Assembly (NCBI RefSeq): GCF_001192835.1
Contig: NZ_DF968183.1
Location: 186,001 to 250,000 of the forward strand
Direction: 5' to 3'
DNA from: Lentimicrobium saccharophilum
GTDB lineage: Bacteria > Bacteroidota > Bacteroidia > Bacteroidales > Lentimicrobiaceae
Length of the DNA: 64,000 bases
Both the position numbers and the translations under genes were made by a program. Of the stretch, positions 1 through 64,000 are shown one piece after another. The notes under the pieces were generated by a model. It saw only the letters and a list, made by a program, of their open reading frames with translations, was not told the DNA's origin and ran no database searches. Numbering within the stretch: the stretch's first letter is position 1; the number at the start of each line of letters is the position of its first letter.

Positions 1-565
1 CCTTTACTTCGGAGGAAGCGATCTGCTGAGCTACCTGAAGCGTGGATGCAATGGTTGCGCTTCGACTCCGGCCACGGGCGAACGGAATGGCGCAATAGGT
101 GCAAAAATAGTCGCAGCCATCCTGAACCTTGAAAAATGAACGGGTGCGGTCTCCAATGGAAAAGCCAGGTTCAAAGTCAGTTGGCATGGAAGGAGCCTGA
201 TTTTTTTCTTCTTTATACTTCCTCAGATCGGTAATATATTCGGGGAGCCGGTATTTGTCGCTGTTACCCAAAATGATATCCACCCCATTGATTTTATGAA
301 TTTCTTCCGGCCTGAGCTGGGCATAGCAGCCAATCACTGCAACCGAGGCTTCGGGATTTCTTCTTGCAGCCTGCCTGATAGCGGCCCTGGTCTTCTTTTC
401 AGCATGTGAAGTAACCGTGCAGGAATGAATCACGTAATAATCGGCCTCCTCGCTGAAATTCACGATTTCGTAACCTGATGCTGTAAATTTTCCAGCAATG
501 GCCGAAGTTTCAGCAAAATTAAGCTTGCAGCCAAAAGTCTGAAATGCAATTTTATTATTCTTCAT
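1..565 (-). CDS. mtaB: tRNA (t6A37) C2-methylthiotransferase MtaB, C-terminus beyond window
   Basis: This is the N-terminal 188 residues of a radical-SAM methylthiotransferase read on the minus strand; the rest lies left of the window. The UPF0004 domain has the three expected cysteines (C13 in FGCK, C49 in HSCTV, C80 in GCYAQ), and the radical-SAM cluster motif CxxxCxxC is C151/C155/C158 (CDYFCTYC), followed by the FARGRSRS segment. Spacing and sequence fit MtaB, which adds 2-methylthio to t6A at position 37 of tRNA, better than MiaB or RimO. The ATG at 563-565 is five bases from a promoter -7 element, so the transcript is probably leaderless. Subfamily choice is by motif reading only. Confidence 0.88.
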   Translation of the reverse strand, partial: MKNNKIAFQTFGCKLNFAETSAIAGKFTASGYEIVNFSEEADYYVIHSCTVTSHAEKKTRAAIRQAARRNPEASVAVIGCYAQLRPEEIHKINGVDIILGNSDKYRLPEYITDLRKYKEEKNQAPSMPTDFEPGFSIGDRTRSFFKVQDGCDYFCTYCAIPFARGRSRSATIASTLQVAQQIASSEVK

Positions 566-570
566 TGCTG

Positions 571-578
571 CAAAGATA
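571..578 (-). promoter_or_regulatory. -7 element (TATCTTTG) for mtaB
   Basis: TATCTTTG matches the Bacteroidota -7 consensus TAnnTTTG on the minus strand. Only five bases separate it from the mtaB ATG, so transcription should start at or next to the start codon. Confidence 0.55.
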
Positions 579-726
579 GGCATTTGAACAGTGTGACTAT
601 CTGTTTCAGCGGCATCAGATCAGATTGTATTTCGCAATGTAAAGTGAGAATTCTGTTTTGTCATCCCTGATCTGAGGACATGTTTAATCCATCATTTTTA
701 TATATAATAATTCCGGATAAATTTTG

Positions 727-734
727 TAACTTTG
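727..734 (+). promoter_or_regulatory. -7 element (TAACTTTG) for the receiver gene
   Basis: TAACTTTG matches TAnnTTTG. It lies 102 bases before the ATG at 836 and inside the upstream extension of the open frame, which argues that the extension (from 680) is not translated. No -33 TTG at 19 bases was found. Confidence 0.5.
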
Positions 735-835
735 CGAATGGATATAGATTATTTCTGTATTTCTTTTGTGATTCCTCAAATCTGAATACAGAAACCGAAT
801 TGCTGTCCGTTATTTTTTATTTGAGATTTCCGGTA

Positions 836-1243
836 ATGGAAAAAGTAATTGTTGATAACATCGCGGCGACGCAGGGGCTTTGGAAGGATAAGACGATATT
901 GATAGTTGAGGATGTTGAATCGAATTATCAGTTTCTGGCTGCTACACTCCGGAAGTCCGGCGCTGAAATTCTTTGGGCAAAATCAGGCGAAGAGGCATTG
1001 AAACTGGTTTCAGGAGATGCAATAATAGATATAGTCCTGATGGATGTCCAGCTTGATGGGATGGACGGATACATGGTTACCGTTGAATTAAAAAAGATAA
1101 GGCCGGAATTGCCCGTTATTGCTCAAACTGCTTATGCAATGAAGGGAGAGAAGGAAAAAAGCAAAGCCGCCGGCTGCGACGACTACCTTTCGAAACCCAT
1201 CAGGCCATCTGAATTGCTGAGAACAATCAGCAGGTATCTCTAA
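836..1243 (+). CDS. Orphan response-regulator receiver domain protein
   Basis: A 135-residue protein that is almost only a CheY-like receiver domain. The acidic pair is in ILIVEDVE, the phospho-acceptor Asp is in VLMDVQL, the switch Thr is in IAQTAYAM and the conserved Lys is in YLSKPIR. There is no output domain. The frame is open from 680, but I start at the ATG at 836 because a promoter -7 element lies inside the upstream part and the residues before it look like translated AT-rich leader. The receiver matches roughly half of about 117 positions in the receiver at the C-terminus of the hybrid kinase at 40814, with identical VIAQTA and AGCD blocks, so it may share or compete for that phosphorelay. 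Its stop overlaps the convergent transporter gene by four bases. Confidence 0.85.
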   Translation: MEKVIVDNIAATQGLWKDKTILIVEDVESNYQFLAATLRKSGAEILWAKSGEEALKLVSGDAIIDIVLMDVQLDGMDGYMVTVELKKIRPELPVIAQTAYAMKGEKEKSKAAGCDDYLSKPIRPSELLRTISRYL

Positions 1244-2133
1244 ATAACTTTCGCGGTTTTTCCACTGAAGTGCTGAATCAATATTCCTCCTATAATCAGG
1301 ATAAGGCCTGCTATTGTGGAGATAAGAATCTTTTCACCGACAAATACTGAAACAAAAATCAGTGAAAGAAAGGGGGAGAGGTATACAAGGTTGCTTACCC
1401 TTGCTGTGTTTTCGGCGTATTTCAGGGCTTTAAGCCATAGTACAAAGGTGATCCCCATTTCAAACAAACCGATATAAACAACACCGATAACACCTTTTAT
1501 ACCAGGCAGAACGAGGTTGTTGGTTGAAATGGCGTAAACAAGAATATAAAGAAATCCAAACGCGAAGTTCATGAAAAGTTTTTCGGTCTCTTCCCGCTTA
1601 TCCTTCAGATTGAGCAGCCAATAAGATGCCCAGAAAAATGCGCTGACCAAAGCAAGTGCCACCCCGGCCGGATGAGAAAAACGAAGTGTCATGATCCTCC
1701 CTTCGATAGCAATTACAAATATTCCGGCAAAGCTTATCAACAATGCAAAGAAACTGATTAGCGAAATCTTCTGACGTAGGAATGGAATGGACAGTAACAC
1801 TAAAATCATTGGCCAGATATAGTTTAATACTACTGCCTCCTGGGCCTGAAGAATGGAGTAGGCTTTCAGAAGTACGAGGTAATAGGCAAAAGGATTTAGA
1901 AATCCCATGATTGCCGACATTCCGATATTCTTTTTGCTGAGGTTGAAAATATCTCTCATTTTCCCGCTTATAGTCAGCGTCAGCGCAAGGAAAATCACGG
2001 CGATAAAGCTGGCAAAAAGCAATACCTGGACAAAGTTCAGGTAATTCAGTGTCAGCTTGAAAGCTGAACCGATGGTAGACCAGAAAAGGACTGCCATCAG
2101 TGCGAACATCATGGATTTATTGCCGGTTTTCAT
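1240..2133 (-). CDS. EamA/DMT-family inner-membrane transporter
   Basis: A 297-residue, very hydrophobic protein with about ten predicted transmembrane helices arranged as two EamA repeats, the usual length for the drug/metabolite transporter superfamily. The N-terminal repeat has the typical WSTIGSAFKLTL and proline-rich PFAYYLVLLKAY segments; the second repeat has SAFFWASYWLLN. Members move amino acids, nucleosides or other small metabolites, and the substrate cannot be read from the sequence. A promoter element sits five bases before the ATG at 2133; a second Met at residue 8 (with Met at residue 9) is an alternative start if the message is not leaderless. It is a single gene, convergent with the receiver gene. 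Confidence 0.85.
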   Translation of the reverse strand: MKTGNKSMMFALMAVLFWSTIGSAFKLTLNYLNFVQVLLFASFIAVIFLALTLTISGKMRDIFNLSKKNIGMSAIMGFLNPFAYYLVLLKAYSILQAQEAVVLNYIWPMILVLLSIPFLRQKISLISFFALLISFAGIFVIAIEGRIMTLRFSHPAGVALALVSAFFWASYWLLNLKDKREETEKLFMNFAFGFLYILVYAISTNNLVLPGIKGVIGVVYIGLFEMGITFVLWLKALKYAENTARVSNLVYLSPFLSLIFVSVFVGEKILISTIAGLILIIGGILIQHFSGKTAKVI

Positions 2134-2137
2134 TTTG

Positions 2138-2145
2138 CAAAGTTA
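2138..2145 (-). promoter_or_regulatory. -7 element (TAACTTTG) for the EamA transporter
   Basis: TAACTTTG on the minus strand is a full TAnnTTTG match, with four bases (CAAA) plus A before ATG. This spacing predicts a leaderless or nearly leaderless mRNA, as at mtaB. Confidence 0.5.
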
Positions 2146-2293
2146 CGGATTGGTTTGACGCGCAGCAGGTTGCCAGTATTTCTGTTTTATTGAAATTATC
2201 CTCAGCATGGGAAGTAGGTTATCATAATCGTTTTTGGAAGATATCTAGATTTAACGATTTAATTTAGTTAACTTTAGATAAAAGTCAGGGGCT

Positions 2294-2323
2294 TGCCAAT
2301 CATTAAAAAGTATTTACTTTTGC
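2294..2323 (+). promoter_or_regulatory. Consensus promoter of the arcC-arcB operon
   Basis: A -33 TTG at 2294-2296 and a -7 TACTTTTG at 2316-2323 are separated by exactly 19 bases, the Bacteroidota sigma-ABfr arrangement. The leader would be about 20 bases before the arcC ATG at 2349. Confidence 0.75.
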
Positions 2324-2348
2324 TCCAAAATTAACCAACCAGACTTTT

Positions 2349-3293
2349 ATGAAGAAATTAGCTGTAGTGGCCCTGGGAGGCAATGCGTTGCTCAGGAGTG
2401 ACCAGAAAGGAACAATTGATGATCAGGAAACAAATGTTTACGAAACAGCAGAGCGTCTGCTAACGCTTATCCGGTCAAATTATAATTTAGTGATTACACA
2501 TGGTAACGGTCCCCAGGTGGGGAACATCCTGCTTGCCAATACCGCCGGACATAAATTGTATGGTTTGCCGGATATGCCGCTGGATATTGCTGTGGCTTAT
2601 TCCCAGGGATTCATTGGTTATATTATCGAACAGCAGTTACGAAATGTAATGATGGCCAATGATCTTGACAGGGACATTATTTCTATTATCACCCAGGTGT
2701 TGGTTGATAAAGACGACCCTGCATTTAAAAATCCTACCAAACCTGTTGGGCCTTATTATACAAAAGAAGAGTCTGAAAGGATTACTGATGAAACCGGCGC
2801 TAAGTTTGCAGAAGATCCGCGTGGCAGGGGCTATCGTAAAGTTGTAGCCAGCCCTAAACCCTTGGTAATCAGCAATCAAAAGTCAATCGAATCGCTTGCA
2901 CGCGCCGGCCAGATTGTTATTGCTGTTGGTGGAGGCGGAATTCCTGCATTTTATGTTGAAGAAAACAAGCTGCAGGGGATAGATGCTGTTATTGACAAGG
3001 ACCTGGCTTCATCCCTGCTTGCAGTCCAGATCAGGGCTGATAAGTTTTTTATTCTGACTGATGTACCCAAGGTCTGCATTAATTATAATACGCCGCAGGA
3101 GAAAGCGCTTGACCGCATGACGATTGCCGAGGCCAAACGTTATCTTGAAGAGGGTCAGTTTGCAGAAGGTAGTATGGCGCCCAAGATCAGGGCCGCAATA
3201 GCCTTTGTGGAGGGCAGTGGCAAGGATGCCATCATTACAAGCACCGATAAGCTTGGTATCGATAATGGTGGAACCAGAGTCGTAATCGTATAA
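2349..3293 (+). CDS. arcC: Carbamate kinase
   Basis: A 314-residue amino-acid kinase-fold enzyme of the normal carbamate kinase length. It has the nucleotide-phosphate loop ALGGNALLR at the N-terminus, ITHGNGPQVGN, the glycine-rich VGGGGIPAF loop, IDKDLASSLLA and the C-terminal GSMAPKIRAA block. The enzyme makes ATP and carbamate (NH3 and CO2) from carbamoyl phosphate and ADP in the cytoplasm, the last step of citrulline or arginine fermentation. It is the first gene of a two-gene operon with ornithine carbamoyltransferase 32 bases downstream and has a consensus promoter. No arginine deiminase is in the window. Confidence 0.95.
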   Translation: MKKLAVVALGGNALLRSDQKGTIDDQETNVYETAERLLTLIRSNYNLVITHGNGPQVGNILLANTAGHKLYGLPDMPLDIAVAYSQGFIGYIIEQQLRNVMMANDLDRDIISIITQVLVDKDDPAFKNPTKPVGPYYTKEESERITDETGAKFAEDPRGRGYRKVVASPKPLVISNQKSIESLARAGQIVIAVGGGGIPAFYVEENKLQGIDAVIDKDLASSLLAVQIRADKFFILTDVPKVCINYNTPQEKALDRMTIAEAKRYLEEGQFAEGSMAPKIRAAIAFVEGSGKDAIITSTDKLGIDNGGTRVVIV

Positions 3294-3325
3294 TTATTTT
3301 CTGAAACCATTAAAACAATCATATT

Positions 3326-4327
3326 ATGGCATTTAATCTCAGAAACAGAAACTTCCTGAAACTTTTGGATTTTACTCCTCAGGAAATCAAGTATTTACTT
3401 CAGCTTTCGGTTGATCTTAAAAAGGCAAAATATGCCGGAACCGAACAGCAGCAGCTGAAAGGAAAGAACATTGTGCTTCTTTTCGAAAAAGATTCAACCC
3501 GCACCCGTTGTGCGTTTGAAGTTGCCGCCCTTGACCAGGGAGCGCACGTTACTTATCTCGGACCTTCAGGTTCACAAATGGGTAAGAAAGAGTCTATGAA
3601 AGATACTGCCCGCGTACTTGGACGCATGTATGACGGAATAGAGTATCGCGGTTACGGACAGCACATTGTTGAGGAACTGGGTAAATATGCCGGTGTTCCG
3701 GTTTGGAACGGATTGACCAACGAGTTTCATCCTACCCAGATCCTGGCCGATTTCCTTACCATGATGGAGCATTCCGATAAACCATTACATCAGGTTGCTT
3801 TTTGCTATCTTGGCGATGCCAGGAATAATATGGGCAACTCCCTGATGGTAGGTGCTGCCAAAATGGGTATGGATTTCAGGGCTGCAGCGCCCAAAGCCTG
3901 CTGGCCAGACGAGAAACTGGTGGCCACCTGCCGCGAAATAGCCAAAGAAACCGGAGCAAAAATCACGCTCACCGAATCGGTTGAAGAAGGGGTAAAAGGT
4001 GTGGACTTCCTTTACACCGATGTATGGGTATCTATGGGTGAACCTGCTGAAGTGTGGGCAGAGCGAATCAAACTGTTGAGCCCCTATCAGGTGAATATGG
4101 ATGTTGTGAAGAAGACGGGCAATCCCACGGTGAAGTTCCTGCACTGTCTGCCTGCATTCCACAATCGCGAAACTGTTATCGGTGAGGATGTATTCCAGAA
4201 GTATGGACTGGAAGCAATGGAAGTAAGTGAAGATGTGTTCGAATCACCAATGTCGGTGGTTTTTGATGAAGCTGAAAACAGGTTACATACCATTAAAGCA
4301 GTAATGGTGGCAACCCTGGGTTGCTAA
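3326..4327 (+). CDS. arcB: Ornithine carbamoyltransferase (probably catabolic)
   Basis: A 333-residue enzyme with the carbamoyl-phosphate binding motif STRTRCAFE, the FHPTQ motif, YLGDARNN, the TDVWVSMGE block and the HCLPAFH motif around the ornithine-site cysteine. It has the canonical transcarbamylase length and looks like the enterobacterial ArgI/ArcB type rather than the succinylornithine or acetylornithine enzymes used by many Bacteroidota for arginine synthesis. Pairing with carbamate kinase suggests the catabolic direction, citrulline plus phosphate to ornithine and carbamoyl phosphate, followed by ATP formation. A hairpin terminator follows the stop. The direction is inferred from context. 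Confidence 0.92.
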
Positions 4328-4351
4328 AAGCTGATCCCTGTGGATAAAATT

Positions 4352-4385
4352 AAAGGCGATCTCAAAGGTCGCCTTTAGTTTTTTT
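4352..4385 (+). terminator. Rho-independent terminator after arcB
   Basis: Stem AAAGGCGA (4352-4359) pairs with TCGCCTTT (4369-4376), followed by a run of seven T (4379-4385). It stands between convergent genes and may also serve the phosphohexomutase operon on the other strand. Confidence 0.8.
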
Positions 4386-4400
4386 ATAAATCCAATGTCT

Positions 4401-6146
4401 TCATTTGAGTTTCATGGCTGCAATCATTTCTTCAAGCTGTGCCCGCATGCCGGCATTTACCTTGTCAAATTGTGATTTTTCAGGTAATAGACCCTTTACT
4501 CCAAAGTAAAACTTGATTTTTGGCTCAGTACCTGAAGGACGCACCGTAATTTTGCTGCCTCCCTTCAGGAAAAACTGAAGAACATCTGATTTGGGGAGAT
4601 CAATGGGTTTTTCATCTCCGGTAATACGGTTGAACTCTTTCTGAAGTTTGTAATCTTTGATTATCTCTACGGGAATGCCGTTGATTTCACGGGGTGGCGA
4701 ATTCCGGTATCCATCCATCATTGCCTGAATCTCTTCCGCCCCTGATTTACCTTTTTTAGTGATTGAAATCAGATCTTCGAGGTAGAATCCGTACTCCTGA
4801 TATATATTGATAAGCATTTCATACATCGACATACCCATATTCCTCGCCCATGCAGCTGTTTCTGCAAGCAGGGCACAGGCGGCAACCGCATCTTTATCAC
4901 GAACAAAATCACCGACAAGGTAACCGTAACTTTCCTCTCCGCCTCCGATAAACTTTTTCTGACCTTCAAACCTGCGGATGATTTCAGCGATGTATTTGAA
5001 ACCGGTAAGTACATCGTACGATTCAACTCCGTGGCTGATTGCAATGTCTTTTAGCAGTTCGGATGTTACGATGGTCTTCGCGATAAACTCTTTTCCGGTA
5101 AGTTTTCCTTTGATCTTCCACTGGCGGATCAGGTAATAAATCAGCAGAGATGCGGATTGATTTCCATTCAGAAGTATGTAGTTGTCATTGTTATCTTTTA
5201 CTCCGACACCGACGCGGTCACCGTCAGGATCCGTGGCAAGAATCAGGTCAGCATTTACTTTTTTAGCCAGTTTCAATGCAAGCTCGAGTGCGGCTTTTTC
5301 TTCAGGATTCGGGGATACAACTGTTGGAAAATTTCCGTCAGGCGTAAGCTGTTCCTTTACCGTTTGAATGTTTGTAAAACCAAATGCTTTCAATGCTTCC
5401 GGAACAAGCTTATAACCTGTTCCATGTATCGGCGTGTAAACGATTTTCATATCGCTTTGCCGTTTGATTACGTCGGGTGAAATTGATAAGGAAACAAGCG
5501 TGCTGATGTATTCCTTGTCAATGTCTTCGCCAATGCTAACAATATTTTCAGGATGGCCTGAAAATTTTATATCCCCGACTGACTCAATCTTTTGCACTTC
5601 GGCAATCACATTCTTATCATGAGGAGGTACCAGTTGTCCGCCATCACTCCAGTAGACTTTATAACCGTTATATTCTTTAGGGTTGTGCGAGGCCGTAACA
5701 ACAATGCCTGTATGGCACTTAAGATAACGGACGGCAAATGAAAGCTCGGGCGTGGGCCGGAGTGAATCAAAAAGAAATACTTTTATACCATTGGCTGCCA
5801 ACACTTCCGCTGAAATTCCGGCAAAAAGTCCGCTGTTGTTACGCGAGTCATACGCTATGGCTGCCCTGATTTCACTTTCATGTATCAATGCCGTTTTCAG
5901 GTAATTGGCCAGGCCCTGGGTTGCAGCACCAACCGTGTATTTGTTCATGCGGTTGGTTCCTACGCCCATGATACCGCGTAAACCGCCGGTACCAAACTCA
6001 AGATCACGGTAAAAACATTCAACAAGCTCGGCCGGATCATTGTCCATCATCTCCTTTACCGCTTTTCTGGTATCGGGGTCGTAATTTTCTTTAAGCCAGA
6101 CTTTTGCTTTTTCGATAATCTTCGGGTCTACTTCCTTTATTGTCAT
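4401..6146 (-). CDS. Phospho-sugar mutase (phosphoglucomutase/phosphomannomutase)
   Basis: A 581-residue alpha-D-phosphohexomutase. The four family motifs are present: the N-terminal GTGGLRGIMG block, the phosphoserine loop TASHNPKEYNGYKVYW, the metal loop DPDGDRVG, the sugar loop GGGEESYGY, and the C-terminal phosphate-binding RPSGTEPKIKFYF. Its length is that of the long bacterial/eukaryotic PGM2-like branch. It interconverts hexose 1- and 6-phosphates, giving glucose-1-phosphate for UDP-glucose. It is the last gene of the minus-strand nucleotide-sugar operon, 51 bases after the GxxExxY gene, which fits supply of precursor to Ugd upstream. Substrate preference (glucose or mannose) is not decided by the sequence. 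Confidence 0.93.
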   Translation of the reverse strand: MTIKEVDPKIIEKAKVWLKENYDPDTRKAVKEMMDNDPAELVECFYRDLEFGTGGLRGIMGVGTNRMNKYTVGAATQGLANYLKTALIHESEIRAAIAYDSRNNSGLFAGISAEVLAANGIKVFLFDSLRPTPELSFAVRYLKCHTGIVVTASHNPKEYNGYKVYWSDGGQLVPPHDKNVIAEVQKIESVGDIKFSGHPENIVSIGEDIDKEYISTLVSLSISPDVIKRQSDMKIVYTPIHGTGYKLVPEALKAFGFTNIQTVKEQLTPDGNFPTVVSPNPEEKAALELALKLAKKVNADLILATDPDGDRVGVGVKDNNDNYILLNGNQSASLLIYYLIRQWKIKGKLTGKEFIAKTIVTSELLKDIAISHGVESYDVLTGFKYIAEIIRRFEGQKKFIGGGEESYGYLVGDFVRDKDAVAACALLAETAAWARNMGMSMYEMLINIYQEYGFYLEDLISITKKGKSGAEEIQAMMDGYRNSPPREINGIPVEIIKDYKLQKEFNRITGDEKPIDLPKSDVLQFFLKGGSKITVRPSGTEPKIKFYFGVKGLLPEKSQFDKVNAGMRAQLEEMIAAMKLK

Positions 6147-6197
6147 AATATGTCAGATTTTTCAGTGCTTTAATCAGTTTGCTCTAACCTGATTTCT

Positions 6198-6584
6198 CTA
6201 TAAATTGTTCAATACTTTCCGGTAACCCTCAATGACTCCCGGAGCGTTAAAGGTAATAATTATTCCCATTCTTTTACCTGAAATTTTCAGCTTCGATTGC
6301 AATGAATGCAGTTGCAGCAGTGAAATCTCCCGTTCCGACTGGATTTCTACAATCGCTTGATTTTCAACAAGTATATCAACAATTATTTCTTTACTTGTTT
6401 TGATGTCCTTGTAGTAAACGGGAAACGCAACATCCCGTTTGAACAACAGGCCTTTCAATCTGAGTTCATGAAGGAAACAGGTATGATAAATCTGAACATC
6501 AAGCCCCTGACCGAGTTCGGAGTAGACTTCTGATGCTGCTTCAAATATCCGGGTATGCAGTTTGTTGAGTTCAGCCCTGTTCAT
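6198..6584 (-). CDS. GxxExxY family protein
   Basis: A 128-residue protein of the GxxExxY family (PF13366). The diagnostic parts are ELRLKG, the VDILVENQAIVEIQSE stretch and the KISGKRMGIIITFN block with its conserved Gly-Ile-Ile and Asn. The core has a PD-(D/E)xK-like pattern (D in VDIL, E in VEIQ). The name-giving motif is altered: GLDVQIY has Val where the Glu normally stands. The ATG at 6584 lies within the end of rfbD, so the two genes overlap by 14 bases and are translated from one message. The function of the family is unknown; its repeated occurrence in nucleotide-sugar loci suggests, but does not show, a link with glycan synthesis. Confidence 0.85.
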   Translation of the reverse strand: MNRAELNKLHTRIFEAASEVYSELGQGLDVQIYHTCFLHELRLKGLLFKRDVAFPVYYKDIKTSKEIIVDILVENQAIVEIQSEREISLLQLHSLQSKLKISGKRMGIIITFNAPGVIEGYRKVLNNL

Positions 6585-7428
6585 TCAGCAAAGCTAGGCA
6601 TTTTTTAAGGCTTTCGTACCACCAGGGGACAGCGCAGTGCGTGATTGCGGCATATTTGCTTTTGTCAAGCACACTATAATAGGGACGGGGAGCAGGCAGG
6701 GGGTATCCGGCGGTATCGGTCGGGACAACTTTGCATTGAATTCCGGAGAGTTCTATTATGGTCCTGGCAAAATCATACCAACTGCAGACCCCTTCATTGG
6801 AGAAATGGTAAATGCCGCCATCTGCATTTTTGTCGATTAGGTTAAGTATGGCATTTGCCAGATCGTGCGCCCAGGTAGGTGATCCGATCTGGTCAGCGAC
6901 AACTTTCAGCAATCCCTTTTCCTTGCCAACCCGGAGAATGGTTTTTACAAAATTCTGACCATGAGCTGAATAAAGCCATGACGTTCTTATAATGATGGAA
7001 CCGGGTGCAGCCTTCATTACATTGTTTTCACCCAGGGCCTTGCTTTTAGCGTATACGCCTGCAGGTTCAACCGCATCCGTCTCCAGGTAAGGTTTATAAT
7101 TCCGGCCATTGAAAACATAATCGGATGAAATATGTATCATTCTTGCGCCATGGCTTGCAGCAGCCGCGGCCAGGTAACCCGGCCCGTCGGCATTTAGCCG
7201 GTACGCAGCCTCAGGCTCCGCTTCTGCTTTGTCAACGGAAGTGTATGCCGCACAATTGATGATCCGGTCGGGACGGGTCTCCTGAACAAAGCGATTAACC
7301 TGATCGTGGCTGGTTATGTCTAACTCCTGGTAATCGGTAAATATAAACTCGTGTTCAGGCAGGTTCGCAGCCATCAACTGCAACTCATTGCCCAACTGTC
7401 CTTTGCTCCCGGTAACCAGTATCTTCAT
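6571..7428 (-). CDS. rfbD: dTDP-4-dehydrorhamnose reductase-like NAD(P) enzyme
   Basis: A 285-residue extended short-chain dehydrogenase. It starts with the Rossmann motif GSKGQLGNEL, has SSDYVFNG and the catalytic YAKSK (Tyr-x-x-x-Lys) and the RTSWLYS block typical of RmlD. RmlD reduces dTDP-4-keto-L-rhamnose to dTDP-L-rhamnose for surface polysaccharides. The other rml genes are not in the window. It follows the UDP-xylose synthase gene by seven bases and overlaps the next gene, so it is inside one operon. The sugar-nucleotide reductase assignment is firm; the exact substrate is inferred from family. Confidence 0.9.
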   Translation of the reverse strand: MKILVTGSKGQLGNELQLMAANLPEHEFIFTDYQELDITSHDQVNRFVQETRPDRIINCAAYTSVDKAEAEPEAAYRLNADGPGYLAAAAASHGARMIHISSDYVFNGRNYKPYLETDAVEPAGVYAKSKALGENNVMKAAPGSIIIRTSWLYSAHGQNFVKTILRVGKEKGLLKVVADQIGSPTWAHDLANAILNLIDKNADGGIYHFSNEGVCSWYDFARTIIELSGIQCKVVPTDTAGYPLPAPRPYYSVLDKSKYAAITHCAVPWWYESLKKCLALLNEQG

Positions 7429-7435
7429 TTAATTC

Positions 7436-8374
7436 TTATTTGATAATGGTTTTGAAATATTCTATCGTATGCTTTAACCCTTCGTCAAGCTGAATTTTTG
7501 GCTCCCAGTTCAGTTTTTGGCGGGCAAGGGTGATGTCGGGCTGTCGCTGGAGCGGATCGTCGCTGGGCAGAGGCCGGGTGATAATTTTTGATTTTGACCC
7601 GGTGAGATGTATTACTTTCTCTGCCAGCTCCCGTATGGTAAATTCATTAGGATTCCCGACATTCACCGGCCCGGTAAATTCATCGCCGGTGTTCATCAGC
7701 CGGATCATGCCGTCAATAAGATCTGAATAGTAGCAGAAACTTCGGGACTGTTGTCCATCTCCGTAAAGGGTTATTTCTTCTCCTTTAAGCGCCTGAACTA
7801 TGAAATTGGAAACTACCCTGCCGTCGTTGGGGTGCATGCGGGGACCGTAAGTGTTGAAAATCCGCATGATTTTAATCCTGACATTGTTTTGCTTGTGATA
7901 GTTCACGAAAAGGGTCTCTGCGGCCCTTTTTCCTTCGTCGTAACAGGCACGCTCACCGATGGGATTAACATGTCCCCAGTAACTTTCGGTTTGAGGATGT
8001 ATCTGCGGATCCCCATAAACTTCGCTGGTTGAGGCCTGCAGAATTTTGGCCTTAATGCGCTTAGCCAGCCCCAGCATATTGATGGCGCCCATCACGGAGG
8101 TTTTGACTGTTTTGATGGGGTTGAACTGGTAATGAATGGGTGAAGCAGGACAGGCCAGATTGTATATTTCATCCACTTCAATGTAAAAGGGCATGGTAAC
8201 ATCATGCCTTATCAACTCGAAATATGGATTGTTAAGCAAATGGACAACATTTGACTTTTGTCCGGTAAAATAGTTGTCGAGACAAACTACTTCGTTGCCT
8301 TCGTTCAGCAACCTTTCGCACAAATGTGACCCCAGGAATCCGGCGCCGCCTGTTACCAGGATTTTCTTTCTCAT
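7436..8374 (-). CDS. UDP-glucuronate decarboxylase (UDP-xylose synthase type)
   Basis: A 312-residue extended SDR enzyme. The NAD-binding motif is [10 protein letters not shown], and the strongly diagnostic UXS segments are [21 protein letters not shown] and the catalytic YDEGKR (Tyr, Lys). The C-terminal [14 protein letters not shown] block is also typical. The enzyme oxidises and decarboxylates UDP-glucuronate to UDP-xylose in the cytoplasm. The gene directly follows ugd, which makes its substrate, with a 42-base gap. Together they give UDP-glucose to UDP-glucuronate to UDP-xylose for cell-surface glycans. Confidence 0.93.
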
Positions 8375-8416
8375 CTGATGGATTTTTTTGCCTGACTAAG
8401 AATCTTTAAAGCGGAA

Positions 8417-9745
8417 TTACGGCTTTTCTGTATTAACTCCAACGCAGAAGTATGAAAAGTCGAGTGACTTCAATTCAACCGCATCATAAATATTGCGTCC
8501 GTCAAAGATCACCGGGTTTTTCATCAATTTCCTGATCACTACCCAGTTCGGGTATCTGAATTCGGTCCATTCTGTCAGCAGGAACAAAGCATCCGAGTCT
8601 ATTGTTGCTTCATAAGGGTCTTTGCAGTATTCGATTACTTCACCGATCCTTCTTTTAGACTCATGCATAGCCACCGGATCGTATGCTTTTACCCTGCACC
8701 CTTGTTTCAGCAGGTGGTCGATTATTACCAGCGAGGGGGCTTCACGCATATCGTCAGTTTGTGGCTTGAATGACAGACCCCAGATTGCAACGGTTTTACC
8801 CCTGACATCACCTGTGAAAAAGCTCATGAATTTGTTGAATAACAATGACTTCTGATCATCGTTCACGGCTTCCACCGCTTTCAGTATCCGCATGGAGTAT
8901 CCAACCGTGTCAGCGGTCTTTATCAGTGCTTTTACGTCTTTTGGAAAGCAGGAACCTCCATAGCCAATGCCAGGGTATATAAATTTGTTGCCGATCCTTG
9001 TATCACTACCAATACCTTTGCGGACCATATTTACATCGGCACCCATGATTTCGCAAAGGTTAGCGATGTCATTCATAAAGCTGATCTTGGTTGCAAGCAT
9101 GGCATTTGCCGCATATTTTGTCATTTCGGCAGAAGGGACATCCATAAAAATAACCGGGTGCCCGTTAAGTGTAAACGGTTTATACAGCCGGGCCATGATT
9201 TCCTGCGCTTTTTCAGATTCAACCCCTACAACAATCCGGTCGGGTTTCATAAAATCATTGATGGCGTCGCCTTCTTTGAGAAATTCGGGATTGGAAGCGA
9301 CATCGAAAAAGATGCCAAGTTCACGCCTGTCAAGCTCTTCCTGAACTGCTGCCCGTACTTTTGCTGCAGTGCCAACGGGTACGGTACTTTTCGTTACCAC
9401 TGTGATATGTTGATTCATATGCTGGCCAATGGTCCTGGCAACATCCAGCACATATTTCAGATCTGCACTGCCATCTTCATCCGGCGGGGTTCCCACAGCG
9501 ATAAAGATTACGTCAGAATCATTCACACAACTGGGCAGGTCGGTTGAGAAATGTAACCTGCCTTTCTCGGTATTCCTGGCAATCATTTCATCGAGCCCGG
9601 GTTCGTAAATCGGGGAGATGCCTTTTTTCAGATTGTCGATTTTTTTCTGATCAATGTCTACACACACAACATTGATGCCTACTTCAGAGAAGCAGGTTCC
9701 GGTAACAAGACCGACATAACCTGTTCCAACTATAGTGATTTTCAT
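8417..9745 (-). CDS. ugd: UDP-glucose 6-dehydrogenase
   Basis: A 442-residue enzyme of standard length. The N-terminal Rossmann motif is GTGYVGLVTG, the AVGTPPDEDG segment follows, and the catalytic cysteine is in GYGGSCFPKD. The C-terminal domain carries WGLSFKPQTDDMREAPS and FDGRNIYD. It oxidises UDP-glucose to UDP-glucuronate with two NAD. It is the first gene of a five-gene operon (ugd, UXS, rfbD, GxxExxY, phosphohexomutase) and has a full consensus promoter with a leader of about 35 bases. Confidence 0.96.
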   Translation of the reverse strand: MKITIVGTGYVGLVTGTCFSEVGINVVCVDIDQKKIDNLKKGISPIYEPGLDEMIARNTEKGRLHFSTDLPSCVNDSDVIFIAVGTPPDEDGSADLKYVLDVARTIGQHMNQHITVVTKSTVPVGTAAKVRAAVQEELDRRELGIFFDVASNPEFLKEGDAINDFMKPDRIVVGVESEKAQEIMARLYKPFTLNGHPVIFMDVPSAEMTKYAANAMLATKISFMNDIANLCEIMGADVNMVRKGIGSDTRIGNKFIYPGIGYGGSCFPKDVKALIKTADTVGYSMRILKAVEAVNDDQKSLLFNKFMSFFTGDVRGKTVAIWGLSFKPQTDDMREAPSLVIIDHLLKQGCRVKAYDPVAMHESKRRIGEVIEYCKDPYEATIDSDALFLLTEWTEFRYPNWVVIRKLMKNPVIFDGRNIYDAVELKSLDFSYFCVGVNTEKP

Positions 9746-9783
9746 AGAGTAAAGAATTTTCCAGCTTGTTTATTTGAAAGTAG

Positions 9784-9814
9784 CAAATGTACCAAATAGA
9801 AGTCAGGCTGCAAA
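9784..9814 (-). promoter_or_regulatory. Consensus promoter of the ugd operon
   Basis: On the minus strand a -33 TTTG (9811-9814) and a -7 TACATTTG (9784-9791) are separated by exactly 19 bases, a full match to the Bacteroidota consensus. Confidence 0.75.
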
Positions 9815-9831
9815 AGCCGCATGCTTAAAAA

Positions 9832-10410
9832 TCACAGATTTGCTTCCTCCAGTGTAATCATGCCGTTCAGGATGGCAAATACAGTGAGTCCCGCAGCAGT
9901 TTTGATTCCCAGTTTTCTGATGATGTTCTTCCTGTGCGTCAGCGCAGTATGCAGGCTCAGGTTCAGTTTTTCAGCGATATCCTTGTTGCTTGCGCCGAGA
10001 GCCAGCAGCCTTACTACTTCTTTTTCGCGTTTGCTGAGCTCTTTTTCCGGAGATGACATGTTTTCGTTTTCTTTTCCGGTTTGCAGCATCATCTTAATCT
10101 TTGCTGCAAGTTCAACAGGAGTCATGAAAAGTGAAAGATTCTGCTCATTCCCCGGCAGGTGGTTCTCCGAAAAAAGGAAAATCCCCTCAGGTTTACCTGA
10201 TGTTACCAGCTGATGAAAACCAGCATCGTCGCTGAATTCTTCTCCTGCAATAATCAACTGAATATCATTGTTCTCAGAGAGGTCGGTTGCGGTTGTCAGA
10301 TCGGCAGCAAGGAATATCTTTACGGGCAGATTAAGATCGGTAAGGCATTGTCTCAGACCAAGCCTGATTATGTGCGATTGCGATAGGATCAGAATCCCTT
10401 TTCGTTTCAT
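9832..10410 (-). CDS. LuxR-type transcription regulator with degenerate receiver
   Basis: A 192-residue protein. The C-terminal part is a LuxR/NarL helix-turn-helix (LSKREKEVVRLLALG, NKDIAEKLNLSLHTALTHRKNI, RKLGI). The N-terminal 110 residues look like a receiver fold, but the acidic pocket is lost: ILSQSH stands where IVDDHP is expected, and the strand normally ending in the phospho-Asp reads LIIAGEE. It is therefore unlikely to be phosphorylated in the usual way. It follows the hemerythrin gene by ten bases in the same operon, which suggests that it senses or responds to a signal handled by the hemerythrin protein. Targets are unknown. Confidence 0.85.
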   Translation of the reverse strand: MKRKGILILSQSHIIRLGLRQCLTDLNLPVKIFLAADLTTATDLSENNDIQLIIAGEEFSDDAGFHQLVTSGKPEGIFLFSENHLPGNEQNLSLFMTPVELAAKIKMMLQTGKENENMSSPEKELSKREKEVVRLLALGASNKDIAEKLNLSLHTALTHRKNIIRKLGIKTAAGLTVFAILNGMITLEEANL

Positions 10411-10420
10411 GGTGCCTGAG

Positions 10421-11146
10421 TTAGTGGCGGTGCAGTTTTAATGCCGCTTCCATCATCCTTACTTTTGGAATCATGATCTTGTCCTCGATACGGGCATGTT
10501 CATTCAGGTCTTTCTCCAGCCAGTATAGTTCCGCTATAATCCGGTTGACCAGGTCAAAGTCGAAAGGCTGCGGAAGGTATTTTATCATGATGTTTTTGAG
10601 GTCATTCAGTTTCTCTTCAACATTGTCATGCTCGGTTTCATAATGGTGAATGGTATAGTCAGGAATCCCTGTTTCGGATTCTTCAGGATGGTTGAAGCGG
10701 TTTTCGATACCAAGTACATAGGGGAAGGTGACCTTCTCCTCACGCATGATGTGGTCGTTCAATTCCCTGCAGTAGGCGGCAAAAAACTTGTTTACCACTT
10801 TGAGTCCGGCGTTTTCGGGTTGCTGGCCGGAGCACAACCGGTCGATTAACTCCTGAATATATGGGATCTGATGGTTCAGGTAATAGTCATGGGTTTTCTG
10901 AAGGTATCTGACCAGTTGCTTCAATGAAAACCTGGTAAGATCATGCGCCGGGAAATAGCTTTCATCAAGAAATGAATTGAGGATTACAACCATGAATACC
11001 GGGTCAATGTCTTTCTTGTGGCAGATCTCACCAACGGTGACATCCCCAAAACCGGGTTGAATATCAAATCTTCCGATAACCCTCAGCAGGTTGTGGTTTT
11101 GTAGAATAGCTTCTGCCAGGTTGGTATTAGTACCGATGGTTTTCAT
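10421..11146 (-). CDS. Hemerythrin-domain protein (RIC/ScdA-like)
   Basis: A 241-residue protein with a C-terminal four-helix hemerythrin HHE domain: metal ligands can be placed in ELNDHIMREE, HHYETEHDN and NEHARIEDKIMIPK. The N-terminal 90 residues begin with RVIGRFDIQPGFGD, resembling the ScdA/YtfE N-domain but without its cysteines. RIC proteins use a di-iron centre in repair of iron-sulfur clusters after nitric-oxide or oxygen damage. Co-transcription with a LuxR regulator fits a stress-response pair. The general hemerythrin call is firm; the RIC role is inferred. Confidence 0.85.
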   Translation of the reverse strand: MKTIGTNTNLAEAILQNHNLLRVIGRFDIQPGFGDVTVGEICHKKDIDPVFMVVILNSFLDESYFPAHDLTRFSLKQLVRYLQKTHDYYLNHQIPYIQELIDRLCSGQQPENAGLKVVNKFFAAYCRELNDHIMREEKVTFPYVLGIENRFNHPEESETGIPDYTIHHYETEHDNVEEKLNDLKNIMIKYLPQPFDFDLVNRIIAELYWLEKDLNEHARIEDKIMIPKVRMMEAALKLHRH

Positions 11147-11181
11147 GTCCGGAAAATGGTTTTTGAAAAAAGCGGGTTCTG

Positions 11182-11189
11182 CAAAGATA
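11182..11189 (-). promoter_or_regulatory. -7 element (TATCTTTG) for the hemerythrin-luxR operon
   Basis: TATCTTTG on the minus strand, 36 bases before the ATG at 11146. No clear -33 TTG at 19 bases was identified. Confidence 0.5.
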
Positions 11190-11233
11190 AATCAGAAAGT
11201 GCAGCTGGTAACGAGGTAAGAAGAGCCTAAAAC

Positions 11234-11255
11234 AAAAAACCCGGCGAAAGCCGGG
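11234..11255 (-). terminator. Rho-independent terminator after tRNA-Lys
   Basis: On the minus strand CCCGGC-TTTC-GCCGGG is followed by six T. It begins about eight bases after the tRNA 3' end. Confidence 0.85.
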
Positions 11256-11263
11256 CTGTTTTG

Positions 11264-11336
11264 TGATCCCGCTGGGGCTCGAACCCAGGACCCCATCCTT
11301 AAAAGGGATGTGCTCTACCTGCTGAGCTACGGAATC
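11264..11336 (-). tRNA. tRNA-Lys (anticodon TTT)
   Basis: A 73-base cloverleaf on the minus strand. The acceptor stem is GATTCCG with CGGGATC (one T-G wobble), the D arm is GCTC...GAGC, the anticodon stem is CATCC/GGATG around loop CTTTTAA (anticodon TTT), and the T arm is CTGGG-TTCGAGC-CCCAG. The discriminator is A and the CCA end is not encoded. A hairpin terminator follows, so the tRNA is probably its own transcription unit. Confidence 0.97.
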
Positions 11337-11439
11337 GTTAAGGGACTGCAAAAGTACTGCTTTTATCTTTAGATGCAAATAATTTTTTCCGGTTTTTTCA
11401 GTGGCAATTGTAATGGCCTGAAATTGTGTAAAATAATTT

Positions 11440-11784
11440 TTAGATTTTATCGTGAATTTGGCCATGTATGGCCAGCCAGATGCATTCAGGAGACTTGCTG
11501 GTGTATGTTACCCTGTGCCTTTCGTGGGCGGGAATCAGCAGGTAATCGCCGGGTTTTAATGCGATTTCACCACTGTTCTCAAACAGGATACGGGCTTCGC
11601 CGGTGAGCAGTATAACCCACTCATCTTTTTCCTGGTTATACCATTCCGCTTCGGGTGTAATCTGACCCCTCGAAACAATGCGTTCAATCACGACATCACC
11701 GCTGGCAAGGATTTCAAACAACTCTTTGTCATCCGGAACGGCATTGCCGTGATGGAAAATATTTGCCGGGGATAAATTTTTCAT
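11440..11784 (-). CDS. Cupin-domain protein
   Basis: A 114-residue single-domain cupin. The pattern EWVILLTGEARILFE and the second motif GDYLLIPAHERHRV, with its metal-binding-type His residues, place it in the small RmlC-like cupins. Similar proteins bind small ligands or act as simple enzymes and no substrate can be named. The ATG overlaps the stop of the upstream YciO gene by four bases (ATGA), so the two are translationally coupled. Confidence 0.85.
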   Translation of the reverse strand: MKNLSPANIFHHGNAVPDDKELFEILASGDVVIERIVSRGQITPEAEWYNQEKDEWVILLTGEARILFENSGEIALKPGDYLLIPAHERHRVTYTSKSPECIWLAIHGQIHDKI

Positions 11785-12392
11785 TTCAGTATTCCTTTGC
11801 CTTCTCGCACTATCAGCGGTTCCTCACCGGTACAGTCAATGACCGTGGAGGCTTCATTGTCGCCATAACCACCATCGATCACTATGTCAACCATCTGATT
11901 GTACTTCTCATAGATTAATTCAGGATCGGTGGTATATTCTATGATTTCATCATCATCATGAATAGAAGTTGACATTATGGGGTGTCCGAGTTCTTTCACG
12001 ATTTCCAGTGGAATATTATTGTCTGGGATACGGATACCTACTGTTTTCTTTTTGCTTTGGATCAGTTTTGGCACATTATTGCTTGCATTAAGGATAAACG
12101 TGAAAGGGCCGGGGAGATTTTTACGCATCATTTTGAAAATCTCGTTGCTGATCGGGCGACTGTAGTCGGCCAGTTGGCTCAGGTCATTACAGATAAAAGA
12201 AAAGTTGGCTTTATCGGCTCTGATTCCTTTGATTTGTGCAATGCGCTCCACCGCCCTGGATTTGAAAATGTCGCAACCAAGCCCGTAGACGGTATCAGTG
12301 GGATAAATGATAATCCCTCCGTCCATAAGGCATTCAGCCACTGTTCTGATCTGACGCGGGCTGGGGTTTTCAGGGTATATTTTAAGCAACAT
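11781..12392 (-). CDS. Sua5/YciO/YrdC-domain protein, YciO-like
   Basis: A 203-residue YrdC-fold protein (IYPTDTVYGLGCD at the start, STSIH and IVREGKG near the end). The overall sequence resembles Escherichia coli YciO more than TsaC: PGPFTFILNAS, KKKTVGIRIPD and VDIVIDGGYG all have close YciO counterparts, and the length matches. TsaC/Sua5 makes threonylcarbamoyl-AMP for t6A of tRNA; YciO has the same fold and a debated role. A separate TsaC may exist elsewhere. It is the first gene of a two-gene unit with the cupin. Confidence 0.85.
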   Translation of the reverse strand: MLLKIYPENPSPRQIRTVAECLMDGGIIIYPTDTVYGLGCDIFKSRAVERIAQIKGIRADKANFSFICNDLSQLADYSRPISNEIFKMMRKNLPGPFTFILNASNNVPKLIQSKKKTVGIRIPDNNIPLEIVKELGHPIMSTSIHDDDEIIEYTTDPELIYEKYNQMVDIVIDGGYGDNEASTVIDCTGEEPLIVREGKGILK

Positions 12393-12408
12393 GGCACGAG
12401 CTTTTATA

Positions 12409-12416
12409 CAAAAATA
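12409..12416 (-). promoter_or_regulatory. -7 element (TATTTTTG) for the YciO-cupin operon
   Basis: TATTTTTG on the minus strand is a TAnnTTTG match 17 bases before the ATG at 12392. Confidence 0.45.
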
Positions 12417-12441
12417 CGCTTTTTAACCAAAAGGGCATAAA

Positions 12442-12543
12442 AAAAGGGTAAGCTACTTACATCGCACCGCTACAACCATTTACCCTTGCTTCATTCCTGA
12501 CCTGGGGGAGTTCAATGGGAGCTGGTCGTATAAGACTTACCCG
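12442..12543 (-). ncRNA. ffs: Signal recognition particle RNA, small bacterial type
   Basis: About 102 bases on the minus strand. The conserved domain-IV tip is present (CAGGTCAGG, then AATGAAGCA, then AGGGTAA), which forms the Ffh-binding asymmetric loop and the tetraloop stem. The ends pair as GGGTAAG with CTTACCC, closing a single long hairpin. A -7 promoter element lies just before the 5' end, and a run of T follows the closing stem, serving as the termination signal. The RNA combines with Ffh to target nascent membrane proteins. Ends are estimated from promoter and T-run positions. Confidence 0.92.
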
Positions 12544-12546
12544 CTG

Positions 12547-12554
12547 CAAAGATA
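12547..12554 (-). promoter_or_regulatory. -7 element (TATCTTTG) for the SRP RNA
   Basis: TATCTTTG on the minus strand, ending four bases before the estimated 5' end of the RNA, exactly where a start site is expected. Confidence 0.7.
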
Positions 12555-12614
12555 CGAATTTTATCGTTTTTATATAAAAATGATGCTCTATTTTTCCCTG
12601 CAACACAGATTTAC

Positions 12615-12622
12615 TACATTTG
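12615..12622 (+). promoter_or_regulatory. -7 element (TACATTTG) before the DUF4199 gene
   Basis: TACATTTG matches TAnnTTTG, 24 bases before the ATG at 12647. It overlaps the TTG that opens the longer frame at 12620, so that TTG is not the start. Confidence 0.6.
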
Positions 12623-12646
12623 CAGGAAACACTAATACCATTAATC

Positions 12647-13222
12647 ATGGAAAACTTTGTTGAAAACCAGGCCGATGAGCCCATTGCCAAAGCGAAAATT
12701 TCACTGGTGAACCATGCCTTGCGCTATGGACTATATACCGCCGCAGCTTTTGTTTTGTTTTCGCTGCTGCTTTACAGTGTTGATGTAAGCCGAACCGGGT
12801 GGGTCAATTACCTGTCTTTTGTCATCCTGATTATAGGCATTGTAATAGCGACCATTGCTTACCGGGACAAAATCAACAGCGGATTTCTGTCATACGGACG
12901 GTGTCTGTCCATTGGTGTGCTGATCAGCTTAGTTGTAGGAATAGTAATGGCTATATACAGCTATGTTTTTTTCACTTATTTTGATCCCGGAGCGCTGGAT
13001 AAATTATTGGAGGCTTCGGAACAGGAAATGATAAATCGGGGAATGTCAGATGAAGAGATTGATTTGGCTATGCCCTTTACCGAAAAAATGATGTCTCCGG
13101 TTTTTCTGAGCATCACTTCACTGCTTTCCATGGTACTTTATGGAACTGTATTTTCCTTGATCACCTCCATTTTTATCAAGAAAGAGGATAATAGTTTTGA
13201 AGGTGCGTTTCGCGAATCTTAA
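12647..13222 (+). CDS. DUF4199 membrane protein
   Basis: A 191-residue protein with four predicted transmembrane helices (near residues 28-48, 57-76, 87-112 and 158-180) and a charged loop between helices three and four that contains MSDEEIDLAMPF. This is the DUF4199 pattern, a Bacteroidota family of unknown function. The ATG at 12647 is chosen because a promoter element overlaps the earlier TTG. It is 15 bases before a family 2 glycosyltransferase gene. This pairing is common in Bacteroidota and suggests a role around membrane glycosyl transfer. Confidence 0.8.
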   Translation: MENFVENQADEPIAKAKISLVNHALRYGLYTAAAFVLFSLLLYSVDVSRTGWVNYLSFVILIIGIVIATIAYRDKINSGFLSYGRCLSIGVLISLVVGIVMAIYSYVFFTYFDPGALDKLLEASEQEMINRGMSDEEIDLAMPFTEKMMSPVFLSITSLLSMVLYGTVFSLITSIFIKKEDNSFEGAFRES

Positions 13223-13237
13223 TAAACTTCAGACAAG

Positions 13238-14173
13238 ATGGATTTGTCAGTTTTAGTACCGCTTTATAACGAAGAGGAGTCACTTCCGGAATTGATTGCC
13301 TGGATAGAGCGGGTGATGTTGGAGAATAATTATTCCTATGAAATTATATTGGTTGATGATGGCAGCAATGATAATTCATGGAATGTGGTTAAGCAGTTGA
13401 AGGCCTCCAATGAAAGGATTCGCGGTATTCGTTTCAGGCGGAATTACGGAAAGTCAGCTGCCCTTAATAAAGGTTTTGAAGTCGCCGTGGGTAATGTGGT
13501 CATTACCATGGATGCTGACTTGCAGGACAGTCCTGATGAAATTCCCGGGTTGTACAGGATGATCACCGCAGAAGGCTTTGATCTGGTATCCGGATGGAAG
13601 AAAAAGCGGTACGATTCGAAAATTACCAAGAATATTCCTTCGAAGATATACAATGCTGCTGCGCGCAGGATGTCTGGCGTAAAGCTTCATGATATGAATT
13701 GCGGTCTGAAAGCCTACCGGAAGGAGGTCGTCAAGTCAATTGAGGTTTACGGTGAAATGCACCGTTATATTCCTGTAATTGCAAAGTGGGCCGGGTTCCG
13801 GAGAATCGGAGAAAAGGTTGTATCGCATCAGAAGCGTAAATATGGTGTGACGAAATTCGGCTGGGAACGTTTTATTAATGGCTTTCTTGACCTGATTTCC
13901 ATAATGTTTGTTTCCCGTTTTGGTAAAAAGCCTATGCATCTGTTCGGCGCTTTGGGAAGTCTGTTGTTTTTTACCGGTTTTATTATTGCAGGATATCTGG
14001 CTTATGCCAAACTGTTTCTTGCCGGATATAAAATGACAGAACGGCCGCTATTCTATTTGGGTCTGCTTGCCATGGTGCTGGGTACGCAACTTTTTGTTGC
14101 GGGCTTCCTTGGAGAACTCATTAGCCGCAGCTCAAGTGACAGAAATCATTACCTGGTGGAAGAAGAATTTTAA
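13238..14173 (+). CDS. Family 2 glycosyltransferase with C-terminal membrane helices
   Basis: A 311-residue GT-A enzyme resembling polyprenyl-phosphate glycosyltransferases (DPM1/GtrB type). The N-terminal part has VPLYNEEESLPELI, the VDDGSNDNSW nucleotide motif and the metal motif MDADLQDSPDEIP. Two transmembrane helices follow at about residues 233-256 and 270-293. Enzymes of this shape move a sugar from a nucleotide donor onto undecaprenyl phosphate at the inner membrane, to be used in the periplasm. The donor sugar cannot be read from the sequence. It lies between the DUF4199 gene and another glycosyltransferase. Confidence 0.9.
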   Translation: MDLSVLVPLYNEEESLPELIAWIERVMLENNYSYEIILVDDGSNDNSWNVVKQLKASNERIRGIRFRRNYGKSAALNKGFEVAVGNVVITMDADLQDSPDEIPGLYRMITAEGFDLVSGWKKKRYDSKITKNIPSKIYNAAARRMSGVKLHDMNCGLKAYRKEVVKSIEVYGEMHRYIPVIAKWAGFRRIGEKVVSHQKRKYGVTKFGWERFINGFLDLISIMFVSRFGKKPMHLFGALGSLLFFTGFIIAGYLAYAKLFLAGYKMTERPLFYLGLLAMVLGTQLFVAGFLGELISRSSSDRNHYLVEEEF

Positions 14174-14197
14174 TTCTTTTAAATTGATTATACCCCG

Positions 14198-15340
14198 ATG
14201 GAGCAAGCCCGAAAAAAAGTAGTGATTATTGGTTCGGCTTATCCGTTGAGAGGAGGGCTTTCAAATTTTAATGAACGCTTGGGTGAAGAGTTTCTCGCAG
14301 AGGGTTGGGATGTTATACTCTATACTTTTTCATTGCAATATCCGTCTTTTCTGTTTCCCGGGAAAACTCAACTCAGTTCGGAGTCTTATAAGGGGAATCT
14401 GAATATTAAAGTTGCCGTTAATTCAATTAATCCGATTAATTGGATCCGGGTTGGAAGAGAATTAAAACACCTTAAACCAAATCTCGTTGTCATTAAGTTT
14501 TGGATTCCTTTTATGGCACCATGCTTAGGTACAATAGCCAGAATTGTCAGAAAAAACGGAATTACGAAAGTTGTAACAATCATTGACAACATTATCCCTC
14601 ATGAAAAAAGACCAGGGGATAGATTGCTTGCAAAATATTTCACTGGAAGTATAGATGGTTTTGTTGCCATGTCAAGGAAAGTACTGAACGATATTTCACT
14701 TTTTGATACTTATAAACCCAGAATATTCACTCCTCACCCTATTTATGATAATTTCGGGAAATCAGTTTCCACAGAAGAGGCCGTTAAGCTTTTGAATTTA
14801 GATCCTTCGTACCATTATATTCTGTTTTTTGGATTTATAAGGGATTATAAGGGCTTGGACATTCTTATCAAAGCAATGTCGAATCCGGAAATTGCAAATT
14901 TGAGAATTAAGTTGCTTGTAGCTGGCGAGTTTTACAGCGAACCACAGACATATTTGGATTTAATTCAGGAGTATGATGTGGAGAATAGTATTATACTTTC
15001 AAATGATTTTATCCCTGATAGTGAGGTTTTTAAATATTTTTCTGTATGTGACCTCGTTGTCCAACCATATAAGAGTGCAACACAAAGCGGAGTTACCCAG
15101 ATTGCCTATCATTTTGATAAACCTATGGTCATCACAAATGTGGGTGGGCTCGAGGAGTTTGTGCCTAATGGCAAAGTTGGTTTTGTTGTAAATCCTTTAC
15201 CGGAAGAGGTTGCGGATGCAATAGTCAGATTCTACAAAAATGATCTTGGTGATTTATTTTTGCGAAATATAAGAATTGAAAAAAATAAATATTCATGGAA
15301 TTATTTTTTAAACAATATTAGATCGCTTTTTAACTTGTAA
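14198..15340 (+). CDS. Family 4-type (GT-B) glycosyltransferase
   Basis: A 380-residue GT-B glycosyltransferase. The N-terminal domain begins GSAYPLRGGLSNFNERL, the second domain has ILFFGFIRDYKGLD and the donor-binding C-terminal block QPYKSATQSGVTQIAY followed by VGGLEEF. These are typical of the GT4 branch. Base composition becomes visibly richer in A and T here and stays so through the next gene, unlike the flanking genes, which hints at a different origin for this stretch. It probably adds a sugar to a surface glycan; donor and acceptor are unknown. Confidence 0.88.
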   Translation: MEQARKKVVIIGSAYPLRGGLSNFNERLGEEFLAEGWDVILYTFSLQYPSFLFPGKTQLSSESYKGNLNIKVAVNSINPINWIRVGRELKHLKPNLVVIKFWIPFMAPCLGTIARIVRKNGITKVVTIIDNIIPHEKRPGDRLLAKYFTGSIDGFVAMSRKVLNDISLFDTYKPRIFTPHPIYDNFGKSVSTEEAVKLLNLDPSYHYILFFGFIRDYKGLDILIKAMSNPEIANLRIKLLVAGEFYSEPQTYLDLIQEYDVENSIILSNDFIPDSEVFKYFSVCDLVVQPYKSATQSGVTQIAYHFDKPMVITNVGGLEEFVPNGKVGFVVNPLPEEVADAIVRFYKNDLGDLFLRNIRIEKNKYSWNYFLNNIRSLFNL

Positions 15341-15351
15341 TATTTATTTCT

Positions 15352-15359
15352 TACTTTTG
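15352..15359 (+). promoter_or_regulatory. -7 element (TACTTTTG) before the T9SS protein
   Basis: TACTTTTG lies 79 bases before the ATG at 15438, in the gap after the glycosyltransferase. It suggests that the secreted protein has its own promoter. The nearest TTG is 14 bases upstream, not 19. Confidence 0.4.
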
Positions 15360-15437
15360 AAAAAAGATAGCATCATATTTACGGGTTTTATTGTTGCTAC
15401 TCAATATATTTTTTTAGTATTTTAATATTTATTTATT

Positions 15438-16787
15438 ATGAAAACAAAATATTTTACCAGGATGCTTCTCATCTCTCTGATTATTTTATCTCAAGAAATG
15501 ATATACGCACAGGTGGAAATCAGGATCAGGCCAGGTATTGAAGACAATAAGGATGCATATGTGAATTCATTATATGTTTATGGATACTCAAATCATCAGA
15601 GCTTAATTGCTTCAGCCTGGTCATATTACGGTGAATTTGGTATAGGCAGGAGCTTCATTGATTTTAGCTTACCATCATTGCCGGATTCAATTACTAATTT
15701 TAGTGCCAGATTAGACCTTTACTATGATTATTCTGCGACCCATGTTGGACATTATGGAGATAATTCCTGCGTAATCGAAAGAATCATTCAGCCCTGGGAT
15801 GAAAATTCAATTGATTGGTTTAACCAGCCAGAAGTTACAACTGTTTCATCAGTTATAACTAGTCCTACTTTATATGAAAATCAAAATCTTATAGGAATTA
15901 ATGTAACTGATTTAATAGATGATATGTATGAGGATGCACAGAATAGTTACGGATTAAGACTTAGCCTTCTTGCTGAGAACTTATACAGGAGCCTGATTCT
16001 AGCTTCGGGTGATCATCCTGATGAAAATATAAGGCCATGCTTGGTTATTAGTTACGACACCTGTATAAAGCCGATCGACAGATTTCATTTTGAGGTAGAA
16101 GACCTTCATTGTAGTTTTCAATATAATGATCATTCGGTAAATTCCTGGAATTGGAATTTTGGTAACGGTTACGGATCATATTTGCAAAATCCTGAGTATA
16201 CATTTGCTGATGAAGGGACATATTATGTCTGCCTCGAGGTAGCTAACAGTTGCGATACGGTATTAATTTGCGATTCAGTTATTGTGTGTCAGGCTATTCT
16301 ACCTTCTTTTACTTATTTGGTGCAGGATAGTCTTCATGTTAAATTTTTCAATCAAAGCGTTGGTGTTGATGATTTTTATTGGGATTTTGGTAATGGATAT
16401 TTTTCCTTTCTCGAAAACCCGGAATTTCTTTTTTCAGAGGGTGGTAAGCATATTGTATGTCTTTCTTTAATAAATGAATGCGGCTTGAGTTTAATTTGCG
16501 ACACGATCAATTTGAGTCCTTCATTAGGCTTTGAGAATATTGAATTGAATACTGATATCCTGGTTTATCCAAACCCTGCTACAGATGTTATTTTTGTGCA
16601 ATCTGGTTCAAGAAAAATTCATAGAGTTGAATTATACAATGACCTTGGTATACTAGAAGATGTATATTCCCTTTCAACTGTTGGCTTCAAATATACTTTA
16701 CCTTTGCAGAACAGAACTTCTGGGCTATATATTTTAAGGTTAGTTACAGAAGATGGTTGTTTTACAAAGCGAGTTATTGTTCTTTAA
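15438..16787 (+). CDS. Type IX-secreted PKD-domain surface protein
   Basis: A 449-residue exported protein. A signal peptide (MKTKYFTRMLLISLIIL...YAQ) is followed by a DNRLRE-like beta-sandwich region of about 190 residues (residues 30-210), two PKD-like repeats at about 215-290 and 295-360 (each with W-x-FGNGY and a conserved EYTF/EFLF strand, and paired cysteines), and a C-terminal type A T9SS sorting domain that starts VYPNPATD and ends with RVIVL. Such proteins cross the outer membrane by the type IX system and are anchored or released. Its ligand is unknown. It sits among glycan genes and is AT-rich like the preceding gene. Confidence 0.88.
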   Translation: MKTKYFTRMLLISLIILSQEMIYAQVEIRIRPGIEDNKDAYVNSLYVYGYSNHQSLIASAWSYYGEFGIGRSFIDFSLPSLPDSITNFSARLDLYYDYSATHVGHYGDNSCVIERIIQPWDENSIDWFNQPEVTTVSSVITSPTLYENQNLIGINVTDLIDDMYEDAQNSYGLRLSLLAENLYRSLILASGDHPDENIRPCLVISYDTCIKPIDRFHFEVEDLHCSFQYNDHSVNSWNWNFGNGYGSYLQNPEYTFADEGTYYVCLEVANSCDTVLICDSVIVCQAILPSFTYLVQDSLHVKFFNQSVGVDDFYWDFGNGYFSFLENPEFLFSEGGKHIVCLSLINECGLSLICDTINLSPSLGFENIELNTDILVYPNPATDVIFVQSGSRKIHRVELYNDLGILEDVYSLSTVGFKYTLPLQNRTSGLYILRLVTEDGCFTKRVIVL

Positions 16788-16796
16788 CAAATTTTC

Positions 16797-17819
16797 ATGA
16801 TTATCAGAAGCAAAGCGCCGCTCAGGCTTGGGCTTGCCGGAGGAGGTACAGATGTTGCCCCATATTCAGACATTTATGGTGGAGCTATATTAAATGCTAC
16901 CATAAGTATGTATGCGTATGCAACAATAATTCCTCGTTCTGATGGGAAGATAATTCTGAATTCGATCGATAAGGCTGAAACTTATGAGTTTGATGCCAGG
17001 AAACGTCTCTCGATTTCCGGAACTTTGGATTTACACAGAGGAATTTACAACTCGATCATAAAGAATTTTATTGGAAAACCTCTTTCTTTTTCCTTATCCA
17101 CATACGTTGATGCTCCTCCGGGATCAGGATTAGGAACTTCATCCACTCTTGTTGTGGCGATCATCGGTGCATTTGCTGAATGGCTGAAATTACCCTTAGG
17201 AGAGTATGATCTGGCTAAACTTGCATACGATATAGAAAGAGTTGATTTGCTAATGGCCGGTGGTAAACAGGATCAATATGCCGCAACCTTTGGCGGAGTG
17301 AATTTTATGGAATTCTCGGCCAATGATAAGGTCATTGTCAACCCTCTTCGCATCAAAGATGTGTATCTTAATGAACTGGCCCATAACCTGGTATTGTTCT
17401 ACACACAAACCAGCCGCCTGTCATCCAAAATTATTGAAGCGCAATCGAGAAACGTTGTCAACAATAACCAAAGTTCCATAGATGCAATGCATCAGTTGAA
17501 ACTGCAGTCGGTGATGATGAAAGAAGCATTGCTGCGCGGCGATCTTGACAAAATCGGTGAAATCCTGGATTTTGGATGGAAATTTAAAAAGCAGATGGCA
17601 GATGAAATTTCCAATCCTTTTATTGATCAGCTCTATGAAACCGCCCGTGAGAACGGGGCAACAGGAGGGAAGATCAGCGGTGCAGGTGGTGGAGGTTTTA
17701 TGATCTTTTACTGCCCGGGTGAAACCAGATCTAAAGTAATCAGTGCCCTCAAAAAGTTTGGCGTGGAAGCCAAGCGCTATGAATTCACCGGCGCAGGCCT
17801 TACCACATGGACCATCTGA
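16797..17819 (+). CDS. hddA: D-glycero-alpha-D-manno-heptose 7-phosphate kinase
   Basis: A 340-residue GHMP-superfamily kinase. Motif 1 is the N-terminal LRLGLAGGGTDV, motif 2 is the ATP loop PPGSGLGTSST and motif 3 is GKISGAGGGGF near the end. This arrangement, with GGGTD near the start, is typical of HddA, which makes heptose 1,7-bisphosphate with alpha configuration. The next three genes encode the isomerase, guanylyltransferase and phosphatase of the same pathway, so the assignment is strongly supported by context. L-fucose kinase-like relatives are the main alternative. Confidence 0.9.
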   Translation: MIIRSKAPLRLGLAGGGTDVAPYSDIYGGAILNATISMYAYATIIPRSDGKIILNSIDKAETYEFDARKRLSISGTLDLHRGIYNSIIKNFIGKPLSFSLSTYVDAPPGSGLGTSSTLVVAIIGAFAEWLKLPLGEYDLAKLAYDIERVDLLMAGGKQDQYAATFGGVNFMEFSANDKVIVNPLRIKDVYLNELAHNLVLFYTQTSRLSSKIIEAQSRNVVNNNQSSIDAMHQLKLQSVMMKEALLRGDLDKIGEILDFGWKFKKQMADEISNPFIDQLYETARENGATGGKISGAGGGGFMIFYCPGETRSKVISALKKFGVEAKRYEFTGAGLTTWTI

Positions 17820-17855
17820 TCAGCAACTCAAAGCATACCCGTTTCTGCTTTTACC

Positions 17856-17863
17856 TATATTTG
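17856..17863 (+). promoter_or_regulatory. Internal -7 element (TATATTTG) before gmhA
   Basis: TATATTTG matches TAnnTTTG, 14 bases before the ATG at 17878, in the 58-base gap after hddA. It may give the last heptose genes a separate promoter. Confidence 0.5.
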
Positions 17864-17877
17864 CAAAAAATAATACT

Positions 17878-18459
17878 ATGCAGACCAGAATTCGTGAGGT
17901 TTTCCGTTCTTCCATCGATGTAAAGGAGTCGATTTTGCAGGATGACAACTTGCTTAAATCAATTGAAGCAGCCACTCGCACTATTATAGAAGCCTTTCGT
18001 ATGAGCAGAAGTGTTCTTTTCTGCGGAAATGGAGGCAGCGCCGCTGACGCCCAGCATTTGGCTGCCGAATTTTCAGGCCGCTTTTATTATGACCGGCCTC
18101 CCCTGAATTCGGAAGCCCTGCATGTGAATACCAGCTATCTGACAGCTGTTGGAAACGACTACTCTTTTGATGAAGTTTATGCCCGTATCGTGAGGGCAAA
18201 AGCAAAAAAAGGCGATGTATTGGTGGCCCTTTCCACTTCAGGAAATTCTGAAAATATCCTCAGGGCCATTCAGGCTGCCGGTGATGTGGGAATGACCGTA
18301 ATAGGAATGACGGGGCAAAGCGGTGGAAAAATGAAGGATAAATGTGATGTCCTTATCAATGTACCTTCGGCTGATACCCCCCGGATACAGGAAGCTCACA
18401 TTACCATCGGGCATATTATCTGCGAACTTGTTGAATCTGCATTATTTCCGCGCCACTGA
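17878..18459 (+). CDS. gmhA: Phosphoheptose (sedoheptulose 7-phosphate) isomerase
   Basis: A 193-residue SIS-domain enzyme. CGNGGSAADAQHLAAEF carries the substrate loop, ALSTSGNSEN is the phosphate-binding serine-rich loop, and the C-terminal helix QEAHITIGHIICELVE contains the catalytic-type His and Glu. It converts sedoheptulose 7-phosphate to D-glycero-D-manno-heptose 7-phosphate. The ATG at 17878 is chosen over the longer open frame because a promoter element precedes it and because family members begin here. Its stop overlaps the next start (TGATG). Confidence 0.95.
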   Translation: MQTRIREVFRSSIDVKESILQDDNLLKSIEAATRTIIEAFRMSRSVLFCGNGGSAADAQHLAAEFSGRFYYDRPPLNSEALHVNTSYLTAVGNDYSFDEVYARIVRAKAKKGDVLVALSTSGNSENILRAIQAAGDVGMTVIGMTGQSGGKMKDKCDVLINVPSADTPRIQEAHITIGHIICELVESALFPRH

Positions 18460-19175
18460 TGTTCATGGCATATCCCGATATCGTTATTCTTGCCGGCGGA
18501 CTGGGTACCCGTCTGAATCAAGCGGTTCCTGATACCCCCAAACCCATGGCGCCCGTCAACGGGAAACCCTTTCTTCAATATCTGCTCAATCATATCAATG
18601 CAGCCGGCTTCAGGCGGGTAATTCTTTCAACCGGTTATATGAGTGAAAAGATTGAATCCTATTTTAAAAACAAGTATAAAGATCTGGAGTTGCTTTATTC
18701 GGTCGAAGATGAACCTTTGGGGACAGGAGGCGCTGTGCAGCTGGCATTTCAAAAGGTTCAGACACCTCATTTTATGGTTATAAACGGAGATACGTTTTTC
18801 CGGATTAACCTGGATTTGTTGTTTCAAAAGCATATTGAGCAACTGGCCGATGTCACCATGGCCCTCCGGTGGGTGGAAGATGCATCCCGATACGGCTCGG
18901 TTGAATTCGACCGGAATAACCGAATTCTGAAGTTTACCGAGAAATCGGAAATGCCAAAGCCAGGGTATATCAACGGAGGAATATATGTGATTTCTTCCCG
19001 TTTTTTCAAAGCGCAGGCTTTGCCCGGAAAATTCTCCCTGGAAAGGGATTTGTTTGAAAGCAAACTGGATTCAGGCAACACTTACGGCCATATTTTTAGT
19101 GATTATTTTCTGGATATCGGAATTCCGGCCGATTATCACCGGGCTCAAACTGAATTTCATGCATTTGAAAATTGA
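18459..19175 (+). CDS. hddC: Heptose 1-phosphate nucleotidyltransferase
   Basis: A 238-residue nucleotidyltransferase. The signature ILAGGLGTRL is at the N-terminus, followed by KPMAPVNGKPFLQYLL, the VINGDTFF metal-site segment and a DIGIPADYHRA ending typical of HddC. The enzyme activates D-glycero-alpha-D-manno-heptose 1-phosphate with GTP to GDP-heptose. Start at the ATG that overlaps the gmhA stop; a second ATG two codons later is also possible. It overlaps the following phosphatase gene by 17 bases. GTP preference is inferred from the pathway set. Confidence 0.88.
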   Translation: MFMAYPDIVILAGGLGTRLNQAVPDTPKPMAPVNGKPFLQYLLNHINAAGFRRVILSTGYMSEKIESYFKNKYKDLELLYSVEDEPLGTGGAVQLAFQKVQTPHFMVINGDTFFRINLDLLFQKHIEQLADVTMALRWVEDASRYGSVEFDRNNRILKFTEKSEMPKPGYINGGIYVISSRFFKAQALPGKFSLERDLFESKLDSGNTYGHIFSDYFLDIGIPADYHRAQTEFHAFEN

Positions 19176-19725
19176 CAAATCCTGGACCTTGTTTCTCGAT
19201 CGTGACGGTGTCATCAATAAACGACTGCCGGGTGATTACGTTAAAGCCCCTGAGCAGTTTATATTTATTGAGGGCGTACTGGAAGCTTTCCGTACCTTTT
19301 CATCAGTGTTTAAACATATTATTGTTGTAACCAATCAACAGGGAATAGGGAAGGGGCTGATGACCACAGGCCAGCTTGACCTGATACATAATAAGATGAT
19401 GAATGAGATAACCTTGAATGGTGGCCGGGTTGACGGAATTTTTTATGCACCGGCTCTTGATTCCCAAGGCTCTTTCCTTCGTAAACCTTCTGTTGGTATG
19501 GGTTTATTGGCCAGAAAACAGTTTAAGGATATCTTGTTTAAAAAGAGTGTTATGGCCGGAGATTCTGTAAGCGATATGATTTTTGGAAACCGGCTCGGAA
19601 TGAAAACAGTATTGATCGGGGATTGCATTTTAGCAAAACAGCACCCGGAACTTGTTGATTTCGTTTATCCTGATTTGCTTACCTTTGCAAACACGATAGA
19701 TTCTAATATTAAGTTAAAGAGCTGA
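19159..19725 (+). CDS. gmhB: D-glycero-D-manno-heptose 1,7-bisphosphate 7-phosphatase
   Basis: A 188-residue HAD phosphatase of the histidinol-phosphatase-like group. Motif I is FLDRDGVINKRL (nucleophile and acid/base aspartates), motif II is VVTNQQGIGKG, and motif IV is AGDSVSDM. It removes the 7-phosphate between the kinase and the nucleotidyltransferase. The cysteine cluster of classical GmhB loops is not obvious, as in some short members. I start at the ATG at 19159, which overlaps hddC by 17 bases; the longer open frame runs through hddC and is not credible. Confidence 0.88.
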   Translation: MHLKIDKSWTLFLDRDGVINKRLPGDYVKAPEQFIFIEGVLEAFRTFSSVFKHIIVVTNQQGIGKGLMTTGQLDLIHNKMMNEITLNGGRVDGIFYAPALDSQGSFLRKPSVGMGLLARKQFKDILFKKSVMAGDSVSDMIFGNRLGMKTVLIGDCILAKQHPELVDFVYPDLLTFANTIDSNIKLKS

Positions 19726-19727
19726 TA

Positions 19728-21212
19728 GTGAATCCTGTAATTATTCTTACGGTTTTTATTTCCTATTCAGCATTGCTTTTTCTAATCGCCGGAATTACCG
19801 GCCGTCGTTCCACTAACGATACGTATTTTACAGGTAACCGGAATTCTCCCTGGTATATTGTTGCTTATGGGATGATTGGCGCGTCTCTCAGTGGGGTCAC
19901 CTTCATTTCAATACCAGGGGAAGTGGGTGCTTCAGGATTTTCATATATGGTTCTGGTATTGGGTTATTTACTTGGATATGCATTTATTGCCCAGGTTTTA
20001 CTCCCCGTTTATTATGGACGTAAACTCACTTCTATCTATACTTATCTTGAACAAAGATTCGGGCCATATACCTATAAAACCGGTGCTTCATTTTTCATTC
20101 TTTCGCGCAGCATCGGCTCGTCGTTCCGGGTTTTTCTTGTGGTTAACGTACTTCAGATTTTTGTATTTGATAATTGGGGAATTCCATTTGCTGTGAATGT
20201 AGCATTGTTTATGGGGCTGATTTTGCTATATACATTCAGAGGAGGAATCAAAACAGTTGTCTGGACAGATACGCTGCAAACAACCTTTATGCTTGCAGCA
20301 GTTATTGTCTCGGTTACGATAATTTCAAGGGATATGGAGATGAGCCTTGGTGCGCTGATCAATCAGGTCCATAAAAGTGATTTTTCCCGGATGTTTTTCT
20401 CTGAAATTAATGACAAACGTTTCTACCTTAAACAGTTTTTCAGCGGTGCATTTATTGCAGTGGTTATGACAGGTCTTGACCAGGACATGATGCAGAAAAA
20501 CCTCACTTGCCGTAATCTTAAGGATGCAAAGAAGAATATTTATCTGATGAGTTGGTCCCTAGTTCCGGTCAATCTGCTTTTTCTTTTCCTTGGTGCATTG
20601 CTATACCTGTATGTTCAAAAAATGGGAATAACTCTGCCTCAGCGCTCTGATGACCTGTTCCCTCTGATTGCATTAAAGCATCACGGAGCCTTTGCCGGTG
20701 TGGTTTTTCTGATCGGATTGGTTGCAGCGGCATATTCAAGTGCCGACGGGTCACTTACCGCATTGACAACATCATTTAGCATCGATATTCTAGGACTTGG
20801 GAAAAATCAAAAACTGTCTGACAGGGGAAAAGTCAATATAAGAATGACCGTTCATTTATGTTTTGCGGTTTTCCTGACAGGTTTGGTCGTCCTGTTTCGC
20901 TCAATCAGCGATCAGTCTGTAATCACCAAGTTATTTACGATTGCCGGTTATACATATGGGCCCTTACTCGGATTATATGCTTTCGGTCTTTTTACAAAAC
21001 GTAGGGTTGTTGACCGCTATGTGCCGGTAATTGCATTGTTTTCACCGGTTTTGAGCTACTTGCTCAGCGTAAATTCTATGCATTGGTTCAATGGTTATAA
21101 ATTCGGTTTTGAGTTATTGATATTTAACGGATTGATAACATTCCTCGGTTTATTGTTTATTTCAGAAAACCACAATAGCCAATCCGGGAACTCTGAATTG
21201 AACATAAACTAG
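19728..21212 (+). CDS. Sodium:solute symporter (SSS family)
   Basis: A 494-residue integral membrane protein with about 13 transmembrane helices. The family pattern is clear: YFTGNRNSPW near the start, the SLSGVTFISIPGEVG segment after helix two, FRGGIKTVVWTDTLQ, and AAAYSSADGSLTAL. SSS proteins use sodium to import sugars, sialic acid, amino acids or vitamins. The start is a GTG two bases after the gmhB stop, so the gene is in the heptose operon, but the substrate is unknown. The conserved unwound-helix serine pair is in YSSADGS. Confidence 0.9.
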   Translation: MNPVIILTVFISYSALLFLIAGITGRRSTNDTYFTGNRNSPWYIVAYGMIGASLSGVTFISIPGEVGASGFSYMVLVLGYLLGYAFIAQVLLPVYYGRKLTSIYTYLEQRFGPYTYKTGASFFILSRSIGSSFRVFLVVNVLQIFVFDNWGIPFAVNVALFMGLILLYTFRGGIKTVVWTDTLQTTFMLAAVIVSVTIISRDMEMSLGALINQVHKSDFSRMFFSEINDKRFYLKQFFSGAFIAVVMTGLDQDMMQKNLTCRNLKDAKKNIYLMSWSLVPVNLLFLFLGALLYLYVQKMGITLPQRSDDLFPLIALKHHGAFAGVVFLIGLVAAAYSSADGSLTALTTSFSIDILGLGKNQKLSDRGKVNIRMTVHLCFAVFLTGLVVLFRSISDQSVITKLFTIAGYTYGPLLGLYAFGLFTKRRVVDRYVPVIALFSPVLSYLLSVNSMHWFNGYKFGFELLIFNGLITFLGLLFISENHNSQSGNSELNIN

Positions 21213-21229
21213 GGAATGGTGCAAGAACT

Positions 21230-21249
21230 CAGACTGTCTAAAAACCCCG
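21230..21249 (+). repeat. Left inverted repeat of the IS1182-family element
   Basis: CAGACTGTCTAAAAACCCCG, matching the reverse complement of the right end at 16 of 20 positions. Confidence 0.75.
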
Positions 21250-21347
21250 TATCATCTCCCGAAAAAAACAGCATAAATTTTCAATAATGAATGTCGTAAT
21301 AATCCAATAATAAGTTGTACATTTAATGCGTAAACAACACAACTTAA

Positions 21348-22889
21348 ATGAAGTACCAACAAGGACAGGACAGGGAACAGCTGCATATCTTTCCAATGAG
21401 TATGGAAGCTGCCATCAGTTCCGACAATGAGGTGCGGATGATCGAACTGTTTGTGGAAAGCCTTGATATTAAGTCACTTGGATTCAAGGTTGATCACATG
21501 GAGAACGGTCGCCCGGCCTATCACCCCAAGGACTTGCTCAAGCTCTTTCTGTATGGCTATATGAACAGGATCCGCTCGTCACGTGAGCTGGAGAAGGAAA
21601 CCAGACGCAACATCGAAGTGATGTGGCTGCTCAAAGGCCTGAACCCCGACCACAACACCATCAGTAACTTCCGCAGAGATAACCCCAACGCCATTAAAAA
21701 AGTGTTCAGAGCAACAGTTGCCCTGGCAAAGCACTTCAACCTGATTGGCGGCAAACTGCTGGCCGGCGACAGCACCAAACTCAGGGCACAGAACTCCAAG
21801 AAAAACAATTTCAACGAAAAGAAAATCCAGCGCCATTTAGATTATATCGAGAATAAACTGGGAGAATATGAGAAGCAATTAGCTGAAAATGATGGCGATA
21901 AAGAAAAAGAGCAAGAACTAAAGCAACAAATTGAAACACAGCAGCAACGCAAGCAATCCTACGAAAACATCCAGAAGCAGCTGGTAGAAAGCGGTGAAGT
22001 TCAGGTTTCAACCTCAGACCCTGAGAGCCGTCAGATGATTACCCGCAACAACATCACCGAAGTAGCCTACAATGTGCAAACCACAGTGGACGATCAGCAC
22101 AACATTCCGATTGATTACAAAGTAACCAATGAGAATGATTCAAAAGCCATGGGCGATATGTTGCGCCGGGCAAAAGTCATTGTTGGAAACAATACATTTA
22201 CAGCCCTTTACGACAAAGGTTACCACACAGGCAGTGAATTTGAGAAAGCAGCAGAGCTAGGCGTTGAGGTGTTGGTAGCTATTCCTGCTGTGGCCGCCAA
22301 TGCACCCGATGAAGCCTACAATGTGGAGCATTTTCGTTATGAAGCAGCAGGAGACTATTATGTTTGTCCACAGGGATCGGAATTACACACCAATGGCACC
22401 TGGTATCAAAGCAAAGCAGCACCTTTTAAACAATACAAAACACCTGACTGTAAAACATGTCCGGTGAGGGAGTTATGCACTACATCCATCAAGAACGGAA
22501 AGATCGTCCAGCGCAATAAATATGTTGAATACATAGAAGCCAACAAGATTCGCATCCAACATAACCAGAACTATTACCGCCGACGACAGGCCATTGTGGA
22601 ACATCCCTATGGCACAATAAAAAGGCAATGGGGCTTCAATTACATCATGACCAAAAAAAGCATCAAACGTGCCTCGGCCGATGTAGGATTGGTATTCACG
22701 GCCTACAATTTGCGCAGAATTTTGAATATCATTGGAAAAGAAGCACTTAGGTGTTTTCTTGTTGATTTTTTGATGTATATTGTCGTCTTTTGGGCTTTAT
22801 TAGAGCATTTTTGGCGCATGCAAAAAAATCAGCTTCAAGTTTCGCTTGAAAAATCAAGTTGTTTAGAACCTAAGTATTTGTTAATTTAG
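21348..22889 (+). CDS. IS1182-family transposase
   Basis: A 513-residue DDE transposase. The N-terminal domain has GRPAYHPKDLLKLFLYGYMN and RSSRELE, typical of IS1182. The catalytic residues are likely D141 (LAGDSTKLRA), D289 (ALYDKGYHT) and E418 (AIVEHPYGTIKR). A lysine/glutamine-rich insertion (about 155-215) and a cysteine cluster (C340, C368, C371, C377) lie between them, as is usual in this family. The reading frame is intact, so the element could be active. The last 40 residues are hydrophobic and extend beyond the common core. Confidence 0.93.
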   Translation: MKYQQGQDREQLHIFPMSMEAAISSDNEVRMIELFVESLDIKSLGFKVDHMENGRPAYHPKDLLKLFLYGYMNRIRSSRELEKETRRNIEVMWLLKGLNPDHNTISNFRRDNPNAIKKVFRATVALAKHFNLIGGKLLAGDSTKLRAQNSKKNNFNEKKIQRHLDYIENKLGEYEKQLAENDGDKEKEQELKQQIETQQQRKQSYENIQKQLVESGEVQVSTSDPESRQMITRNNITEVAYNVQTTVDDQHNIPIDYKVTNENDSKAMGDMLRRAKVIVGNNTFTALYDKGYHTGSEFEKAAELGVEVLVAIPAVAANAPDEAYNVEHFRYEAAGDYYVCPQGSELHTNGTWYQSKAAPFKQYKTPDCKTCPVRELCTTSIKNGKIVQRNKYVEYIEANKIRIQHNQNYYRRRQAIVEHPYGTIKRQWGFNYIMTKKSIKRASADVGLVFTAYNLRRILNIIGKEALRCFLVDFLMYIVVFWALLEHFWRMQKNQLQVSLEKSSCLEPKYLLI

Positions 22890-22921
22890 CAGTGTAAAAT
22901 TGAAGTAAAATGAGAATTAAA

Positions 22922-22941
22922 GGAGGTTTTTAGACGGACTG
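22922..22941 (-). repeat. Right inverted repeat of the IS1182-family element
   Basis: On the minus strand CAGTCCGTCTAAAAACCTCC, the partner of the left end. It is followed outward by AACT, the same four bases that precede the left end. Confidence 0.75.
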
Positions 22942-22992
22942 AACTTTTTTTAAATTGAATTGTTTGAGACATATTTATTCTAATTCTGACAT

Positions 22993-25182
22993 ATGAGCAA
23001 CATCAGATTTAAAGCCCTTGAACTTGCCATGACAAGGTCTCGCAGGCAGATGGATATATTTCCTGATAAAGTATCCGATTATTTCGGAGAATTGGCCTTC
23101 AGTAAGGCGGTAATGCGTGATTACATGTCGCGTGAAGCCTACCACTCTGTGATGCGCGCTGCTGAAACCGGAGAAAGAATTGATCGTGGTGTTGCCGACC
23201 AGGTCGCATCCGCCATGAAAGCATGGGCACTGAGCAAAAAGGCGACACACTTTACACATTGGTTTCATCCGCTTACCGGAGCAACTGCAGAAAAGCACGA
23301 CGCCTTTATTCAGCCTTCCGGCGACGGAAAAGCTATAGAAATGTTCAATGCCAATGAGTTGATTCAGCAGGAACCTGACGCTTCGAGCTTTCCCAGCGGT
23401 GGTATTCGCAATACCTTTGAAGCAAGAGGTTACACTGCATGGGACCCGACCTCGCCTGCATTCATTCTCGACCGTACGCTCTGTATCCCAACTATTTTTG
23501 TTTCCTATACCGGAGAAGCGCTTGATTATAAAACTCCGCTGTTGAAAGCCTCTCTGGCATTAGATAAGGAAGCTGTTGCAGTGTGTAACTATTTCGATAA
23601 AAACATTAACAGGGTTTATGCGACATTAGGCTGGGAGCAGGAATATTTCCTAGTAGACACTGCTCTATACAATGCCAGGCCTGACCTGGTTCTGACAGGA
23701 AGGACACTTTTCGGCCATTCAAGTGCAAAGGATCAGCAACTGTCTGATCATTATTTTGGAATTATTCCTGAAAAGGTAATTGATTTCATGCGGGAGTTCG
23801 AATATGAAGCTCACAGGTTGGGTATTCCTGTCAGAACCCGGCACAACGAGGTGGCTCCTAATCAGTTTGAATGTGCACCGGTTTACGAAGAGGTAAATGT
23901 AGCGGTTGACCATAACCAATTGCTTATGCATTTGCTGGAGAAAGTCAGTAAGCGGCATGGTTATACTGTTTTGTTGCACGAAAAACCTTATGCCGGAGTG
24001 AACGGATCTGGAAAACACAACAATTGGTCAATGAGCACTGACCTTGGTGAAAACCTGCTTTCTCCGGGAAAAACGCCGAAATCTAACCTGAGATTTTTAA
24101 CTTTCCTTGTTAATATCCTGAAAGCACTTGATACCAATGCCGATATCCTTCGTGCTTATATTGCCTCGGCAGGGAACGACCTCAGGCTGGGAGCTCATGA
24201 AGCACCTCCTGCCATTATTTCTGCCTTTATTGGTACACAACTTACCGAGACACTTGACCTGATTGAAAAACTCGGTAAAAAGGCGCTTTCAAAAACCGGT
24301 GAAAGCAATGGAAATAACATCAATATCCCTCGCATCCCAGAGATATTGATGGATAATACCGATCGCAACCGTACTTCTCCTTTCGCGTTTACCGGTAATA
24401 AATTTGAATTCAGGGCCGTTGGTTCATCGTCAAGCTGTGCAAAACCAATGATTGTGCTGAACCTTATTGTTGCAGACCAGCTGAAGAAATTCAGAAATGA
24501 TGTTGATAAATTGATTGCTGAAAAAGTCAGGAAGGAGGAAGCAATTCTTCAGGTCATCAGCCGTTACATTGCAGAATCGAGAAGGATAAGGTTTGAAGGT
24601 AACAGCTACAGTGAAGAGTGGATTAAGGAGGCTGCCAAACGTGGCCTGTCAAACATTCCTGATACCCCTCATGCCATGAAATCTCTGCTCCGGAAAGAGG
24701 CAATCCGGATATTTGAAGAACACAATGTTCTGACGGAGCGCGAAATAAGGGCCCGATATGAAATCAAGCTGGAGAATTATGTGAGAAAAATCCAGATCGA
24801 ATCACGTGTAATGGGAGACCTGGCTATAAATCATATTATTCCGATTTCAATACGTTATCAGAATCAATTGATTGATAATGTTAAGGGTCTTAAGGAGGTG
24901 CTGGATAACAAAACTTATGTTGCCCTCTCAAAGAATCAGTTGGATACAATAAGGGAAATCAGCGAGCATATTTCCATAATCCGCGACCGTGTTATTAAAA
25001 TGACTGAGGCCCGGAGGCTGGTTAACCGTATTACTGATATTGAGAAGCAAGCTGTTGCATATAAAGAAAAGGTGCTGGTGTTCTTTGATGAAATCAGATA
25101 CCATGCCGATAAGCTTGAGCTGATGGTGGATAATGAAATCTGGCCATTACCCAAATATCGTGAGTTGCTCTTTATCCGATAA
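22993..25182 (+). CDS. glnN: Glutamine synthetase type III
   Basis: A 729-residue glutamine synthetase III, the long homomeric type found in Bacteroidota. Diagnostic parts are HFTHWFHPLTGATAEKHDAF, the GGIRNTFEARGYTAWDPTSP loop, EYFLVD (metal-binding glutamate), RHNEVAPNQFECAP, and NGSGKHNNWS with the catalytic loop. It condenses glutamate, ammonia and ATP to glutamine in the cytoplasm. It stands alone, with an IS element ending 51 bases before its ATG, so the normal promoter region may have been displaced; only a weak -7-like TAATTCTG (22981-22988) is seen. A terminator follows. Confidence 0.97.
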   Translation: MSNIRFKALELAMTRSRRQMDIFPDKVSDYFGELAFSKAVMRDYMSREAYHSVMRAAETGERIDRGVADQVASAMKAWALSKKATHFTHWFHPLTGATAEKHDAFIQPSGDGKAIEMFNANELIQQEPDASSFPSGGIRNTFEARGYTAWDPTSPAFILDRTLCIPTIFVSYTGEALDYKTPLLKASLALDKEAVAVCNYFDKNINRVYATLGWEQEYFLVDTALYNARPDLVLTGRTLFGHSSAKDQQLSDHYFGIIPEKVIDFMREFEYEAHRLGIPVRTRHNEVAPNQFECAPVYEEVNVAVDHNQLLMHLLEKVSKRHGYTVLLHEKPYAGVNGSGKHNNWSMSTDLGENLLSPGKTPKSNLRFLTFLVNILKALDTNADILRAYIASAGNDLRLGAHEAPPAIISAFIGTQLTETLDLIEKLGKKALSKTGESNGNNINIPRIPEILMDNTDRNRTSPFAFTGNKFEFRAVGSSSSCAKPMIVLNLIVADQLKKFRNDVDKLIAEKVRKEEAILQVISRYIAESRRIRFEGNSYSEEWIKEAAKRGLSNIPDTPHAMKSLLRKEAIRIFEEHNVLTEREIRARYEIKLENYVRKIQIESRVMGDLAINHIIPISIRYQNQLIDNVKGLKEVLDNKTYVALSKNQLDTIREISEHISIIRDRVIKMTEARRLVNRITDIEKQAVAYKEKVLVFFDEIRYHADKLELMVDNEIWPLPKYRELLFIR

Positions 25183-25222
25183 GGTTAACCCATTTATCTC
25201 AATAAGTCTGATAATAGCCATA

Positions 25223-25255
25223 CCCTGCATCCTTGAGTGCAGGGTTGGTTTTTTT
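25223..25255 (+). terminator. Rho-independent terminator after glnN
   Basis: Stem CCCTGCA (25223-25229) and TGCAGGG (25238-25244) with an 8-base loop, followed by TTGG and seven T. Confidence 0.8.
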
Positions 25256-25332
25256 ATTATCGGAATACAGAACGTGCAGGAGCATTTGATTGTCAGATGT
25301 GCATTGGTGACAATCCCGGAAGAATCTGCTGA

Positions 25333-25683
25333 TTATTTGTGAGCCTTGCGGTAGGCCCGTTTCCAGGCTCTCCTGGCCCAGTAATTTCGTCTCCAGTATT
25401 TGCCCCAGTTAATTCCTGACCATATCCTTTCATGAAAATAATAAATAGTCAGTTTTACCGTAAAATCGATAATACTGATCAGGGAAGCGTCGCCAAGGCT
25501 TTCATTCAGCGTACGTTTGGTTGTGCTGCGGAAAATAATAAAGAAAACAAAAAACATTACCCCGGAAGCGAGCAAACGGTAAGTCAATGCCTTGATAAAA
25601 CTCCGTTGCGGGCTGTCGCGGAATAGTGTTTCATCTTCAATATTTTGTGTTTTATTTCGTTTCCGGCCGGTAACTGCGCTCAT
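25333..25683 (-). CDS. DUF2061 membrane protein
   Basis: A 116-residue protein with the DUF2061 pattern KALTYRLLAS...SLGDASLISIIDFTVKLTIYYFHERIW, containing two membrane helices, followed by a very basic aromatic tail rich in Arg, Lys, Trp and Tyr. The family is widespread and has no proven function; some members are fused to sulfate-assimilation enzymes. It stands alone between the glutamine synthetase terminator and the divergent DUF4831 gene. Confidence 0.85.
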   Translation of the reverse strand: MSAVTGRKRNKTQNIEDETLFRDSPQRSFIKALTYRLLASGVMFFVFFIIFRSTTKRTLNESLGDASLISIIDFTVKLTIYYFHERIWSGINWGKYWRRNYWARRAWKRAYRKAHK

Positions 25684-25702
25684 AAGTGCAAAAATTTTGT
25701 GC

Positions 25703-25710
25703 CAAATTTA
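25703..25710 (-). promoter_or_regulatory. -7 element (TAAATTTG) for the DUF2061 gene
   Basis: TAAATTTG on the minus strand matches TAnnTTTG, 19 bases before the ATG at 25683. Confidence 0.5.
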
Positions 25711-25792
25711 CAAAATTACCTCTTTCACGATTGAAATAAACCGGTTGGCTGTTTTTGATGTTCAAGGGCTCAGTCAAGTTTTTAGTTATATT

Positions 25793-25824
25793 CCGGTAAA
25801 GGAAATATCCGGTAAAGGAAATAT
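25793..25824. repeat. Perfect 16-bp tandem duplication
   Basis: CCGGTAAAGGAAATAT occurs twice in direct succession (25793-25808 and 25809-25824) in the 240-base region between two divergent genes. Confidence 0.9.
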
Positions 25825-25896
25825 CTGATCCTTGAAATACAAGCCGGAAGTTCGCAATCAGGGGTAATAAATACATTCTGATTTGTGAAAATAGAC

Positions 25897-25904
25897 TAAT
25901 TTTG
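25897..25904 (+). promoter_or_regulatory. -7 element (TAATTTTG) for the DUF4831 gene
   Basis: TAATTTTG matches TAnnTTTG, 19 bases before the ATG at 25924. Confidence 0.5.
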
Positions 25905-25923
25905 AGCAAAATATTCTGAAAGC

Positions 25924-27102
25924 ATGAAAAATAGAGGTTTATCTTCATTGATTATTCCCGTTATCTTTCTGGCTCTCCTGCCAGGGGCGACATCAGGACA
26001 GGTTCACGTGGTTCCTTTTGGCAAAGGAATGCCTCCTGTTGAGCAAAATGGAATTATCTATGCCCTCCCAAGAAATGTTATCAAAGTGCAACTTGCAGTT
26101 TCGAAAACAGAAACGTTTAAGGGACCTTATGCTGATTTCGCTGTTAAGTATTTAGGCCTTTCTTCTTTTATTTCAAAGAATTCTGTTGAATATTCCATCG
26201 CTGAAGTAAGTCTGGAGGTGCTTGCTGAAACAGACCCCGGGCAATATTATTTTATAGAGTTGGATGAGAAGGCAAAGTCGGGAAGATCTCTTCTTTTTGC
26301 GATGAATGAGCAGGGTTTTATCAGCGGATATGCTGATGCATCAAAAGTGCCTGGCCGGAGAAAACAGACTGCGGACGGTAAACCACTGGCATCAGGTGCC
26401 GTTTCTCCGTTTATCGACCTGCTTCAGCCTAAAATACTTGAGAAGGTTGATACCATTATCCGCCGGATCAGTGTGGATACAAGTACTTTTGAGGATATCT
26501 TTATAAAACGGAGTATCTCCGAAAGATCGACCGAACAGCTGGCAAAGGAAACTGCTGAACTGATCAGAAAAATCGACGATAACAAATTCAACCTGATTAC
26601 AGGATATCAGGAGGTGAATTATTCAAAGGATGCTTTGGAATTCATGATTTCGCAACTTGAAAAGACAAAGCAGGAATATCTGGCGCTGTTCAGGGGAGTG
26701 AGCCACACTTCTGTCACAAAGCATGTTTTTTATGTCACCCCTGGTAATAACCCGGAAGGAATGCTTGAAACCATTTGCGGTTTTTCAGGATCAGAAGGAA
26801 TTACTGCGCGTAATACTCCCGGTGCTGAGTCAGTTAGCCTGTTGATTGAATCGATGAATCAGATATCTTCAATAAGAGAATTTATCACTCAAAGGGAAGT
26901 GCCTTCTAAAGGGAAACGGGGGCTGTATTACAGGATACCGGAGAAAGCCCGGATCAGCCTGAAGTCCGGTAACCGGGTTTTAGAGCAGAAAGAAGCAATG
27001 ATCAGTCAGTTGGGTGTGGTCACATTCCTTCCTGCAGGGATATTTTCCAATGTTAAACTGAACCCGTTGTCAGGGGGCATCGAACTTATCTCCTCTGAGT
27101 AA
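25924..27102 (+). CDS. DUF4831 exported protein
   Basis: A 392-residue protein with an N-terminal signal peptide (hydrophobic residues 8-24, ending near TSGQ) and no other membrane helix. The body begins with GIIYALPRNVIKVQLAVSKTE and continues with the YAVKYLG-like segment, which is the DUF4831 pattern of Bacteroidota. The function is unknown; it is probably periplasmic. It is followed 17 bases later by a Yip1-like membrane protein, so the two likely form one operon. Confidence 0.8.
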   Translation: MKNRGLSSLIIPVIFLALLPGATSGQVHVVPFGKGMPPVEQNGIIYALPRNVIKVQLAVSKTETFKGPYADFAVKYLGLSSFISKNSVEYSIAEVSLEVLAETDPGQYYFIELDEKAKSGRSLLFAMNEQGFISGYADASKVPGRRKQTADGKPLASGAVSPFIDLLQPKILEKVDTIIRRISVDTSTFEDIFIKRSISERSTEQLAKETAELIRKIDDNKFNLITGYQEVNYSKDALEFMISQLEKTKQEYLALFRGVSHTSVTKHVFYVTPGNNPEGMLETICGFSGSEGITARNTPGAESVSLLIESMNQISSIREFITQREVPSKGKRGLYYRIPEKARISLKSGNRVLEQKEAMISQLGVVTFLPAGIFSNVKLNPLSGGIELISSE

Positions 27103-27119
27103 TACCATTGATCTGGCAG

Positions 27120-27719
27120 ATGAACCGGAGTGCATTTTTTGAGAGGTTAAAGAACCTGCTGCTTTTTCCTGTTTACGAATGGAAGGTGATAAGCCTTGAA
27201 AAGAGGGCGCTCAGTGATGTATTTACAACTTATGTCTGGCGTTTAATCCTTGCAGGCGGCTTTGCCCAGTTTATAGGGAGTTTTTTCTATGTAAGAAATG
27301 TACTAGATATTGATGCCTACAGATTCTCATTTCCGTTGGTACAGGCCTTAATCTATGTTGCAGTCCAGTTTCTGGTAATCATAGTTGGTTCACTTTTCAT
27401 CAGGGGGATTGTTTTCAGGTTCAAATCTGAAAAGAGTCTGATTAAAGCAGTCAAACTGTTTGCTTTTTCTTACACTCCTGTTCTGATTGTTTTTATAATT
27501 GCAAACCTGCACCAGGTTTTGTTAATTGCCCTTTTGCCCGGAGTTTATGCGATATACCTCTTCTGGACCGGTTGTCAGGAAATGCTTTCAACTCCTAAAA
27601 CCAGGAGGCTTTCATTTTCAATGATTTATATGATTGTTACCCTGGGATTGCTATTTATTTTTACCAGAATGTTCGGGTATCTGTCATCATTGATATTCAC
27701 AGGCTTTGACGGAGTTTAA
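27120..27719 (+). CDS. Yip1-domain membrane protein
   Basis: A 199-residue protein with five predicted transmembrane helices. The beginning RLKNLLLFPVYEWKVIS and the later LIKAVKLFAFSYTPV are typical of the Yip1/YIPF domain in bacteria. I start at the ATG at 27120 rather than the TTG at 27108. The function of bacterial members is unknown. It follows the DUF4831 gene and is convergent with kdsA, with only seven bases between the stops. Confidence 0.8.
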   Translation: MNRSAFFERLKNLLLFPVYEWKVISLEKRALSDVFTTYVWRLILAGGFAQFIGSFFYVRNVLDIDAYRFSFPLVQALIYVAVQFLVIIVGSLFIRGIVFRFKSEKSLIKAVKLFAFSYTPVLIVFIIANLHQVLLIALLPGVYAIYLFWTGCQEMLSTPKTRRLSFSMIYMIVTLGLLFIFTRMFGYLSSLIFTGFDGV

Positions 27720-27726
27720 TTTACTT

Positions 27727-28560
27727 TTATTGGGTGCGAAGATATGCCTGGCGTATCATAACCAGATCGCTTAATAGTTTTTCCAGTAAGTTGATATTCA
27801 GCATGTTTGCACCATCGGATTTGGCATTGGACGGGTCCGGATGTGTTTCAAGAAAAATGCCATCCACGCCTGCCGCTATGCCTGCTCTGGCAATTGTGGA
27901 TATCATTGCCGGCTTGCCTCCGCTAATACCACCCGGCTGGTTCGGCTGTTGAAGTGAATGGGTGATATCCAGTATAACAGGGTGTCCGAATTCCTGCATT
28001 GCCGGAATTCCACGCATGTCAATTACCAGGTCCTGGTATCCGAACATGCTTCCCCGATCAGTAATCATTACATTATTGTTCCCGGTTCCGGTGACCTTTT
28101 CTACAGCAAATTTCATTGATTCCGGTGCCAGGAACTGTCCCTTTTTAATGTTTACCCACTTGCCGGTTTTTGCAGCCGCTTCCAGCAGGTCAGTCTGCCG
28201 GCATAAAAATGCCGGGATTTGCAGGATATCAACATAACGGGATGCAACTTCTGCTTCCTGCGCTGAATGAATATCTGTGATTACCGGCAAATCCAACTGA
28301 CTTTTCACCCTGGCAATGCTTTCAAGGGCTGCAATATCGCCGATCCCGCTGAAGGAATCCTGCCTCGACCGGTTGGCTTTTCTGTAGGAAGCTTTAAAAA
28401 TAAACGGTATTTCAAGTCTATCAGTAATTTCCTTGATTACCAAAGCGATTTCAAGTGGCATATCATGGTTTTCAACCACGCAAGGACCGGCAATCAGAAA
28501 AAAGTTGCCGTTATTATATTGCCTGATGCCAGGTATGTCGGGAGTTGTTTTTATAGTCAT
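27727..28560 (-). CDS. kdsA: 3-deoxy-8-phosphooctulonate (Kdo-8-P) synthase
   Basis: A 277-residue TIM-barrel aldolase. It contains the signature AGPCVVEN, FKASYRKANRS, VTDIHSAQEA, DILQIPAFLCRQTDLL and KKGQFLAPESM. It joins arabinose 5-phosphate and phosphoenolpyruvate to make Kdo 8-phosphate, needed for the inner core of lipopolysaccharide. The gene follows rarA by 13 bases on the minus strand and is probably co-transcribed with it. The cysteine in AGPCVV and absence of the metal-ligand Cys of metallo-type enzymes were not resolved further. Confidence 0.95.
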   Translation of the reverse strand: MTIKTTPDIPGIRQYNNGNFFLIAGPCVVENHDMPLEIALVIKEITDRLEIPFIFKASYRKANRSRQDSFSGIGDIAALESIARVKSQLDLPVITDIHSAQEAEVASRYVDILQIPAFLCRQTDLLEAAAKTGKWVNIKKGQFLAPESMKFAVEKVTGTGNNNVMITDRGSMFGYQDLVIDMRGIPAMQEFGHPVILDITHSLQQPNQPGGISGGKPAMISTIARAGIAAGVDGIFLETHPDPSNAKSDGANMLNINLLEKLLSDLVMIRQAYLRTQ

Positions 28561-28573
28561 GGTTTAATTTTGT

Positions 28574-29848
28574 TTAATACTGGTATTTGTTTTTCCAGAG
28601 ATTCTTCAGGTATTTTCTGATTTCTTCCTCTCTGGGATTTTTGCCCGGGTCATAGAATCTGGTTCCGGATATCTTTGAAGGAAGGAATTCCATTTCTGCG
28701 AAGTTACCTTCATAGCTGTGGGCGTAGCGATAATCGTTTCCATAGCCCAGGTTTTTCATTAAACCGGTGGGGGCATTTCTTATTGGCAGGGGAACCGGCA
28801 AATCTCCTTTACTTCTGACAACAGACAGTGCCTCCTCAATTGCCATATAGGTGGCATTGCTTTTGGGGGAACACGCCAGATAAACAGCACATTGCGAGAG
28901 GATGATCCTGCACTCGGGATATCCGGTTTTATGCACAGCATCAAAACAGGCATTGGCAAGCAGGAGGGCATTCGGATTTGCATTTCCGATATCTTCTGAG
29001 GCCAGAATCAACATCCGCCGTGCAATGAATTTCGGGTCTTCTCCCGATTCTATCATTCTTGCCAGCCAGTAGACCGCTGCATTCGGGTCGCTTCCGCGCA
29101 TCGATTTGATAAATGCAGAAATGATATCGTAGTGCATTTCACCTTTTTTGTCATACATAGCAAGATTTTGCTGTATGATCTGCAGGGTGGTTTTGTTGTC
29201 TATTTCAATGATGTCATCCTGCGGGTTTTGAACCCCTGCAATTATTTCGAGGGCATTCAGCAATTTACGTGCATCTCCTCCCGATATCCTGAGCAGGGCT
29301 TCATCTTCCCTGATTCTGATATCAAGACCTGTCAGGACTCTAATTTTAGCCAACGCTTTAGTTGTAATAATTCGAAGGTCGCTTTCATCCAACGGTTTAA
29401 GAATATAAATCTGGCATCTCGAAAGAAGCGGAGAGATTACTTCAAATGAAGGATTTTCAGTGGTGGCGCCAATCAGTGTAACGATACCTTTTTCAACAGC
29501 ACCCAATAGTGAGTCCTGCTGCGATTTGCTGAAGCGGTGAATCTCATCAATAAACAATAGCGCATTTTGACCTGAACTTCTGGCATTCTCAATTACTTCC
29601 CTGATGTCTTTAACGCCTGAGTTGATGGCACTCAGTGTGAAAAAGGGCTTCTTCAGTTTTCTCGAAATGATATGGGCCAGTGTAGTTTTGCCCACACCGG
29701 GAGGTCCCCAGAAAATTATGGATGGAAGAGTCCCCGATTCTACCGCTTTTCTGAGAATGCCCTCACTGCCTATCAAATGCTGCTGACCAACAAAATCATC
29801 AAAATCAACAGGACGAAGCTGCTCGGCCAGTGGAGGAAGATTAGTCAT
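28574..29848 (-). CDS. rarA: Replication-associated recombination protein RarA
   Basis: A 424-residue AAA+ ATPase. The N-terminal PLAEQLRP and FVGQQHLIG, Walker A GPPGVGKTT, Walker B LLFIDEIHRF, sensor 1 GATTENPSFEV and the C-terminal RGSDPNAAVYWLARM are all typical of RarA/MgsA. The protein acts at stalled replication forks. I start at the ATG at 29848, whose product begins MTNLPPLAEQ like other family members; a GTG at 29872 gives eight more residues but lies at the predicted transcription start. Confidence 0.95.
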   Translation of the reverse strand: MTNLPPLAEQLRPVDFDDFVGQQHLIGSEGILRKAVESGTLPSIIFWGPPGVGKTTLAHIISRKLKKPFFTLSAINSGVKDIREVIENARSSGQNALLFIDEIHRFSKSQQDSLLGAVEKGIVTLIGATTENPSFEVISPLLSRCQIYILKPLDESDLRIITTKALAKIRVLTGLDIRIREDEALLRISGGDARKLLNALEIIAGVQNPQDDIIEIDNKTTLQIIQQNLAMYDKKGEMHYDIISAFIKSMRGSDPNAAVYWLARMIESGEDPKFIARRMLILASEDIGNANPNALLLANACFDAVHKTGYPECRIILSQCAVYLACSPKSNATYMAIEEALSVVRSKGDLPVPLPIRNAPTGLMKNLGYGNDYRYAHSYEGNFAEMEFLPSKISGTRFYDPGKNPREEEIRKYLKNLWKNKYQY

Positions 29849-29873
29849 CAGGGAAAATTTAGATTGTCGCACA

Positions 29874-29881
29874 CAAAGATA
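29874..29881 (-). promoter_or_regulatory. -7 element (TATCTTTG) for rarA-kdsA
   Basis: TATCTTTG on the minus strand, 25 bases before the chosen rarA ATG. It makes the alternative GTG start essentially the first transcribed codon. Confidence 0.55.
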
Positions 29882-30102
29882 GGGCTTTGTGAATTGTCAG
29901 CGAAAAATTGGCATGAGTTCCTTCAAATTGACCTCGCCTTGAAGGAATATTTCAGTTTTTGCGAAAAATGGCATAGAATTTTGGCCGGTTTTAAGCCCAT
30001 TTTAATATTATTTTAACGATTGTTAATGCCCTAACAATATAAAGTGCTGATATACAACGGTTAATATTCATTAAAAATAAATTAAATTTTTTTGTAAAAA
30101 AC

Positions 30103-30134
30103 TTGCTTTTTAATACGGTATTTATCTATCTTTG
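30103..30134 (+). promoter_or_regulatory. Promoter of the small lipoprotein gene
   Basis: A TTG at 30103-30105 and a -7 TATCTTTG at 30127-30134, separated by 21 bases instead of 19, preceded by an AT tract. The leader is about 22 bases. Confidence 0.55.
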
Positions 30135-30160
30135 TCACGTTTTAAAACCCAAAACAGAAC

Positions 30161-30379
30161 ATGAAAACTTTATCACAGATTTTAGTAGTTGCCGGTCTTG
30201 CAACTTTAGTTGCTTGCGGTCCCAGTGCAGAACAGTTGGCTGAGCAGGCTCGCCTCGATTCAATCCGTATCGCTGATTCAATCGCTCTCGTAGAAGCTGA
30301 AGCAGCTCGCATTCAGGATTCAATCAACGCTGCTCTTGCTGCTGACACTACCGTTGTTGAAGAGGTTGTTGTTGAATAA
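30161..30379 (+). CDS. Small, probably abundant lipoprotein
   Basis: A 72-residue protein. Residues 1-19 form a lipoprotein signal peptide ending in the lipobox LVAC, so Cys19 would be acylated. The mature 54 residues are rich in Ala, Glu, Asp and Ile, contain the repeated pattern DSIRIADSIALVEAEAARIQDSI that predicts one amphipathic helix, and end in an acidic valine-rich tail. No known domain is recognised. The clean promoter, very strong terminator and restricted codon use suggest high expression. It may be a structural or murein-associated outer-membrane lipoprotein, by analogy only. Confidence 0.8.
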   Translation: MKTLSQILVVAGLATLVACGPSAEQLAEQARLDSIRIADSIALVEAEAARIQDSINAALAADTTVVEEVVVE

Positions 30380-30393
30380 TCTTAATGAATTTT

Positions 30394-30431
30394 AACAGCA
30401 AAGGAGGCCCAAAGCCTCCTTTGCTGTTTTT
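30394..30431 (+). terminator. Strong terminator after the lipoprotein gene
   Basis: A perfect 15-bp stem, 30394-30408 paired with 30414-30428, with a 5-base loop, followed by T. It is the longest perfect terminator stem I see in the window. Confidence 0.9.
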
Positions 30432-30604
30432 AAGCAAGCCGGATTTTAATAATTTTGACATTCATCCGGAATTAATTGCCGGGTATTTAGATAATTACAT
30501 CGGTCTGCAGCTGTGCCTGGCAGACGTCTTGCGGACTTCTTTATTGTCGCCCGTTACAAATTTCCTGCGGGGTTCTGCTGTTTCAATTTGCTTTTCCTTA
30601 GGCT

Positions 30605-30614
30605 ATTGGGCATA
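30605..30614 (+). repeat. 10-bp direct repeat ATTGGGCATA, copy 1
   Basis: ATTGGGCATA occurs here and again at 31146-31155, bracketing the hypothetical gene at 30643-31050. The copies are 541 bases apart. Confidence 0.6.
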
Positions 30615-30642
30615 GGTGCTGTTATGTCCTTTTATCTTTTTT

Positions 30643-31050
30643 TTACTGTGCTTTAGATAATAGCTCTTCAACCATGATTCGAAAATTTTCAATAACATTA
30701 TCATCTATCAAAAAAGATGTTTTACCAACACAACCAGATTTCTTATAAAGATAGACCTGATCTCTTTGACCTTGAAAAACAATTTTACATTTCCAGTTAT
30801 TTTTCTGCACCTCAGCATCTATACTGTTACCATTTAACTCTCTAAAATCTATATTTTTTAAAAATGAGATTATTGTATCAATATCTTGTTTGGTATTAAA
30901 GATATAAATTTCAGTTTCACTATCAGGTGAAGTGAGTTCAACCTGGATTGATGTTATTTTTTCAGTATTCCACCCCTGAATTCTGTTTTGGGCTATTCCA
31001 TTCATGCCTGAATAGAAAATAATTAGAAATACAAAAACTAATGCTTTCAT
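30643..31050 (-). CDS. Hypothetical exported protein
   Basis: A 135-residue protein of no family that I recognise. The first 20 residues are a signal peptide (ALVFVFLIIFYSGMNGIAQ). The mature part has alternating strands (IQVELTSPD, TEIYIFNT, WKCKIVFQG, QVYLYKK), suggesting a small beta-rich fold, with two cysteines (in WKCKI and SGCVG). The gene and its flanks are AT-rich compared with neighbours, and it is bracketed by a 10-bp direct repeat. It is probably a recent insertion, not part of a neighbouring operon. Confidence 0.65.
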   Translation of the reverse strand: MKALVFVFLIIFYSGMNGIAQNRIQGWNTEKITSIQVELTSPDSETEIYIFNTKQDIDTIISFLKNIDFRELNGNSIDAEVQKNNWKCKIVFQGQRDQVYLYKKSGCVGKTSFLIDDNVIENFRIMVEELLSKAQ

Positions 31051-31145
31051 TCTAAAATAATTTTAAGTTATAAAATAATGTTTTTCATAATGAAGATGCT
31101 TTAGCATTAGTTTTTCCATAAAAATATTTCATAAATTATTTAATA

Positions 31146-31155
31146 ATTGGGCATA
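31146..31155 (+). repeat. 10-bp direct repeat ATTGGGCATA, copy 2
   Basis: Second copy of the repeat at 30605-30614, upstream of the hypothetical gene and before the DEAD-box helicase promoter. Confidence 0.6.
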
Positions 31156-31240
31156 ACTAATTTTATATTGCGATGTGAATAGCTGTTCCGCTCCTTCTCC
31201 GAATGAATAAAATAACCAATATTCACGCATTGCTTTTGCT

Positions 31241-31248
31241 TACCTTTG
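31241..31248 (+). promoter_or_regulatory. -7 element (TACCTTTG) for the DEAD-box gene
   Basis: TACCTTTG matches TAnnTTTG, 42 bases before the ATG at 31291. It overlaps the TTG that opens the longer frame, which excludes that TTG as start. Confidence 0.6.
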
Positions 31249-31290
31249 ACAATGTTAATTTATAATTTAAATCTCTCTTTAAAAACAGAT

Positions 31291-32535
31291 ATGGAAGAAC
31301 TTCCTGAAATTTCCGAATTATCATTCCGGCATTTTGGTTTTGATCAATCTATTCAAGATGGCCTTGATTCCATTGGGTTTGAGACGCCAACTCCAATCCA
31401 GGAAAAAATAATTCCTCTTATTATGCAGGGCAGGGATGTAATCGGTTGTGCTCAAACGGGGACCGGCAAAACAGCAGCATATCTCTTGCCGGTGCTTCAC
31501 AGGGTTATTACTAATCCTGTAAAAGGAATCAATACAATGATTATTGCTCCAACGCGGGAGCTGGCGCTGCAGATTGCGCAGCAACTCGAGGGATTCAGTT
31601 ATTTTATGAATATCAGCTCCCTGGCTATTTATGGTGGAACGGATGGAATAGAATGGGAGCAGCAAAAGCGTGCACTAACCCAGGGGGTTGATATAGTGGT
31701 TGCTACACCAGGAAAGTTGATCTCTTTTCTGAATATGGATATTGTTCCGGTCAGTAATCTTCAGCACCTGATCCTCGATGAAGCCGACCGTATGCTTGAT
31801 ATGGGATTTTTTGATGATATCATGCGAATCATCAGTTACCTTCCCGAAAACCGGAGTACACTGCTCTTCTCTGCAACCATGCCACCAAGAATCCGGGAAT
31901 TGAGCAAACTGATTCTGAAGCATCCAGAAGAAGTGAACATTGCCATTTCTAAACCGGCGCAGGGAATCCTTCAGGTGGCCTATCTGGTTTACGAGAAGCA
32001 GAAAACACCGCTGCTTGCCTCATTAATACGGGGCCGGGATCTTCCGAGTATTCTGGTGTTTTCTTCAACCAAATCAAAAGTAAAGTCTATTGCAAAGGAA
32101 CTGAAAGCAGAAGGTTTTGAAGTATCAGATATTCATTCGGATCTGGAGCAATCTGAACGTGAAAAAGTTCTTCTGAAATTCAGAAACAGGCAACTTCAGA
32201 TGCTGGTAGCCACGGATGTGCTTTCACGCGGTATAGATGTTGAAAATATCAGTGTGGTCATCAATTATGATGTGCCTCACGATGCAGAAGATTATGTTCA
32301 CAGGGTTGGCCGAACGGCCAGGGCTGAACAGACGGGGATCGCCATCACCTTTATCAGTGAAGATGAACAGTACCAGTTTTCCCGTATAGAAAAACTGATT
32401 GATACGGTGATCAGGAAACAAATGCCGCCGCCTGAGCTGGGGCCAGGTCCTGAATACAATCCGAAACCCGGTCAGTCCCGGCCCGGACGCAGGCAAGGTA
32501 ACGGCAAAAACAGGGGAAAGAAGGGCGCCAGATAA
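31291..32535 (+). CDS. DEAD-box ATP-dependent RNA helicase
   Basis: A 414-residue DEAD-box helicase of the RhlE/DeaD group. The Q motif region is FETPTPIQEKI, Walker A is AQTGTGKTAAY, then PTRELALQ, ATPGKL, the DEAD box LDEADRMLDMGF, FSATMP, ATDVLSRGIDV and HRVGRTAR. The C-terminal 30 residues are a basic Gly/Arg/Lys tail that would bind RNA. The protein unwinds RNA in ribosome assembly or mRNA decay, often at low temperature. Start at the ATG at 31291, since the earlier TTG lies in the promoter. Confidence 0.93.
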   Translation: MEELPEISELSFRHFGFDQSIQDGLDSIGFETPTPIQEKIIPLIMQGRDVIGCAQTGTGKTAAYLLPVLHRVITNPVKGINTMIIAPTRELALQIAQQLEGFSYFMNISSLAIYGGTDGIEWEQQKRALTQGVDIVVATPGKLISFLNMDIVPVSNLQHLILDEADRMLDMGFFDDIMRIISYLPENRSTLLFSATMPPRIRELSKLILKHPEEVNIAISKPAQGILQVAYLVYEKQKTPLLASLIRGRDLPSILVFSSTKSKVKSIAKELKAEGFEVSDIHSDLEQSEREKVLLKFRNRQLQMLVATDVLSRGIDVENISVVINYDVPHDAEDYVHRVGRTARAEQTGIAITFISEDEQYQFSRIEKLIDTVIRKQMPPPELGPGPEYNPKPGQSRPGRRQGNGKNRGKKGAR

Positions 32536-32601
32536 ATCCCCGGAGAATGTTAATTATTTGAATTTATTCGAATGGCGCATTTGCCGCAATGCTTTGAATG
32601 G

Positions 32602-33093
32602 TCAAAGATCCCTGGCATTGTCAGTATCTGCTTTTAGTTTGAGTAACAAGACAGAAGCTATTTTATTGACCAGCCAGAAAAAAGGCACTGATAGCAAAAG
32701 CCAGATCAGGAAAGCTGTAAAAATAACCTGAAAGCTGTTGTTGATGGCTCCCCACCAGTCAGCATTGAATGCGGCAATCAGGGTTTCAGGAAAATCCTGA
32801 AGCATTTCGGAATTTATCATCCGGGCAGCTGCTTTGTAAAATGGAATTGCAAGTAATATCTGCAAAGGAAAAACCGCATAATTGATAACCTGGATCAGGG
32901 CGAGATTCATTTTGAAGAGAATCGCAACAGCGGTACACAGCAGGGTAGAGCTGCCAGGCACAGGAATGATGCCTATACAGCAACCGGCAGCAATTGTCCG
33001 GGCCATCATCAGCGGACTCAGCCCCTGCAACAGAAATGCTTTTACAGGTTTAATATAACTTTCCGAAAGCAGGTTTTTAATAAATGCTTTCAT
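32602..33093 (-). CDS. DUF2062 membrane protein
   Basis: A 163-residue protein with the DUF2062 pattern: an amphipathic start, LSPLMMARTIAAGCCIGIIPVPG, then several hydrophobic helices and INYAVFPLQILLAIPFY. The domain is found alone or beside glycosyltransferases in Bacteroidota; its function is unknown. It overlaps the upstream rhodanese gene by four bases, so the two are translated together. Confidence 0.85.
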   Translation of the reverse strand: MKAFIKNLLSESYIKPVKAFLLQGLSPLMMARTIAAGCCIGIIPVPGSSTLLCTAVAILFKMNLALIQVINYAVFPLQILLAIPFYKAAARMINSEMLQDFPETLIAAFNADWWGAINNSFQVIFTAFLIWLLLSVPFFWLVNKIASVLLLKLKADTDNARDL

Positions 33094-33407
33094 ACTGGCA
33101 TATCCGGATCGATTTCCATGGCATATTGATATATCCCGCCCTCCAGGATGCTGAGGTCTTTTATTTTTAGCTTGTCCTTCAGATAAATATACACCTGTTC
33201 GCTTTTCATTCCATAGATACAGTAAATGATGATTTTCTTTTTCGGGTCAATTTTATTCAGCATGGAAGGCAACTGTAGCTGAGGCATCGAAACAGCGCCT
33301 GATATATGACAGGTTTCATATTTTTCAGGCTCACGTGTGTCGATCAGCATAAAGTCCGTCTTACTGTCGATCAGGACTTTGAGCTCTTTTGGTGTAATGA
33401 ATTTCAT
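33090..33407 (-). CDS. Rhodanese-domain protein
   Basis: A 105-residue single rhodanese domain. LIDTREPEKYETCHISGAVSMP is the N-terminal CH2A-like segment, and the active-site cysteine is C63 in YCIYGMKSEQV. Single rhodaneses carry persulfide sulfur or serve as simple phosphatase-like folds; the donor and acceptor are unknown here. The loop after Cys (IYGMKS) fits a sulfurtransferase loop of six residues. It is the middle gene of a probable three-gene unit with the NAD(P)-binding protein and DUF2062. Confidence 0.88.
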   Translation of the reverse strand: MKFITPKELKVLIDSKTDFMLIDTREPEKYETCHISGAVSMPQLQLPSMLNKIDPKKKIIIYCIYGMKSEQVYIYLKDKLKIKDLSILEGGIYQYAMEIDPDMPV

Positions 33408-33426
33408 GATTTTCTATGCATTGCGT

Positions 33427-34095
33427 TCATTTTCTGATATTTTCAATCTGATCTGATTCAAGAATATGAATTCCGTTTCCGGAAAATGCTGATATAATCA
33501 TGGCCTCTGCAACTGTTGCAGCGTGAACCGGACGATACTTTTTTAACCTGCCGGATAACAGCGGACTGATCAGTTTTGCCACTGTTTTACCCCATTCTTC
33601 CATCATGCGGTATTCATGCCTGATGCCCAGCAACATAGAGGGCCTGAGGATATTCAGATTAGGGAAAGTTAATCTTTTGAGAGACTCTTCAACCTGGCCT
33701 TTGGTCCTCAGATAGAAGTTTCCGGATTTTGGACTGGCTCCGATGGACGAAACCAGACCAAAGGATTGAACATAGTTTGAAGCGGCCGCTTTTGCAATTT
33801 CAATAACCAGGTTGTGATCTGTTTCAAAAAAAATCTCTTTGGATCCGGCTTTTTTGATGGTAGTACCTATGCAACAGAAAAGATGATCACCTTTTACATG
33901 ATGGGTGATTGCCTGAATGTCGGCCGGGTTAAAAGTAATCTGCCTGGTTTTTCCGGCTTTGGTTGATATCGGCTTCCTGGTAAAGAGAATGACCTCCTTA
34001 TATCTGTCATCCTGCTCAAGCAGCTCGGCAACAAAGCCTCCGATAAGTCCGGTGGCGCCAAATACCAGGGCTGTTTTCAAATTGTCCTCTGACAT
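33427..34095 (-). CDS. NAD(P)-binding protein, TIP30/HTATIP2-like
   Basis: A 222-residue atypical short-chain dehydrogenase. The Rossmann motif is FGATGLIGGFVAELL, followed by FCCIGTTIKKAGSKE and a late segment LNILRPSMLLGIRHE, a pattern shared with eukaryotic TIP30 and bacterial YbjT/YwnB-like proteins. No clear YxxxK pair is visible. The reaction is unknown. The ATG at 34095 is chosen over an upstream TTG. It lies 19 bases upstream of the rhodanese gene. Confidence 0.85.
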   Translation of the reverse strand: MSEDNLKTALVFGATGLIGGFVAELLEQDDRYKEVILFTRKPISTKAGKTRQITFNPADIQAITHHVKGDHLFCCIGTTIKKAGSKEIFFETDHNLVIEIAKAAASNYVQSFGLVSSIGASPKSGNFYLRTKGQVEESLKRLTFPNLNILRPSMLLGIRHEYRMMEEWGKTVAKLISPLLSGRLKKYRPVHAATVAEAMIISAFSGNGIHILESDQIENIRK

Positions 34096-34134
34096 TATCA
34101 AGGGATGTTAATGATTAATCTGTTCATATATGCT

Positions 34135-35499
34135 TTATTTCCTGATCTTACCCCTTTTCATGGAAAAGAAAGTGCCTGGAATACAGAGCAATGCAAATAC
34201 AACAAAAGCGTATCTGATACTGGTCATAAGTCCTGCAGTGTTTTCAAGGCCTGCGCCTTTATTCCCCATGATCAGTGCGAACATCATCAGGCTGATGCCC
34301 ATGCTCATGGTTTGACCGGTCAGGCGCATGGTGCCCAGCGTAGCAGAAGCAATACCATAATGTGAAGGATTTACCGAACTCATTACAGCATTGGTGTTGG
34401 GTGAAGAAAAAAGGGCAAAACCCAGCCCAAGTATTACCTGAAGCAAAATGATAAAGGTGATGCTGCTGCCGGGATTGAGAAATGAAAATGCGCCCAGTCC
34501 GATTACTGTAAGCCCCATGCCTGAAGAGGCAAGCACATATGGTTCCAGGCGGTCGCTGAGTTTGCCTGCCACAGGTGAAAGCAGCGTCATCATCACCGGT
34601 TGGGCCATAAGAATCAATCCTGTTTTTTCTGGTGAAAGCCCTTTGATTTGCTGCAGGTAAAAGCTTAGCAGGAATACAAGAGCGAAAGTCGCACTGTAAT
34701 TGATAAAAGCGGCGAGGTTGGAGAAAATAAAAACCTGATTACCACTGAATGAGCTTATCTGCAGCAGCGGATCGGGTGCTTTCTTTTCGATTACTGCAAA
34801 AAGCCATAATCCAGCGATGCCGCATAAAAGAAATATAAGACCCTGCAATCCGGGCATTTTTGGGAAACCATAGATGATAAGGGCCAGGCTGAGTCCATAG
34901 ATCATGCTTCCTGAAAGATCAAATGTGCCCGATACAGATAATTTACGGTCATTCTCAAGTTTTGTTGCTGCGATCGGAATTACGATGGTCGCCAGCAATC
35001 CGATCAGTGCAAAAATGCTTCTCCATCCCAGCAGGGAGGTCATCAGTCCGCCAAGCGTAGGACCAAGGCTTAGTCCTAAGTATACCGAAGCAACATTGAT
35101 GCCCAGTACTTTACCTCTTTCCTCCCTGGGAAAGGAGGAAGTGAGAATGGCAATGGCTGTGGCATAAATCATTGCGCCCCCGGCGCCGTTAAAAAAACGC
35201 GAAATTATCAGCAATAACTCAGAGCCGGCCAGGGCCGATGCAAAAGCGGTAATTGCGAAAAAAACAATTCCAAGCATAAATATTTTTTTTCTGCCAAATT
35301 TGTCAGAAAGCCGGCCAAAGGGGAGAAGAAAGACAGCTGCTGAAAGCAGGTAGGATGTGGTAACCCAGCCAAGTCCGATAGTGTCCATCCCCAGGTCTTT
35401 CCCCATTGCAGGCAACGCGATGTTAATGGCGGAGCCCATGAATGGCGTCAGAAATGAAGCCAGGGTTGTAACAAACAATATGGAACGGCGGGCGCTCAT
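34135..35499 (-). CDS. MFS transporter, DHA2/EmrB-like drug exporter
   Basis: A 454-residue major facilitator protein. The loop 2-3 signature is GRLSDKFGRKKIFM, the helix 4-5 segment GGAMIYATAIAILTSSFPREERGK and the motif C-type LGPTLGGLMTSLLGWR are typical of proton-driven drug exporters of the DHA2 group. About 14 transmembrane helices can be drawn. It probably exports toxic compounds; the specificity is unknown. It lies next to, but 39 bases from, the NAD(P)-binding gene and on the same strand. Confidence 0.9.
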   Translation of the reverse strand: MSARRSILFVTTLASFLTPFMGSAINIALPAMGKDLGMDTIGLGWVTTSYLLSAAVFLLPFGRLSDKFGRKKIFMLGIVFFAITAFASALAGSELLLIISRFFNGAGGAMIYATAIAILTSSFPREERGKVLGINVASVYLGLSLGPTLGGLMTSLLGWRSIFALIGLLATIVIPIAATKLENDRKLSVSGTFDLSGSMIYGLSLALIIYGFPKMPGLQGLIFLLCGIAGLWLFAVIEKKAPDPLLQISSFSGNQVFIFSNLAAFINYSATFALVFLLSFYLQQIKGLSPEKTGLILMAQPVMMTLLSPVAGKLSDRLEPYVLASSGMGLTVIGLGAFSFLNPGSSITFIILLQVILGLGFALFSSPNTNAVMSSVNPSHYGIASATLGTMRLTGQTMSMGISLMMFALIMGNKGAGLENTAGLMTSIRYAFVVFALLCIPGTFFSMKRGKIRK

Positions 35500-35659
35500 C
35501 AGCAGTTTTTTTGCAAATGTATTCTAAATTGATTTTCAAACCCTGCAAGTTGTCAAGATAAGAGGGTCGAATGACGTGAGCAATGTAATTAGCAGCATTA
35601 CAGAACAAATCTTTGCATGAATGGTTTAATTCTGAGGTTGTAAATAAAGATTAAAAGCT

Positions 35660-36046
35660 ATGAGTTATTATTTTTCGACAATAATGGATTGTTCCGTTGA
35701 GGAAGCGGTTGAGAAGGTCACAGCTAAGCTGAAGGAATATGGTTTCGGGATCATCACGCAGGTGAATGTTCAGGAAACCCTTAAAGAAAAGATCGGAGTT
35801 GAATTCAGGAAATACCGCATTCTTGGGGCATGTAATCCGGCCTATGCCCACCGCGCTTTATCAGCCGAGAACAGGATTGGCCTGTTGCTGCCATGCAATG
35901 TAATTGTTTATGAAAGGGAAGATGGCAACACTGAAGTTGCGGCCATAAACCCTAAAATCAGCATGGAAAAGGTTGGTAATAAAGAGCTGTCTGATTTTTC
36001 GTGTGAAGTCACCGAAATTATGGAAAAAGTAATCAAGGCCATGTAG
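35660..36046 (+). CDS. DUF302 domain protein
   Basis: A 128-residue cytoplasmic protein. The DUF302 pattern is visible as EEAVEKVTAKLKEYGFGIITQVNVQETLKEKIG, then YRILGACNPAYAHRAL and a LLLPCNVIVYERE strand. The family has a beta-alpha fold and no proven biochemical role; related domains are near thiol and cytochrome genes. It stands alone, convergent with the conserved gene downstream, with only two bases between the stops. Confidence 0.88.
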   Translation: MSYYFSTIMDCSVEEAVEKVTAKLKEYGFGIITQVNVQETLKEKIGVEFRKYRILGACNPAYAHRALSAENRIGLLLPCNVIVYEREDGNTEVAAINPKISMEKVGNKELSDFSCEVTEIMEKVIKAM

Positions 36047-36048
36047 GT

Positions 36049-37464
36049 TCAATCGGTGTAACCAAAGAGCTTTTTACTTTTAATGGACTCTGCCACATAA
36101 ACGGGGACGAGTTTCTCCCAGGAGGAATCTTTGTTCTGGATTCTTTCAAGTACCATAGGGGAAAATATGGAAAGATGTTTTTCGTTGATATCTTCAATGT
36201 CAAGGATTTTTCGGGCAGAAATCAGATGCCTGTATAGGTAGGCTGAATCCTCAGGGAGGTTTATATCTCCGGAATGTCTGATTTTCCCGCTTTCTTCGTC
36301 AATGGCCGGATAAACGTACATCTTCATGTTATCTGGAAAAAGTTTACCAAAGGCCTCAAGCATTCCCCCTTTCAGATTGGTATAATAGGTTTTGTCAAAA
36401 ACTTTTTCCAGTGTATCAACACCTATGACTATTCTTAGTTTATTGATCCTGAATCCGGAGAAATATGCGACAAGTTTATAGAATTCCCTGAATCCGGAGA
36501 CCATAACATTTTGTCCCATGCCATTGAGCAGGTCGACGCGGTCGAGGAAATCTCTTTCATCTATATTATCAACTTCCTGCGATAGCAGGTTGTGCAATGT
36601 AATTTCGCAGAAGGAGAGGGTTGTCTTCTTGTCGTAATCTTCATCGCGTTTAAAGATAGCGTAACTTGATTTCAGGATATCAATACCTGCATAAGTGATG
36701 GGCCGGAAACTTCCTCTGAAAGCAAGGACATTTTTTTTATAGAGCATATCTGCCGGTTCCTGCACCATCCCGTACCTGTCGAACATAATGGCGCTGGTCA
36801 TACCATTCTTTACCAATTGAACGGCAAGCAGGCGGTTGTCGACATATGCCAACTGGGGGCCGTTCATCCTTATCATGGTAATGTCAAGGCGGTCAGGGGA
36901 AAGGTTGTCCATAAGCGATTGCAGAAAACTATTCGGCCTGTCATGGTGAAAGTAACAGGCGTAGATCAGGTTTACGCCAACTATGCCCAGCGTGTTCTGC
37001 TGCAGCAGGTTATCTCTTTCATGCAACTCCACATGAATGATCACTTCATTGGGTTCGTCCTCCTGCTTCAGTTGGAAACGGCAACCTATCCAGCCATGGC
37101 TGATATTGTCTTTCCGGTAATTGATCGTTGAAACAGTATCCGCAAAGGCAAAAAATCGTGTAGGCTTTTCTCTTTTTCCCTGCAGCACTCCGACCAGTTG
37201 ATCATACTCGCACCTGAGCATTTCCTCCAGCCGCTGGCATGAAACATAGCGTTTGCTGACCTGCTGATTGCTGTATAATACATCGCTGTATTGCTTATCG
37301 TAGGCGGAGATGGTTTTCGCTATGGTTCCGCTTGCGCCGCCGGCCTGAAAAAATGCCCTTGAAACTTCCTGGCCGCCTCCGATTTCAGCAAATACCCCAT
37401 AAGTCGACTGGTCGAGGTTTAAGGTCAGCGCTTTCAGGCCGGTGCTCAGAACTTGTCTTTCCAT
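36049..37464 (-). CDS. Conserved protein of unknown function, downstream of the flavin-riboswitch receptor
   Basis: A 471-residue soluble protein without signal peptide. It begins with STGLKALTLNLDQSTYGVFAEIGGGQEVSRAFFQAGGASGT, a block that I recognise from a conserved family in Bacteroidota and other bacteria that is often labelled nicotinate-nucleotide adenylyltransferase or TonB-dependent receptor in databases. Neither name is supported: no HxGH nucleotidyltransferase motif and no beta-barrel pattern are visible. It is 37 bases downstream of the TonB receptor and probably in the same transcript, hence possibly under the FMN riboswitch. The function is unknown. Confidence 0.75.
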   Translation of the reverse strand: MERQVLSTGLKALTLNLDQSTYGVFAEIGGGQEVSRAFFQAGGASGTIAKTISAYDKQYSDVLYSNQQVSKRYVSCQRLEEMLRCEYDQLVGVLQGKREKPTRFFAFADTVSTINYRKDNISHGWIGCRFQLKQEDEPNEVIIHVELHERDNLLQQNTLGIVGVNLIYACYFHHDRPNSFLQSLMDNLSPDRLDITMIRMNGPQLAYVDNRLLAVQLVKNGMTSAIMFDRYGMVQEPADMLYKKNVLAFRGSFRPITYAGIDILKSSYAIFKRDEDYDKKTTLSFCEITLHNLLSQEVDNIDERDFLDRVDLLNGMGQNVMVSGFREFYKLVAYFSGFRINKLRIVIGVDTLEKVFDKTYYTNLKGGMLEAFGKLFPDNMKMYVYPAIDEESGKIRHSGDINLPEDSAYLYRHLISARKILDIEDINEKHLSIFSPMVLERIQNKDSSWEKLVPVYVAESIKSKKLFGYTD

Positions 37465-37501
37465 TATTTCTTCAGGCGGTTAACCAGGCTAAGATAAAGT
37501 T

Positions 37502-40072
37502 TTAAAACGAAATTTTCATCGATAAGTTAAACGTTCTGCCCTGAGACCAGAATCCCCTGAATGAATCAATATCATGGGTGATTCCATCTTCACCTCGCAT
37601 GATGGCCTCCTTATCCAGCAGATTATAACAACTTACCGAAGCAATGGTTTTCAGGCCTGCAATTTTAAAACCATAGTTTACAAACAGGTCGGTAATGCTG
37701 TAATCGGGTATACGGTAGGGCTGCCTCCGGTCATCCGGGTTGTTACGGCCAGCCGGATCAAATTCCGCATATAATCGTCCGTGATAGAGCCAGTTAAAGT
37801 TAAGCGTTAGATCAGGAAGCAGTATCAGCTCTCCATAAATACCAGCCTGAAATTGCGGCGCGTCGCCAACTTTCAGATCTTTTGCATAAACCTCTGTGTA
37901 ATCGATAAGCACCTGATTGTCATTGTATAATTCAGCCTGAACGTCGTTTTTCCAGCGCCAGTCTCCGAGCGACAGAAACGAACCAAGCATAAGGTTGCGC
38001 GATAGTTTGGCTGTTCCTTCAAATTCCAATCCTTTGTGCAAGGCGTCAAGACCCCTGATCAGCGCCCTTGTCTGGGTGTTGTTTTCAAGTTGAATATTTT
38101 CGCGGCTCAGCAATGATTTATCTTTCCATAGGGTGTAATAGGCATTGAATTTCAGGTTGACGTTGCCCCTGCCGAAATTATAGCCGGCTTCAAAAGCTTC
38201 GATGACTTCATTGCCAAGGTCCTGTACTACTGCATTGCTGAAGTTGGCAAAAACAAATTTGAAATATGGCGCCTTGGAATAATAGCCTGCGTTCAGGTAG
38301 AAATTGTGGTGATTGTCAATGCTGTAATCCAATCCGGCTTTCAGGTCATATCCTGCTTTTGAAACCAGTTCGCTTTCAGTGTTGCCGATGTAATTGATCC
38401 GGTCAGCACGTCTGAACCAGGTATTTGAAACAGTACCGGCTGCAAACGCGTTCACTTTGCCGATCCGGTATTCTGCCTGCCCGAAGTAACTTACAACATC
38501 CACCCGGGCATCGTTATCAACATTGATGATGTCGCCTACACCTTTGATCTGATTCCTGCCACCGATCCCGGCCAAAGACCATGCGTACTGATCAACCCAG
38601 AAATTTCCTCCCAGCAGATTGCTGATCTCTTCCCTGAGGTTTGATTTGAAATATCGCGAATGAATACCGGTAATGATTTTAAAATTCCCGTTCACCTCAT
38701 GGTTGAGGGTTGAAAGGAGCCCGTACCATACATGACTGGCCCTGTAATTGGTAAGGATAATTTTTGAAAACCCCTTAACATATTCACCTCCTGCCAGCTG
38801 AACCGAATCGCTGTGCGTGGTATTTTGACGGTAAACGGCTTCCCAGTCAATCTGATTGTTTTTACGGAAGCCAGATGCCCCTTCGCTCATAAAAGATTCA
38901 GAAAACTTTCCGCCTCCATCGCCGAATGAAAGATATGCAGAACTTGCCAGCAGGCTCTTCTCATTGATATTCCAATAATGATTCAGCGCGAGCTGAGGTT
39001 TATGATAAAAGTTTTCGGACAGGCTTTCAATTTTTCCGTTTAAGATTCCCCAGTTTGGATTATAGCGATTACCGAATTGATCGTACTGTTGTTTGGTAAG
39101 TCCGTAAGTCCGTTGTCCATGCCTTTCGGGAGCACCCATTCCCGTAAAAACCAGCAGATGCTCCGGATTTATTTGCTTGCTGATGGAGAGAAACCAGGCC
39201 CAGGCATCAACATGGGTAGCATCAACATATCCGGGCCCGGTTGTGCGGGATCCGAGAAATGTAAGTGCATAACCTTTTTCTGTTTTTCCGGTCGAAAAAC
39301 TCAGAATAGTTTTTCTGTTGCCAAAATCGGAAATGGCATGGCTTACCGATCCGCCTTTTGATGCTTCTGTGGTTTTTGTGATGATGTTAATGGTGCCACC
39401 CACCGAGTTTAATGCAACCCGTGAGGCTCCAAGACCGCGCTGAACCTGGATGCTTTGTGTCGCATCGCCCAGTCCTGCCCAGTTCGACCAGTAAACCAGT
39501 CCGTTTTCAACGCTACTGACGGGTACGCCGTTTAACAGCAATCCGAGATTCTCCTGCTGAAAACCCCTGATACTGATACGTGCATCGCCATTTCCGCCAC
39601 CAAGTTTGGTGGCATATACACCCGGTGTCATTTTCATGATTTCAGGGTATTCCTGCCCGCCGATTTCCCGTTGTATCAAAGCTGTTTTTATGGTGCTGAT
39701 GGCAACGGGCGTGTTGCGTTCCCGGGCATGCGATGAAATTATGCTGACCTCGTCAAGTCCGATCATATCGGGAGTCAGTTGGATATTCAAAAACTCATTT
39801 CTATCCCCGACCATAACCCCAATGCTGAAAGGCCGGTAAGAAAGGTGAGTAAATGTTAAAATCTGATTGCCTTTTTCGATCAGAAGACTGAAATAACCGT
39901 TTTGATCAGTCACTGTGCCTTTGTTTTGCCGACCAGTCTGAATTGAGACCTGTTCTATTCCTGTCCCGCTGGTATAGTCGGTGACCCTGCCTTTTAATGC
40001 AATCTGGGCGGTTGATGTCAGTTGTGAAAAGCTGATGAGAAGCGTGATAAGAGAGGTGATGAGTTGTTTCAT
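37502..40072 (-). CDS. TonB-dependent outer-membrane receptor under an FMN riboswitch
   Basis: An 856-residue outer-membrane receptor. A signal peptide (residues 1-22, ending STAQ) is followed by a carboxypeptidase D regulatory-like domain (about 25-115, GRVTDYTSGTGIEQV to LSYRPFS), the plug (about 120-245, with MKMTPGVYATKLGGGNGDARISIRGFQ and GGTINIITKT), and a 22-strand type barrel ending in Phe (FNLSMKISF). Such receptors import ligands with TonB energy. The leader carries a canonical FMN aptamer, so expression should fall when flavin is abundant, and the ligand is most simply riboflavin, FMN or a precursor. A TonB box is not obvious. The ligand is an inference. Confidence 0.93.
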   Translation of the reverse strand: MKQLITSLITLLISFSQLTSTAQIALKGRVTDYTSGTGIEQVSIQTGRQNKGTVTDQNGYFSLLIEKGNQILTFTHLSYRPFSIGVMVGDRNEFLNIQLTPDMIGLDEVSIISSHARERNTPVAISTIKTALIQREIGGQEYPEIMKMTPGVYATKLGGGNGDARISIRGFQQENLGLLLNGVPVSSVENGLVYWSNWAGLGDATQSIQVQRGLGASRVALNSVGGTINIITKTTEASKGGSVSHAISDFGNRKTILSFSTGKTEKGYALTFLGSRTTGPGYVDATHVDAWAWFLSISKQINPEHLLVFTGMGAPERHGQRTYGLTKQQYDQFGNRYNPNWGILNGKIESLSENFYHKPQLALNHYWNINEKSLLASSAYLSFGDGGGKFSESFMSEGASGFRKNNQIDWEAVYRQNTTHSDSVQLAGGEYVKGFSKIILTNYRASHVWYGLLSTLNHEVNGNFKIITGIHSRYFKSNLREEISNLLGGNFWVDQYAWSLAGIGGRNQIKGVGDIINVDNDARVDVVSYFGQAEYRIGKVNAFAAGTVSNTWFRRADRINYIGNTESELVSKAGYDLKAGLDYSIDNHHNFYLNAGYYSKAPYFKFVFANFSNAVVQDLGNEVIEAFEAGYNFGRGNVNLKFNAYYTLWKDKSLLSRENIQLENNTQTRALIRGLDALHKGLEFEGTAKLSRNLMLGSFLSLGDWRWKNDVQAELYNDNQVLIDYTEVYAKDLKVGDAPQFQAGIYGELILLPDLTLNFNWLYHGRLYAEFDPAGRNNPDDRRQPYRIPDYSITDLFVNYGFKIAGLKTIASVSCYNLLDKEAIMRGEDGITHDIDSFRGFWSQGRTFNLSMKISF

Positions 40073-40139
40073 GGTATTCTGTTGTTTGACCTGTTTTCTT
40101 TTCGCAATCCGGATAACAATACCCGAATAACAAATACTA

Positions 40140-40190
40140 CAGGGCAGAATACCTTTATACTACCGGCAGGCATATCTATGCCTCCGGCAG
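40140..40190 (-). promoter_or_regulatory. Expression platform of the FMN riboswitch
   Basis: A long hairpin (40160-40190; 13 pairs with one bulge and one wobble, loop of four) stands just after the aptamer. Further downstream CTGCCCTG (minus strand, 40140-40147) is the exact complement of CAGGGCAG at the 5' edge of the aptamer (40310-40317). No T run follows the hairpin. This looks like a mutually exclusive pairing that could control either elongation or access to the leader. Confidence 0.5.
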
Positions 40191-40199
40191 CAATCTCAG

Positions 40200-40323
40200 A
40201 TTCTTCTTCCATCCAGACTTTACTGTCGGTACCGGAATTTAACCGGTTCAGTCATTCAGCATATTTGCTGTTTGAGTCGCGGACTCTACCGCCGATCGGG
40301 AATTTCACCCTGCCCTGAAGAAT
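40200..40323 (-). ncRNA. FMN riboswitch (RFN element)
   Basis: A 124-base aptamer on the minus strand. It has the hallmark stretches AGGGCAGGGTGAAATTCCC, CGGCGGTAGAGTCCGCGA, then AACCGGTTAAATTCCGGTAC, CGACAGTAAAGTCTGGATGG and the closing AGAAG. The P1 stem is ATTCTTC paired with GAAGAAT. The order and sequence of all conserved joining regions match the RFN consensus. It binds FMN and normally turns off flavin synthesis or transport genes. The next gene is a TonB-dependent receptor, 128 bases downstream. Confidence 0.96.
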
Positions 40324-40330
40324 TGTGCGG

Positions 40331-40360
40331 CAAAAGTAAAGATATTTTTTTCGGATGCAA
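40331..40360 (-). promoter_or_regulatory. Consensus promoter of the riboswitch-receptor transcript
   Basis: On the minus strand a -33 TTG (40358-40360) and a -7 TACTTTTG (40331-40338) stand 19 bases apart. The RNA would start a few bases before the P1 stem of the FMN aptamer. Confidence 0.8.
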
Positions 40361-40813
40361 GCAAAAAATCAAATATGCTTCAACGGTAAAAGCCCAACAT
40401 AATCTGGTGACCCTGATTATGCTATAAATTATCCTTGCCATTTATAAGTGACCATGACATGGGGGTTAAACCTTGGGATATGCTGTTAATTTATTGATAT
40501 ACAGTTATTAAATTAGGTGTAAAGGATCAAATTATTTAAGCATTGTCAAAATTAATAGCTTTAGAAGAATTGACCGGAATCGGAATATATTTACAAATTT
40601 GTTCCCGATATATACATTATATCTTGGTTACACATATTAAGTGGCTGATAAATAGTAAGATATTTTACTAAATTAACTATATTTTCATTATCTTTATGAT
40701 GAAATATACTGAAACAATAATCCGGTGTTGTTGTTGTAATTACTTGAGTTATTTGCGCTGATCCTATGTCAGGATCAACCGGATATAATATAAATATTTG
40801 ATTGTTAAAGCTG
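40361..40813. other. AT-rich intergenic region upstream of the hybrid kinase
   Basis: About 450 bases without a credible gene. It contains two perfect 7-bp hairpins, CATAATC/GATTATG (40398-40404 and 40415-40421) and TGATCCT/AGGATCA (40759-40765 and 40771-40777). The second lies in the kinase leader, 37 bases before the ATG. A near-consensus -7 element TATCTTTA is at 40689-40696. Confidence 0.4.
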
Positions 40814-43750
40814 ATGAAAAAAACTGGTAAAGGAATAACTTCGGCGTCAGAACGGGAAGGCAGGCCTTCTTTATCAGTAAAGCCAGATGAAGCAGATCAT
40901 GGATTTTCACGTGAATTTGTCACAGCGCTTATCAGTGGTTATCCTGAAGCAATTGTAATTACCGACCAGTACTTTAATATACTTTTTCATAGTAAAAAAG
41001 TCTCTGAAATAATATCGAAATCAGAAATTCAACTTATTGGCCGGCCTGTCTTCGATACTTTACTGAAGGTTCCGGCTTCAGACTTACCGGCTCTCAAGGA
41101 AAAACTGAATGATATCGGGGGGCGTGAAATTTCTATGATCATTAAACTACCTGATAACAATACTTATGCAGAAGTGCTTATTTCAACATCGGAGGATTTG
41201 TATTCAGGTTATTATACTTTTAAAATCAGGCTGCAGCAAACCGATCAACCTGAAAACAGGGCTCCTTCAGGAAATAGTTTAAATGAGACAGAGGTCAGTG
41301 ATCATGAAGTAAGTATGGCCGTCGGCCAAAAGAAAATAGACAGCGGAGTTCTGTTTAACATAATTGAAGCGCTTACACATCCCTTTTATCTGATTGATAT
41401 ATCTTCAGGGAAGATAGTTATCAGCAATTCTGCCGCCAGAGACTTTGAGCTTTCAGTGAAAAGTTCAGGATGCAATATGCGTCATAAACCGTCATTTTGT
41501 GCCGGAGATGCTTCAGATTGTATCCATGCTGCCGTCAGGTCAGCTGGCTCCCCGGTAAGAGTAGAGCATACCTACGAAAAACTGAACGGGGAAAAAGTGA
41601 TTCATGAAGTCTTTGGCTATCCGATGCCGGATGATAAAGGAAATCCCTGGTTGGTTATTCAATATTCCATTGATATCACTGAAAGAATAAAAAATGAATC
41701 TGCGCTGAATGAATATCGCGTTATCACTGAGAATCTGCTTAAAAACATTCCTGGCATGGCATTTCGCTGCCTGAACGACCGGCGCTGGACTATGGAATAT
41801 GTCAGTCCCGGCTGTAAACGGCTGCTGGGCTACAGAGCTGATGAACTTACCGGGAAAGGACAGATAGAGTTCAACAGCCTTATCCTTCCCAATGACAGGG
41901 AGAGGGTGTGGGCTGAGATACAGAACGCCTTGAAACATCATAATTTTTATAGAATAGATTATCATGTTGTTACCCGTAATGGCCGGGTGAAATGGGTGCA
42001 GGAAAGCGGGCGGGCGATATACGACAGAAACGGTATCCCTGTCCGCATCGAAGGGCTGATTATGGATATTACCAACCTGAAGACCTCTGAAGAAAAACTT
42101 CAAAGAGAACTGGCTATTAATCAGGTAATTGCTTCCGCTGGTCTTGATTTGTTGCGGGGTCATACCAGGCTCCCTCAGCTTGCCCGGATGATCCAATCTC
42201 ACCTGGCCAGATTTACCGGAAGCAAATTGTCTTATCTTTTAACTCATGATAAAAGTGGAAAGTTCAGGATATACTGTCATGCTGGCGGGGATGATTCTTC
42301 GGAAGGTTTACTGGTTACGCCTGAAAGGCTTAAAGAAAGCATTTTCGGGCAGTTTATGGATATTACAGAGCCAGAGATCAGGAACGATATGAACTATAAG
42401 GGAGCGCTCCCATGTATTGCCCGTCAATCGATTGACATATCAAGGTTGCTCAGCGTCCCGGCTGTGATTGACAAGCACTCGGACGCAATGATTATTCTTG
42501 CAAACAGTGACACAGCATACAGTCATGAATCAATAGCTGTTGTGCAGCGTTTCATTAACCTTTTTGCACTTGCATCGTTCAGGATGCAGGCCGAAGAAGC
42601 CCTTCGTGAAGCAAAACTTAAAGCTGAAGAGTCGGATCGCCTCAAGAGCCTTTTTCTTTCTAATATGTCGCACGACCTGCGCACCCCCATGAATGCCATT
42701 GTCGGATTTGCAGAAATGCTTCAGGATGCTGAACTCGGGCGCGATGAAAAAGACCGGTTCCTGGATGCCATCATCAAAAGTGGCGACAGTCTGCTTCATC
42801 TGGTCAATGATATCATTGATATTTCTAAAATAGAAGCCGGACAGATGCAACTGGTGTTTTCTGATTGCGATGTCAATGCCTTGATGGATGAAATTGAACT
42901 TACCTTCAGGCAGGAACTTGACCGGCAGGGTAAAACACATGTCATGTTTTATATTCAGAAGGGAATTCCGGATACTTCATTTAAGGTGCATACTGATGCC
43001 ATCCGAATAAAGCAGGTGCTCTCGAATCTTATCGGTAATGCAATTAAGTTTACCGATGAAGGTTTTATTGAAACAGGTTACCGGATTGAAAGCGGTAAAC
43101 TGCTTTTTTATGTCCGCGATTCCGGTATCGGGATCCCCGAAGAGTATCAGAAACTTGTGTTTGAACGCTTCGGACAGGTAAAAGAAACTGTTTCCCGCAA
43201 CATCAGCGGTACAGGACTTGGATTGACTATTTCGAAGAATCTGGTTGAAATGCTGGGTGGAAAGATATGGCTGGATTCCTTTCCTGACGAAGGTTCAACG
43301 TTTTGGTTTACATTGCCCTTGAAAAAGATTCAGGCAAATACGAAATCTCAGGCAATGAAAACCTCCGGACCTCACCGGCCGGATTTGAGTGATAAGTGCA
43401 TTCTTGTTGTTGAGGATGTAGATACCAATTATTTTTACATCAGCTCGTTGCTTGAAAAAATGAATGCCAGGGTAATTCGTGCCGCCAATGGCCGGCGGGC
43501 AGTCGAGATGTGCAAAGCCGATTCATCCATCAACCTGGTGCTGATGGATATTGAGTTGCCGGTGCTGAACGGGTATGAAGCCACGCGTGAAATCAAGAAA
43601 CACAGACCAGGTCTGCCCGTGATTGCCCAGACGGCTTTTGCAATGGCAGGAGAGCGGGAGCGGAGCGAAGAAGCCGGTTGTGACGAGTATCTGGCCAAAC
43701 CTATACGCAAGGATGATCTGATTGAAACCATCTCCAGATTTATCTCATGA
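40814..43750 (+). CDS. PAS/GAF hybrid sensor histidine kinase with receiver
   Basis: A 978-residue cytoplasmic hybrid kinase without transmembrane helices. Three PAS-type domains come first (about 35-145, 185-295 and 300-430; the third has WTMEYVSPGCKRLLGYRADEL), then a GAF-like domain (about 435-600), the HisKA dimerisation domain with the phospho-His in MSHDLRTPMN, the ATPase domain with NLIGNAIKFTDEG, DSGIGIPEE and GTGLGLTIS, and a receiver (about 860-978) with phospho-Asp in VLMDIELP. It senses a soluble cue and passes phosphate to its own receiver or another protein. The ATG at 40814 is chosen over a TTG at 40802. Confidence 0.9.
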   Translation: MKKTGKGITSASEREGRPSLSVKPDEADHGFSREFVTALISGYPEAIVITDQYFNILFHSKKVSEIISKSEIQLIGRPVFDTLLKVPASDLPALKEKLNDIGGREISMIIKLPDNNTYAEVLISTSEDLYSGYYTFKIRLQQTDQPENRAPSGNSLNETEVSDHEVSMAVGQKKIDSGVLFNIIEALTHPFYLIDISSGKIVISNSAARDFELSVKSSGCNMRHKPSFCAGDASDCIHAAVRSAGSPVRVEHTYEKLNGEKVIHEVFGYPMPDDKGNPWLVIQYSIDITERIKNESALNEYRVITENLLKNIPGMAFRCLNDRRWTMEYVSPGCKRLLGYRADELTGKGQIEFNSLILPNDRERVWAEIQNALKHHNFYRIDYHVVTRNGRVKWVQESGRAIYDRNGIPVRIEGLIMDITNLKTSEEKLQRELAINQVIASAGLDLLRGHTRLPQLARMIQSHLARFTGSKLSYLLTHDKSGKFRIYCHAGGDDSSEGLLVTPERLKESIFGQFMDITEPEIRNDMNYKGALPCIARQSIDISRLLSVPAVIDKHSDAMIILANSDTAYSHESIAVVQRFINLFALASFRMQAEEALREAKLKAEESDRLKSLFLSNMSHDLRTPMNAIVGFAEMLQDAELGRDEKDRFLDAIIKSGDSLLHLVNDIIDISKIEAGQMQLVFSDCDVNALMDEIELTFRQELDRQGKTHVMFYIQKGIPDTSFKVHTDAIRIKQVLSNLIGNAIKFTDEGFIETGYRIESGKLLFYVRDSGIGIPEEYQKLVFERFGQVKETVSRNISGTGLGLTISKNLVEMLGGKIWLDSFPDEGSTFWFTLPLKKIQANTKSQAMKTSGPHRPDLSDKCILVVEDVDTNYFYISSLLEKMNARVIRAANGRRAVEMCKADSSINLVLMDIELPVLNGYEATREIKKHRPGLPVIAQTAFAMAGERERSEEAGCDEYLAKPIRKDDLIETISRFIS

Positions 43751-44139
43751 AGATCTGTGCAAAGCATTTTACAGCAGGTGAAGCAGCATGAATTTTATTT
43801 GTTTCAATGAATAGAATGCAATGATCATAATTAGCTTACCTTATTTTATTTCTTTTTATATATTTGCAGTCAGATTGAAAAAAGTCTTTTTTTGAAAGCT
43901 ATCTTAAAATTTATCCTGTTCTAAGGACTGATCCTGTATCAAATTTCGGATTGGTCTGTCCGGAGAATTGCTCCGGGAGGGTATTTATACCTGTTTCTTC
44001 TGTCGTTGTCATTTTTGGATAGCGTTGATTCTGATTTAGTTACTGATCCTTCAGTTGTCTGATCATATACCATAGAAAACGGGATATCTACCTGCTATCG
44101 TCAAATAAATTATCTGTCTGATTTTAAATTTATTATCAA
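43751..44139. other. Long leader region before the membrane protein gene
   Basis: It holds a -7 element TATATTTG at 43859-43866, which would give a leader of about 270 bases. Inside are a 6-bp hairpin CCGGAG/CTCCGG (43960-43965, 43971-43976) and the 12-mer CTCCGGGAGGGT (43971-43982) that recurs at 44803-44814. No gene is seen. Confidence 0.4.
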
Positions 44140-44619
44140 ATGAGTCTTTCGAAAAATGAAAAGGCTGCCGGCATTGTTCTGGTAGCATTATTGTTTTTGA
44201 TAAGCCTGTTCAGTACCCGATTCTTTCTGGGTGAACTTAAAATGGGCTTTGCTGATTGGATTGTTTTTAGTTCTTGCAGTCCTGTTAGCTATTTATTCAT
44301 ATTGTTTTTCCTGGTGTTCTTTATCCGCCGGCAGTTTTGTTGGCTTGTCCTGACCACGTTGCCCGTGTATTATCTTGGGACTCTATCCATGTTTGTTTTG
44401 CCCTGGACAGGGACGTATTTATTTGCTCATGCCGGACATATAATAATGACCCTGAGTATGTTCTGGGCATTATATGTACTTGTCATTCACAGGCAGTTTA
44501 AGGCACTGGCTACGGGATTGCTGCTCAGTATCCTGCTTTTTGCTCCATACATTGCCCATGTGCAGACATACAATCAGAAACATGCCGGAAGGCTTACAAC
44601 GCTGCTTGGTAATCCTTAA
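44140..44619 (+). CDS. Hypothetical membrane protein
   Basis: A 159-residue protein with about four transmembrane helices (near residues 10-30, 45-65, 68-100 and 105-145). It has a Phe/Leu-rich composition and no motif that I recognise. It has no close neighbour on the same strand. The long leader and a hairpin after the stop (44717-44746, 11-bp stem) suggest its own transcription unit. The function is unknown. Confidence 0.65.
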   Translation: MSLSKNEKAAGIVLVALLFLISLFSTRFFLGELKMGFADWIVFSSCSPVSYLFILFFLVFFIRRQFCWLVLTTLPVYYLGTLSMFVLPWTGTYLFAHAGHIIMTLSMFWALYVLVIHRQFKALATGLLLSILLFAPYIAHVQTYNQKHAGRLTTLLGNP

Positions 44620-44716
44620 AAGGCATGTATCGGTTTTGGAAGTGTGTATTATGCGGCTGTCAGTTAAGTTAATCCGATAGGATACAGGGTTAAATGCGTT
44701 CATTGCCCTGAACGGG

Positions 44717-44746
44717 GGAGAGGCGATGCAACTGTATCGCCTCTCC
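44717..44746. other. 11-bp hairpin between convergent genes
   Basis: GGAGAGGCGAT (44717-44727) pairs with ATCGCCTCTCC (44736-44746) over an 8-base loop. There is no T run on either side, so it may be a transcript-stabilising or weak bidirectional stop structure between the membrane protein and the methyltransferase. Confidence 0.5.
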
Positions 44747-44818
44747 GGATTTCGGTCAATCATAGAAAGAAAGGAGAATGCTTCCGGGTTCAGGTTGCAA
44801 TTCTCCGGGAGGGTTTAT

Positions 44819-45592
44819 CTATATCTTTTTACCGATATAGAATACATAGCCGTAAAAGGCTTTATACTTATCATAAAGCCGGGCTTCATGCATTTCGTTC
44901 CTGATCAGCGACGCTGCCATTGCATTGTCTTTGTACTTTTCGAGGAAATCTTTCTGCGCTGCTGCCTGCGGCACATAAAAGTTTTTCGTCCAGCAATATT
45001 CGGGAAGAATAAACGCAGCAACCGGTATATAGCCTGATTCCTGGATACATGCGACCTTATTGGGGATTGTGTCAATTTCAGGATAGGCATCCATCCAGAA
45101 TTTTTCAATCTCGGCAGGTCTGTTTCCGGTGAACCATGATGCTTCAGTTACAGCTACATAGCCTCCTGTTTTAAGGAACTTTTTCCAATATTTCAGGCCT
45201 TTCTCAAATCCGATATTATAGATGGCGCCTTCCGACCAGATAAGGTCCAGCGAAGCTTCCTGAAAAGGCAGGTTGTCCATTGATCCTACCACACCCTGTA
45301 TCCTGTCCTGCAGGTTAAGCTTGTTTACATTCAGGTTCAGCCGTTCAATAAACGCAGGGAAAAGGTCAATCGCGGTAATTTGCCCCGGCGCGTTCTGGGC
45401 CAGTGTTATGGTCTGGCTTCCGGTGCCGCATCCAAGGTCGGCAATGAGTGATTCATTGTTCAGGTTTTCTGTGAAGCTGAGGGCTTTCACTGTCATCTCC
45501 GCGCTTCCCGGGCCCTGACGTTCAACTCCGGAAAAGTATTCGCAGATCAGATTGATGTCAAATTCGTGAATGGATTTATTATCGTTACTCAT
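44819..45592 (-). CDS. Class I SAM-dependent methyltransferase
   Basis: A 257-residue Rossmann methyltransferase. The SAM-binding motif I is [13 protein letters not shown], the acidic [14 protein letters not shown] strand follows, then the [21 protein letters not shown] motif and [11 protein letters not shown]. The ubiE/Coq5-like group includes small-molecule methylases. The substrate is unknown. I start at the ATG at 45592; an upstream TTG gives three more codons. A promoter -7 element lies about 200 bases upstream, giving an unusually long leader. Confidence 0.88.
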
Positions 45593-45917
45593 GATTTTCA
45601 AATTAATTGTTGAAACACCTTACAGGATTTTTTGGTAAATCCTTTGGTGATTTCAACTGGGTTGAAAGAAATAAAATAATATTATCCAGCAGGATGATGC
45701 CGGCATTGCGCAAAAGGATAACCGCAGGCCATGAGCCCGGGTTATTTACCTCACAATATCCGAAGAAGAATTAAACATCCAATGATTTTAGACGAAGCAA
45801 AGGTAAAGGCTTTTTCAGTTCCTTTTCGTTTGGCCGGAAAAAAATATTTTGCTGCAAGAGATTGATAGTATGTGATATATAAAGCATGGCGGGATGCCTG
45901 GATCAGAAGCCCGGGAT
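45593..45917. other. Methyltransferase leader and intergenic region
   Basis: It contains the minus-strand -7 element TACCTTTG at 45798-45805, about 205 bases before the methyltransferase ATG. I compared the leader by eye with SAM, SAH and preQ1 riboswitch consensus features and saw no match. No gene is seen. Confidence 0.4.
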
Positions 45918-48872
45918 TCAGGTATAGCGGGGGTCACTTTTCATCGGAAGTTTAGCCATTTTTGATACTTCGAGCGACGGAAAGCCGAATTCTTCCACAA
46001 CCTTTCCTAACAGCAGGTATACGCCTCTTCCCCTGAAAGGGTAAGCGCGCGCGATATCGGGAAAATGCACCGAGTCGAAAAACTCTCCCTCAGCATCAAA
46101 AAAAGTGGCGAAGTGCATGATTTCGTTTTTGATGGTCCTTACATATTTAATGGTTACCAGCACTCCCACCATTCTGACATTTTTGCCGGTATTTTCAGCC
46201 AGTTTTCCGGCGTTGATTTCGCCCCTGAAGCTGGTTTGCAGCATATCGAAGTAAGTCATGCTGACCGGGAAGTCGAGTAGTTCAATTTCGTCGTAGGCAT
46301 CTTCGAGCTGATTGTGCACCAGGGCGGGCAGGGAGAAATGCCTGACCGGTTGTCTGAAAAGGACCGCGGCCGGTTCCGGCTGCTTCTTGCCGGTGAGCAT
46401 ATGGGCTTCCCACAACAGTTGTTGTTTGCCCAGGCCCGTAAAACGGAGGGCGCCTGTCCGGATCAGGATAATCAGTTGCTCCATGGCCGGGTGTACCCTT
46501 TCGATGAAATCGTGTAACCCGGCGTAGGGGCCGTTGCGCCCGCGTTCGTCCAGCAGATTTTCAGCAACGCTGCTTTCAAGGCCTGAAATGTGGACAAATC
46601 CCATGTAAATGGATTTACCGTTCAAGGCATTCAGGTATTCGCTGTTGTTGATACAGGGCAGTTCTATGGTTGCTCCGCAGCGGCGGGCTTCGTTGAAGTA
46701 GACCCAGCTATGGTAGAATCCCCCGAAATTATTGATCACTGCAACCATAAATTCCACCGGAAAATATGTTTTCAGGAAGAGGCTCTGATAGCTTTCCACG
46801 GCGAAAGAAGCGGAGTGCGCTTTGGAGAATGAGTAACCGGCGAAGGACTCAATCTGCCGCCAGACTTCATTGGTGATGGCATCGGGATACCCTTTCTCCC
46901 TGCAATTGCTGAAAAACTTGTCAATGATTTTCTGAAACTCCACCCTTGAACGGTACTTGCCGCTCATGGCGCGGCGCAGTACATCGGCATCGGCCAGGTC
47001 GAGCCCCGCGAAATGATGACATATCTTCAGCACATCTTCCTGATATACCATTACGCCGTAAGTCTCGCTGAGTTGCTCTTTCATCACGGGATGTATGTAT
47101 TCAAATCCGCCGGGATCGTGAAAACGGCGGATATATTCGCGCATCATTCCCGAGCGGGCCACCCCCGGGCGGATAATGGAGCTGGCCGCTACCAGGCTCA
47201 GATAATTGTCGCAGCGGAGTTTTTTCAGCAGGCCGCGCATAGCCGGACTTTCTATGTAAAAGCAGCCGTTTGTCTCGGCATTGCGGAGTTGCGTTTTAAC
47301 CCTTTCGTCCTGCTTGAATTTTTCCACCTGATGGATGTCGATGCTGATGCCGGAGCTTGCCCTGATGATATCCACACAGTCGCGGATATGCCCGATGCCG
47401 CGCTGACTCAGGATATCCAGTTTTTCAAACCTCAGGTCTTCAGCCACATACATATCCCATTGGGTAACCGGCATGGATTTGGGAGGCAGGTCAAGGGCCG
47501 TGTAACAGGTGATGGGCTCTTCCGAAATCAGCACCCCGCCGGCATGTATGCTGCGGATATTCGGGAAGTCGGTCATGCGGGTGCCGAGTTCTGCAATGTG
47601 CCGGGTGATGCCGTCCTGGTTCAGCGGGTTGTTGGGATCGTCCACCAGGCGGTCGAGTTCGGCCTTGGGTAAACCCATGACCTTGCCGAGCTCGCGCAGC
47701 GTCGATTTACCCTTGAAGGTGGATGTGGCGCCAAGCAGGGCCGTATGTTCGCGTCCGTAGCGCTTGAAGATGTAATCAAGCACATCGTCGCGCTCTTTCC
47801 ATGAATAGTCGATGTCGAAGTCGGGTGGGCTGCTGCGCCTGGGATTGAGGAATCGTTCAAAGTAGAGGTTAAGTTCTATGGGATCCACATCGGTAATGCG
47901 GAGGCAGTAAGCCACGATGCTGTTGGCCCCGCTGCCGCGCCCCACGTGATAAAATCCCCTTGACATGGAGTAGCGGATAATGTCCCAGGTAATCAGGAAA
48001 TAGGCGCCGAATCCCAGGCGGTCGATGATGTCGAGTTCGTGGCGTACACGGGCAGCGGCTTCCCGGTTATTTTTTCCATACCGGTATTCCAGCCCTTCTG
48101 CCGCCAGTTTCTCCAGCAGCAGGCGATCATCGTACATGCTGCCCGTAAAGGTCTTTTTGTTTTTAATGGTGTGATAGTCGAAATCGATGCTGCATCGACC
48201 GGTAAGCCGTTCGGTGTTTCTGATCAGGCCGGGATAATCTGAAAAAATGCGTCTCAGTTCATCATGGCTGATCATCATATGGTTGCTGCCGGCTACCATT
48301 TCGGGGGTAAGGCGGCTGAGCAGAAGGTTGTTGTCTATGGCCCTGAGGTAGCGGTGCAGTTCGTAACCCTTCTCATCGGCGAAGCTCACCGGATTGTGGA
48401 TAAGGTATCTGTCGGGATACTTCCGGTAATCCGACAATGGCAGTTTGTTTGCATCCGGGATACTTACCCCGGTGAATTCATTTTCGGCCATTTCTGCAAC
48501 CTGCCTGCTGCCAAAGGGATAAACGACCAGCACATCACGGAAGGGCGGCGCCGGCCAGGGAAGGGGAGTGCCCTGCAGGTTGCTCCGGGTCAGCAGGTCG
48601 TTCAGCTCCTTGAATCCGCGGTTGTTCTCCGCGATACCGGTGTAAAGCAGGCGGTTCCCCTCCCTGAATTCAACTCCGGCCATGGGGCGTAGCCCGGATT
48701 TTTTGCAGGCCTTAACAAAATCAATGGTTCCCGATGTATTGTTGATGTCGGTCAGCAAGGCGGCTTCAGCCCCGGCTTCCAGGGCCAGGCCGGGTATCTG
48801 TCCGATACTGATTGTGCCGTAACGCAGGCTGTAATATGAGTTAAATGTGAGGTGCACGTGCAGAGAATTCAA
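45918..48872 (-). CDS. Alternative DNA polymerase III alpha subunit (DnaE2/ImuC-like)
   Basis: A 984-residue C-family polymerase, shorter than replicative DnaE (about 1150-1180). It has an N-terminal PHP domain (HVHLTFNSYYSL), the catalytic region with GRGSGANSIVAYCL, PDFDIDYSW (two Asp ligands) and EKLDILSQRG (third Asp), a helix-hairpin-helix part and an OB domain (VGVLVTIKYVRTIKNE), but no room for the C-terminal tau-binding domain. The PHP pocket is altered: TDINNTSG replaces the usual TDHGN, so proofreading by PHP is doubtful. The start codon is TTG. It follows dinB by 102 bases in a LexA-like-regulated cassette, so error-prone synthesis is inferred. Confidence 0.88.
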   Translation of the reverse strand: MNSLHVHLTFNSYYSLRYGTISIGQIPGLALEAGAEAALLTDINNTSGTIDFVKACKKSGLRPMAGVEFREGNRLLYTGIAENNRGFKELNDLLTRSNLQGTPLPWPAPPFRDVLVVYPFGSRQVAEMAENEFTGVSIPDANKLPLSDYRKYPDRYLIHNPVSFADEKGYELHRYLRAIDNNLLLSRLTPEMVAGSNHMMISHDELRRIFSDYPGLIRNTERLTGRCSIDFDYHTIKNKKTFTGSMYDDRLLLEKLAAEGLEYRYGKNNREAAARVRHELDIIDRLGFGAYFLITWDIIRYSMSRGFYHVGRGSGANSIVAYCLRITDVDPIELNLYFERFLNPRRSSPPDFDIDYSWKERDDVLDYIFKRYGREHTALLGATSTFKGKSTLRELGKVMGLPKAELDRLVDDPNNPLNQDGITRHIAELGTRMTDFPNIRSIHAGGVLISEEPITCYTALDLPPKSMPVTQWDMYVAEDLRFEKLDILSQRGIGHIRDCVDIIRASSGISIDIHQVEKFKQDERVKTQLRNAETNGCFYIESPAMRGLLKKLRCDNYLSLVAASSIIRPGVARSGMMREYIRRFHDPGGFEYIHPVMKEQLSETYGVMVYQEDVLKICHHFAGLDLADADVLRRAMSGKYRSRVEFQKIIDKFFSNCREKGYPDAITNEVWRQIESFAGYSFSKAHSASFAVESYQSLFLKTYFPVEFMVAVINNFGGFYHSWVYFNEARRCGATIELPCINNSEYLNALNGKSIYMGFVHISGLESSVAENLLDERGRNGPYAGLHDFIERVHPAMEQLIILIRTGALRFTGLGKQQLLWEAHMLTGKKQPEPAAVLFRQPVRHFSLPALVHNQLEDAYDEIELLDFPVSMTYFDMLQTSFRGEINAGKLAENTGKNVRMVGVLVTIKYVRTIKNEIMHFATFFDAEGEFFDSVHFPDIARAYPFRGRGVYLLLGKVVEEFGFPSLEVSKMAKLPMKSDPRYT

Positions 48873-48974
48873 AGTTTTTGAAGAAAGAATCCGGATTGAA
48901 TGCCTGTCCCGCTTACAGCCCCTTATGCTGATTCTTCATTTTTACATTTTCGTATTTTCACGTTTTTACATTGA

Positions 48975-50156
48975 CTATTCATCTTCCTCAACCACAACAG
49001 TTCCCATGGTGGCGGCGCGGGTGACGGCGCGCTGCCCGAAGCGGTTGCGGATACGGTCCATCGCCTGGTAAAGACTGATGGTTTCAGGAGAGTCGTCGAA
49101 CATGCTGATCTGCTGCACACCGCTGACCAGATGGCTGAACCTTACGCCTACCAGCCGGATCAGCATGCGCCGCTGGTAGAGCCGGTTGAACAGACTGCGG
49201 GTAACCGGCAGCAGGATGTGGTCGAAGGCGGTGTAGGGAATGCGTTGTTGCAGGGTGTGGGTGTCGAAGTTGGCATAACGTACCTTCACGGTAACGCAGG
49301 AGGCGAGTTTCTGCTTTCGTCTCAGTTCCCAGGCCAGTTTTTCTACTTTCTTCAGTAACAGGTCGTTGATCATGCCAATGTTGATGGTGTCCTGTTCAAA
49401 GGTGGTTTCACTGCTGATGGATTTACGCTCCGAATAGGGCTCAACGGGGGTGGGGTCAATGCCGTTGGCCTTTTTCCAGATGATGATGCCGTTTTTCCCC
49501 AGCAGGCGCTCCACCATTTCTACAGGCATGCGGCTGAGGGTATCAATGTTGGCAATGCCCATCGAACGCAGCAGGTGAAAGGTCTTTTCCCCAATCCCCG
49601 GGATTTTGCTGATGGATAGCGGGCTGAGAAACGGCATCACGCGTTCGCGCGGAATCTCCAGCTCGCCGTTGGGCTTGGCCTGACCGGTTGCGATTTTCGA
49701 AACGGTTTTGTTTACCGAAAGGCCCAGTGAGATGGGCAGCCCTGTTTCGCGGATAATCCGTTGTCTCAGCTCATGCGACCATTTCACCGACCCGAAAAAG
49801 CGGTCCATACCTGTAATATCCAGGTAGTGTTCATCGATGGATGCCTTTTCGTAAACCGGAGCTTTTTCCGCGATGATGGCCGTTACCATGTTTGAGTAAC
49901 GGGTATATTGCTCCATATCGCCGCGGATAACCACGGCATCGGGGCAAAGCGCCCGGGCCATCCGCATGGGCATGGCCGAGTGCACCCCGAAGGTGCGAGC
50001 CTCATAACTGCATCCGGCCACCACACCACGATCCGACATGCCGCCGATAATTACGGGAAGACCGTTCAGCCGGCTGTTGCCCAACCGCTCCACCGATACA
50101 AAAAAGGTATCGAGGTCCATATGCACAATGCTTCTGTTGTCGCCGGGATTTGTCAT
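48975..50156 (-). CDS. dinB: Y-family DNA polymerase IV (DinB)
   Basis: A 393-residue Y-family polymerase. The catalytic motifs are HMDLDTFFVSVE (D14) and ASIDEHYLDIT (D108, E109; the usual Ala after the Glu is His). A helix-hairpin-helix (ISKIPGIGEKTFHLL) and the little-finger domain follow, and near the C-terminus QQISMF is a good beta-clamp binding motif. It copies past lesions with low fidelity. It is the first gene of the divergent arm from the XRE/S24 regulator, with dnaE2 after it. Two operator sites lie in the 112 bases between the divergent genes. Confidence 0.93.
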   Translation of the reverse strand: MTNPGDNRSIVHMDLDTFFVSVERLGNSRLNGLPVIIGGMSDRGVVAGCSYEARTFGVHSAMPMRMARALCPDAVVIRGDMEQYTRYSNMVTAIIAEKAPVYEKASIDEHYLDITGMDRFFGSVKWSHELRQRIIRETGLPISLGLSVNKTVSKIATGQAKPNGELEIPRERVMPFLSPLSISKIPGIGEKTFHLLRSMGIANIDTLSRMPVEMVERLLGKNGIIIWKKANGIDPTPVEPYSERKSISSETTFEQDTINIGMINDLLLKKVEKLAWELRRKQKLASCVTVKVRYANFDTHTLQQRIPYTAFDHILLPVTRSLFNRLYQRRMLIRLVGVRFSHLVSGVQQISMFDDSPETISLYQAMDRIRNRFGQRAVTRAATMGTVVVEEDE

Positions 50157-50175
50157 AAAAAAAACACTCTTTTTG

Positions 50176-50205
50176 TTGAATCGTTGATTTTTAGTTGTAC
50201 CTTTG
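50176..50205 (+). promoter_or_regulatory. Consensus promoter of the XRE/S24 regulator gene
   Basis: A -33 TTG (50176-50178) and a -7 TACCTTTG (50198-50205) stand exactly 19 bases apart. The last base of the -7 element is the first base of operator 1, so a bound regulator would block its own promoter. Confidence 0.75.
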
Positions 50206-50219
50206 ATTAAAATTTAATC
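50205..50219. promoter_or_regulatory. Operator 1, GATTA-N5-TAATC, in the dinB/regulator gap
   Basis: GATTAAAATTTAATC forms the core of a dyad that is perfect for ten bases on each side of one centre base (50202-50222). It overlaps the -7 element and start site of the regulator promoter, and it abuts a near-consensus -7 element facing dinB on the minus strand (50219-50226, GAATTTTG). Confidence 0.7.
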
Positions 50220-50227
50220 AAAATTCC

Positions 50228-50242
50228 GATTACAATATAATC
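50228..50242. promoter_or_regulatory. Operator 2, GATTA-N5-TAATC, in the dinB/regulator gap
   Basis: GATTACAATATAATC has the same half-sites and spacing as operator 1. The two start positions are 23 bases apart, close to two helical turns, so two repressor dimers could sit on one face of the DNA. Confidence 0.65.
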
Positions 50243-50268
50243 ATTTTTCTGATAACTTTAACGGAGCC

Positions 50269-51105
50269 ATGAATATTTTTGCATCAAACATCAAACTATT
50301 GCGCAAGCGTCGGGGCCGTACGCAGGATGATGTTGCTTTTGCCCTTGACATGAAGCGGTCCACGCTGAGTGGTTATGAAAACGAGGTGGCCCAGCCCGGG
50401 ATTGAAGCCCTGCTGCAGCTCTCCAACTATTATGGTGTATCGGTGGATACCCTGCTTAAAATTGACCTTTCCGGACTGAGGGAAAGCGAACTTTCGCAAC
50501 TGGAAAAGGGATACGACGTATTTATTACAGGAAGCAAGATCCGGGTGCTGGCCACTACGGTAGACAGCGGCAATAACGAGAATGTGGAACTGGTAAACCA
50601 GAAGGCTTCGGCAGGATACCGGACAGGTTTTGCCGATCCTGAATATATTAAGGTATTGCCGACCTTTCACATGCCTTTTCTCTCAAAGGAAAAAAAATAC
50701 AGAACCTTTCAGATAAACGGTGATTCAATGCTTCCGATTCCCGACGGTTCATGGGTTACAGGGGAATTTGTGCAGAACTGGAATCTGATCCGCGATGGTC
50801 AGCCGTACATCATTCTTACCCTGAATGACGGAATCATGTTCAAGGTTGTTTATAATCTGATCAGAACTGAATCCCGCCTGTCGCTCCACTCCCTTAACCC
50901 GCTTTATGAACCTTACGACGTGGAGATTAAGGATGTAAGGGAAGTCTGGAAGTTCGTTCATTATATCAGCAGCGCCATGCCTGAACCCAACCTGCCAAAG
51001 GAAGACCTGACAGCTACGGTTGCCGCCCTGAAAAAGGATATGGAAAAGCTCAAAAAGCAGGTTGCTTCCTCAACCGTACTCAGGTTGCCCTTCAATGATG
51101 AGTGA
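50269..51105 (+). CDS. XRE-S24 self-cleaving repressor (LexA-like function)
   Basis: A 278-residue regulator. Residues 7-62 form an XRE helix-turn-helix (NIKLLRKRRGRTQDDVAF to SNYYGVSVDTLL). Residues 110-235 are a LexA/UmuD-like S24 domain: a candidate cleavage site Ala115-Gly116 in KASAGYR, the nucleophile Ser153 in NGDSMLP and the catalytic Lys192 in IMFKVVY. The spacing (38 and 39 residues) is close to that in LexA (35 and 37). A C-terminal coiled coil (about 240-268) is added. It is divergent from dinB-dnaE2 and has two dyad operators in between, so it is likely the RecA-triggered repressor of this cassette. Cleavage is inferred. Confidence 0.9.
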   Translation: MNIFASNIKLLRKRRGRTQDDVAFALDMKRSTLSGYENEVAQPGIEALLQLSNYYGVSVDTLLKIDLSGLRESELSQLEKGYDVFITGSKIRVLATTVDSGNNENVELVNQKASAGYRTGFADPEYIKVLPTFHMPFLSKEKKYRTFQINGDSMLPIPDGSWVTGEFVQNWNLIRDGQPYIILTLNDGIMFKVVYNLIRTESRLSLHSLNPLYEPYDVEIKDVREVWKFVHYISSAMPEPNLPKEDLTATVAALKKDMEKLKKQVASSTVLRLPFNDE

Positions 51106-51155
51106 TGCGTTTATCAAAGACGTATTACTGGCTCTGCCGGATTCGCGCGATTTTT

Positions 51156-51163
51156 TATATTTG
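51156..51163 (+). promoter_or_regulatory. -7 element (TATATTTG) before the PAS protein
   Basis: TATATTTG matches TAnnTTTG and lies 61 bases before the TTG and 130 bases before the ATG of the PAS-domain gene. Confidence 0.45.
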
Positions 51164-51293
51164 CAGTCATGAACCCGGGTAAATGAGATGACGCCGGGAT
51201 GCAACATCCGGTGTTTGATATTTTTTGCAACCGAAAGAAATCCAGGTTGCTGAAAATCCGGAAAAAATTTTCTGTCCTTCTCAGATTGATTTT

Positions 51294-52868
51294 ATGGAAA
51301 TTGATCATTCGAATGGAAATCTGAATGCAGGGGAAATTCCTGAGGAAAATCCGGAAATCCGGGCTAAACTTGAACTGCTTGAACTGCTTGAGCATACATC
51401 CTCCGATGTAATCTGGATTATGGATCTGCAGTTGAGGACTGTTTATATGAGTCCTTCTGTGGAGAAGAATCTCGGGTATACCATGGAAGAGTACCTGAAG
51501 ATGCCGCTCCCGGAACGATTGCCCCGGGAATCATATGAGCTTACGCAAAAGATTATGCTTACGGAGATTCTTCCTGTTGTGAAAGGGGAGAAACCCGATA
51601 CCGGCAAACCCGTTGTTTATGAAATGCTGCATAAGCACAAAGACGGCAGGATAGCCTGGGGAGAGGTGAGCATCAACTTCCTGTACAACAGGAATGGAGA
51701 AATCACTTCCATCATGGGGATAACCCGGAACATCAATGACCGTAAAATTGCGCAGCAAGCCCTGGCCGAGAGCAGGGAACAATACCGGCAACTGGTTGAA
51801 AAATCACCCGACTGGATATGGGAAATCGATACCGATAACAGATTCACTTATATCAATGCTGTGGCGGAGAGTGTTTTAGGTATTCCGGTAAAAGATTTAA
51901 TCGGAAGGTCCCCATTCGATTTTTCTGATGAGGAAACTGTTGAAAATGAAAAAGCCTGGTTTGAAAATTTGAAGAAGGCCGGATTGCCTTTTTCTGGTTT
52001 GCTGCAGGTATTGCGCGACCGGTATGGTCGTCAGGTATATCTGGATATCAGTGCGAACCCTAATTTCGATAACAATGGAAAACTGAAAGGATACCGGGGA
52101 GTCGGACGTGATGTTACTGAAAAGCAGATTGCATTGCGTAAGCTGGAGCGGCTTGAAAATGTCAAGAATTTTATACTGGGGCTGCCTCTTTTCGCATTGA
52201 TTGAACTGGATGACAGCATGGAAATCATTGAATGGAGCGCCGGTGCAATTCATATTTTCGGTTACGACCGAAACAGGGCAATGGTCGAGAATTTGTTTCT
52301 GAACCTTTGGGAGCCCGCCCGTCGGAAATCTATCATTGCAACCCTCAGAAGGAAGGTGAAATCCAGTGAAGCCAGAACCGTTGAATCTTCGAATATCAGA
52401 AGTGATGGTACCTTAATCCGTTGCCGTTGGTTTATCGACAGCCGGTTTGATAAAATGGGGAAATTTTCCGGTGCGTTTTTAATCGCCGATGAAATTACTG
52501 ATACTTTCAGGAAAGAGCATCTGACCGATGGCCTGGATTCATTCACTAAAACAGCCGGAATTGAAATCTTTTTTACTGATCTGAAACTGAATCTGACTTA
52601 TGTTTCTGCTAGTTTGAGCGATTTTATCGGAAAATCATCCGATGGATTGATCGGTCAGAACGCCAGAAAGATTTTTGATGTTGCTTCATTCAAAAGGATT
52701 GCCGAACAAGGGGTCAGTTATGCGAAAAAGAACCTGAAGTGGTCAGATTCCGTGAAATTCTCAGTTAAAGGCGATGGCTGGATAGAGCGAAAGCTGGAAA
52801 TTTCCGGGTTATCCGACAGCAGCGGAAAACTATCGGGATACATTTTCCTGCTTGCGACAAATAATTGA
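51294..52868 (+). CDS. Multi-PAS protein without an output domain
   Basis: A 524-residue protein made of four PAS-type domains at about residues 28-155, 157-282, 292-412 and 422-524 (for example IWIMDLQLRTVYMSPSVEKNLGY and IWEIDTDNRFTYINAVAESVLG). It ends in the last PAS domain: there is no kinase, GGDEF, EAL or DNA-binding part. Such proteins can act as sensors that bind partner proteins. A TTG at 51225 gives 23 more residues; I prefer the ATG at 51294 because the extra part is not PAS-like. No downstream partner is in the operon, since thrS has its own promoter. Confidence 0.78.
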   Translation: MEIDHSNGNLNAGEIPEENPEIRAKLELLELLEHTSSDVIWIMDLQLRTVYMSPSVEKNLGYTMEEYLKMPLPERLPRESYELTQKIMLTEILPVVKGEKPDTGKPVVYEMLHKHKDGRIAWGEVSINFLYNRNGEITSIMGITRNINDRKIAQQALAESREQYRQLVEKSPDWIWEIDTDNRFTYINAVAESVLGIPVKDLIGRSPFDFSDEETVENEKAWFENLKKAGLPFSGLLQVLRDRYGRQVYLDISANPNFDNNGKLKGYRGVGRDVTEKQIALRKLERLENVKNFILGLPLFALIELDDSMEIIEWSAGAIHIFGYDRNRAMVENLFLNLWEPARRKSIIATLRRKVKSSEARTVESSNIRSDGTLIRCRWFIDSRFDKMGKFSGAFLIADEITDTFRKEHLTDGLDSFTKTAGIEIFFTDLKLNLTYVSASLSDFIGKSSDGLIGQNARKIFDVASFKRIAEQGVSYAKKNLKWSDSVKFSVKGDGWIERKLEISGLSDSSGKLSGYIFLLATNN

Positions 52869-52971
52869 TTCAAATAAAACGAAATTTCATTAAATAATTA
52901 CAGGTGTTTGGTTATGCTTTTACCACGCTTGTATATTCTCTGAATAATAGCGGGCATTTGGTTATTTTTCG

Positions 52972-52979
52972 TATCTTTG
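52972..52979 (+). promoter_or_regulatory. -7 element (TATCTTTG) for the thrS operon
   Basis: TATCTTTG, 30 bases before the thrS ATG. It overlaps the TTG at 52977 that opens the longer frame, which supports the later start. Confidence 0.65.
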
Positions 52980-53009
52980 CACCCAATTTTCAAAAGGAGT
53001 TTACTGCAC

Positions 53010-54944
53010 ATGATCAATATTACATTGCCTGATAATTCAGTAAGGCAGTTCCCCGAAGGGGTGACTTCACTCGAGATAGCAAAGAGTATAAGTGAAGGTT
53101 TGGCGCGTAATGTGCTGTCGGCCAGCGTAAATGGCGAGGTATGGGACGCTACCAGGCCATTGAAATCTGACGCCCGGCTTAAGTTGTTTACCTGGGATAA
53201 TCCCGAAGGCAAAGCAACCATGTGGCATTCATCTGCCCACCTGATGGCTGAAGCCATCGAGCAGTTGTATCCCGGTGTAAAATTCGGCATTGGTCCGGAT
53301 ATTGAGAATGGTTTCTATTACGATATGGATTTCGGGGATCATGAAATCTCTGCCGCGGATCTTGAAAAGATAGAGGCAAAAATGCTTGAACTGGCCAGGG
53401 AAAAGCAGGTATATACCCGAAAAGAGGTATCAAAGGACTTTGCCATCCGATATTTTACCGAAAAAAATGACGAATACAAGCTTGAGCTGATCAGTGATCT
53501 GGAAGACGGTCAGATAACATTCTATGAGTCAGGCACTTTTACTGACCTGTGTCGTGGGCCGCATTTACCTGATACCGGATTTATAAAGGCTGTCAAGTTG
53601 CTCAATATTGCCGGTGCTTATTGGCGCGGAGATGAAAAGCGTAAACAGCTGACCCGCATTTACGGTATTACTTTCCCCAAGCAAAAGGAGTTGACCGAAT
53701 TTCTTGAGTTGCTGGAGGAAGCGAAAAAACGTGATCACCGTAAACTGGGGAAAGAACTGGAGTTATTCACCTTTTCTCAGAAAGTTGGGCAGGGATTACC
53801 TCTTTGGTTACCCAAAGGGGCACAACTTCGCGACAGGCTGGAGCGTTTTCTGCGCAATGTTCAGCAGAAGGCCGGATACCAGCCGGTTATCACGCCTCAT
53901 ATCGGGAATGTTGAACTTTACAAGACTTCCGGGCATTTTCAGAAATACGGCAAAGACAGTTTCCAGCCGATTTCAACACCGATTGAAGGCGAACAGTTTA
54001 TGCTGAAGCCGATGAATTGCCCGCATCACTGTGAGATTTATGCCTCAAAACCAAGGTCATACAAAGATTTGCCTATCCGTTTTGCAGAATTCGGAACAGT
54101 ATACCGTTACGAACAGAGCGGTGAATTGCACGGGCTGACAAGGGTCCGTGGGTTTACACAGGACGACGCGCATATCTTTTGCACACCCGATCAGCTCAAA
54201 AGCGAATTTATTGCTGTAATTGATATTGTACTGCACATATTTAAAACCCTGAGTTTTAAGGAATATACCGCCCAGATAAGCCTGCGTGACAAGGACAATA
54301 AGGAAAAGTACATCGGCAGCGATGAGAACTGGGATAAAGCTGAGCAGGCAATCATTGATTCAGTAAATGAGGCTGGCATTGATGCTGTAATTGAATACGG
54401 AGAGGCTGCATTTTACGGTCCCAAGCTTGATTTTATGGTGAAAGATGCCCTGGGACGGAAATGGCAGTTAGGTACCATACAGGTTGACTATAATCTTCCT
54501 GAACGTTTTGATCTTGAATATATCGGAAGTGACAATCAGAAGCATCGTCCGGTAATGATTCACCGTGCGCCTTTTGGCTCAATGGAGCGGTTTGTTGCCG
54601 TTCTGATTGAACATTCAGGAGGTAATTTCCCGCTATGGCTTACTCCGGACCAGTTTATTATACTGCCAATCAGCGAAAAATACCTGGATTATTCAAAAAA
54701 ACTTTTAAATCTCCTGAATAATTCCGAAATTCGCGGCCAAATTGACGAAAGGAGCGAGAAGGCTGGCCGGAAGATCAGGGATGCTGAATTGAATAAGATT
54801 CCTTTCATGTTGATTGTCGGAGAGAAGGAAGAGGCTGAAGGGACTGTTTCGGTGCGCAGACATGGAAGCGGCGATCTCGGAACTTTCACAACTGAAGCAT
54901 TCATTGAATTGATAAATAAGGAGATCAGTGAAGCCGTCGGCTGA
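53010..54944 (+). CDS. thrS: Threonyl-tRNA synthetase
   Basis: A 644-residue class II synthetase, the normal length. Domains in order are TGS (1-60, [17 protein letters not shown]), the editing domain ([16 protein letters not shown], with its His pair), the catalytic core ([42 protein letters not shown]) and the C-terminal anticodon-binding domain. The ATG at 53010 has a ribosome site AAGGAG ten bases upstream, which is strong for this phylum. It opens the conserved thrS-infC-rpmI-rplT operon, which is regulated in many bacteria; no leader structure was found here. Confidence 0.96.
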
Positions 54945-54970
54945 TGCTGATCCTAATTAATAACTAACCA

Positions 54971-54977
54971 AAGGAGG
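54971..54977 (+). promoter_or_regulatory. Strong ribosome-binding site for infC (AAGGAGG)
   Basis: A full Shine-Dalgarno sequence seven bases before ATA at 54985. It decides the start of IF-3, since the first ATG/GTG in frame (GTG at 55090) lies within conserved protein sequence. Confidence 0.8.
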
Positions 54978-54984
54978 ATTTTTT

Positions 54985-55542
54985 ATAGCAACGCCGTTCA
55001 GAAACCCGAGAGGTCCGCGTCCGTTTCCTAAAAAGAAAGAGGAGCTGCACCAGATCAACGAAAAGATCAAAGCCCCTGTAGTAAGAGTAGTGGGTGATAA
55101 TGTGGAGTCAGGTATATACAGCATCAAAGATGCGCTGGCCATTGCACAGAGACTTGAACTTGATCTTGTTGAGATTTCACCGACAGCCAATCCGCCGGTT
55201 TGTAAAGTTACCGACTATAAAAAGTTTCTTTACGAACTCAAGAAGAAGCAGAAGGAAATCAAAGCAAAATCGGCAAAAATTGTTGTAAAGGAGATTCGTC
55301 TGGGGCCTAATACCGATGAGCATGATTTTAATTTTAAACTGAAACATGCCATCAAATTTCTTGAGGAAGGTGCAAAAGTGAAAGTGGAAGTTTTCTTTAA
55401 AGGACGGAGCATTGTTTATAAGGATCAGGGAGAAATTAAACTGCTGCAGTTTGCCTCATTGCTTGAGGATTACGGTAAGGTTGAAAAATTACCCCTGCTC
55501 GAAGGAAAGCGCATGATTATGATCATTGCACCCAAAAAGTAG
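54985..55542 (+). CDS. infC: Translation initiation factor IF-3 (ATA start)
   Basis: A 185-residue IF-3. The conserved start [14 protein letters not shown] (about residue 24), the [17 protein letters not shown] segment, the lysine-rich linker ([13 protein letters not shown]) and the C-terminal [15 protein letters not shown] are typical. IF-3 binds the 30S subunit and checks initiator tRNA and start codon. There is no ATG: the frame opens at ATA (54985-54987) after a strong AAGGAGG. An ATT at 54979 is in frame but too close to the site. Non-AUG starts in infC are known from autoregulation by IF-3 itself. The first GTG (55090) would cut off conserved sequence. Confidence 0.93.
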
Positions 55543-55590
55543 AAAGTTTTGTAATAAAACTGAATATAAACCCAATTAACAATTTGTATA

Positions 55591-55782
55591 ATGCCAAAAA
55601 TGAAGTCGAAATCCAGTGCCAAGAAAAGGTTCGATGTAACCGGCACCGGTAAACTGAAAAGGAAGCATGCTTACAAGAGCCACATCCTTACCAAGAAATC
55701 GACCAAGCGTAAACGTAATCTTACTTACAGCGCTATTGTTGATTCTGCAGATGTGAAGAATGTAAAGACAATGCTTCAGTAA
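55591..55782 (+). CDS. rpmI: 50S ribosomal protein L35
   Basis: A 63-residue, very basic protein. The N-terminal [14 protein letters not shown] and the [20 protein letters not shown] block are diagnostic for L35. It lies 48 bases after infC and is followed by rplT in the same operon. It binds 23S rRNA near the base of the large subunit. Confidence 0.97.
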
Positions 55783-55868
55783 CCCGTGTTAATTAATTAT
55801 TAACCCTTGCTTTCTGCATCTAAGATTCCCCGTAAAGGAGGGAGCGCGAAAGCGAAAACAAAAACAAA

Positions 55869-56216
55869 ATGCCAAGATCAGTAAACGCAGTTGCCTCAAG
55901 GGCACGCAGAAAAAAGATCCTGAAGGCCGTTAAAGGACAGTTTGGTCGCAGGAAGAATGTTTGGACGGTTGCAAAAAATGCATACGAAAAAGGCATGGTG
56001 TATGCATACCGTGACAGACGCCAGAAAAAACGCAATTTCCGCAGCTTGTGGATTACCCGCATCAATGCCGGTGTAAGGGAGTATGATATGTCATATTCCG
56101 TATTTATGGGCAAACTCAAGCAGAAGAATATCAACCTTGACCGTAAGGTGCTGGCCGACCTGGCTATGAATCATCCTACCACTTTCAAGGCGATCGTTGA
56201 AGCAATTAAGAATTAA
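55869..56216 (+). CDS. rplT: 50S ribosomal protein L20
   Basis: A 115-residue protein with the diagnostic [21 protein letters not shown], the Phe/Arg-rich QFGRRKNVW and [12 protein letters not shown] blocks. It is needed early in 50S assembly and in many bacteria represses its own operon. An 86-base spacer separates it from rpmI. A terminator follows the stop, closing the operon. Confidence 0.97.
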
Positions 56217-56236
56217 TTGCTTTGTATGATCAGAAA

Positions 56237-56266
56237 TAAAAACCACCTTTCGGGGTGGTTTTTTGT
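56237..56266 (+). terminator. Rho-independent terminator of the thrS-rplT operon
   Basis: AACCACC (56241-56247) pairs with GGTGGTT (56254-56260), extended by A-T pairs, and a run of T follows. Confidence 0.85.
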
Positions 56267-56288
56267 TTTACCGGAATTCGTTCAGCCG

Positions 56289-57776
56289 TCAGTGGCTGCC
56301 ACCGACCGGAGTGCCTGCTGTGGCGTGGTCGGCGGGTTCTTTAACAAGGAACCATGCAAGGGATGAAAAAGTAACGGTAACTGAACAGATCAGAAATGTG
56401 ATGCTTTTGTCGGCTGCATTGCTGATCAGTTCACCAACGCCCAGACTGGCAACCAGCTGAGGCAATACAACCGATAAGTTGAATAAGCCCATATACAAGC
56501 CCATTCTTGTTTGCGGCACCTTTTGCGACATGATGGCAAACGGGAGACTGATGGTAGCTGCCCAGCCTATTCCGATGACGGCCATCATTACATAAATCAT
56601 GGCAGGGGTATGGCCGAGCAGGAATATACCCAGGTATCCTGCCGCCATCAGCGCGATGCCGGTGGCATGGACCTTAACCCGGCCAAAACGCGCTGCCAGG
56701 GGCAGCAAAATAAGTACAGGTATAATGGCAGCAATCAGATTGATGGTAAAAAAGCTCCAGTTGACCACATTTCCCAGGGCGTCATTGTCGAGTGCCGGAA
56801 TGGTGTCTTTTACATAAGCATACATGTATATAAACATCGTTTGCACCCCTATCCAGGTAAATGAATGAGCTGCCAGCACTTTCTGGAATCCGGTTTTTCC
56901 GTTTTCCTCGTGATTGCCGGCTTCCTTTTTGATAAGCGTTTTCCCGATAAGGATCACGGTGAGAAGCAAAGCGAAGATTTCAAAAATATGATAAGGGATG
57001 GGAGGAATGCCTGAAAGCCTTATGACCATGGCGTAAACGGCATAAAGCAGGAATCCCCAGAGCGGCTCGATGATGCGAAGCATATTGAGTAATGATCCTT
57101 CCGAGGGATCTCCGGCAGGTTGTTTTTCTGTCGAAACTGCATTTTCACCATCCTGCTGCCCCAGTTCGCGCGGTTCCTTGATAAAAAAGGGAGGGATAAC
57201 TGAGAAAAGCAGCACAAGGACGGCTCCCGAATAAATCAGGATATAGTTATCAAGCATGGCGCCTATGAAATAGGCCATTACACCGAATGAACCGGAAACG
57301 GTCTGCATCCAGGTATAGCCTTTGGTGCGGGCCTTGCCCTCGGGAGTCACATCGGCAATAATGGAACGGGTTGGGTTAAAACTTACGTTAATGGCCAGGT
57401 CAAGGGTCAGTGCAACTACAATGGCTATACCCAGAATGCCTCCGGTTCCGAGCGAGGCCTGTATAACGCCGATGTTTGGCAGCGCCAGCAGCATCATGGA
57501 CGCAAGAATGCCCCCAATAATAATAAATGGTCTCCTGCGTCCGTTCCAGAACCAAACCTTATCGCTGATCACCCCGATAATTACCTGTCCGATAATACCG
57601 GCCAGCGGACCAGCAGCCCATACCAGTCCTACGTCATGAATGTCGAGGTGATACTGGGTGCTGAGTATCCAGCTCAGTGCTGCAATCTGTACCGAAAGAG
57701 CAAATCCCATAGCTGTAGCCGGAAGACTCAGCAGTGCATAGAAAGAATTGGTGAGCTTTTTCTGAATTGTGAGCAT
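56289..57776 (-). CDS. MFS sugar transporter, SLC45-like
   Basis: A 495-residue major facilitator protein with 12 predicted helices and a central hydrophilic loop (about 205-225). The beginning FYALLSLPATAMGFALSVQIAALSWI, GLVWAAGPLAGIIGQ and SDKVWFWNGRRRPF match the SLC45/sucrose-maltose transporter branch; the RRRPF motif is characteristic. It probably imports a disaccharide or other glucoside with protons. Between it and the upstream gene there is a terminator and an imperfect palindrome, so it is likely regulated on its own. The sugar is not known. Confidence 0.85.
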   Translation of the reverse strand: MLTIQKKLTNSFYALLSLPATAMGFALSVQIAALSWILSTQYHLDIHDVGLVWAAGPLAGIIGQVIIGVISDKVWFWNGRRRPFIIIGGILASMMLLALPNIGVIQASLGTGGILGIAIVVALTLDLAINVSFNPTRSIIADVTPEGKARTKGYTWMQTVSGSFGVMAYFIGAMLDNYILIYSGAVLVLLFSVIPPFFIKEPRELGQQDGENAVSTEKQPAGDPSEGSLLNMLRIIEPLWGFLLYAVYAMVIRLSGIPPIPYHIFEIFALLLTVILIGKTLIKKEAGNHEENGKTGFQKVLAAHSFTWIGVQTMFIYMYAYVKDTIPALDNDALGNVVNWSFFTINLIAAIIPVLILLPLAARFGRVKVHATGIALMAAGYLGIFLLGHTPAMIYVMMAVIGIGWAATISLPFAIMSQKVPQTRMGLYMGLFNLSVVLPQLVASLGVGELISNAADKSITFLICSVTVTFSSLAWFLVKEPADHATAGTPVGGSH

Positions 57777-57786
57777 ATCTGTTGAT

Positions 57787-57799
57787 TTTAAGTAACTTA
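57787..57799. promoter_or_regulatory. Palindrome TTAAGT-A-ACTTAA upstream of the MFS gene
   Basis: A 13-base dyad with one centre base, 11 bases before the transporter ATG. It could be an operator, but is short and made of A/T, so chance is not excluded. Confidence 0.35.
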
Positions 57800-57826
57800 A
57801 TTTTAAAGGACTGAAGGATCTAACCG

Positions 57827-57861
57827 CTAAATATAAAACAGGTAAAGCCTTTGCTTTACCT
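57827..57861 (-). terminator. Terminator after the thioredoxin-fold gene
   Basis: On the minus strand AGGTAAAGC pairs with GCTTTACCT (9-bp stem, 57840-57848 and 57853-57861), followed by GTTTTATATTT. Confidence 0.6.
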
Positions 57862-57913
57862 CATGATAAAAATAGGGAAAAAATATGCAGTTTGATCCGT
57901 AGTAATAATAATA

Positions 57914-59353
57914 TTATTGACCGGACAGATTCTTTTTTCTGCCGGAATGTTGATTCAGAAAAGCTTCTATCTGGGGGGTGAGTATCCGTTTGGCAATAAT
58001 TCTCTTCTCGCGGTCGAGAACAAAGAAAACAGGAGATGAATGCACATCATAACGATCCCTGAAATCAGGTGTTACACTGTAAAAACCATTTACATTTATC
58101 CATGGTAATTGATTCTTACGAATGTACTGCTTCATATCCGTCCACGAAGTATCCATACATACGGCATATACTTCCAGATTGAGCATTTTGCGGTTCTTCA
58201 GATAAAAATCCCGCATCAGCGGACTTTCCTTCTTGCAATGGCTGCAATCAGGATCCCAGAAGTAGATAATCGTATAATCTGCCAAAATATGATGAAGCGA
58301 AACAGGGTTCTTCAAGGTGTCCAGCAATATCATCTCAGGGGCTGTTTTGCCGATAAGCACCGGTTTGAGGGCTTTTGCACGCTTTATAAGATTTTCTTTA
58401 ACAGTGGGATTCATCCAACCCATCCTACGATCCTGATAATAGGTGTCAACGAGGTGAACAAAGACAGCATCATAGCCCATGATTTCAGAACTCTCATATT
58501 TTACCGTCAGGTACCAGACCAGGTATTTGAAAGCCTCCTCGCTTGTTTTGATGCGGCGGAATAGTTCATCAATAGCCACAATCAAAGAGTCGGGGGCCGG
58601 TACGGTCATCTTGCCGAGGAATTGCTCTACTTTATTGTGAATGAATGGTGTACGGATAATTCTTGCATCGGAGAGATCGATATTGTCCCAGAAATGGGAC
58701 TTATAATACCTGTAAGGAAAAGTTGAATCGGGTCTTCCATTTGGTAACAGCGGAGCAGGTGGAACTTCCGGTTCCTGCATTGCCCTGAGAAACATTGAAA
58801 TGAATGTTCCGGGATAACTGTTGATAATTCCCTCGATATAACGCTTTACTTCATGATTTAACAGATCCAACTGGTTGCCGGTGACCGCGGCAGAATCGCT
58901 GTCCGGCGCAAATCTTCTTTGCAGTTCACGCAAAGCAGCCTGTTGTTTTTGCTTATCAGAAAGAAACCGGATATAGTCAAAGAGCAATTGATTGTCCTTG
59001 CTGTTTCTGGCATTCAGGCTATTGGGAAGACTCTGTTTGTTGCCGGTAATGGTAAAATCCTGATTGCCGGAAACAATGAAATCGAACAGCCGGTTCTTGC
59101 TGGACCCGGCGATAATATACATCCCTTCGGGCAACTTTTCTTTTCCGGAAAAAAGATAGCTTTTCTTGTCTAAAAATGCTGTATCAACTACAAACTGCTT
59201 GTCACCGTTATATCCGGCAAGTATGAGAAGGCTGTCGGCTAATCCTTCGATTTGAATTGAAATCATATATGCCTGCTGTGCCGCCAGGGGACCGGGAAAA
59301 AGAATCCGGGCAGATAACACGAAAAAAATCAACCTGAAAATGAAGGATTTCAT
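57914..59353 (-). CDS. Exported thioredoxin-fold protein (TlpA-like, DUF5106)
   Basis: A 479-residue exported protein. A signal peptide (residues 1-25, ending LAAQ) is followed by a DUF4369-like beta domain (about 28-110), an alpha-helical region resembling DUF5106 (about 115-330) and a C-terminal thioredoxin fold (about 335-465). The redox motif is CSHC in FWDPDCSHCKKE. The cis-Pro segment is SSPVFFVLD. It likely reduces or isomerises disulfides at the periplasmic face of the membrane. The substrate is unknown. It has its own promoter and terminator. Confidence 0.88.
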   Translation of the reverse strand: MKSFIFRLIFFVLSARILFPGPLAAQQAYMISIQIEGLADSLLILAGYNGDKQFVVDTAFLDKKSYLFSGKEKLPEGMYIIAGSSKNRLFDFIVSGNQDFTITGNKQSLPNSLNARNSKDNQLLFDYIRFLSDKQKQQAALRELQRRFAPDSDSAAVTGNQLDLLNHEVKRYIEGIINSYPGTFISMFLRAMQEPEVPPAPLLPNGRPDSTFPYRYYKSHFWDNIDLSDARIIRTPFIHNKVEQFLGKMTVPAPDSLIVAIDELFRRIKTSEEAFKYLVWYLTVKYESSEIMGYDAVFVHLVDTYYQDRRMGWMNPTVKENLIKRAKALKPVLIGKTAPEMILLDTLKNPVSLHHILADYTIIYFWDPDCSHCKKESPLMRDFYLKNRKMLNLEVYAVCMDTSWTDMKQYIRKNQLPWINVNGFYSVTPDFRDRYDVHSSPVFFVLDREKRIIAKRILTPQIEAFLNQHSGRKKNLSGQ

Positions 59354-59378
59354 CTTTAAATAGCGTACTTTAGTAGTG

Positions 59379-59386
59379 CAAACTTA
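59379..59386 (-). promoter_or_regulatory. -7 element (TAAGTTTG) for the thioredoxin-fold gene
   Basis: TAAGTTTG on the minus strand matches TAnnTTTG, 25 bases before the ATG at 59353. Confidence 0.5.
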
Positions 59387-59501
59387 CTGCTTTTTGGCGA
59401 TAATTCGTTTTTTTACTCCCTCTTACCTGATGAATAAATTGTTAATCAGTTAGTTCTGGTAGACGAGAACTTATAAAAAGAACCAATAAATTCAAATACC
59501 G

Positions 59502-60398
59502 ATGAATTATTTTTTACCACTTCTAATGTTGGTTCTCCCTTTAACCATGCAGAATGCTGGTGCAGTTAATGCCGATACACTGCTTGAGGCTGAACGCTTA
59601 CACTATTACACAAAGTACCGCTCCTTGAAAGATACCATTACGGTCAATACCTGGGTGAATATGAAGCGGATGAATGATCATCTTGAGAAGATTGTCGAAA
59701 TAGACAACGCGCTGTTTGATTCCATCCGGTCGGCACATCAGCGCGACTCTCTGGTTTTGGACGCTCAGCAAGAAATGAATCAGCGTTATAACAATCTGAT
59801 TATGGAGTATGATAAGCTGAAAGCCAGAACTGATAATGACCTTAATATGATGCTGTATCTTAAGATGGCGGTTGGTGTGCTGGCGGCATTCATGGTCCTG
59901 CTGATCTTTGTACTGATTGGCCGCAATGCCCTGAATAAGAGGAACAAGGAGAAAGCGGAGCATTATGAGGCGATATTTGAAGAAAAAAGGCTGGAAGCCG
60001 AGGCTTTACAGGTTGAGCTTGATCGAATGAAGAGGCGGGAGAAAGAATTCAGGGATGAACTGGAGAAAGGAATGCAGCTCAATATGGAAAGATTGCAGGG
60101 ATTGCAGGAAAAGTGCAATCAACTGGAGGAAGACAAAAGACGCCTCGAACAATCTGCCCGGTATATACCAGAAAGCATTCCCGGAAGGCGCAAAGATGAA
60201 ATAATTGCATCAATTCCGGAAGATGCGGGTGAAATGACGGAAATGATCAGGACCCTGTCCGAAGAAAGGGACAGCCTGATCAATCTGGCCGGCCAGTTAC
60301 AAAAGAAACTTGAGAATGAGATGGCGCGCAGAGCGGCACTTCTTGAAAGAATTGACGCGCTGGTTCAGAATCTTTCCCAAATCGGGAATACTGAATAA
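59502..60398 (+). CDS. Signal-anchor coiled-coil protein, unknown
   Basis: A 298-residue protein. A signal peptide (residues 1-21, ending NAGA) leads an extracytoplasmic helical region (about 25-115). One transmembrane helix (about 122-142, AVGVLAAFMVLLIFVLIG) follows, then a long cytoplasmic coiled coil (about 145-215 and 245-290, rich in Glu, Arg, Leu). This layout is that of bitopic membrane proteins that couple envelope and cytoplasm. No domain is recognised. It stands alone, divergent from the thioredoxin gene. Confidence 0.75.
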   Translation: MNYFLPLLMLVLPLTMQNAGAVNADTLLEAERLHYYTKYRSLKDTITVNTWVNMKRMNDHLEKIVEIDNALFDSIRSAHQRDSLVLDAQQEMNQRYNNLIMEYDKLKARTDNDLNMMLYLKMAVGVLAAFMVLLIFVLIGRNALNKRNKEKAEHYEAIFEEKRLEAEALQVELDRMKRREKEFRDELEKGMQLNMERLQGLQEKCNQLEEDKRRLEQSARYIPESIPGRRKDEIIASIPEDAGEMTEMIRTLSEERDSLINLAGQLQKKLENEMARRAALLERIDALVQNLSQIGNTE

Positions 60399-60416
60399 TT
60401 TAATATATTAACCTGT

Positions 60417-61169
60417 TTATTTACTGCGGATTAATCCGGCGAATTCAGGGCAAGGTAAAGGACCGGATTTATCAGGTCTGACAGGCGGGAGTCTGTAAAT
60501 AAATCCAATTATAGCAAACGAGTATCTGTCGTTTATTCCGGTAGATCCGGCATGGGCATCCAACAAGTCATCATCAGGCATTCTGAAAGCAAATCTGCTC
60601 CTGATGACCAGTGATTTGTTCAGGTCAAAGCTCAGCAGAATTCCCGCCGGAAATACTGCAGTTATTCCCGGGCTACCTTTTTTATCCCCCGAAGAATTTC
60701 TGCCAACGGAATAAACATAAGTGTTATCGGATATCCTGGATTTGGTAGATCGATAAAAAATGGATCCTGCGCCTAATGAAAGACAGACCTGAAATCGCTG
60801 ATATGACTGGTTTGAAATAATTCTGGAAAGGCTTATGATCCCATTTAAGGTAAGTTCGGTGAAATTTCCGGTAAAAGACAAATCATTGTTTTGATTTGAC
60901 CCTTTCATACCTCCGTGATCAAAATTCATTTCGAGATCTATCCATTGGTTCAGGCTTTTGCCGGCTGTTAATCCGGCAACAAACCGGCTTTCATGCCTGA
61001 TCTTATTGACCGGATCGAGGTCGTAAAAGCTTAAATCTCCGAAATATGATGCAATGCCTGCATTGGCTCCCAGATACCACCCGCTTTGAAAATCATAAAA
61101 AAGCTGTGCCCGGGTAATTGCTGGCAGTAGAAACAGGCAAAGACAAAAGGCAATTTTCCGGAAGATCAT
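60417..61169 (-). CDS. Outer-membrane beta-barrel protein
   Basis: A 250-residue exported protein. The signal peptide ends near ITRAQ (residue 21). The mature part has alternating hydrophobic/polar strands with turns, starting GWYLGANAGIASYFGDLSFYD and ending in strands such as YSFAIIGFIYRL. This fits an eight- or ten-stranded barrel of the PorT/OmpA-like type. The C-terminal tail after RLPPVRP is short and proline-rich, and lacks the usual terminal Phe. No function is seen. It lies 74 bases after the DUF1684 gene on the same strand. Confidence 0.75.
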   Translation of the reverse strand: MIFRKIAFCLCLFLLPAITRAQLFYDFQSGWYLGANAGIASYFGDLSFYDLDPVNKIRHESRFVAGLTAGKSLNQWIDLEMNFDHGGMKGSNQNNDLSFTGNFTELTLNGIISLSRIISNQSYQRFQVCLSLGAGSIFYRSTKSRISDNTYVYSVGRNSSGDKKGSPGITAVFPAGILLSFDLNKSLVIRSRFAFRMPDDDLLDAHAGSTGINDRYSFAIIGFIYRLPPVRPDKSGPLPCPEFAGLIRSK

Positions 61170-61243
61170 AATACAAGGTCTGACCAGATTATTTGATAGT
61201 GTTAATTATTAAAATGCTTTCCGTTTGCAGCCAATGGTGTTAA

Positions 61244-61870
61244 TTAATGCACATAGTTTTTTTCCCCGGCTTTTATTGCAGTATTCAGAAAATTTCCTTC
61301 CGGAGGGACCGGGCAACTGTACTTCTTGTTATAAACGCAATAAGGGTTATATGCCCTGTTGAAGTCTATTTCAACCAGTCCATCGTTATTAAATTCAAGA
61401 TCAATGTAACGCCCGCCGCCATATGAAGCAGCGCCTGAGGTCAGGTCGGTGAAAGGCAGAAACAGATAACTTTCATATCCGGGCTTTGTCATTAAATCAA
61501 TGTTTCTGTATATGGTAAGGCGATACTCATTGTTTTTCAATGTAAACTGCACTTCCCCGAAGACCAGGTAAAGCGGCCTCCGGTCGGTTGTTGTTACCAT
61601 TTTTATGGTATCAGGATTGCTGAATATTTCAAGCTTTGCCATGATCTTGTATGAAAGATCCGGTTTAAAGTAATTCAGTCCCCTGAATTTAACCCTGTCG
61701 GCGTGTGCTATCGGAGATTTATCGGCAGTTGCGAATTCCATGTCTTTTTCAGCACGCTCTGCCCTGATCGCTGCCCGGTATTGCTTTTTTGATGAAAAGT
61801 CCTGACCGGATGCGAAAAGGGTTAACAGCAATGCACCGAGAGTCAGAAGGTAAGATAATTTAACTTTCAT
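61244..61870 (-). CDS. DUF1684 exported protein
   Basis: A 208-residue exported protein with signal peptide (residues 1-22, ending ASGQ). The DUF1684 hallmark is complete: FTDLTSGAASYGGGRYIDLEF, then IDFNRAYNPYCVYNKKYSCPVPP and IKAGEKNY at the end. The family is widespread and without known function; the conserved Cys pair and aromatic motifs suggest a binding site. A promoter precedes it. Confidence 0.92.
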   Translation of the reverse strand: MKVKLSYLLTLGALLLTLFASGQDFSSKKQYRAAIRAERAEKDMEFATADKSPIAHADRVKFRGLNYFKPDLSYKIMAKLEIFSNPDTIKMVTTTDRRPLYLVFGEVQFTLKNNEYRLTIYRNIDLMTKPGYESYLFLPFTDLTSGAASYGGGRYIDLEFNNDGLVEIDFNRAYNPYCVYNKKYSCPVPPEGNFLNTAIKAGEKNYVH

Positions 61871-61887
61871 CGGTTAGTAGTTTGATA

Positions 61888-61895
61888 CAAAGGTA
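61888..61895 (-). promoter_or_regulatory. -7 element (TACCTTTG) for the DUF1684 gene
   Basis: TACCTTTG on the minus strand matches TAnnTTTG, 17 bases before the ATG at 61870. Confidence 0.5.
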
Positions 61896-61965
61896 TAGAT
61901 TTTGGCTGGCTTTCGCTGAATTGAACAGTTGTATATCTAGTTTGTTGTTTTCTTAAAATTCTGCA

Positions 61966-62607
61966 ATGAAAATTTCCGCAATCCGCAAGGATTATATAAA
62001 GGACCGTCTTTCTGAACATGAAGCGGGAGAGGATCCTTTGGCCTTATTTGGTAAATGGCTCGATGATGCTGTTAAATCGGGCGTGTGCGAACCTACTGCA
62101 ATGGTGCTTTCAACCATTTCACATGAAGGTTATCCGTCGTCGCGGGTAGTGCTGCTGAAAGGGCTTGATAATGGCAGATTGCTTTTTTATACGAATTATA
62201 CAAGCAATAAAGGCAGGCATCTGAGTGAAAATCCGCGCGCTTCCCTGTTGTTTTTCTGGGGCGAATTGGAACGCCAGGTGCGGTTCGAGGGGAATGTGAC
62301 ACAGCTGCCGGCTAAGGACTCAGATGAATATTTTTTGTCAAGACCTTATGAGAGCAGGATCGGGGCGCTGGTATCGCGGCAAAGCACCGTAATTGCAGGC
62401 AGGGAAGAGCTTGACAGGGAATTTGCCAGACTTTTCAACAGGATGAAAGCAAATCAGGAAGAAATGAGACGACCTGAATACTGGGGCGGTTACGCATTGG
62501 ACCCCGTGTCTGTTGAGTTCTGGCAGGGGAGGGCCAACCGGCTTCACGACAGGCTCAGATACAGTAAGGCAAATGTCAATTGGATCAGGGAACGCCTATC
62601 TCCCTGA
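61966..62607 (+). CDS. pdxH: Pyridoxamine 5'-phosphate oxidase
   Basis: A 213-residue flavoprotein of normal PdxH length. AMVLSTISHEGYPSSRVVLLKG binds FMN and substrate phosphate, FYTNYTSNKGRHLSENP and LFFWGELERQVRFEG follow, and the C-terminal PVSVEFWQGRANRLHDRLRY is the PROSITE-type signature with the Arg-x-His substrate pair. It oxidises pyridoxine or pyridoxamine phosphate to pyridoxal phosphate with oxygen and FMN. The gene stands alone on the plus strand. Confidence 0.96.
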   Translation: MKISAIRKDYIKDRLSEHEAGEDPLALFGKWLDDAVKSGVCEPTAMVLSTISHEGYPSSRVVLLKGLDNGRLLFYTNYTSNKGRHLSENPRASLLFFWGELERQVRFEGNVTQLPAKDSDEYFLSRPYESRIGALVSRQSTVIAGREELDREFARLFNRMKANQEEMRRPEYWGGYALDPVSVEFWQGRANRLHDRLRYSKANVNWIRERLSP

Positions 62608-62614
62608 AAAGGGA

Positions 62615-62830
62615 TCAGGAAACTGCTGCAGCCTGGTTCAGTGCTGAAATCAACTCACTGATTTGTTGTTCAGTGTAATTTTTGTCAAGGGCCAGTTCTT
62701 CAAGCGTTCCCCACACCGGCTCTCCGCAGATAATGCATTGCAGGCCCCGATCTGACAGGAATCTGCCTGCAAACGGATAATCTCTGATCAGATCTTCAAC
62801 AAGTATCTGGCGGTTGATTTCCGGCTTCAT
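62615..62830 (-). CDS. DUF1858 protein
   Basis: A 71-residue protein. The DUF1858 pattern is LVEDLIRDYPFAGRFLSDRGLQCIICGEPVWGTLEELA with its CxxC (CIIC). The domain is related to a small ScdA_N-like helical fold and occurs with redox and hemerythrin-like proteins; no activity is proven. It is three bases from the stop of the upstream DUF4301 gene, so the two form an operon. Confidence 0.88.
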   Translation of the reverse strand: MKPEINRQILVEDLIRDYPFAGRFLSDRGLQCIICGEPVWGTLEELALDKNYTEQQISELISALNQAAAVS

Positions 62831-62833
62831 GAT

Positions 62834-64000
62834 TCAGGCTGGCTGGTGCTCTTTTCTTAAAAGATCGTTCACCGTTTTTACCGGATTAAAGGTAATCGGC
62901 GGAACCTCAACAAATACGGTGATCCAGTCGGCCATAGCGCCATTCCATAATCCGGGAAGTTCCTGCGCTTTTAGTTCCCTGCCGTCCTTTGATTTTATGG
63001 AAATAAAGCCTGTTTCAGGATCTACATACTCACGCAGGTCAAACTGTTCGCCCTTGTAATTGCGCAGGTAGCAAACCAGGTCTACGGGATTGAAATGAGT
63101 GGATTTGCCGAAAATTTCCTTTTGACTGGCATCTGATAGGTCTATTTGTGATGATTCCACTATCTGAAGAGAAACTTCACCTTCGGAATTTTTTACCCAG
63201 AAAGGTCCGCCACCGGGTTCCCCCTCATTTTTCACCATCCCGCATATCCGGATTGGGCGGTTGAGTTTCGTGAACAGAAAATCTACTTTTTCTATTTTAC
63301 TCATCTCTCCGAAATCCGGGCCGGGGCTGATGCATAGTTTTTCAGCAGCAAACGCTATGACTTTCTTCAACTCATTGTCACTGATATTCCCGTCTTCGAG
63401 TTTTTCAAGATAACTGAAAATTGTATCCCGGAGTTCAAAGAGATACCCGCCTATCACGCGTTTAAACCTGTAAGTCTGCTCTTTAAGCCGGTCAGGGACG
63501 ATGTTGTCAATGTTTTTAATGAAAATAACTTCGCCCTCCCGGTCATTCAGGTTTTCGATAAGTGCGCCGTGCCCACCGGGCCTGAATACAATACTTTCAT
63601 CGTCGTTTCTGAAGGGTTTGTTCTTCGAATCAACGGCAATGGTGTCCGTGGAAGACTTTTGTATGGAAAAAGTAAGTTCATAGATTACTTCGAAGAGTTC
63701 TTCATATTTTTCCTTTACTTTATTGATCTCTTCGATCACCCGATCGGCATGCTCTGGAGAAACTGTAAAGTGAATCGCCACCCGTCCCTCCTTGTTTTGC
63801 CCGTAATCAGCTCCTTCAACCAGGTGTTCTTCCAGGGCCAGCCTTGATCCGTTATCGTAACGGTGAAACTTCAGCAGGGCTTTGGGAAGTGAGGCATAGC
63901 CCAGCCCTTTATCCTCAAGCAGGAAGTCTATAATGGTTACATAATCTTTCTGATCCAGGCACTCCTTGATATTTAACCCATTCTCTGCCATTACCTTTTT
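62834..64000 (-). CDS. DUF4301 family protein, N-terminus beyond window
   Basis: About 389 residues of a DUF4301 protein; the frame stays open to the right edge, and family members are about 130 residues longer at the N-terminus, so the Met at 63991 is internal. The block FRNDDESIVFRPGGHGALIENLND and FIKNIDNIVPDRLKE are diagnostic and resemble a sugar-phosphate nucleotidyltransferase-like site. Function is unknown, with a soluble cytoplasmic protein predicted. Confidence 0.88.
   Translation of the reverse strand, partial: KKVMAENGLNIKECLDQKDYVTIIDFLLEDKGLGYASLPKALLKFHRYDNGSRLALEEHLVEGADYGQNKEGRVAIHFTVSPEHADRVIEEINKVKEKYEELFEVIYELTFSIQKSSTDTIAVDSKNKPFRNDDESIVFRPGGHGALIENLNDREGEVIFIKNIDNIVPDRLKEQTYRFKRVIGGYLFELRDTIFSYLEKLEDGNISDNELKKVIAFAAEKLCISPGPDFGEMSKIEKVDFLFTKLNRPIRICGMVKNEGEPGGGPFWVKNSEGEVSLQIVESSQIDLSDASQKEIFGKSTHFNPVDLVCYLRNYKGEQFDLREYVDPETGFISIKSKDGRELKAQELPGLWNGAMADWITVFVEVPPITFNPVKTVNDLLRKEHQPA

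Follow-up and report, generated by a model that had tools for sequence, protein, structure and literature searches.

What is a TonB-dependent receptor (TBDR) doing directly behind an FMN riboswitch? The arrangement lies in a window of 64,000 nt from Lentimicrobium saccharophilum (positions 186,001 to 250,000 of contig NZ_DF968183.1), and an earlier note on this DNA had taken it, most simply, for active uptake of riboflavin, FMN or a flavin precursor across the outer membrane. We consider it very probable that the receptor serves a riboflavin auxotroph as an FMN-repressed, TonB-dependent importer of flavin across the outer membrane. FMN binding, OFF logic, TonB coupling, transport and substrate are what we infer; the observations beneath them are the riboswitch, the receptor domains, the absence of lumazine synthase (RibH) and DHBP synthase (RibB), the presence of a flavokinase, one main receptor clade, and a riboswitch behind which either the rib operon or the receptor is found. 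The features of the locus are collected in Table 1.

Table 1. Features of the receptor locus and its surroundings, in window coordinates.
Feature	Position	Strand	Remark
FMN riboswitch aptamer (RFN element, RF00050)	40197..40326	-	Covariance model, full length
Promoter box TACTTTTG (TAnnTTTG type)	40331..40338	-	Ends 4 nt upstream of aptamer
Aptamer 5' strand CAGGGCAGGGTG, can pair with expression platform	40306..40317	-	12-nt helix including G-U pairs
Platform segment TATTCTGCCCTG, proposed ON (anti-sequestor) strand	40140..40151	-	Pairing on genus leaders
GGTATTCTG, 5' arm of proposed start-codon sequestor	40145..40153	-	Overlaps ON strand
CAGAATACC, 3' arm of proposed sequestor	40073..40081	-	Immediately upstream of ATG
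TBDR, 856 aa, proposed outer-membrane flavin importer	37502..40072	-	CarboxypepD-like and Plug domains
471-aa protein, no family assigned	36049..37464	-	37 nt behind receptor, possibly co-transcribed
DUF302 protein, conserved neighbour	35660..36046	+	Pfam, 96.9 bits
MFS transporter (DHA2/EmrB-like), candidate inner-membrane step	34135..35499	-	Family match

The complete RFN aptamer that the earlier note had placed at 40200-40323 is real. The RF00050 model matches from end to end (positions 1-138 of 138, E 4e-26), with ends that differ by at most 3 bases on each side, and its score of 115.1 bits lies far above the gathering threshold of 66.2; this is the single match in the whole 4.51 Mb genome. 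A promoter had likewise been claimed ahead of the aptamer, and a box of the TAnnTTTG type, which we take to be the Bacteroidota -7 box, is present there. Of the 18 genus loci, 17 have such a box no more than about 25 nt from the aptamer, where 0.24 would be expected from the loci's own upstream sequence. The riboswitch was found in 18 of 19 genus genomes. The claim that it leads straight into the receptor also stands: the receptor ATG follows the aptamer by 124 nt, and when open reading frames of at least 90 aa after the aptamer are considered, this receptor comes first in every one of the 18 genus loci.

The leader between aptamer and start codon offers two helices that we propose to be mutually exclusive, judging from pairing potential. 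The helix joining aptamer strand and platform is stronger than in shuffled platforms (p 0.005, 200 shuffles). On 11 leaders selected from the 18 of the genus, the ON helix is paired in 93.2% of cells, against at most 59.0% when slid, with 0 doubly changed pairs; the sequestor helix is paired in 80.8%, against at most 49.5%, with 4 doubly changed cells. Across TBDR leaders at large, the aptamer-platform helix reaches p 0.05 in just 15 of 37. When FMN is low, the aptamer 5' strand would pair with the leader segment CUGCCCUG, leaving the start codon free so that receptor is made; when FMN suffices, the aptamer would hold its shape, the overlapping segment would pair just upstream of the AUG, and translation would stop. 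The receptor, powered through TonB, would carry riboflavin, and possibly FMN or FAD as well, into the periplasm, where a putative inner-membrane carrier would hand riboflavin on for conversion to FMN and FAD by RibF.

The protein itself is recognizable as a TBDR. CarbopepD_reg_2, CarboxypepD_reg and TonB Plug matches all exceed their Pfam cut-offs (the plug, PF07715, with 46 bits against 23.9), while no Pfam barrel model matched and profile matches to solved receptors are confined to the N-terminal part; the length of the protein and a C-terminal Phe, noted by eye, presumably fit a 22-strand outer-membrane barrel. It scores below the NCBIfam cut-offs for the SusC/RagA family (TIGR04056, 59.5 bits against 368.25) and for the TonB-dependent B12 receptor (TIGR01779, 23.9 against 599.7), below a second B12-receptor model (19.6 against 836), and far below those of siderophore receptor models. 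The plug region does resemble siderophore receptors, and riboflavin and iron metabolism are described as interacting (PMC6041382), so that one could envision import of something other than a flavin, such as an iron complex, with FMN telling the cell about its redox or iron status. We think this quite unlikely: plugs of many TBDRs share the resemblance, the siderophore and B12 models fall far short, and such a role would give no reason for the three comparative patterns described below, namely a tight link to RibH and RibB absence, the exchange with a rib operon, and the decay of the receptor in a prototroph.

The link to pathway loss is seen first within the genus. RibH is missing from all 19 genus genomes, whereas 14 of 14 control genomes were positive, and RibB is likewise found in none of the 19. 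Extending the search to 40 genomes of the genus or with a riboswitch before an outer-membrane protein, RibB was again absent throughout, the prototroph G623 aside; G623 does have it, as do 10 of 10 controls in which the riboswitch precedes rib genes. Flavokinase is retained in 19 of 19 genus genomes and in 51 of 51 genomes searched. Judged by RibH and RibB, L. saccharophilum does not seem capable of vitamin B2 synthesis. Regulation and auxotrophy together tie its receptor to riboflavin and would place it in the riboflavin importer class. An FMN riboswitch would suit the uptake of a late precursor equally well, for example dimethyl-ribityllumazine to be finished by riboflavin synthase RibE. With RibH and RibB gone (0/19 and 0/40), only the last step of the pathway could remain, and the kinase present in 51 of 51 genomes acts on riboflavin itself; precursor import is therefore highly improbable.

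The same association holds across the order. In a sample of 295 genomes, RibH is missing from 24 of 25 that carry a riboswitch-TBDR locus and from 32 of 270 others (p 8e-19, uncorrected for kinship); counted by family, the contrast is 14/14 against 18/106 (p 7e-10). Genomes lacking the pathway do, in this sense, keep the receptor. Outside the genus, the first genes behind 60 riboswitch loci of the order are ribD (27), ribB (11), a TBDR (21, one of them a remnant) and one other outer-membrane protein, from which it follows that this riboswitch otherwise serves riboflavin genes only. The receptors also share descent: 35 of the 36 directly behind an FMN riboswitch form one clade (SH-aLRT 100), much as the earlier note's reading would lead one to expect, and the 36th falls in a sister clade, which contains receptors from two RibH-bearing genomes, G526 and G623. 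The receptor of locus L101 lies outside the main clade, grouped with receptors that have no riboswitch. Riboswitch score, clade and missing enzymes all support active uptake, with a flavin as the probable ligand; against it, of the 56 genomes in the order sample that lack RibH, 29 have no riboswitch and, among the best 14 candidates scored per genome, no receptor of the main clade. A laxer riboswitch search of 32 genomes (30 that lack RibH and had no match, plus G692 and G411) returned a contig-edge piece of 28.5 bits in G692 and nothing else.

In a single genus, the same riboswitch locus holds the receptor in G486 and ribD-ribE-ribBA-ribH in G587, under riboswitches that are 91% identical. 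G623, the sole RibH-positive genome with a riboswitch-TBDR locus, carries the receptor as a broken remnant in three frames with its middle missing. Compared with FMN riboswitches ahead of ribDEBAH or ribB, the present one shares its aptamer and, in G486 and G587, its locus, but would govern uptake rather than synthesis. The pair G486 and G587, with one riboswitch set over either synthesis or uptake, is a natural experiment that shows regulation in the wake of pathway loss.

Genes behind the receptor in relatives bear on the form in which flavin might arrive. A nucleotide pyrophosphatase (type I phosphodiesterase) follows the receptor in 7 riboswitch-TBDR loci from 5 families, with Pfam run on two; for one such protein the match to ENPP1 scores 272 bits and that to a bacterial nucleotide pyrophosphatase 248 bits, and in one locus a nucleoside-proton symporter comes next. 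These enzymes fit FAD/FMN salvage and raise the possibility of a narrower role for the importer, in which it takes up mainly FMN or FAD shed by other cells, with cleavage to riboflavin taking place on the cell surface or in the periplasm. Being smaller, riboflavin could get through porins more readily than FAD, which would suit a receptor for the nucleotides. We consider this form possible but rather doubtful: in the Lentimicrobium loci the receptor has no pyrophosphatase gene next to it, the substrate of the enzyme is putative, and one of the 7 loci is the G623 remnant. On a wider scale, we regard it as evenly balanced whether, among Bacteroidales auxotrophs, dedicated TonB-dependent flavin uptake replaced riboflavin synthesis under the same riboswitch, with several families adding another outer-membrane protein as well as a pyrophosphatase of the cell envelope (FAD to FMN) and living on flavin nucleotides shed by their neighbors.

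A flavin importer of this kind would extend TonB-dependent vitamin uptake to vitamin B2. BtuB and OMthi are described as vitamin TBDRs of Bacteroidota (PMC6977713), and btuB homologues lie behind B12 and TPP riboswitches (PMC2211319); the likeness is a vitamin TBDR under a riboswitch for the cofactor of that vitamin, the differences being the FMN riboswitch, the probable flavin substrate and the poor fit to B12-receptor models noted above. PqqU, the TBDR for PQQ (PMC12124388), offers a parallel in that a small redox cofactor is scavenged through the outer membrane, often by non-makers, but PqqU takes another cofactor, has no FMN riboswitch, and has had its binding measured, whereas the substrate here is predicted. 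RibU, RibM/PnuX, ImpX, RibXY, RibZ and RibV are listed as riboflavin carriers controlled by FMN riboswitches (PMC4418817); these share uptake under that control but are not outer-membrane receptors, and the main text of that source mentions neither the outer membrane, TonB nor Bacteroidetes. Among the matches listed by a literature search, with subscription papers mostly outside its reach, none described a TBDR under an FMN riboswitch or a flavin receptor of the outer membrane. If the reading is right, mostly uncultured Bacteroidales would be predicted to need flavin from their neighbors, and riboswitch plus receptor would serve as a metagenome marker of flavin dependence.

Several candidates for the remaining parts of the route were considered, and none was adopted. 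As inner-membrane carrier the MFS gene is a possible candidate: 15 of the 18 genus loci have it, and the remaining three are truncated at contig ends, but the proteins of solved structure that resemble it most work in efflux, and an opposite-strand DUF302 gene lies within the same stretch in 12 of the 15. The PnuC family (PF04973), as a PnuX candidate, was uninformative, being present in 49 of 57 genomes regardless of RibH; the copy in L. saccharophilum adjoins a NadR-like reading frame (by eye), and an Rfam search of the 11 kb around it gave no match over gathering. A second flavokinase copy, considered as a salvage enzyme, sits among hydrogenase-like and Rex-like reading frames (by eye). The 471-aa protein is at most a possible part of the importer: it has no Pfam or NCBIfam match and weak PDB matches (E 0.05 or worse), and its gene follows the receptor in just half of the genus loci (9 of 18) and in none of the loci examined from other families. 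The DUF302 gene recurs beside the receptor locus, in 13 loci of the genus and 2 of family f172.

Comparison across genomes strongly supports reading the 856-residue TonB-dependent receptor (TBDR) of the window as a flavin importer. The FMN riboswitch that the earlier note had placed before it stands: the RF00050 match is full length at 115.1 bits (gathering threshold 66.2, E 4e-26), and a whole-genome search gave no further copy. The adjacent gene starts 124 nt downstream of the aptamer, and its product contains a CarboxypepD-like domain and a TonB plug; no Pfam barrel family matched, and when a profile was built from 29 relatives, its matches to solved receptors were confined to the N-terminal and plug part. 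Among named relatives, the receptor is closest to those of a Bacteroidales MAG, UBA5833 (94%), and of a Lentimicrobium sp. MAG (91%), and the window is assigned to Lentimicrobium (Lentimicrobiaceae, Bacteroidales). On the upstream side, TACTTTTG has its 3' end four bases from the aptamer; in 17 of the genus's 18 loci a TAnnTTTG box, presumably the Bacteroidota -7 box, lies no more than about 25 nt from the aptamer, against 0.24 expected from the loci's own upstream sequence.

Coordinates of the features discussed (window positions unless a locus is named)
Feature	Location	Strand	Remarks
FMN riboswitch	40326-40197	-	RF00050
TBDR	37502-40072	-	856 aa
GGTATTCTG	40153-40145		overlaps TATTCTGCCCTG
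TATTCTGCCCTG	40151-40140		pairs with aptamer
DUF302 gene	35660-36046		opposite strand to receptor
471-aa protein	36049-37464		no Pfam or NCBIfam match
Hybrid histidine kinase	40802-43750		PAS domains; points away from receptor locus
Small SRP RNA, Bacteroidales type	12549-12442	-	107.3 bits
tRNA gene	11336-11264	-
Riboswitch and other outer-membrane protein start	L120 2255-2758		genome G556
Second flavokinase-family gene	L176 6953-7894 (G000:C2 about 920952-921893)		diverged, 83 bits

The arrangement is a property of the genus. Eighteen of its 19 genomes carry the riboswitch, and the receptor is the first gene of at least 90 aa behind it at all 18 loci, two of which are cut by a contig end; the remaining genome, G411 (72% complete), has no receptor of this type either. 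Among 22 named loci found through the receptor, RF00050 was present in 8/8 of L075-L082 (L082 being the locus of G623, with a broken receptor) and upstream of the receptor in 0/14 of L083-L096, of which L086 and L092 offer little or no upstream DNA. Larger samples, searched with stricter filters, gave matches in 29/395 genomes of the phylum (28 above cut-off), in 1/395 of the class, namely the window genome, and in 65/295 of the order Bacteroidales (64 above cut-off). In the phylum sample ribB or ribD comes first, as judged by eye, in 27 of the 28, the window being the other. The 60 order loci fetched outside the genus, a set that excludes those of G670 and G692, which sit at contig edges, begin with ribD (27), ribB (11), a TBDR (21, one a remnant) or another outer-membrane protein (1, cut by a contig end).

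Whether riboswitch-linked receptors belong together was a test proposed in the earlier note. A rapid maximum-likelihood tree computed for 79 receptors, omitting the partial genus rows L169 and L171 and the G623 remnant, places 35 of 36 first-gene receptors in one clade (SH-aLRT 100). Two further rows of the clade come from G692, whose contig begins with a fragment of the riboswitch, and G656, whose gene is truncated by the end of the contig. The 36th receptor, at locus L101, falls in the sister clade (99), together with Marinifilum and Prolixibacter receptors lacking a riboswitch and receptors of G526 and G623, both genomes positive for lumazine synthase (RibH).

Retention of the receptor in genomes that lack riboflavin synthesis genes, also proposed there as a test, is borne out. 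RibH (PF00885) was found in 239/295 order genomes; taking the other 56 as lacking it, RibH is absent from 24/25 riboswitch-TBDR genomes versus 32/270 others (p 8e-19, uncorrected for kinship). By family, a RibH-lacking genome occurs in 14/14 of those whose riboswitch-TBDR is intact versus 18/106 others (p 7e-10; the counts were keyed in manually, and the figure of 120 families in all comes from their numbering). No RibH was found in the 19 genus genomes, with control genomes positive in 14/14, and DHBP synthase (RibB, PF00926) was found in 0/40 genomes of the genus or with a riboswitch-linked outer-membrane protein; RibB is present in G623 and in 10/10 controls whose riboswitch precedes rib genes. 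Flavokinase (PF01687) occurs in 51/51 genomes, so the genus lacks two synthesis enzymes yet should be able to use riboflavin. Against the importer reading, both the riboswitch and a clade receptor are missing from 29 of the 56 genomes without RibH, some of which have more distant receptors; either there must be other routes or the assemblies are incomplete.

In G623, the exception among the 25 riboswitch-TBDR genomes and the one prototroph of that set, the receptor gene is broken. One of its two riboswitches controls a rib operon; behind the second lie only receptor pieces, spread over three frames and lacking the middle (matching window receptor residues 12-184, 180-287 and 824-856), then another receptor and a pyrophosphatase. 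An exchange is visible between G486 and G587, of one genus, which share the upstream gene (82% nt), riboswitch (91%) and downstream second TBDR (89%): between the last two, G587 has ribD, ribE, ribBA and ribH (ORFs named by eye, RibH and RibB confirmed by family searches) and G486 the receptor. One and the same upstream gene (~260 aa) adjoins the riboswitch at L101, L121, L127, L142, L146, L148, L149, L132 and L153, and it accompanies the riboswitch whether receptor or rib genes are controlled.

From these sequence comparisons we infer that the receptor would be a vitamin TBDR of a new substrate class, under a riboswitch with no known role in controlling receptors of this kind. Among the literature matches listed, which cover few subscription journals, no flavin TBDR was described. 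The text of PMC3766115 lacks the words TonB and outer membrane, and the main text of a 2015 study that used riboswitches to look for riboflavin carriers (PMC4418817) lacks these and Bacteroidetes; the B2 list in a 2019 gut survey (PMC6593275) comprises RibU, PnuX, ImpX, RibN, RfnT, RibZ and RibXY. The nearest analogue is PqqU (PMC12124388).

Partner genes in other families fit salvage of FAD and FMN. A second outer-membrane protein often follows the receptor, of PF25183 type (L118, L121, L124) or another TBDR, and a type I phosphodiesterase/nucleotide pyrophosphatase lies downstream in seven loci of five families (Pfam run on L127 and L148). The L127 enzyme scores 272 bits against ENPP1 and 248 bits against a bacterial nucleotide pyrophosphatase, and its N-terminus resembles a lipoprotein signal by eye; at L105 a nucleoside-proton symporter comes next. 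None of these partners was found at the Lentimicrobium loci. At L120, in a genome without RibH and RibB, the riboswitch precedes the start of a different outer-membrane protein, truncated at the contig end and carrying CarboxypepD domains, which clusters with second proteins of other riboswitch-TBDR operons.

Control of the receptor is likely FMN-OFF. Aptamer segment CAGGGCAGGGTG can pair with TATTCTGCCCTG, and GGTATTCTG can alternatively pair with CAGAATACC, which immediately precedes the ATG. An aptamer-platform helix reached p <= 0.05 (200 mononucleotide shuffles per leader) in 15/37 TBDR leaders and in 3 of the 20 rib leaders listed, out of a set of 38. The two helices were scored on 11 of the 18 genus leaders, those in which both segments can be seen, a selection that favours the result; a twelfth, L169, was dropped from the alignment for lack of the second segment. 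In the ON helix 93.2% of cells are paired, sliding it gives 59.0% at most, and there are no doubly changed pairs. The proposed start-codon sequestor, the OFF helix, has 80.8% paired, at most 49.5% when slid; its four doubly changed cells are equalled in 9/500 shuffles, and its pair-type count is not above shuffles (478/500). Some other families show, by eye, a hairpin and T run at the leader end.

Around the locus, the DUF302 gene adjoins in 13 genus loci and two loci of family f172, the 471-aa protein follows the receptor in 9/18 genus loci, and related kinases occupy the same place in at least nine. At least two flavokinase-family matches occur in 17/19 genus genomes; the diverged second gene sits, by eye, among hydrogenase-like and Rex-like ORFs.
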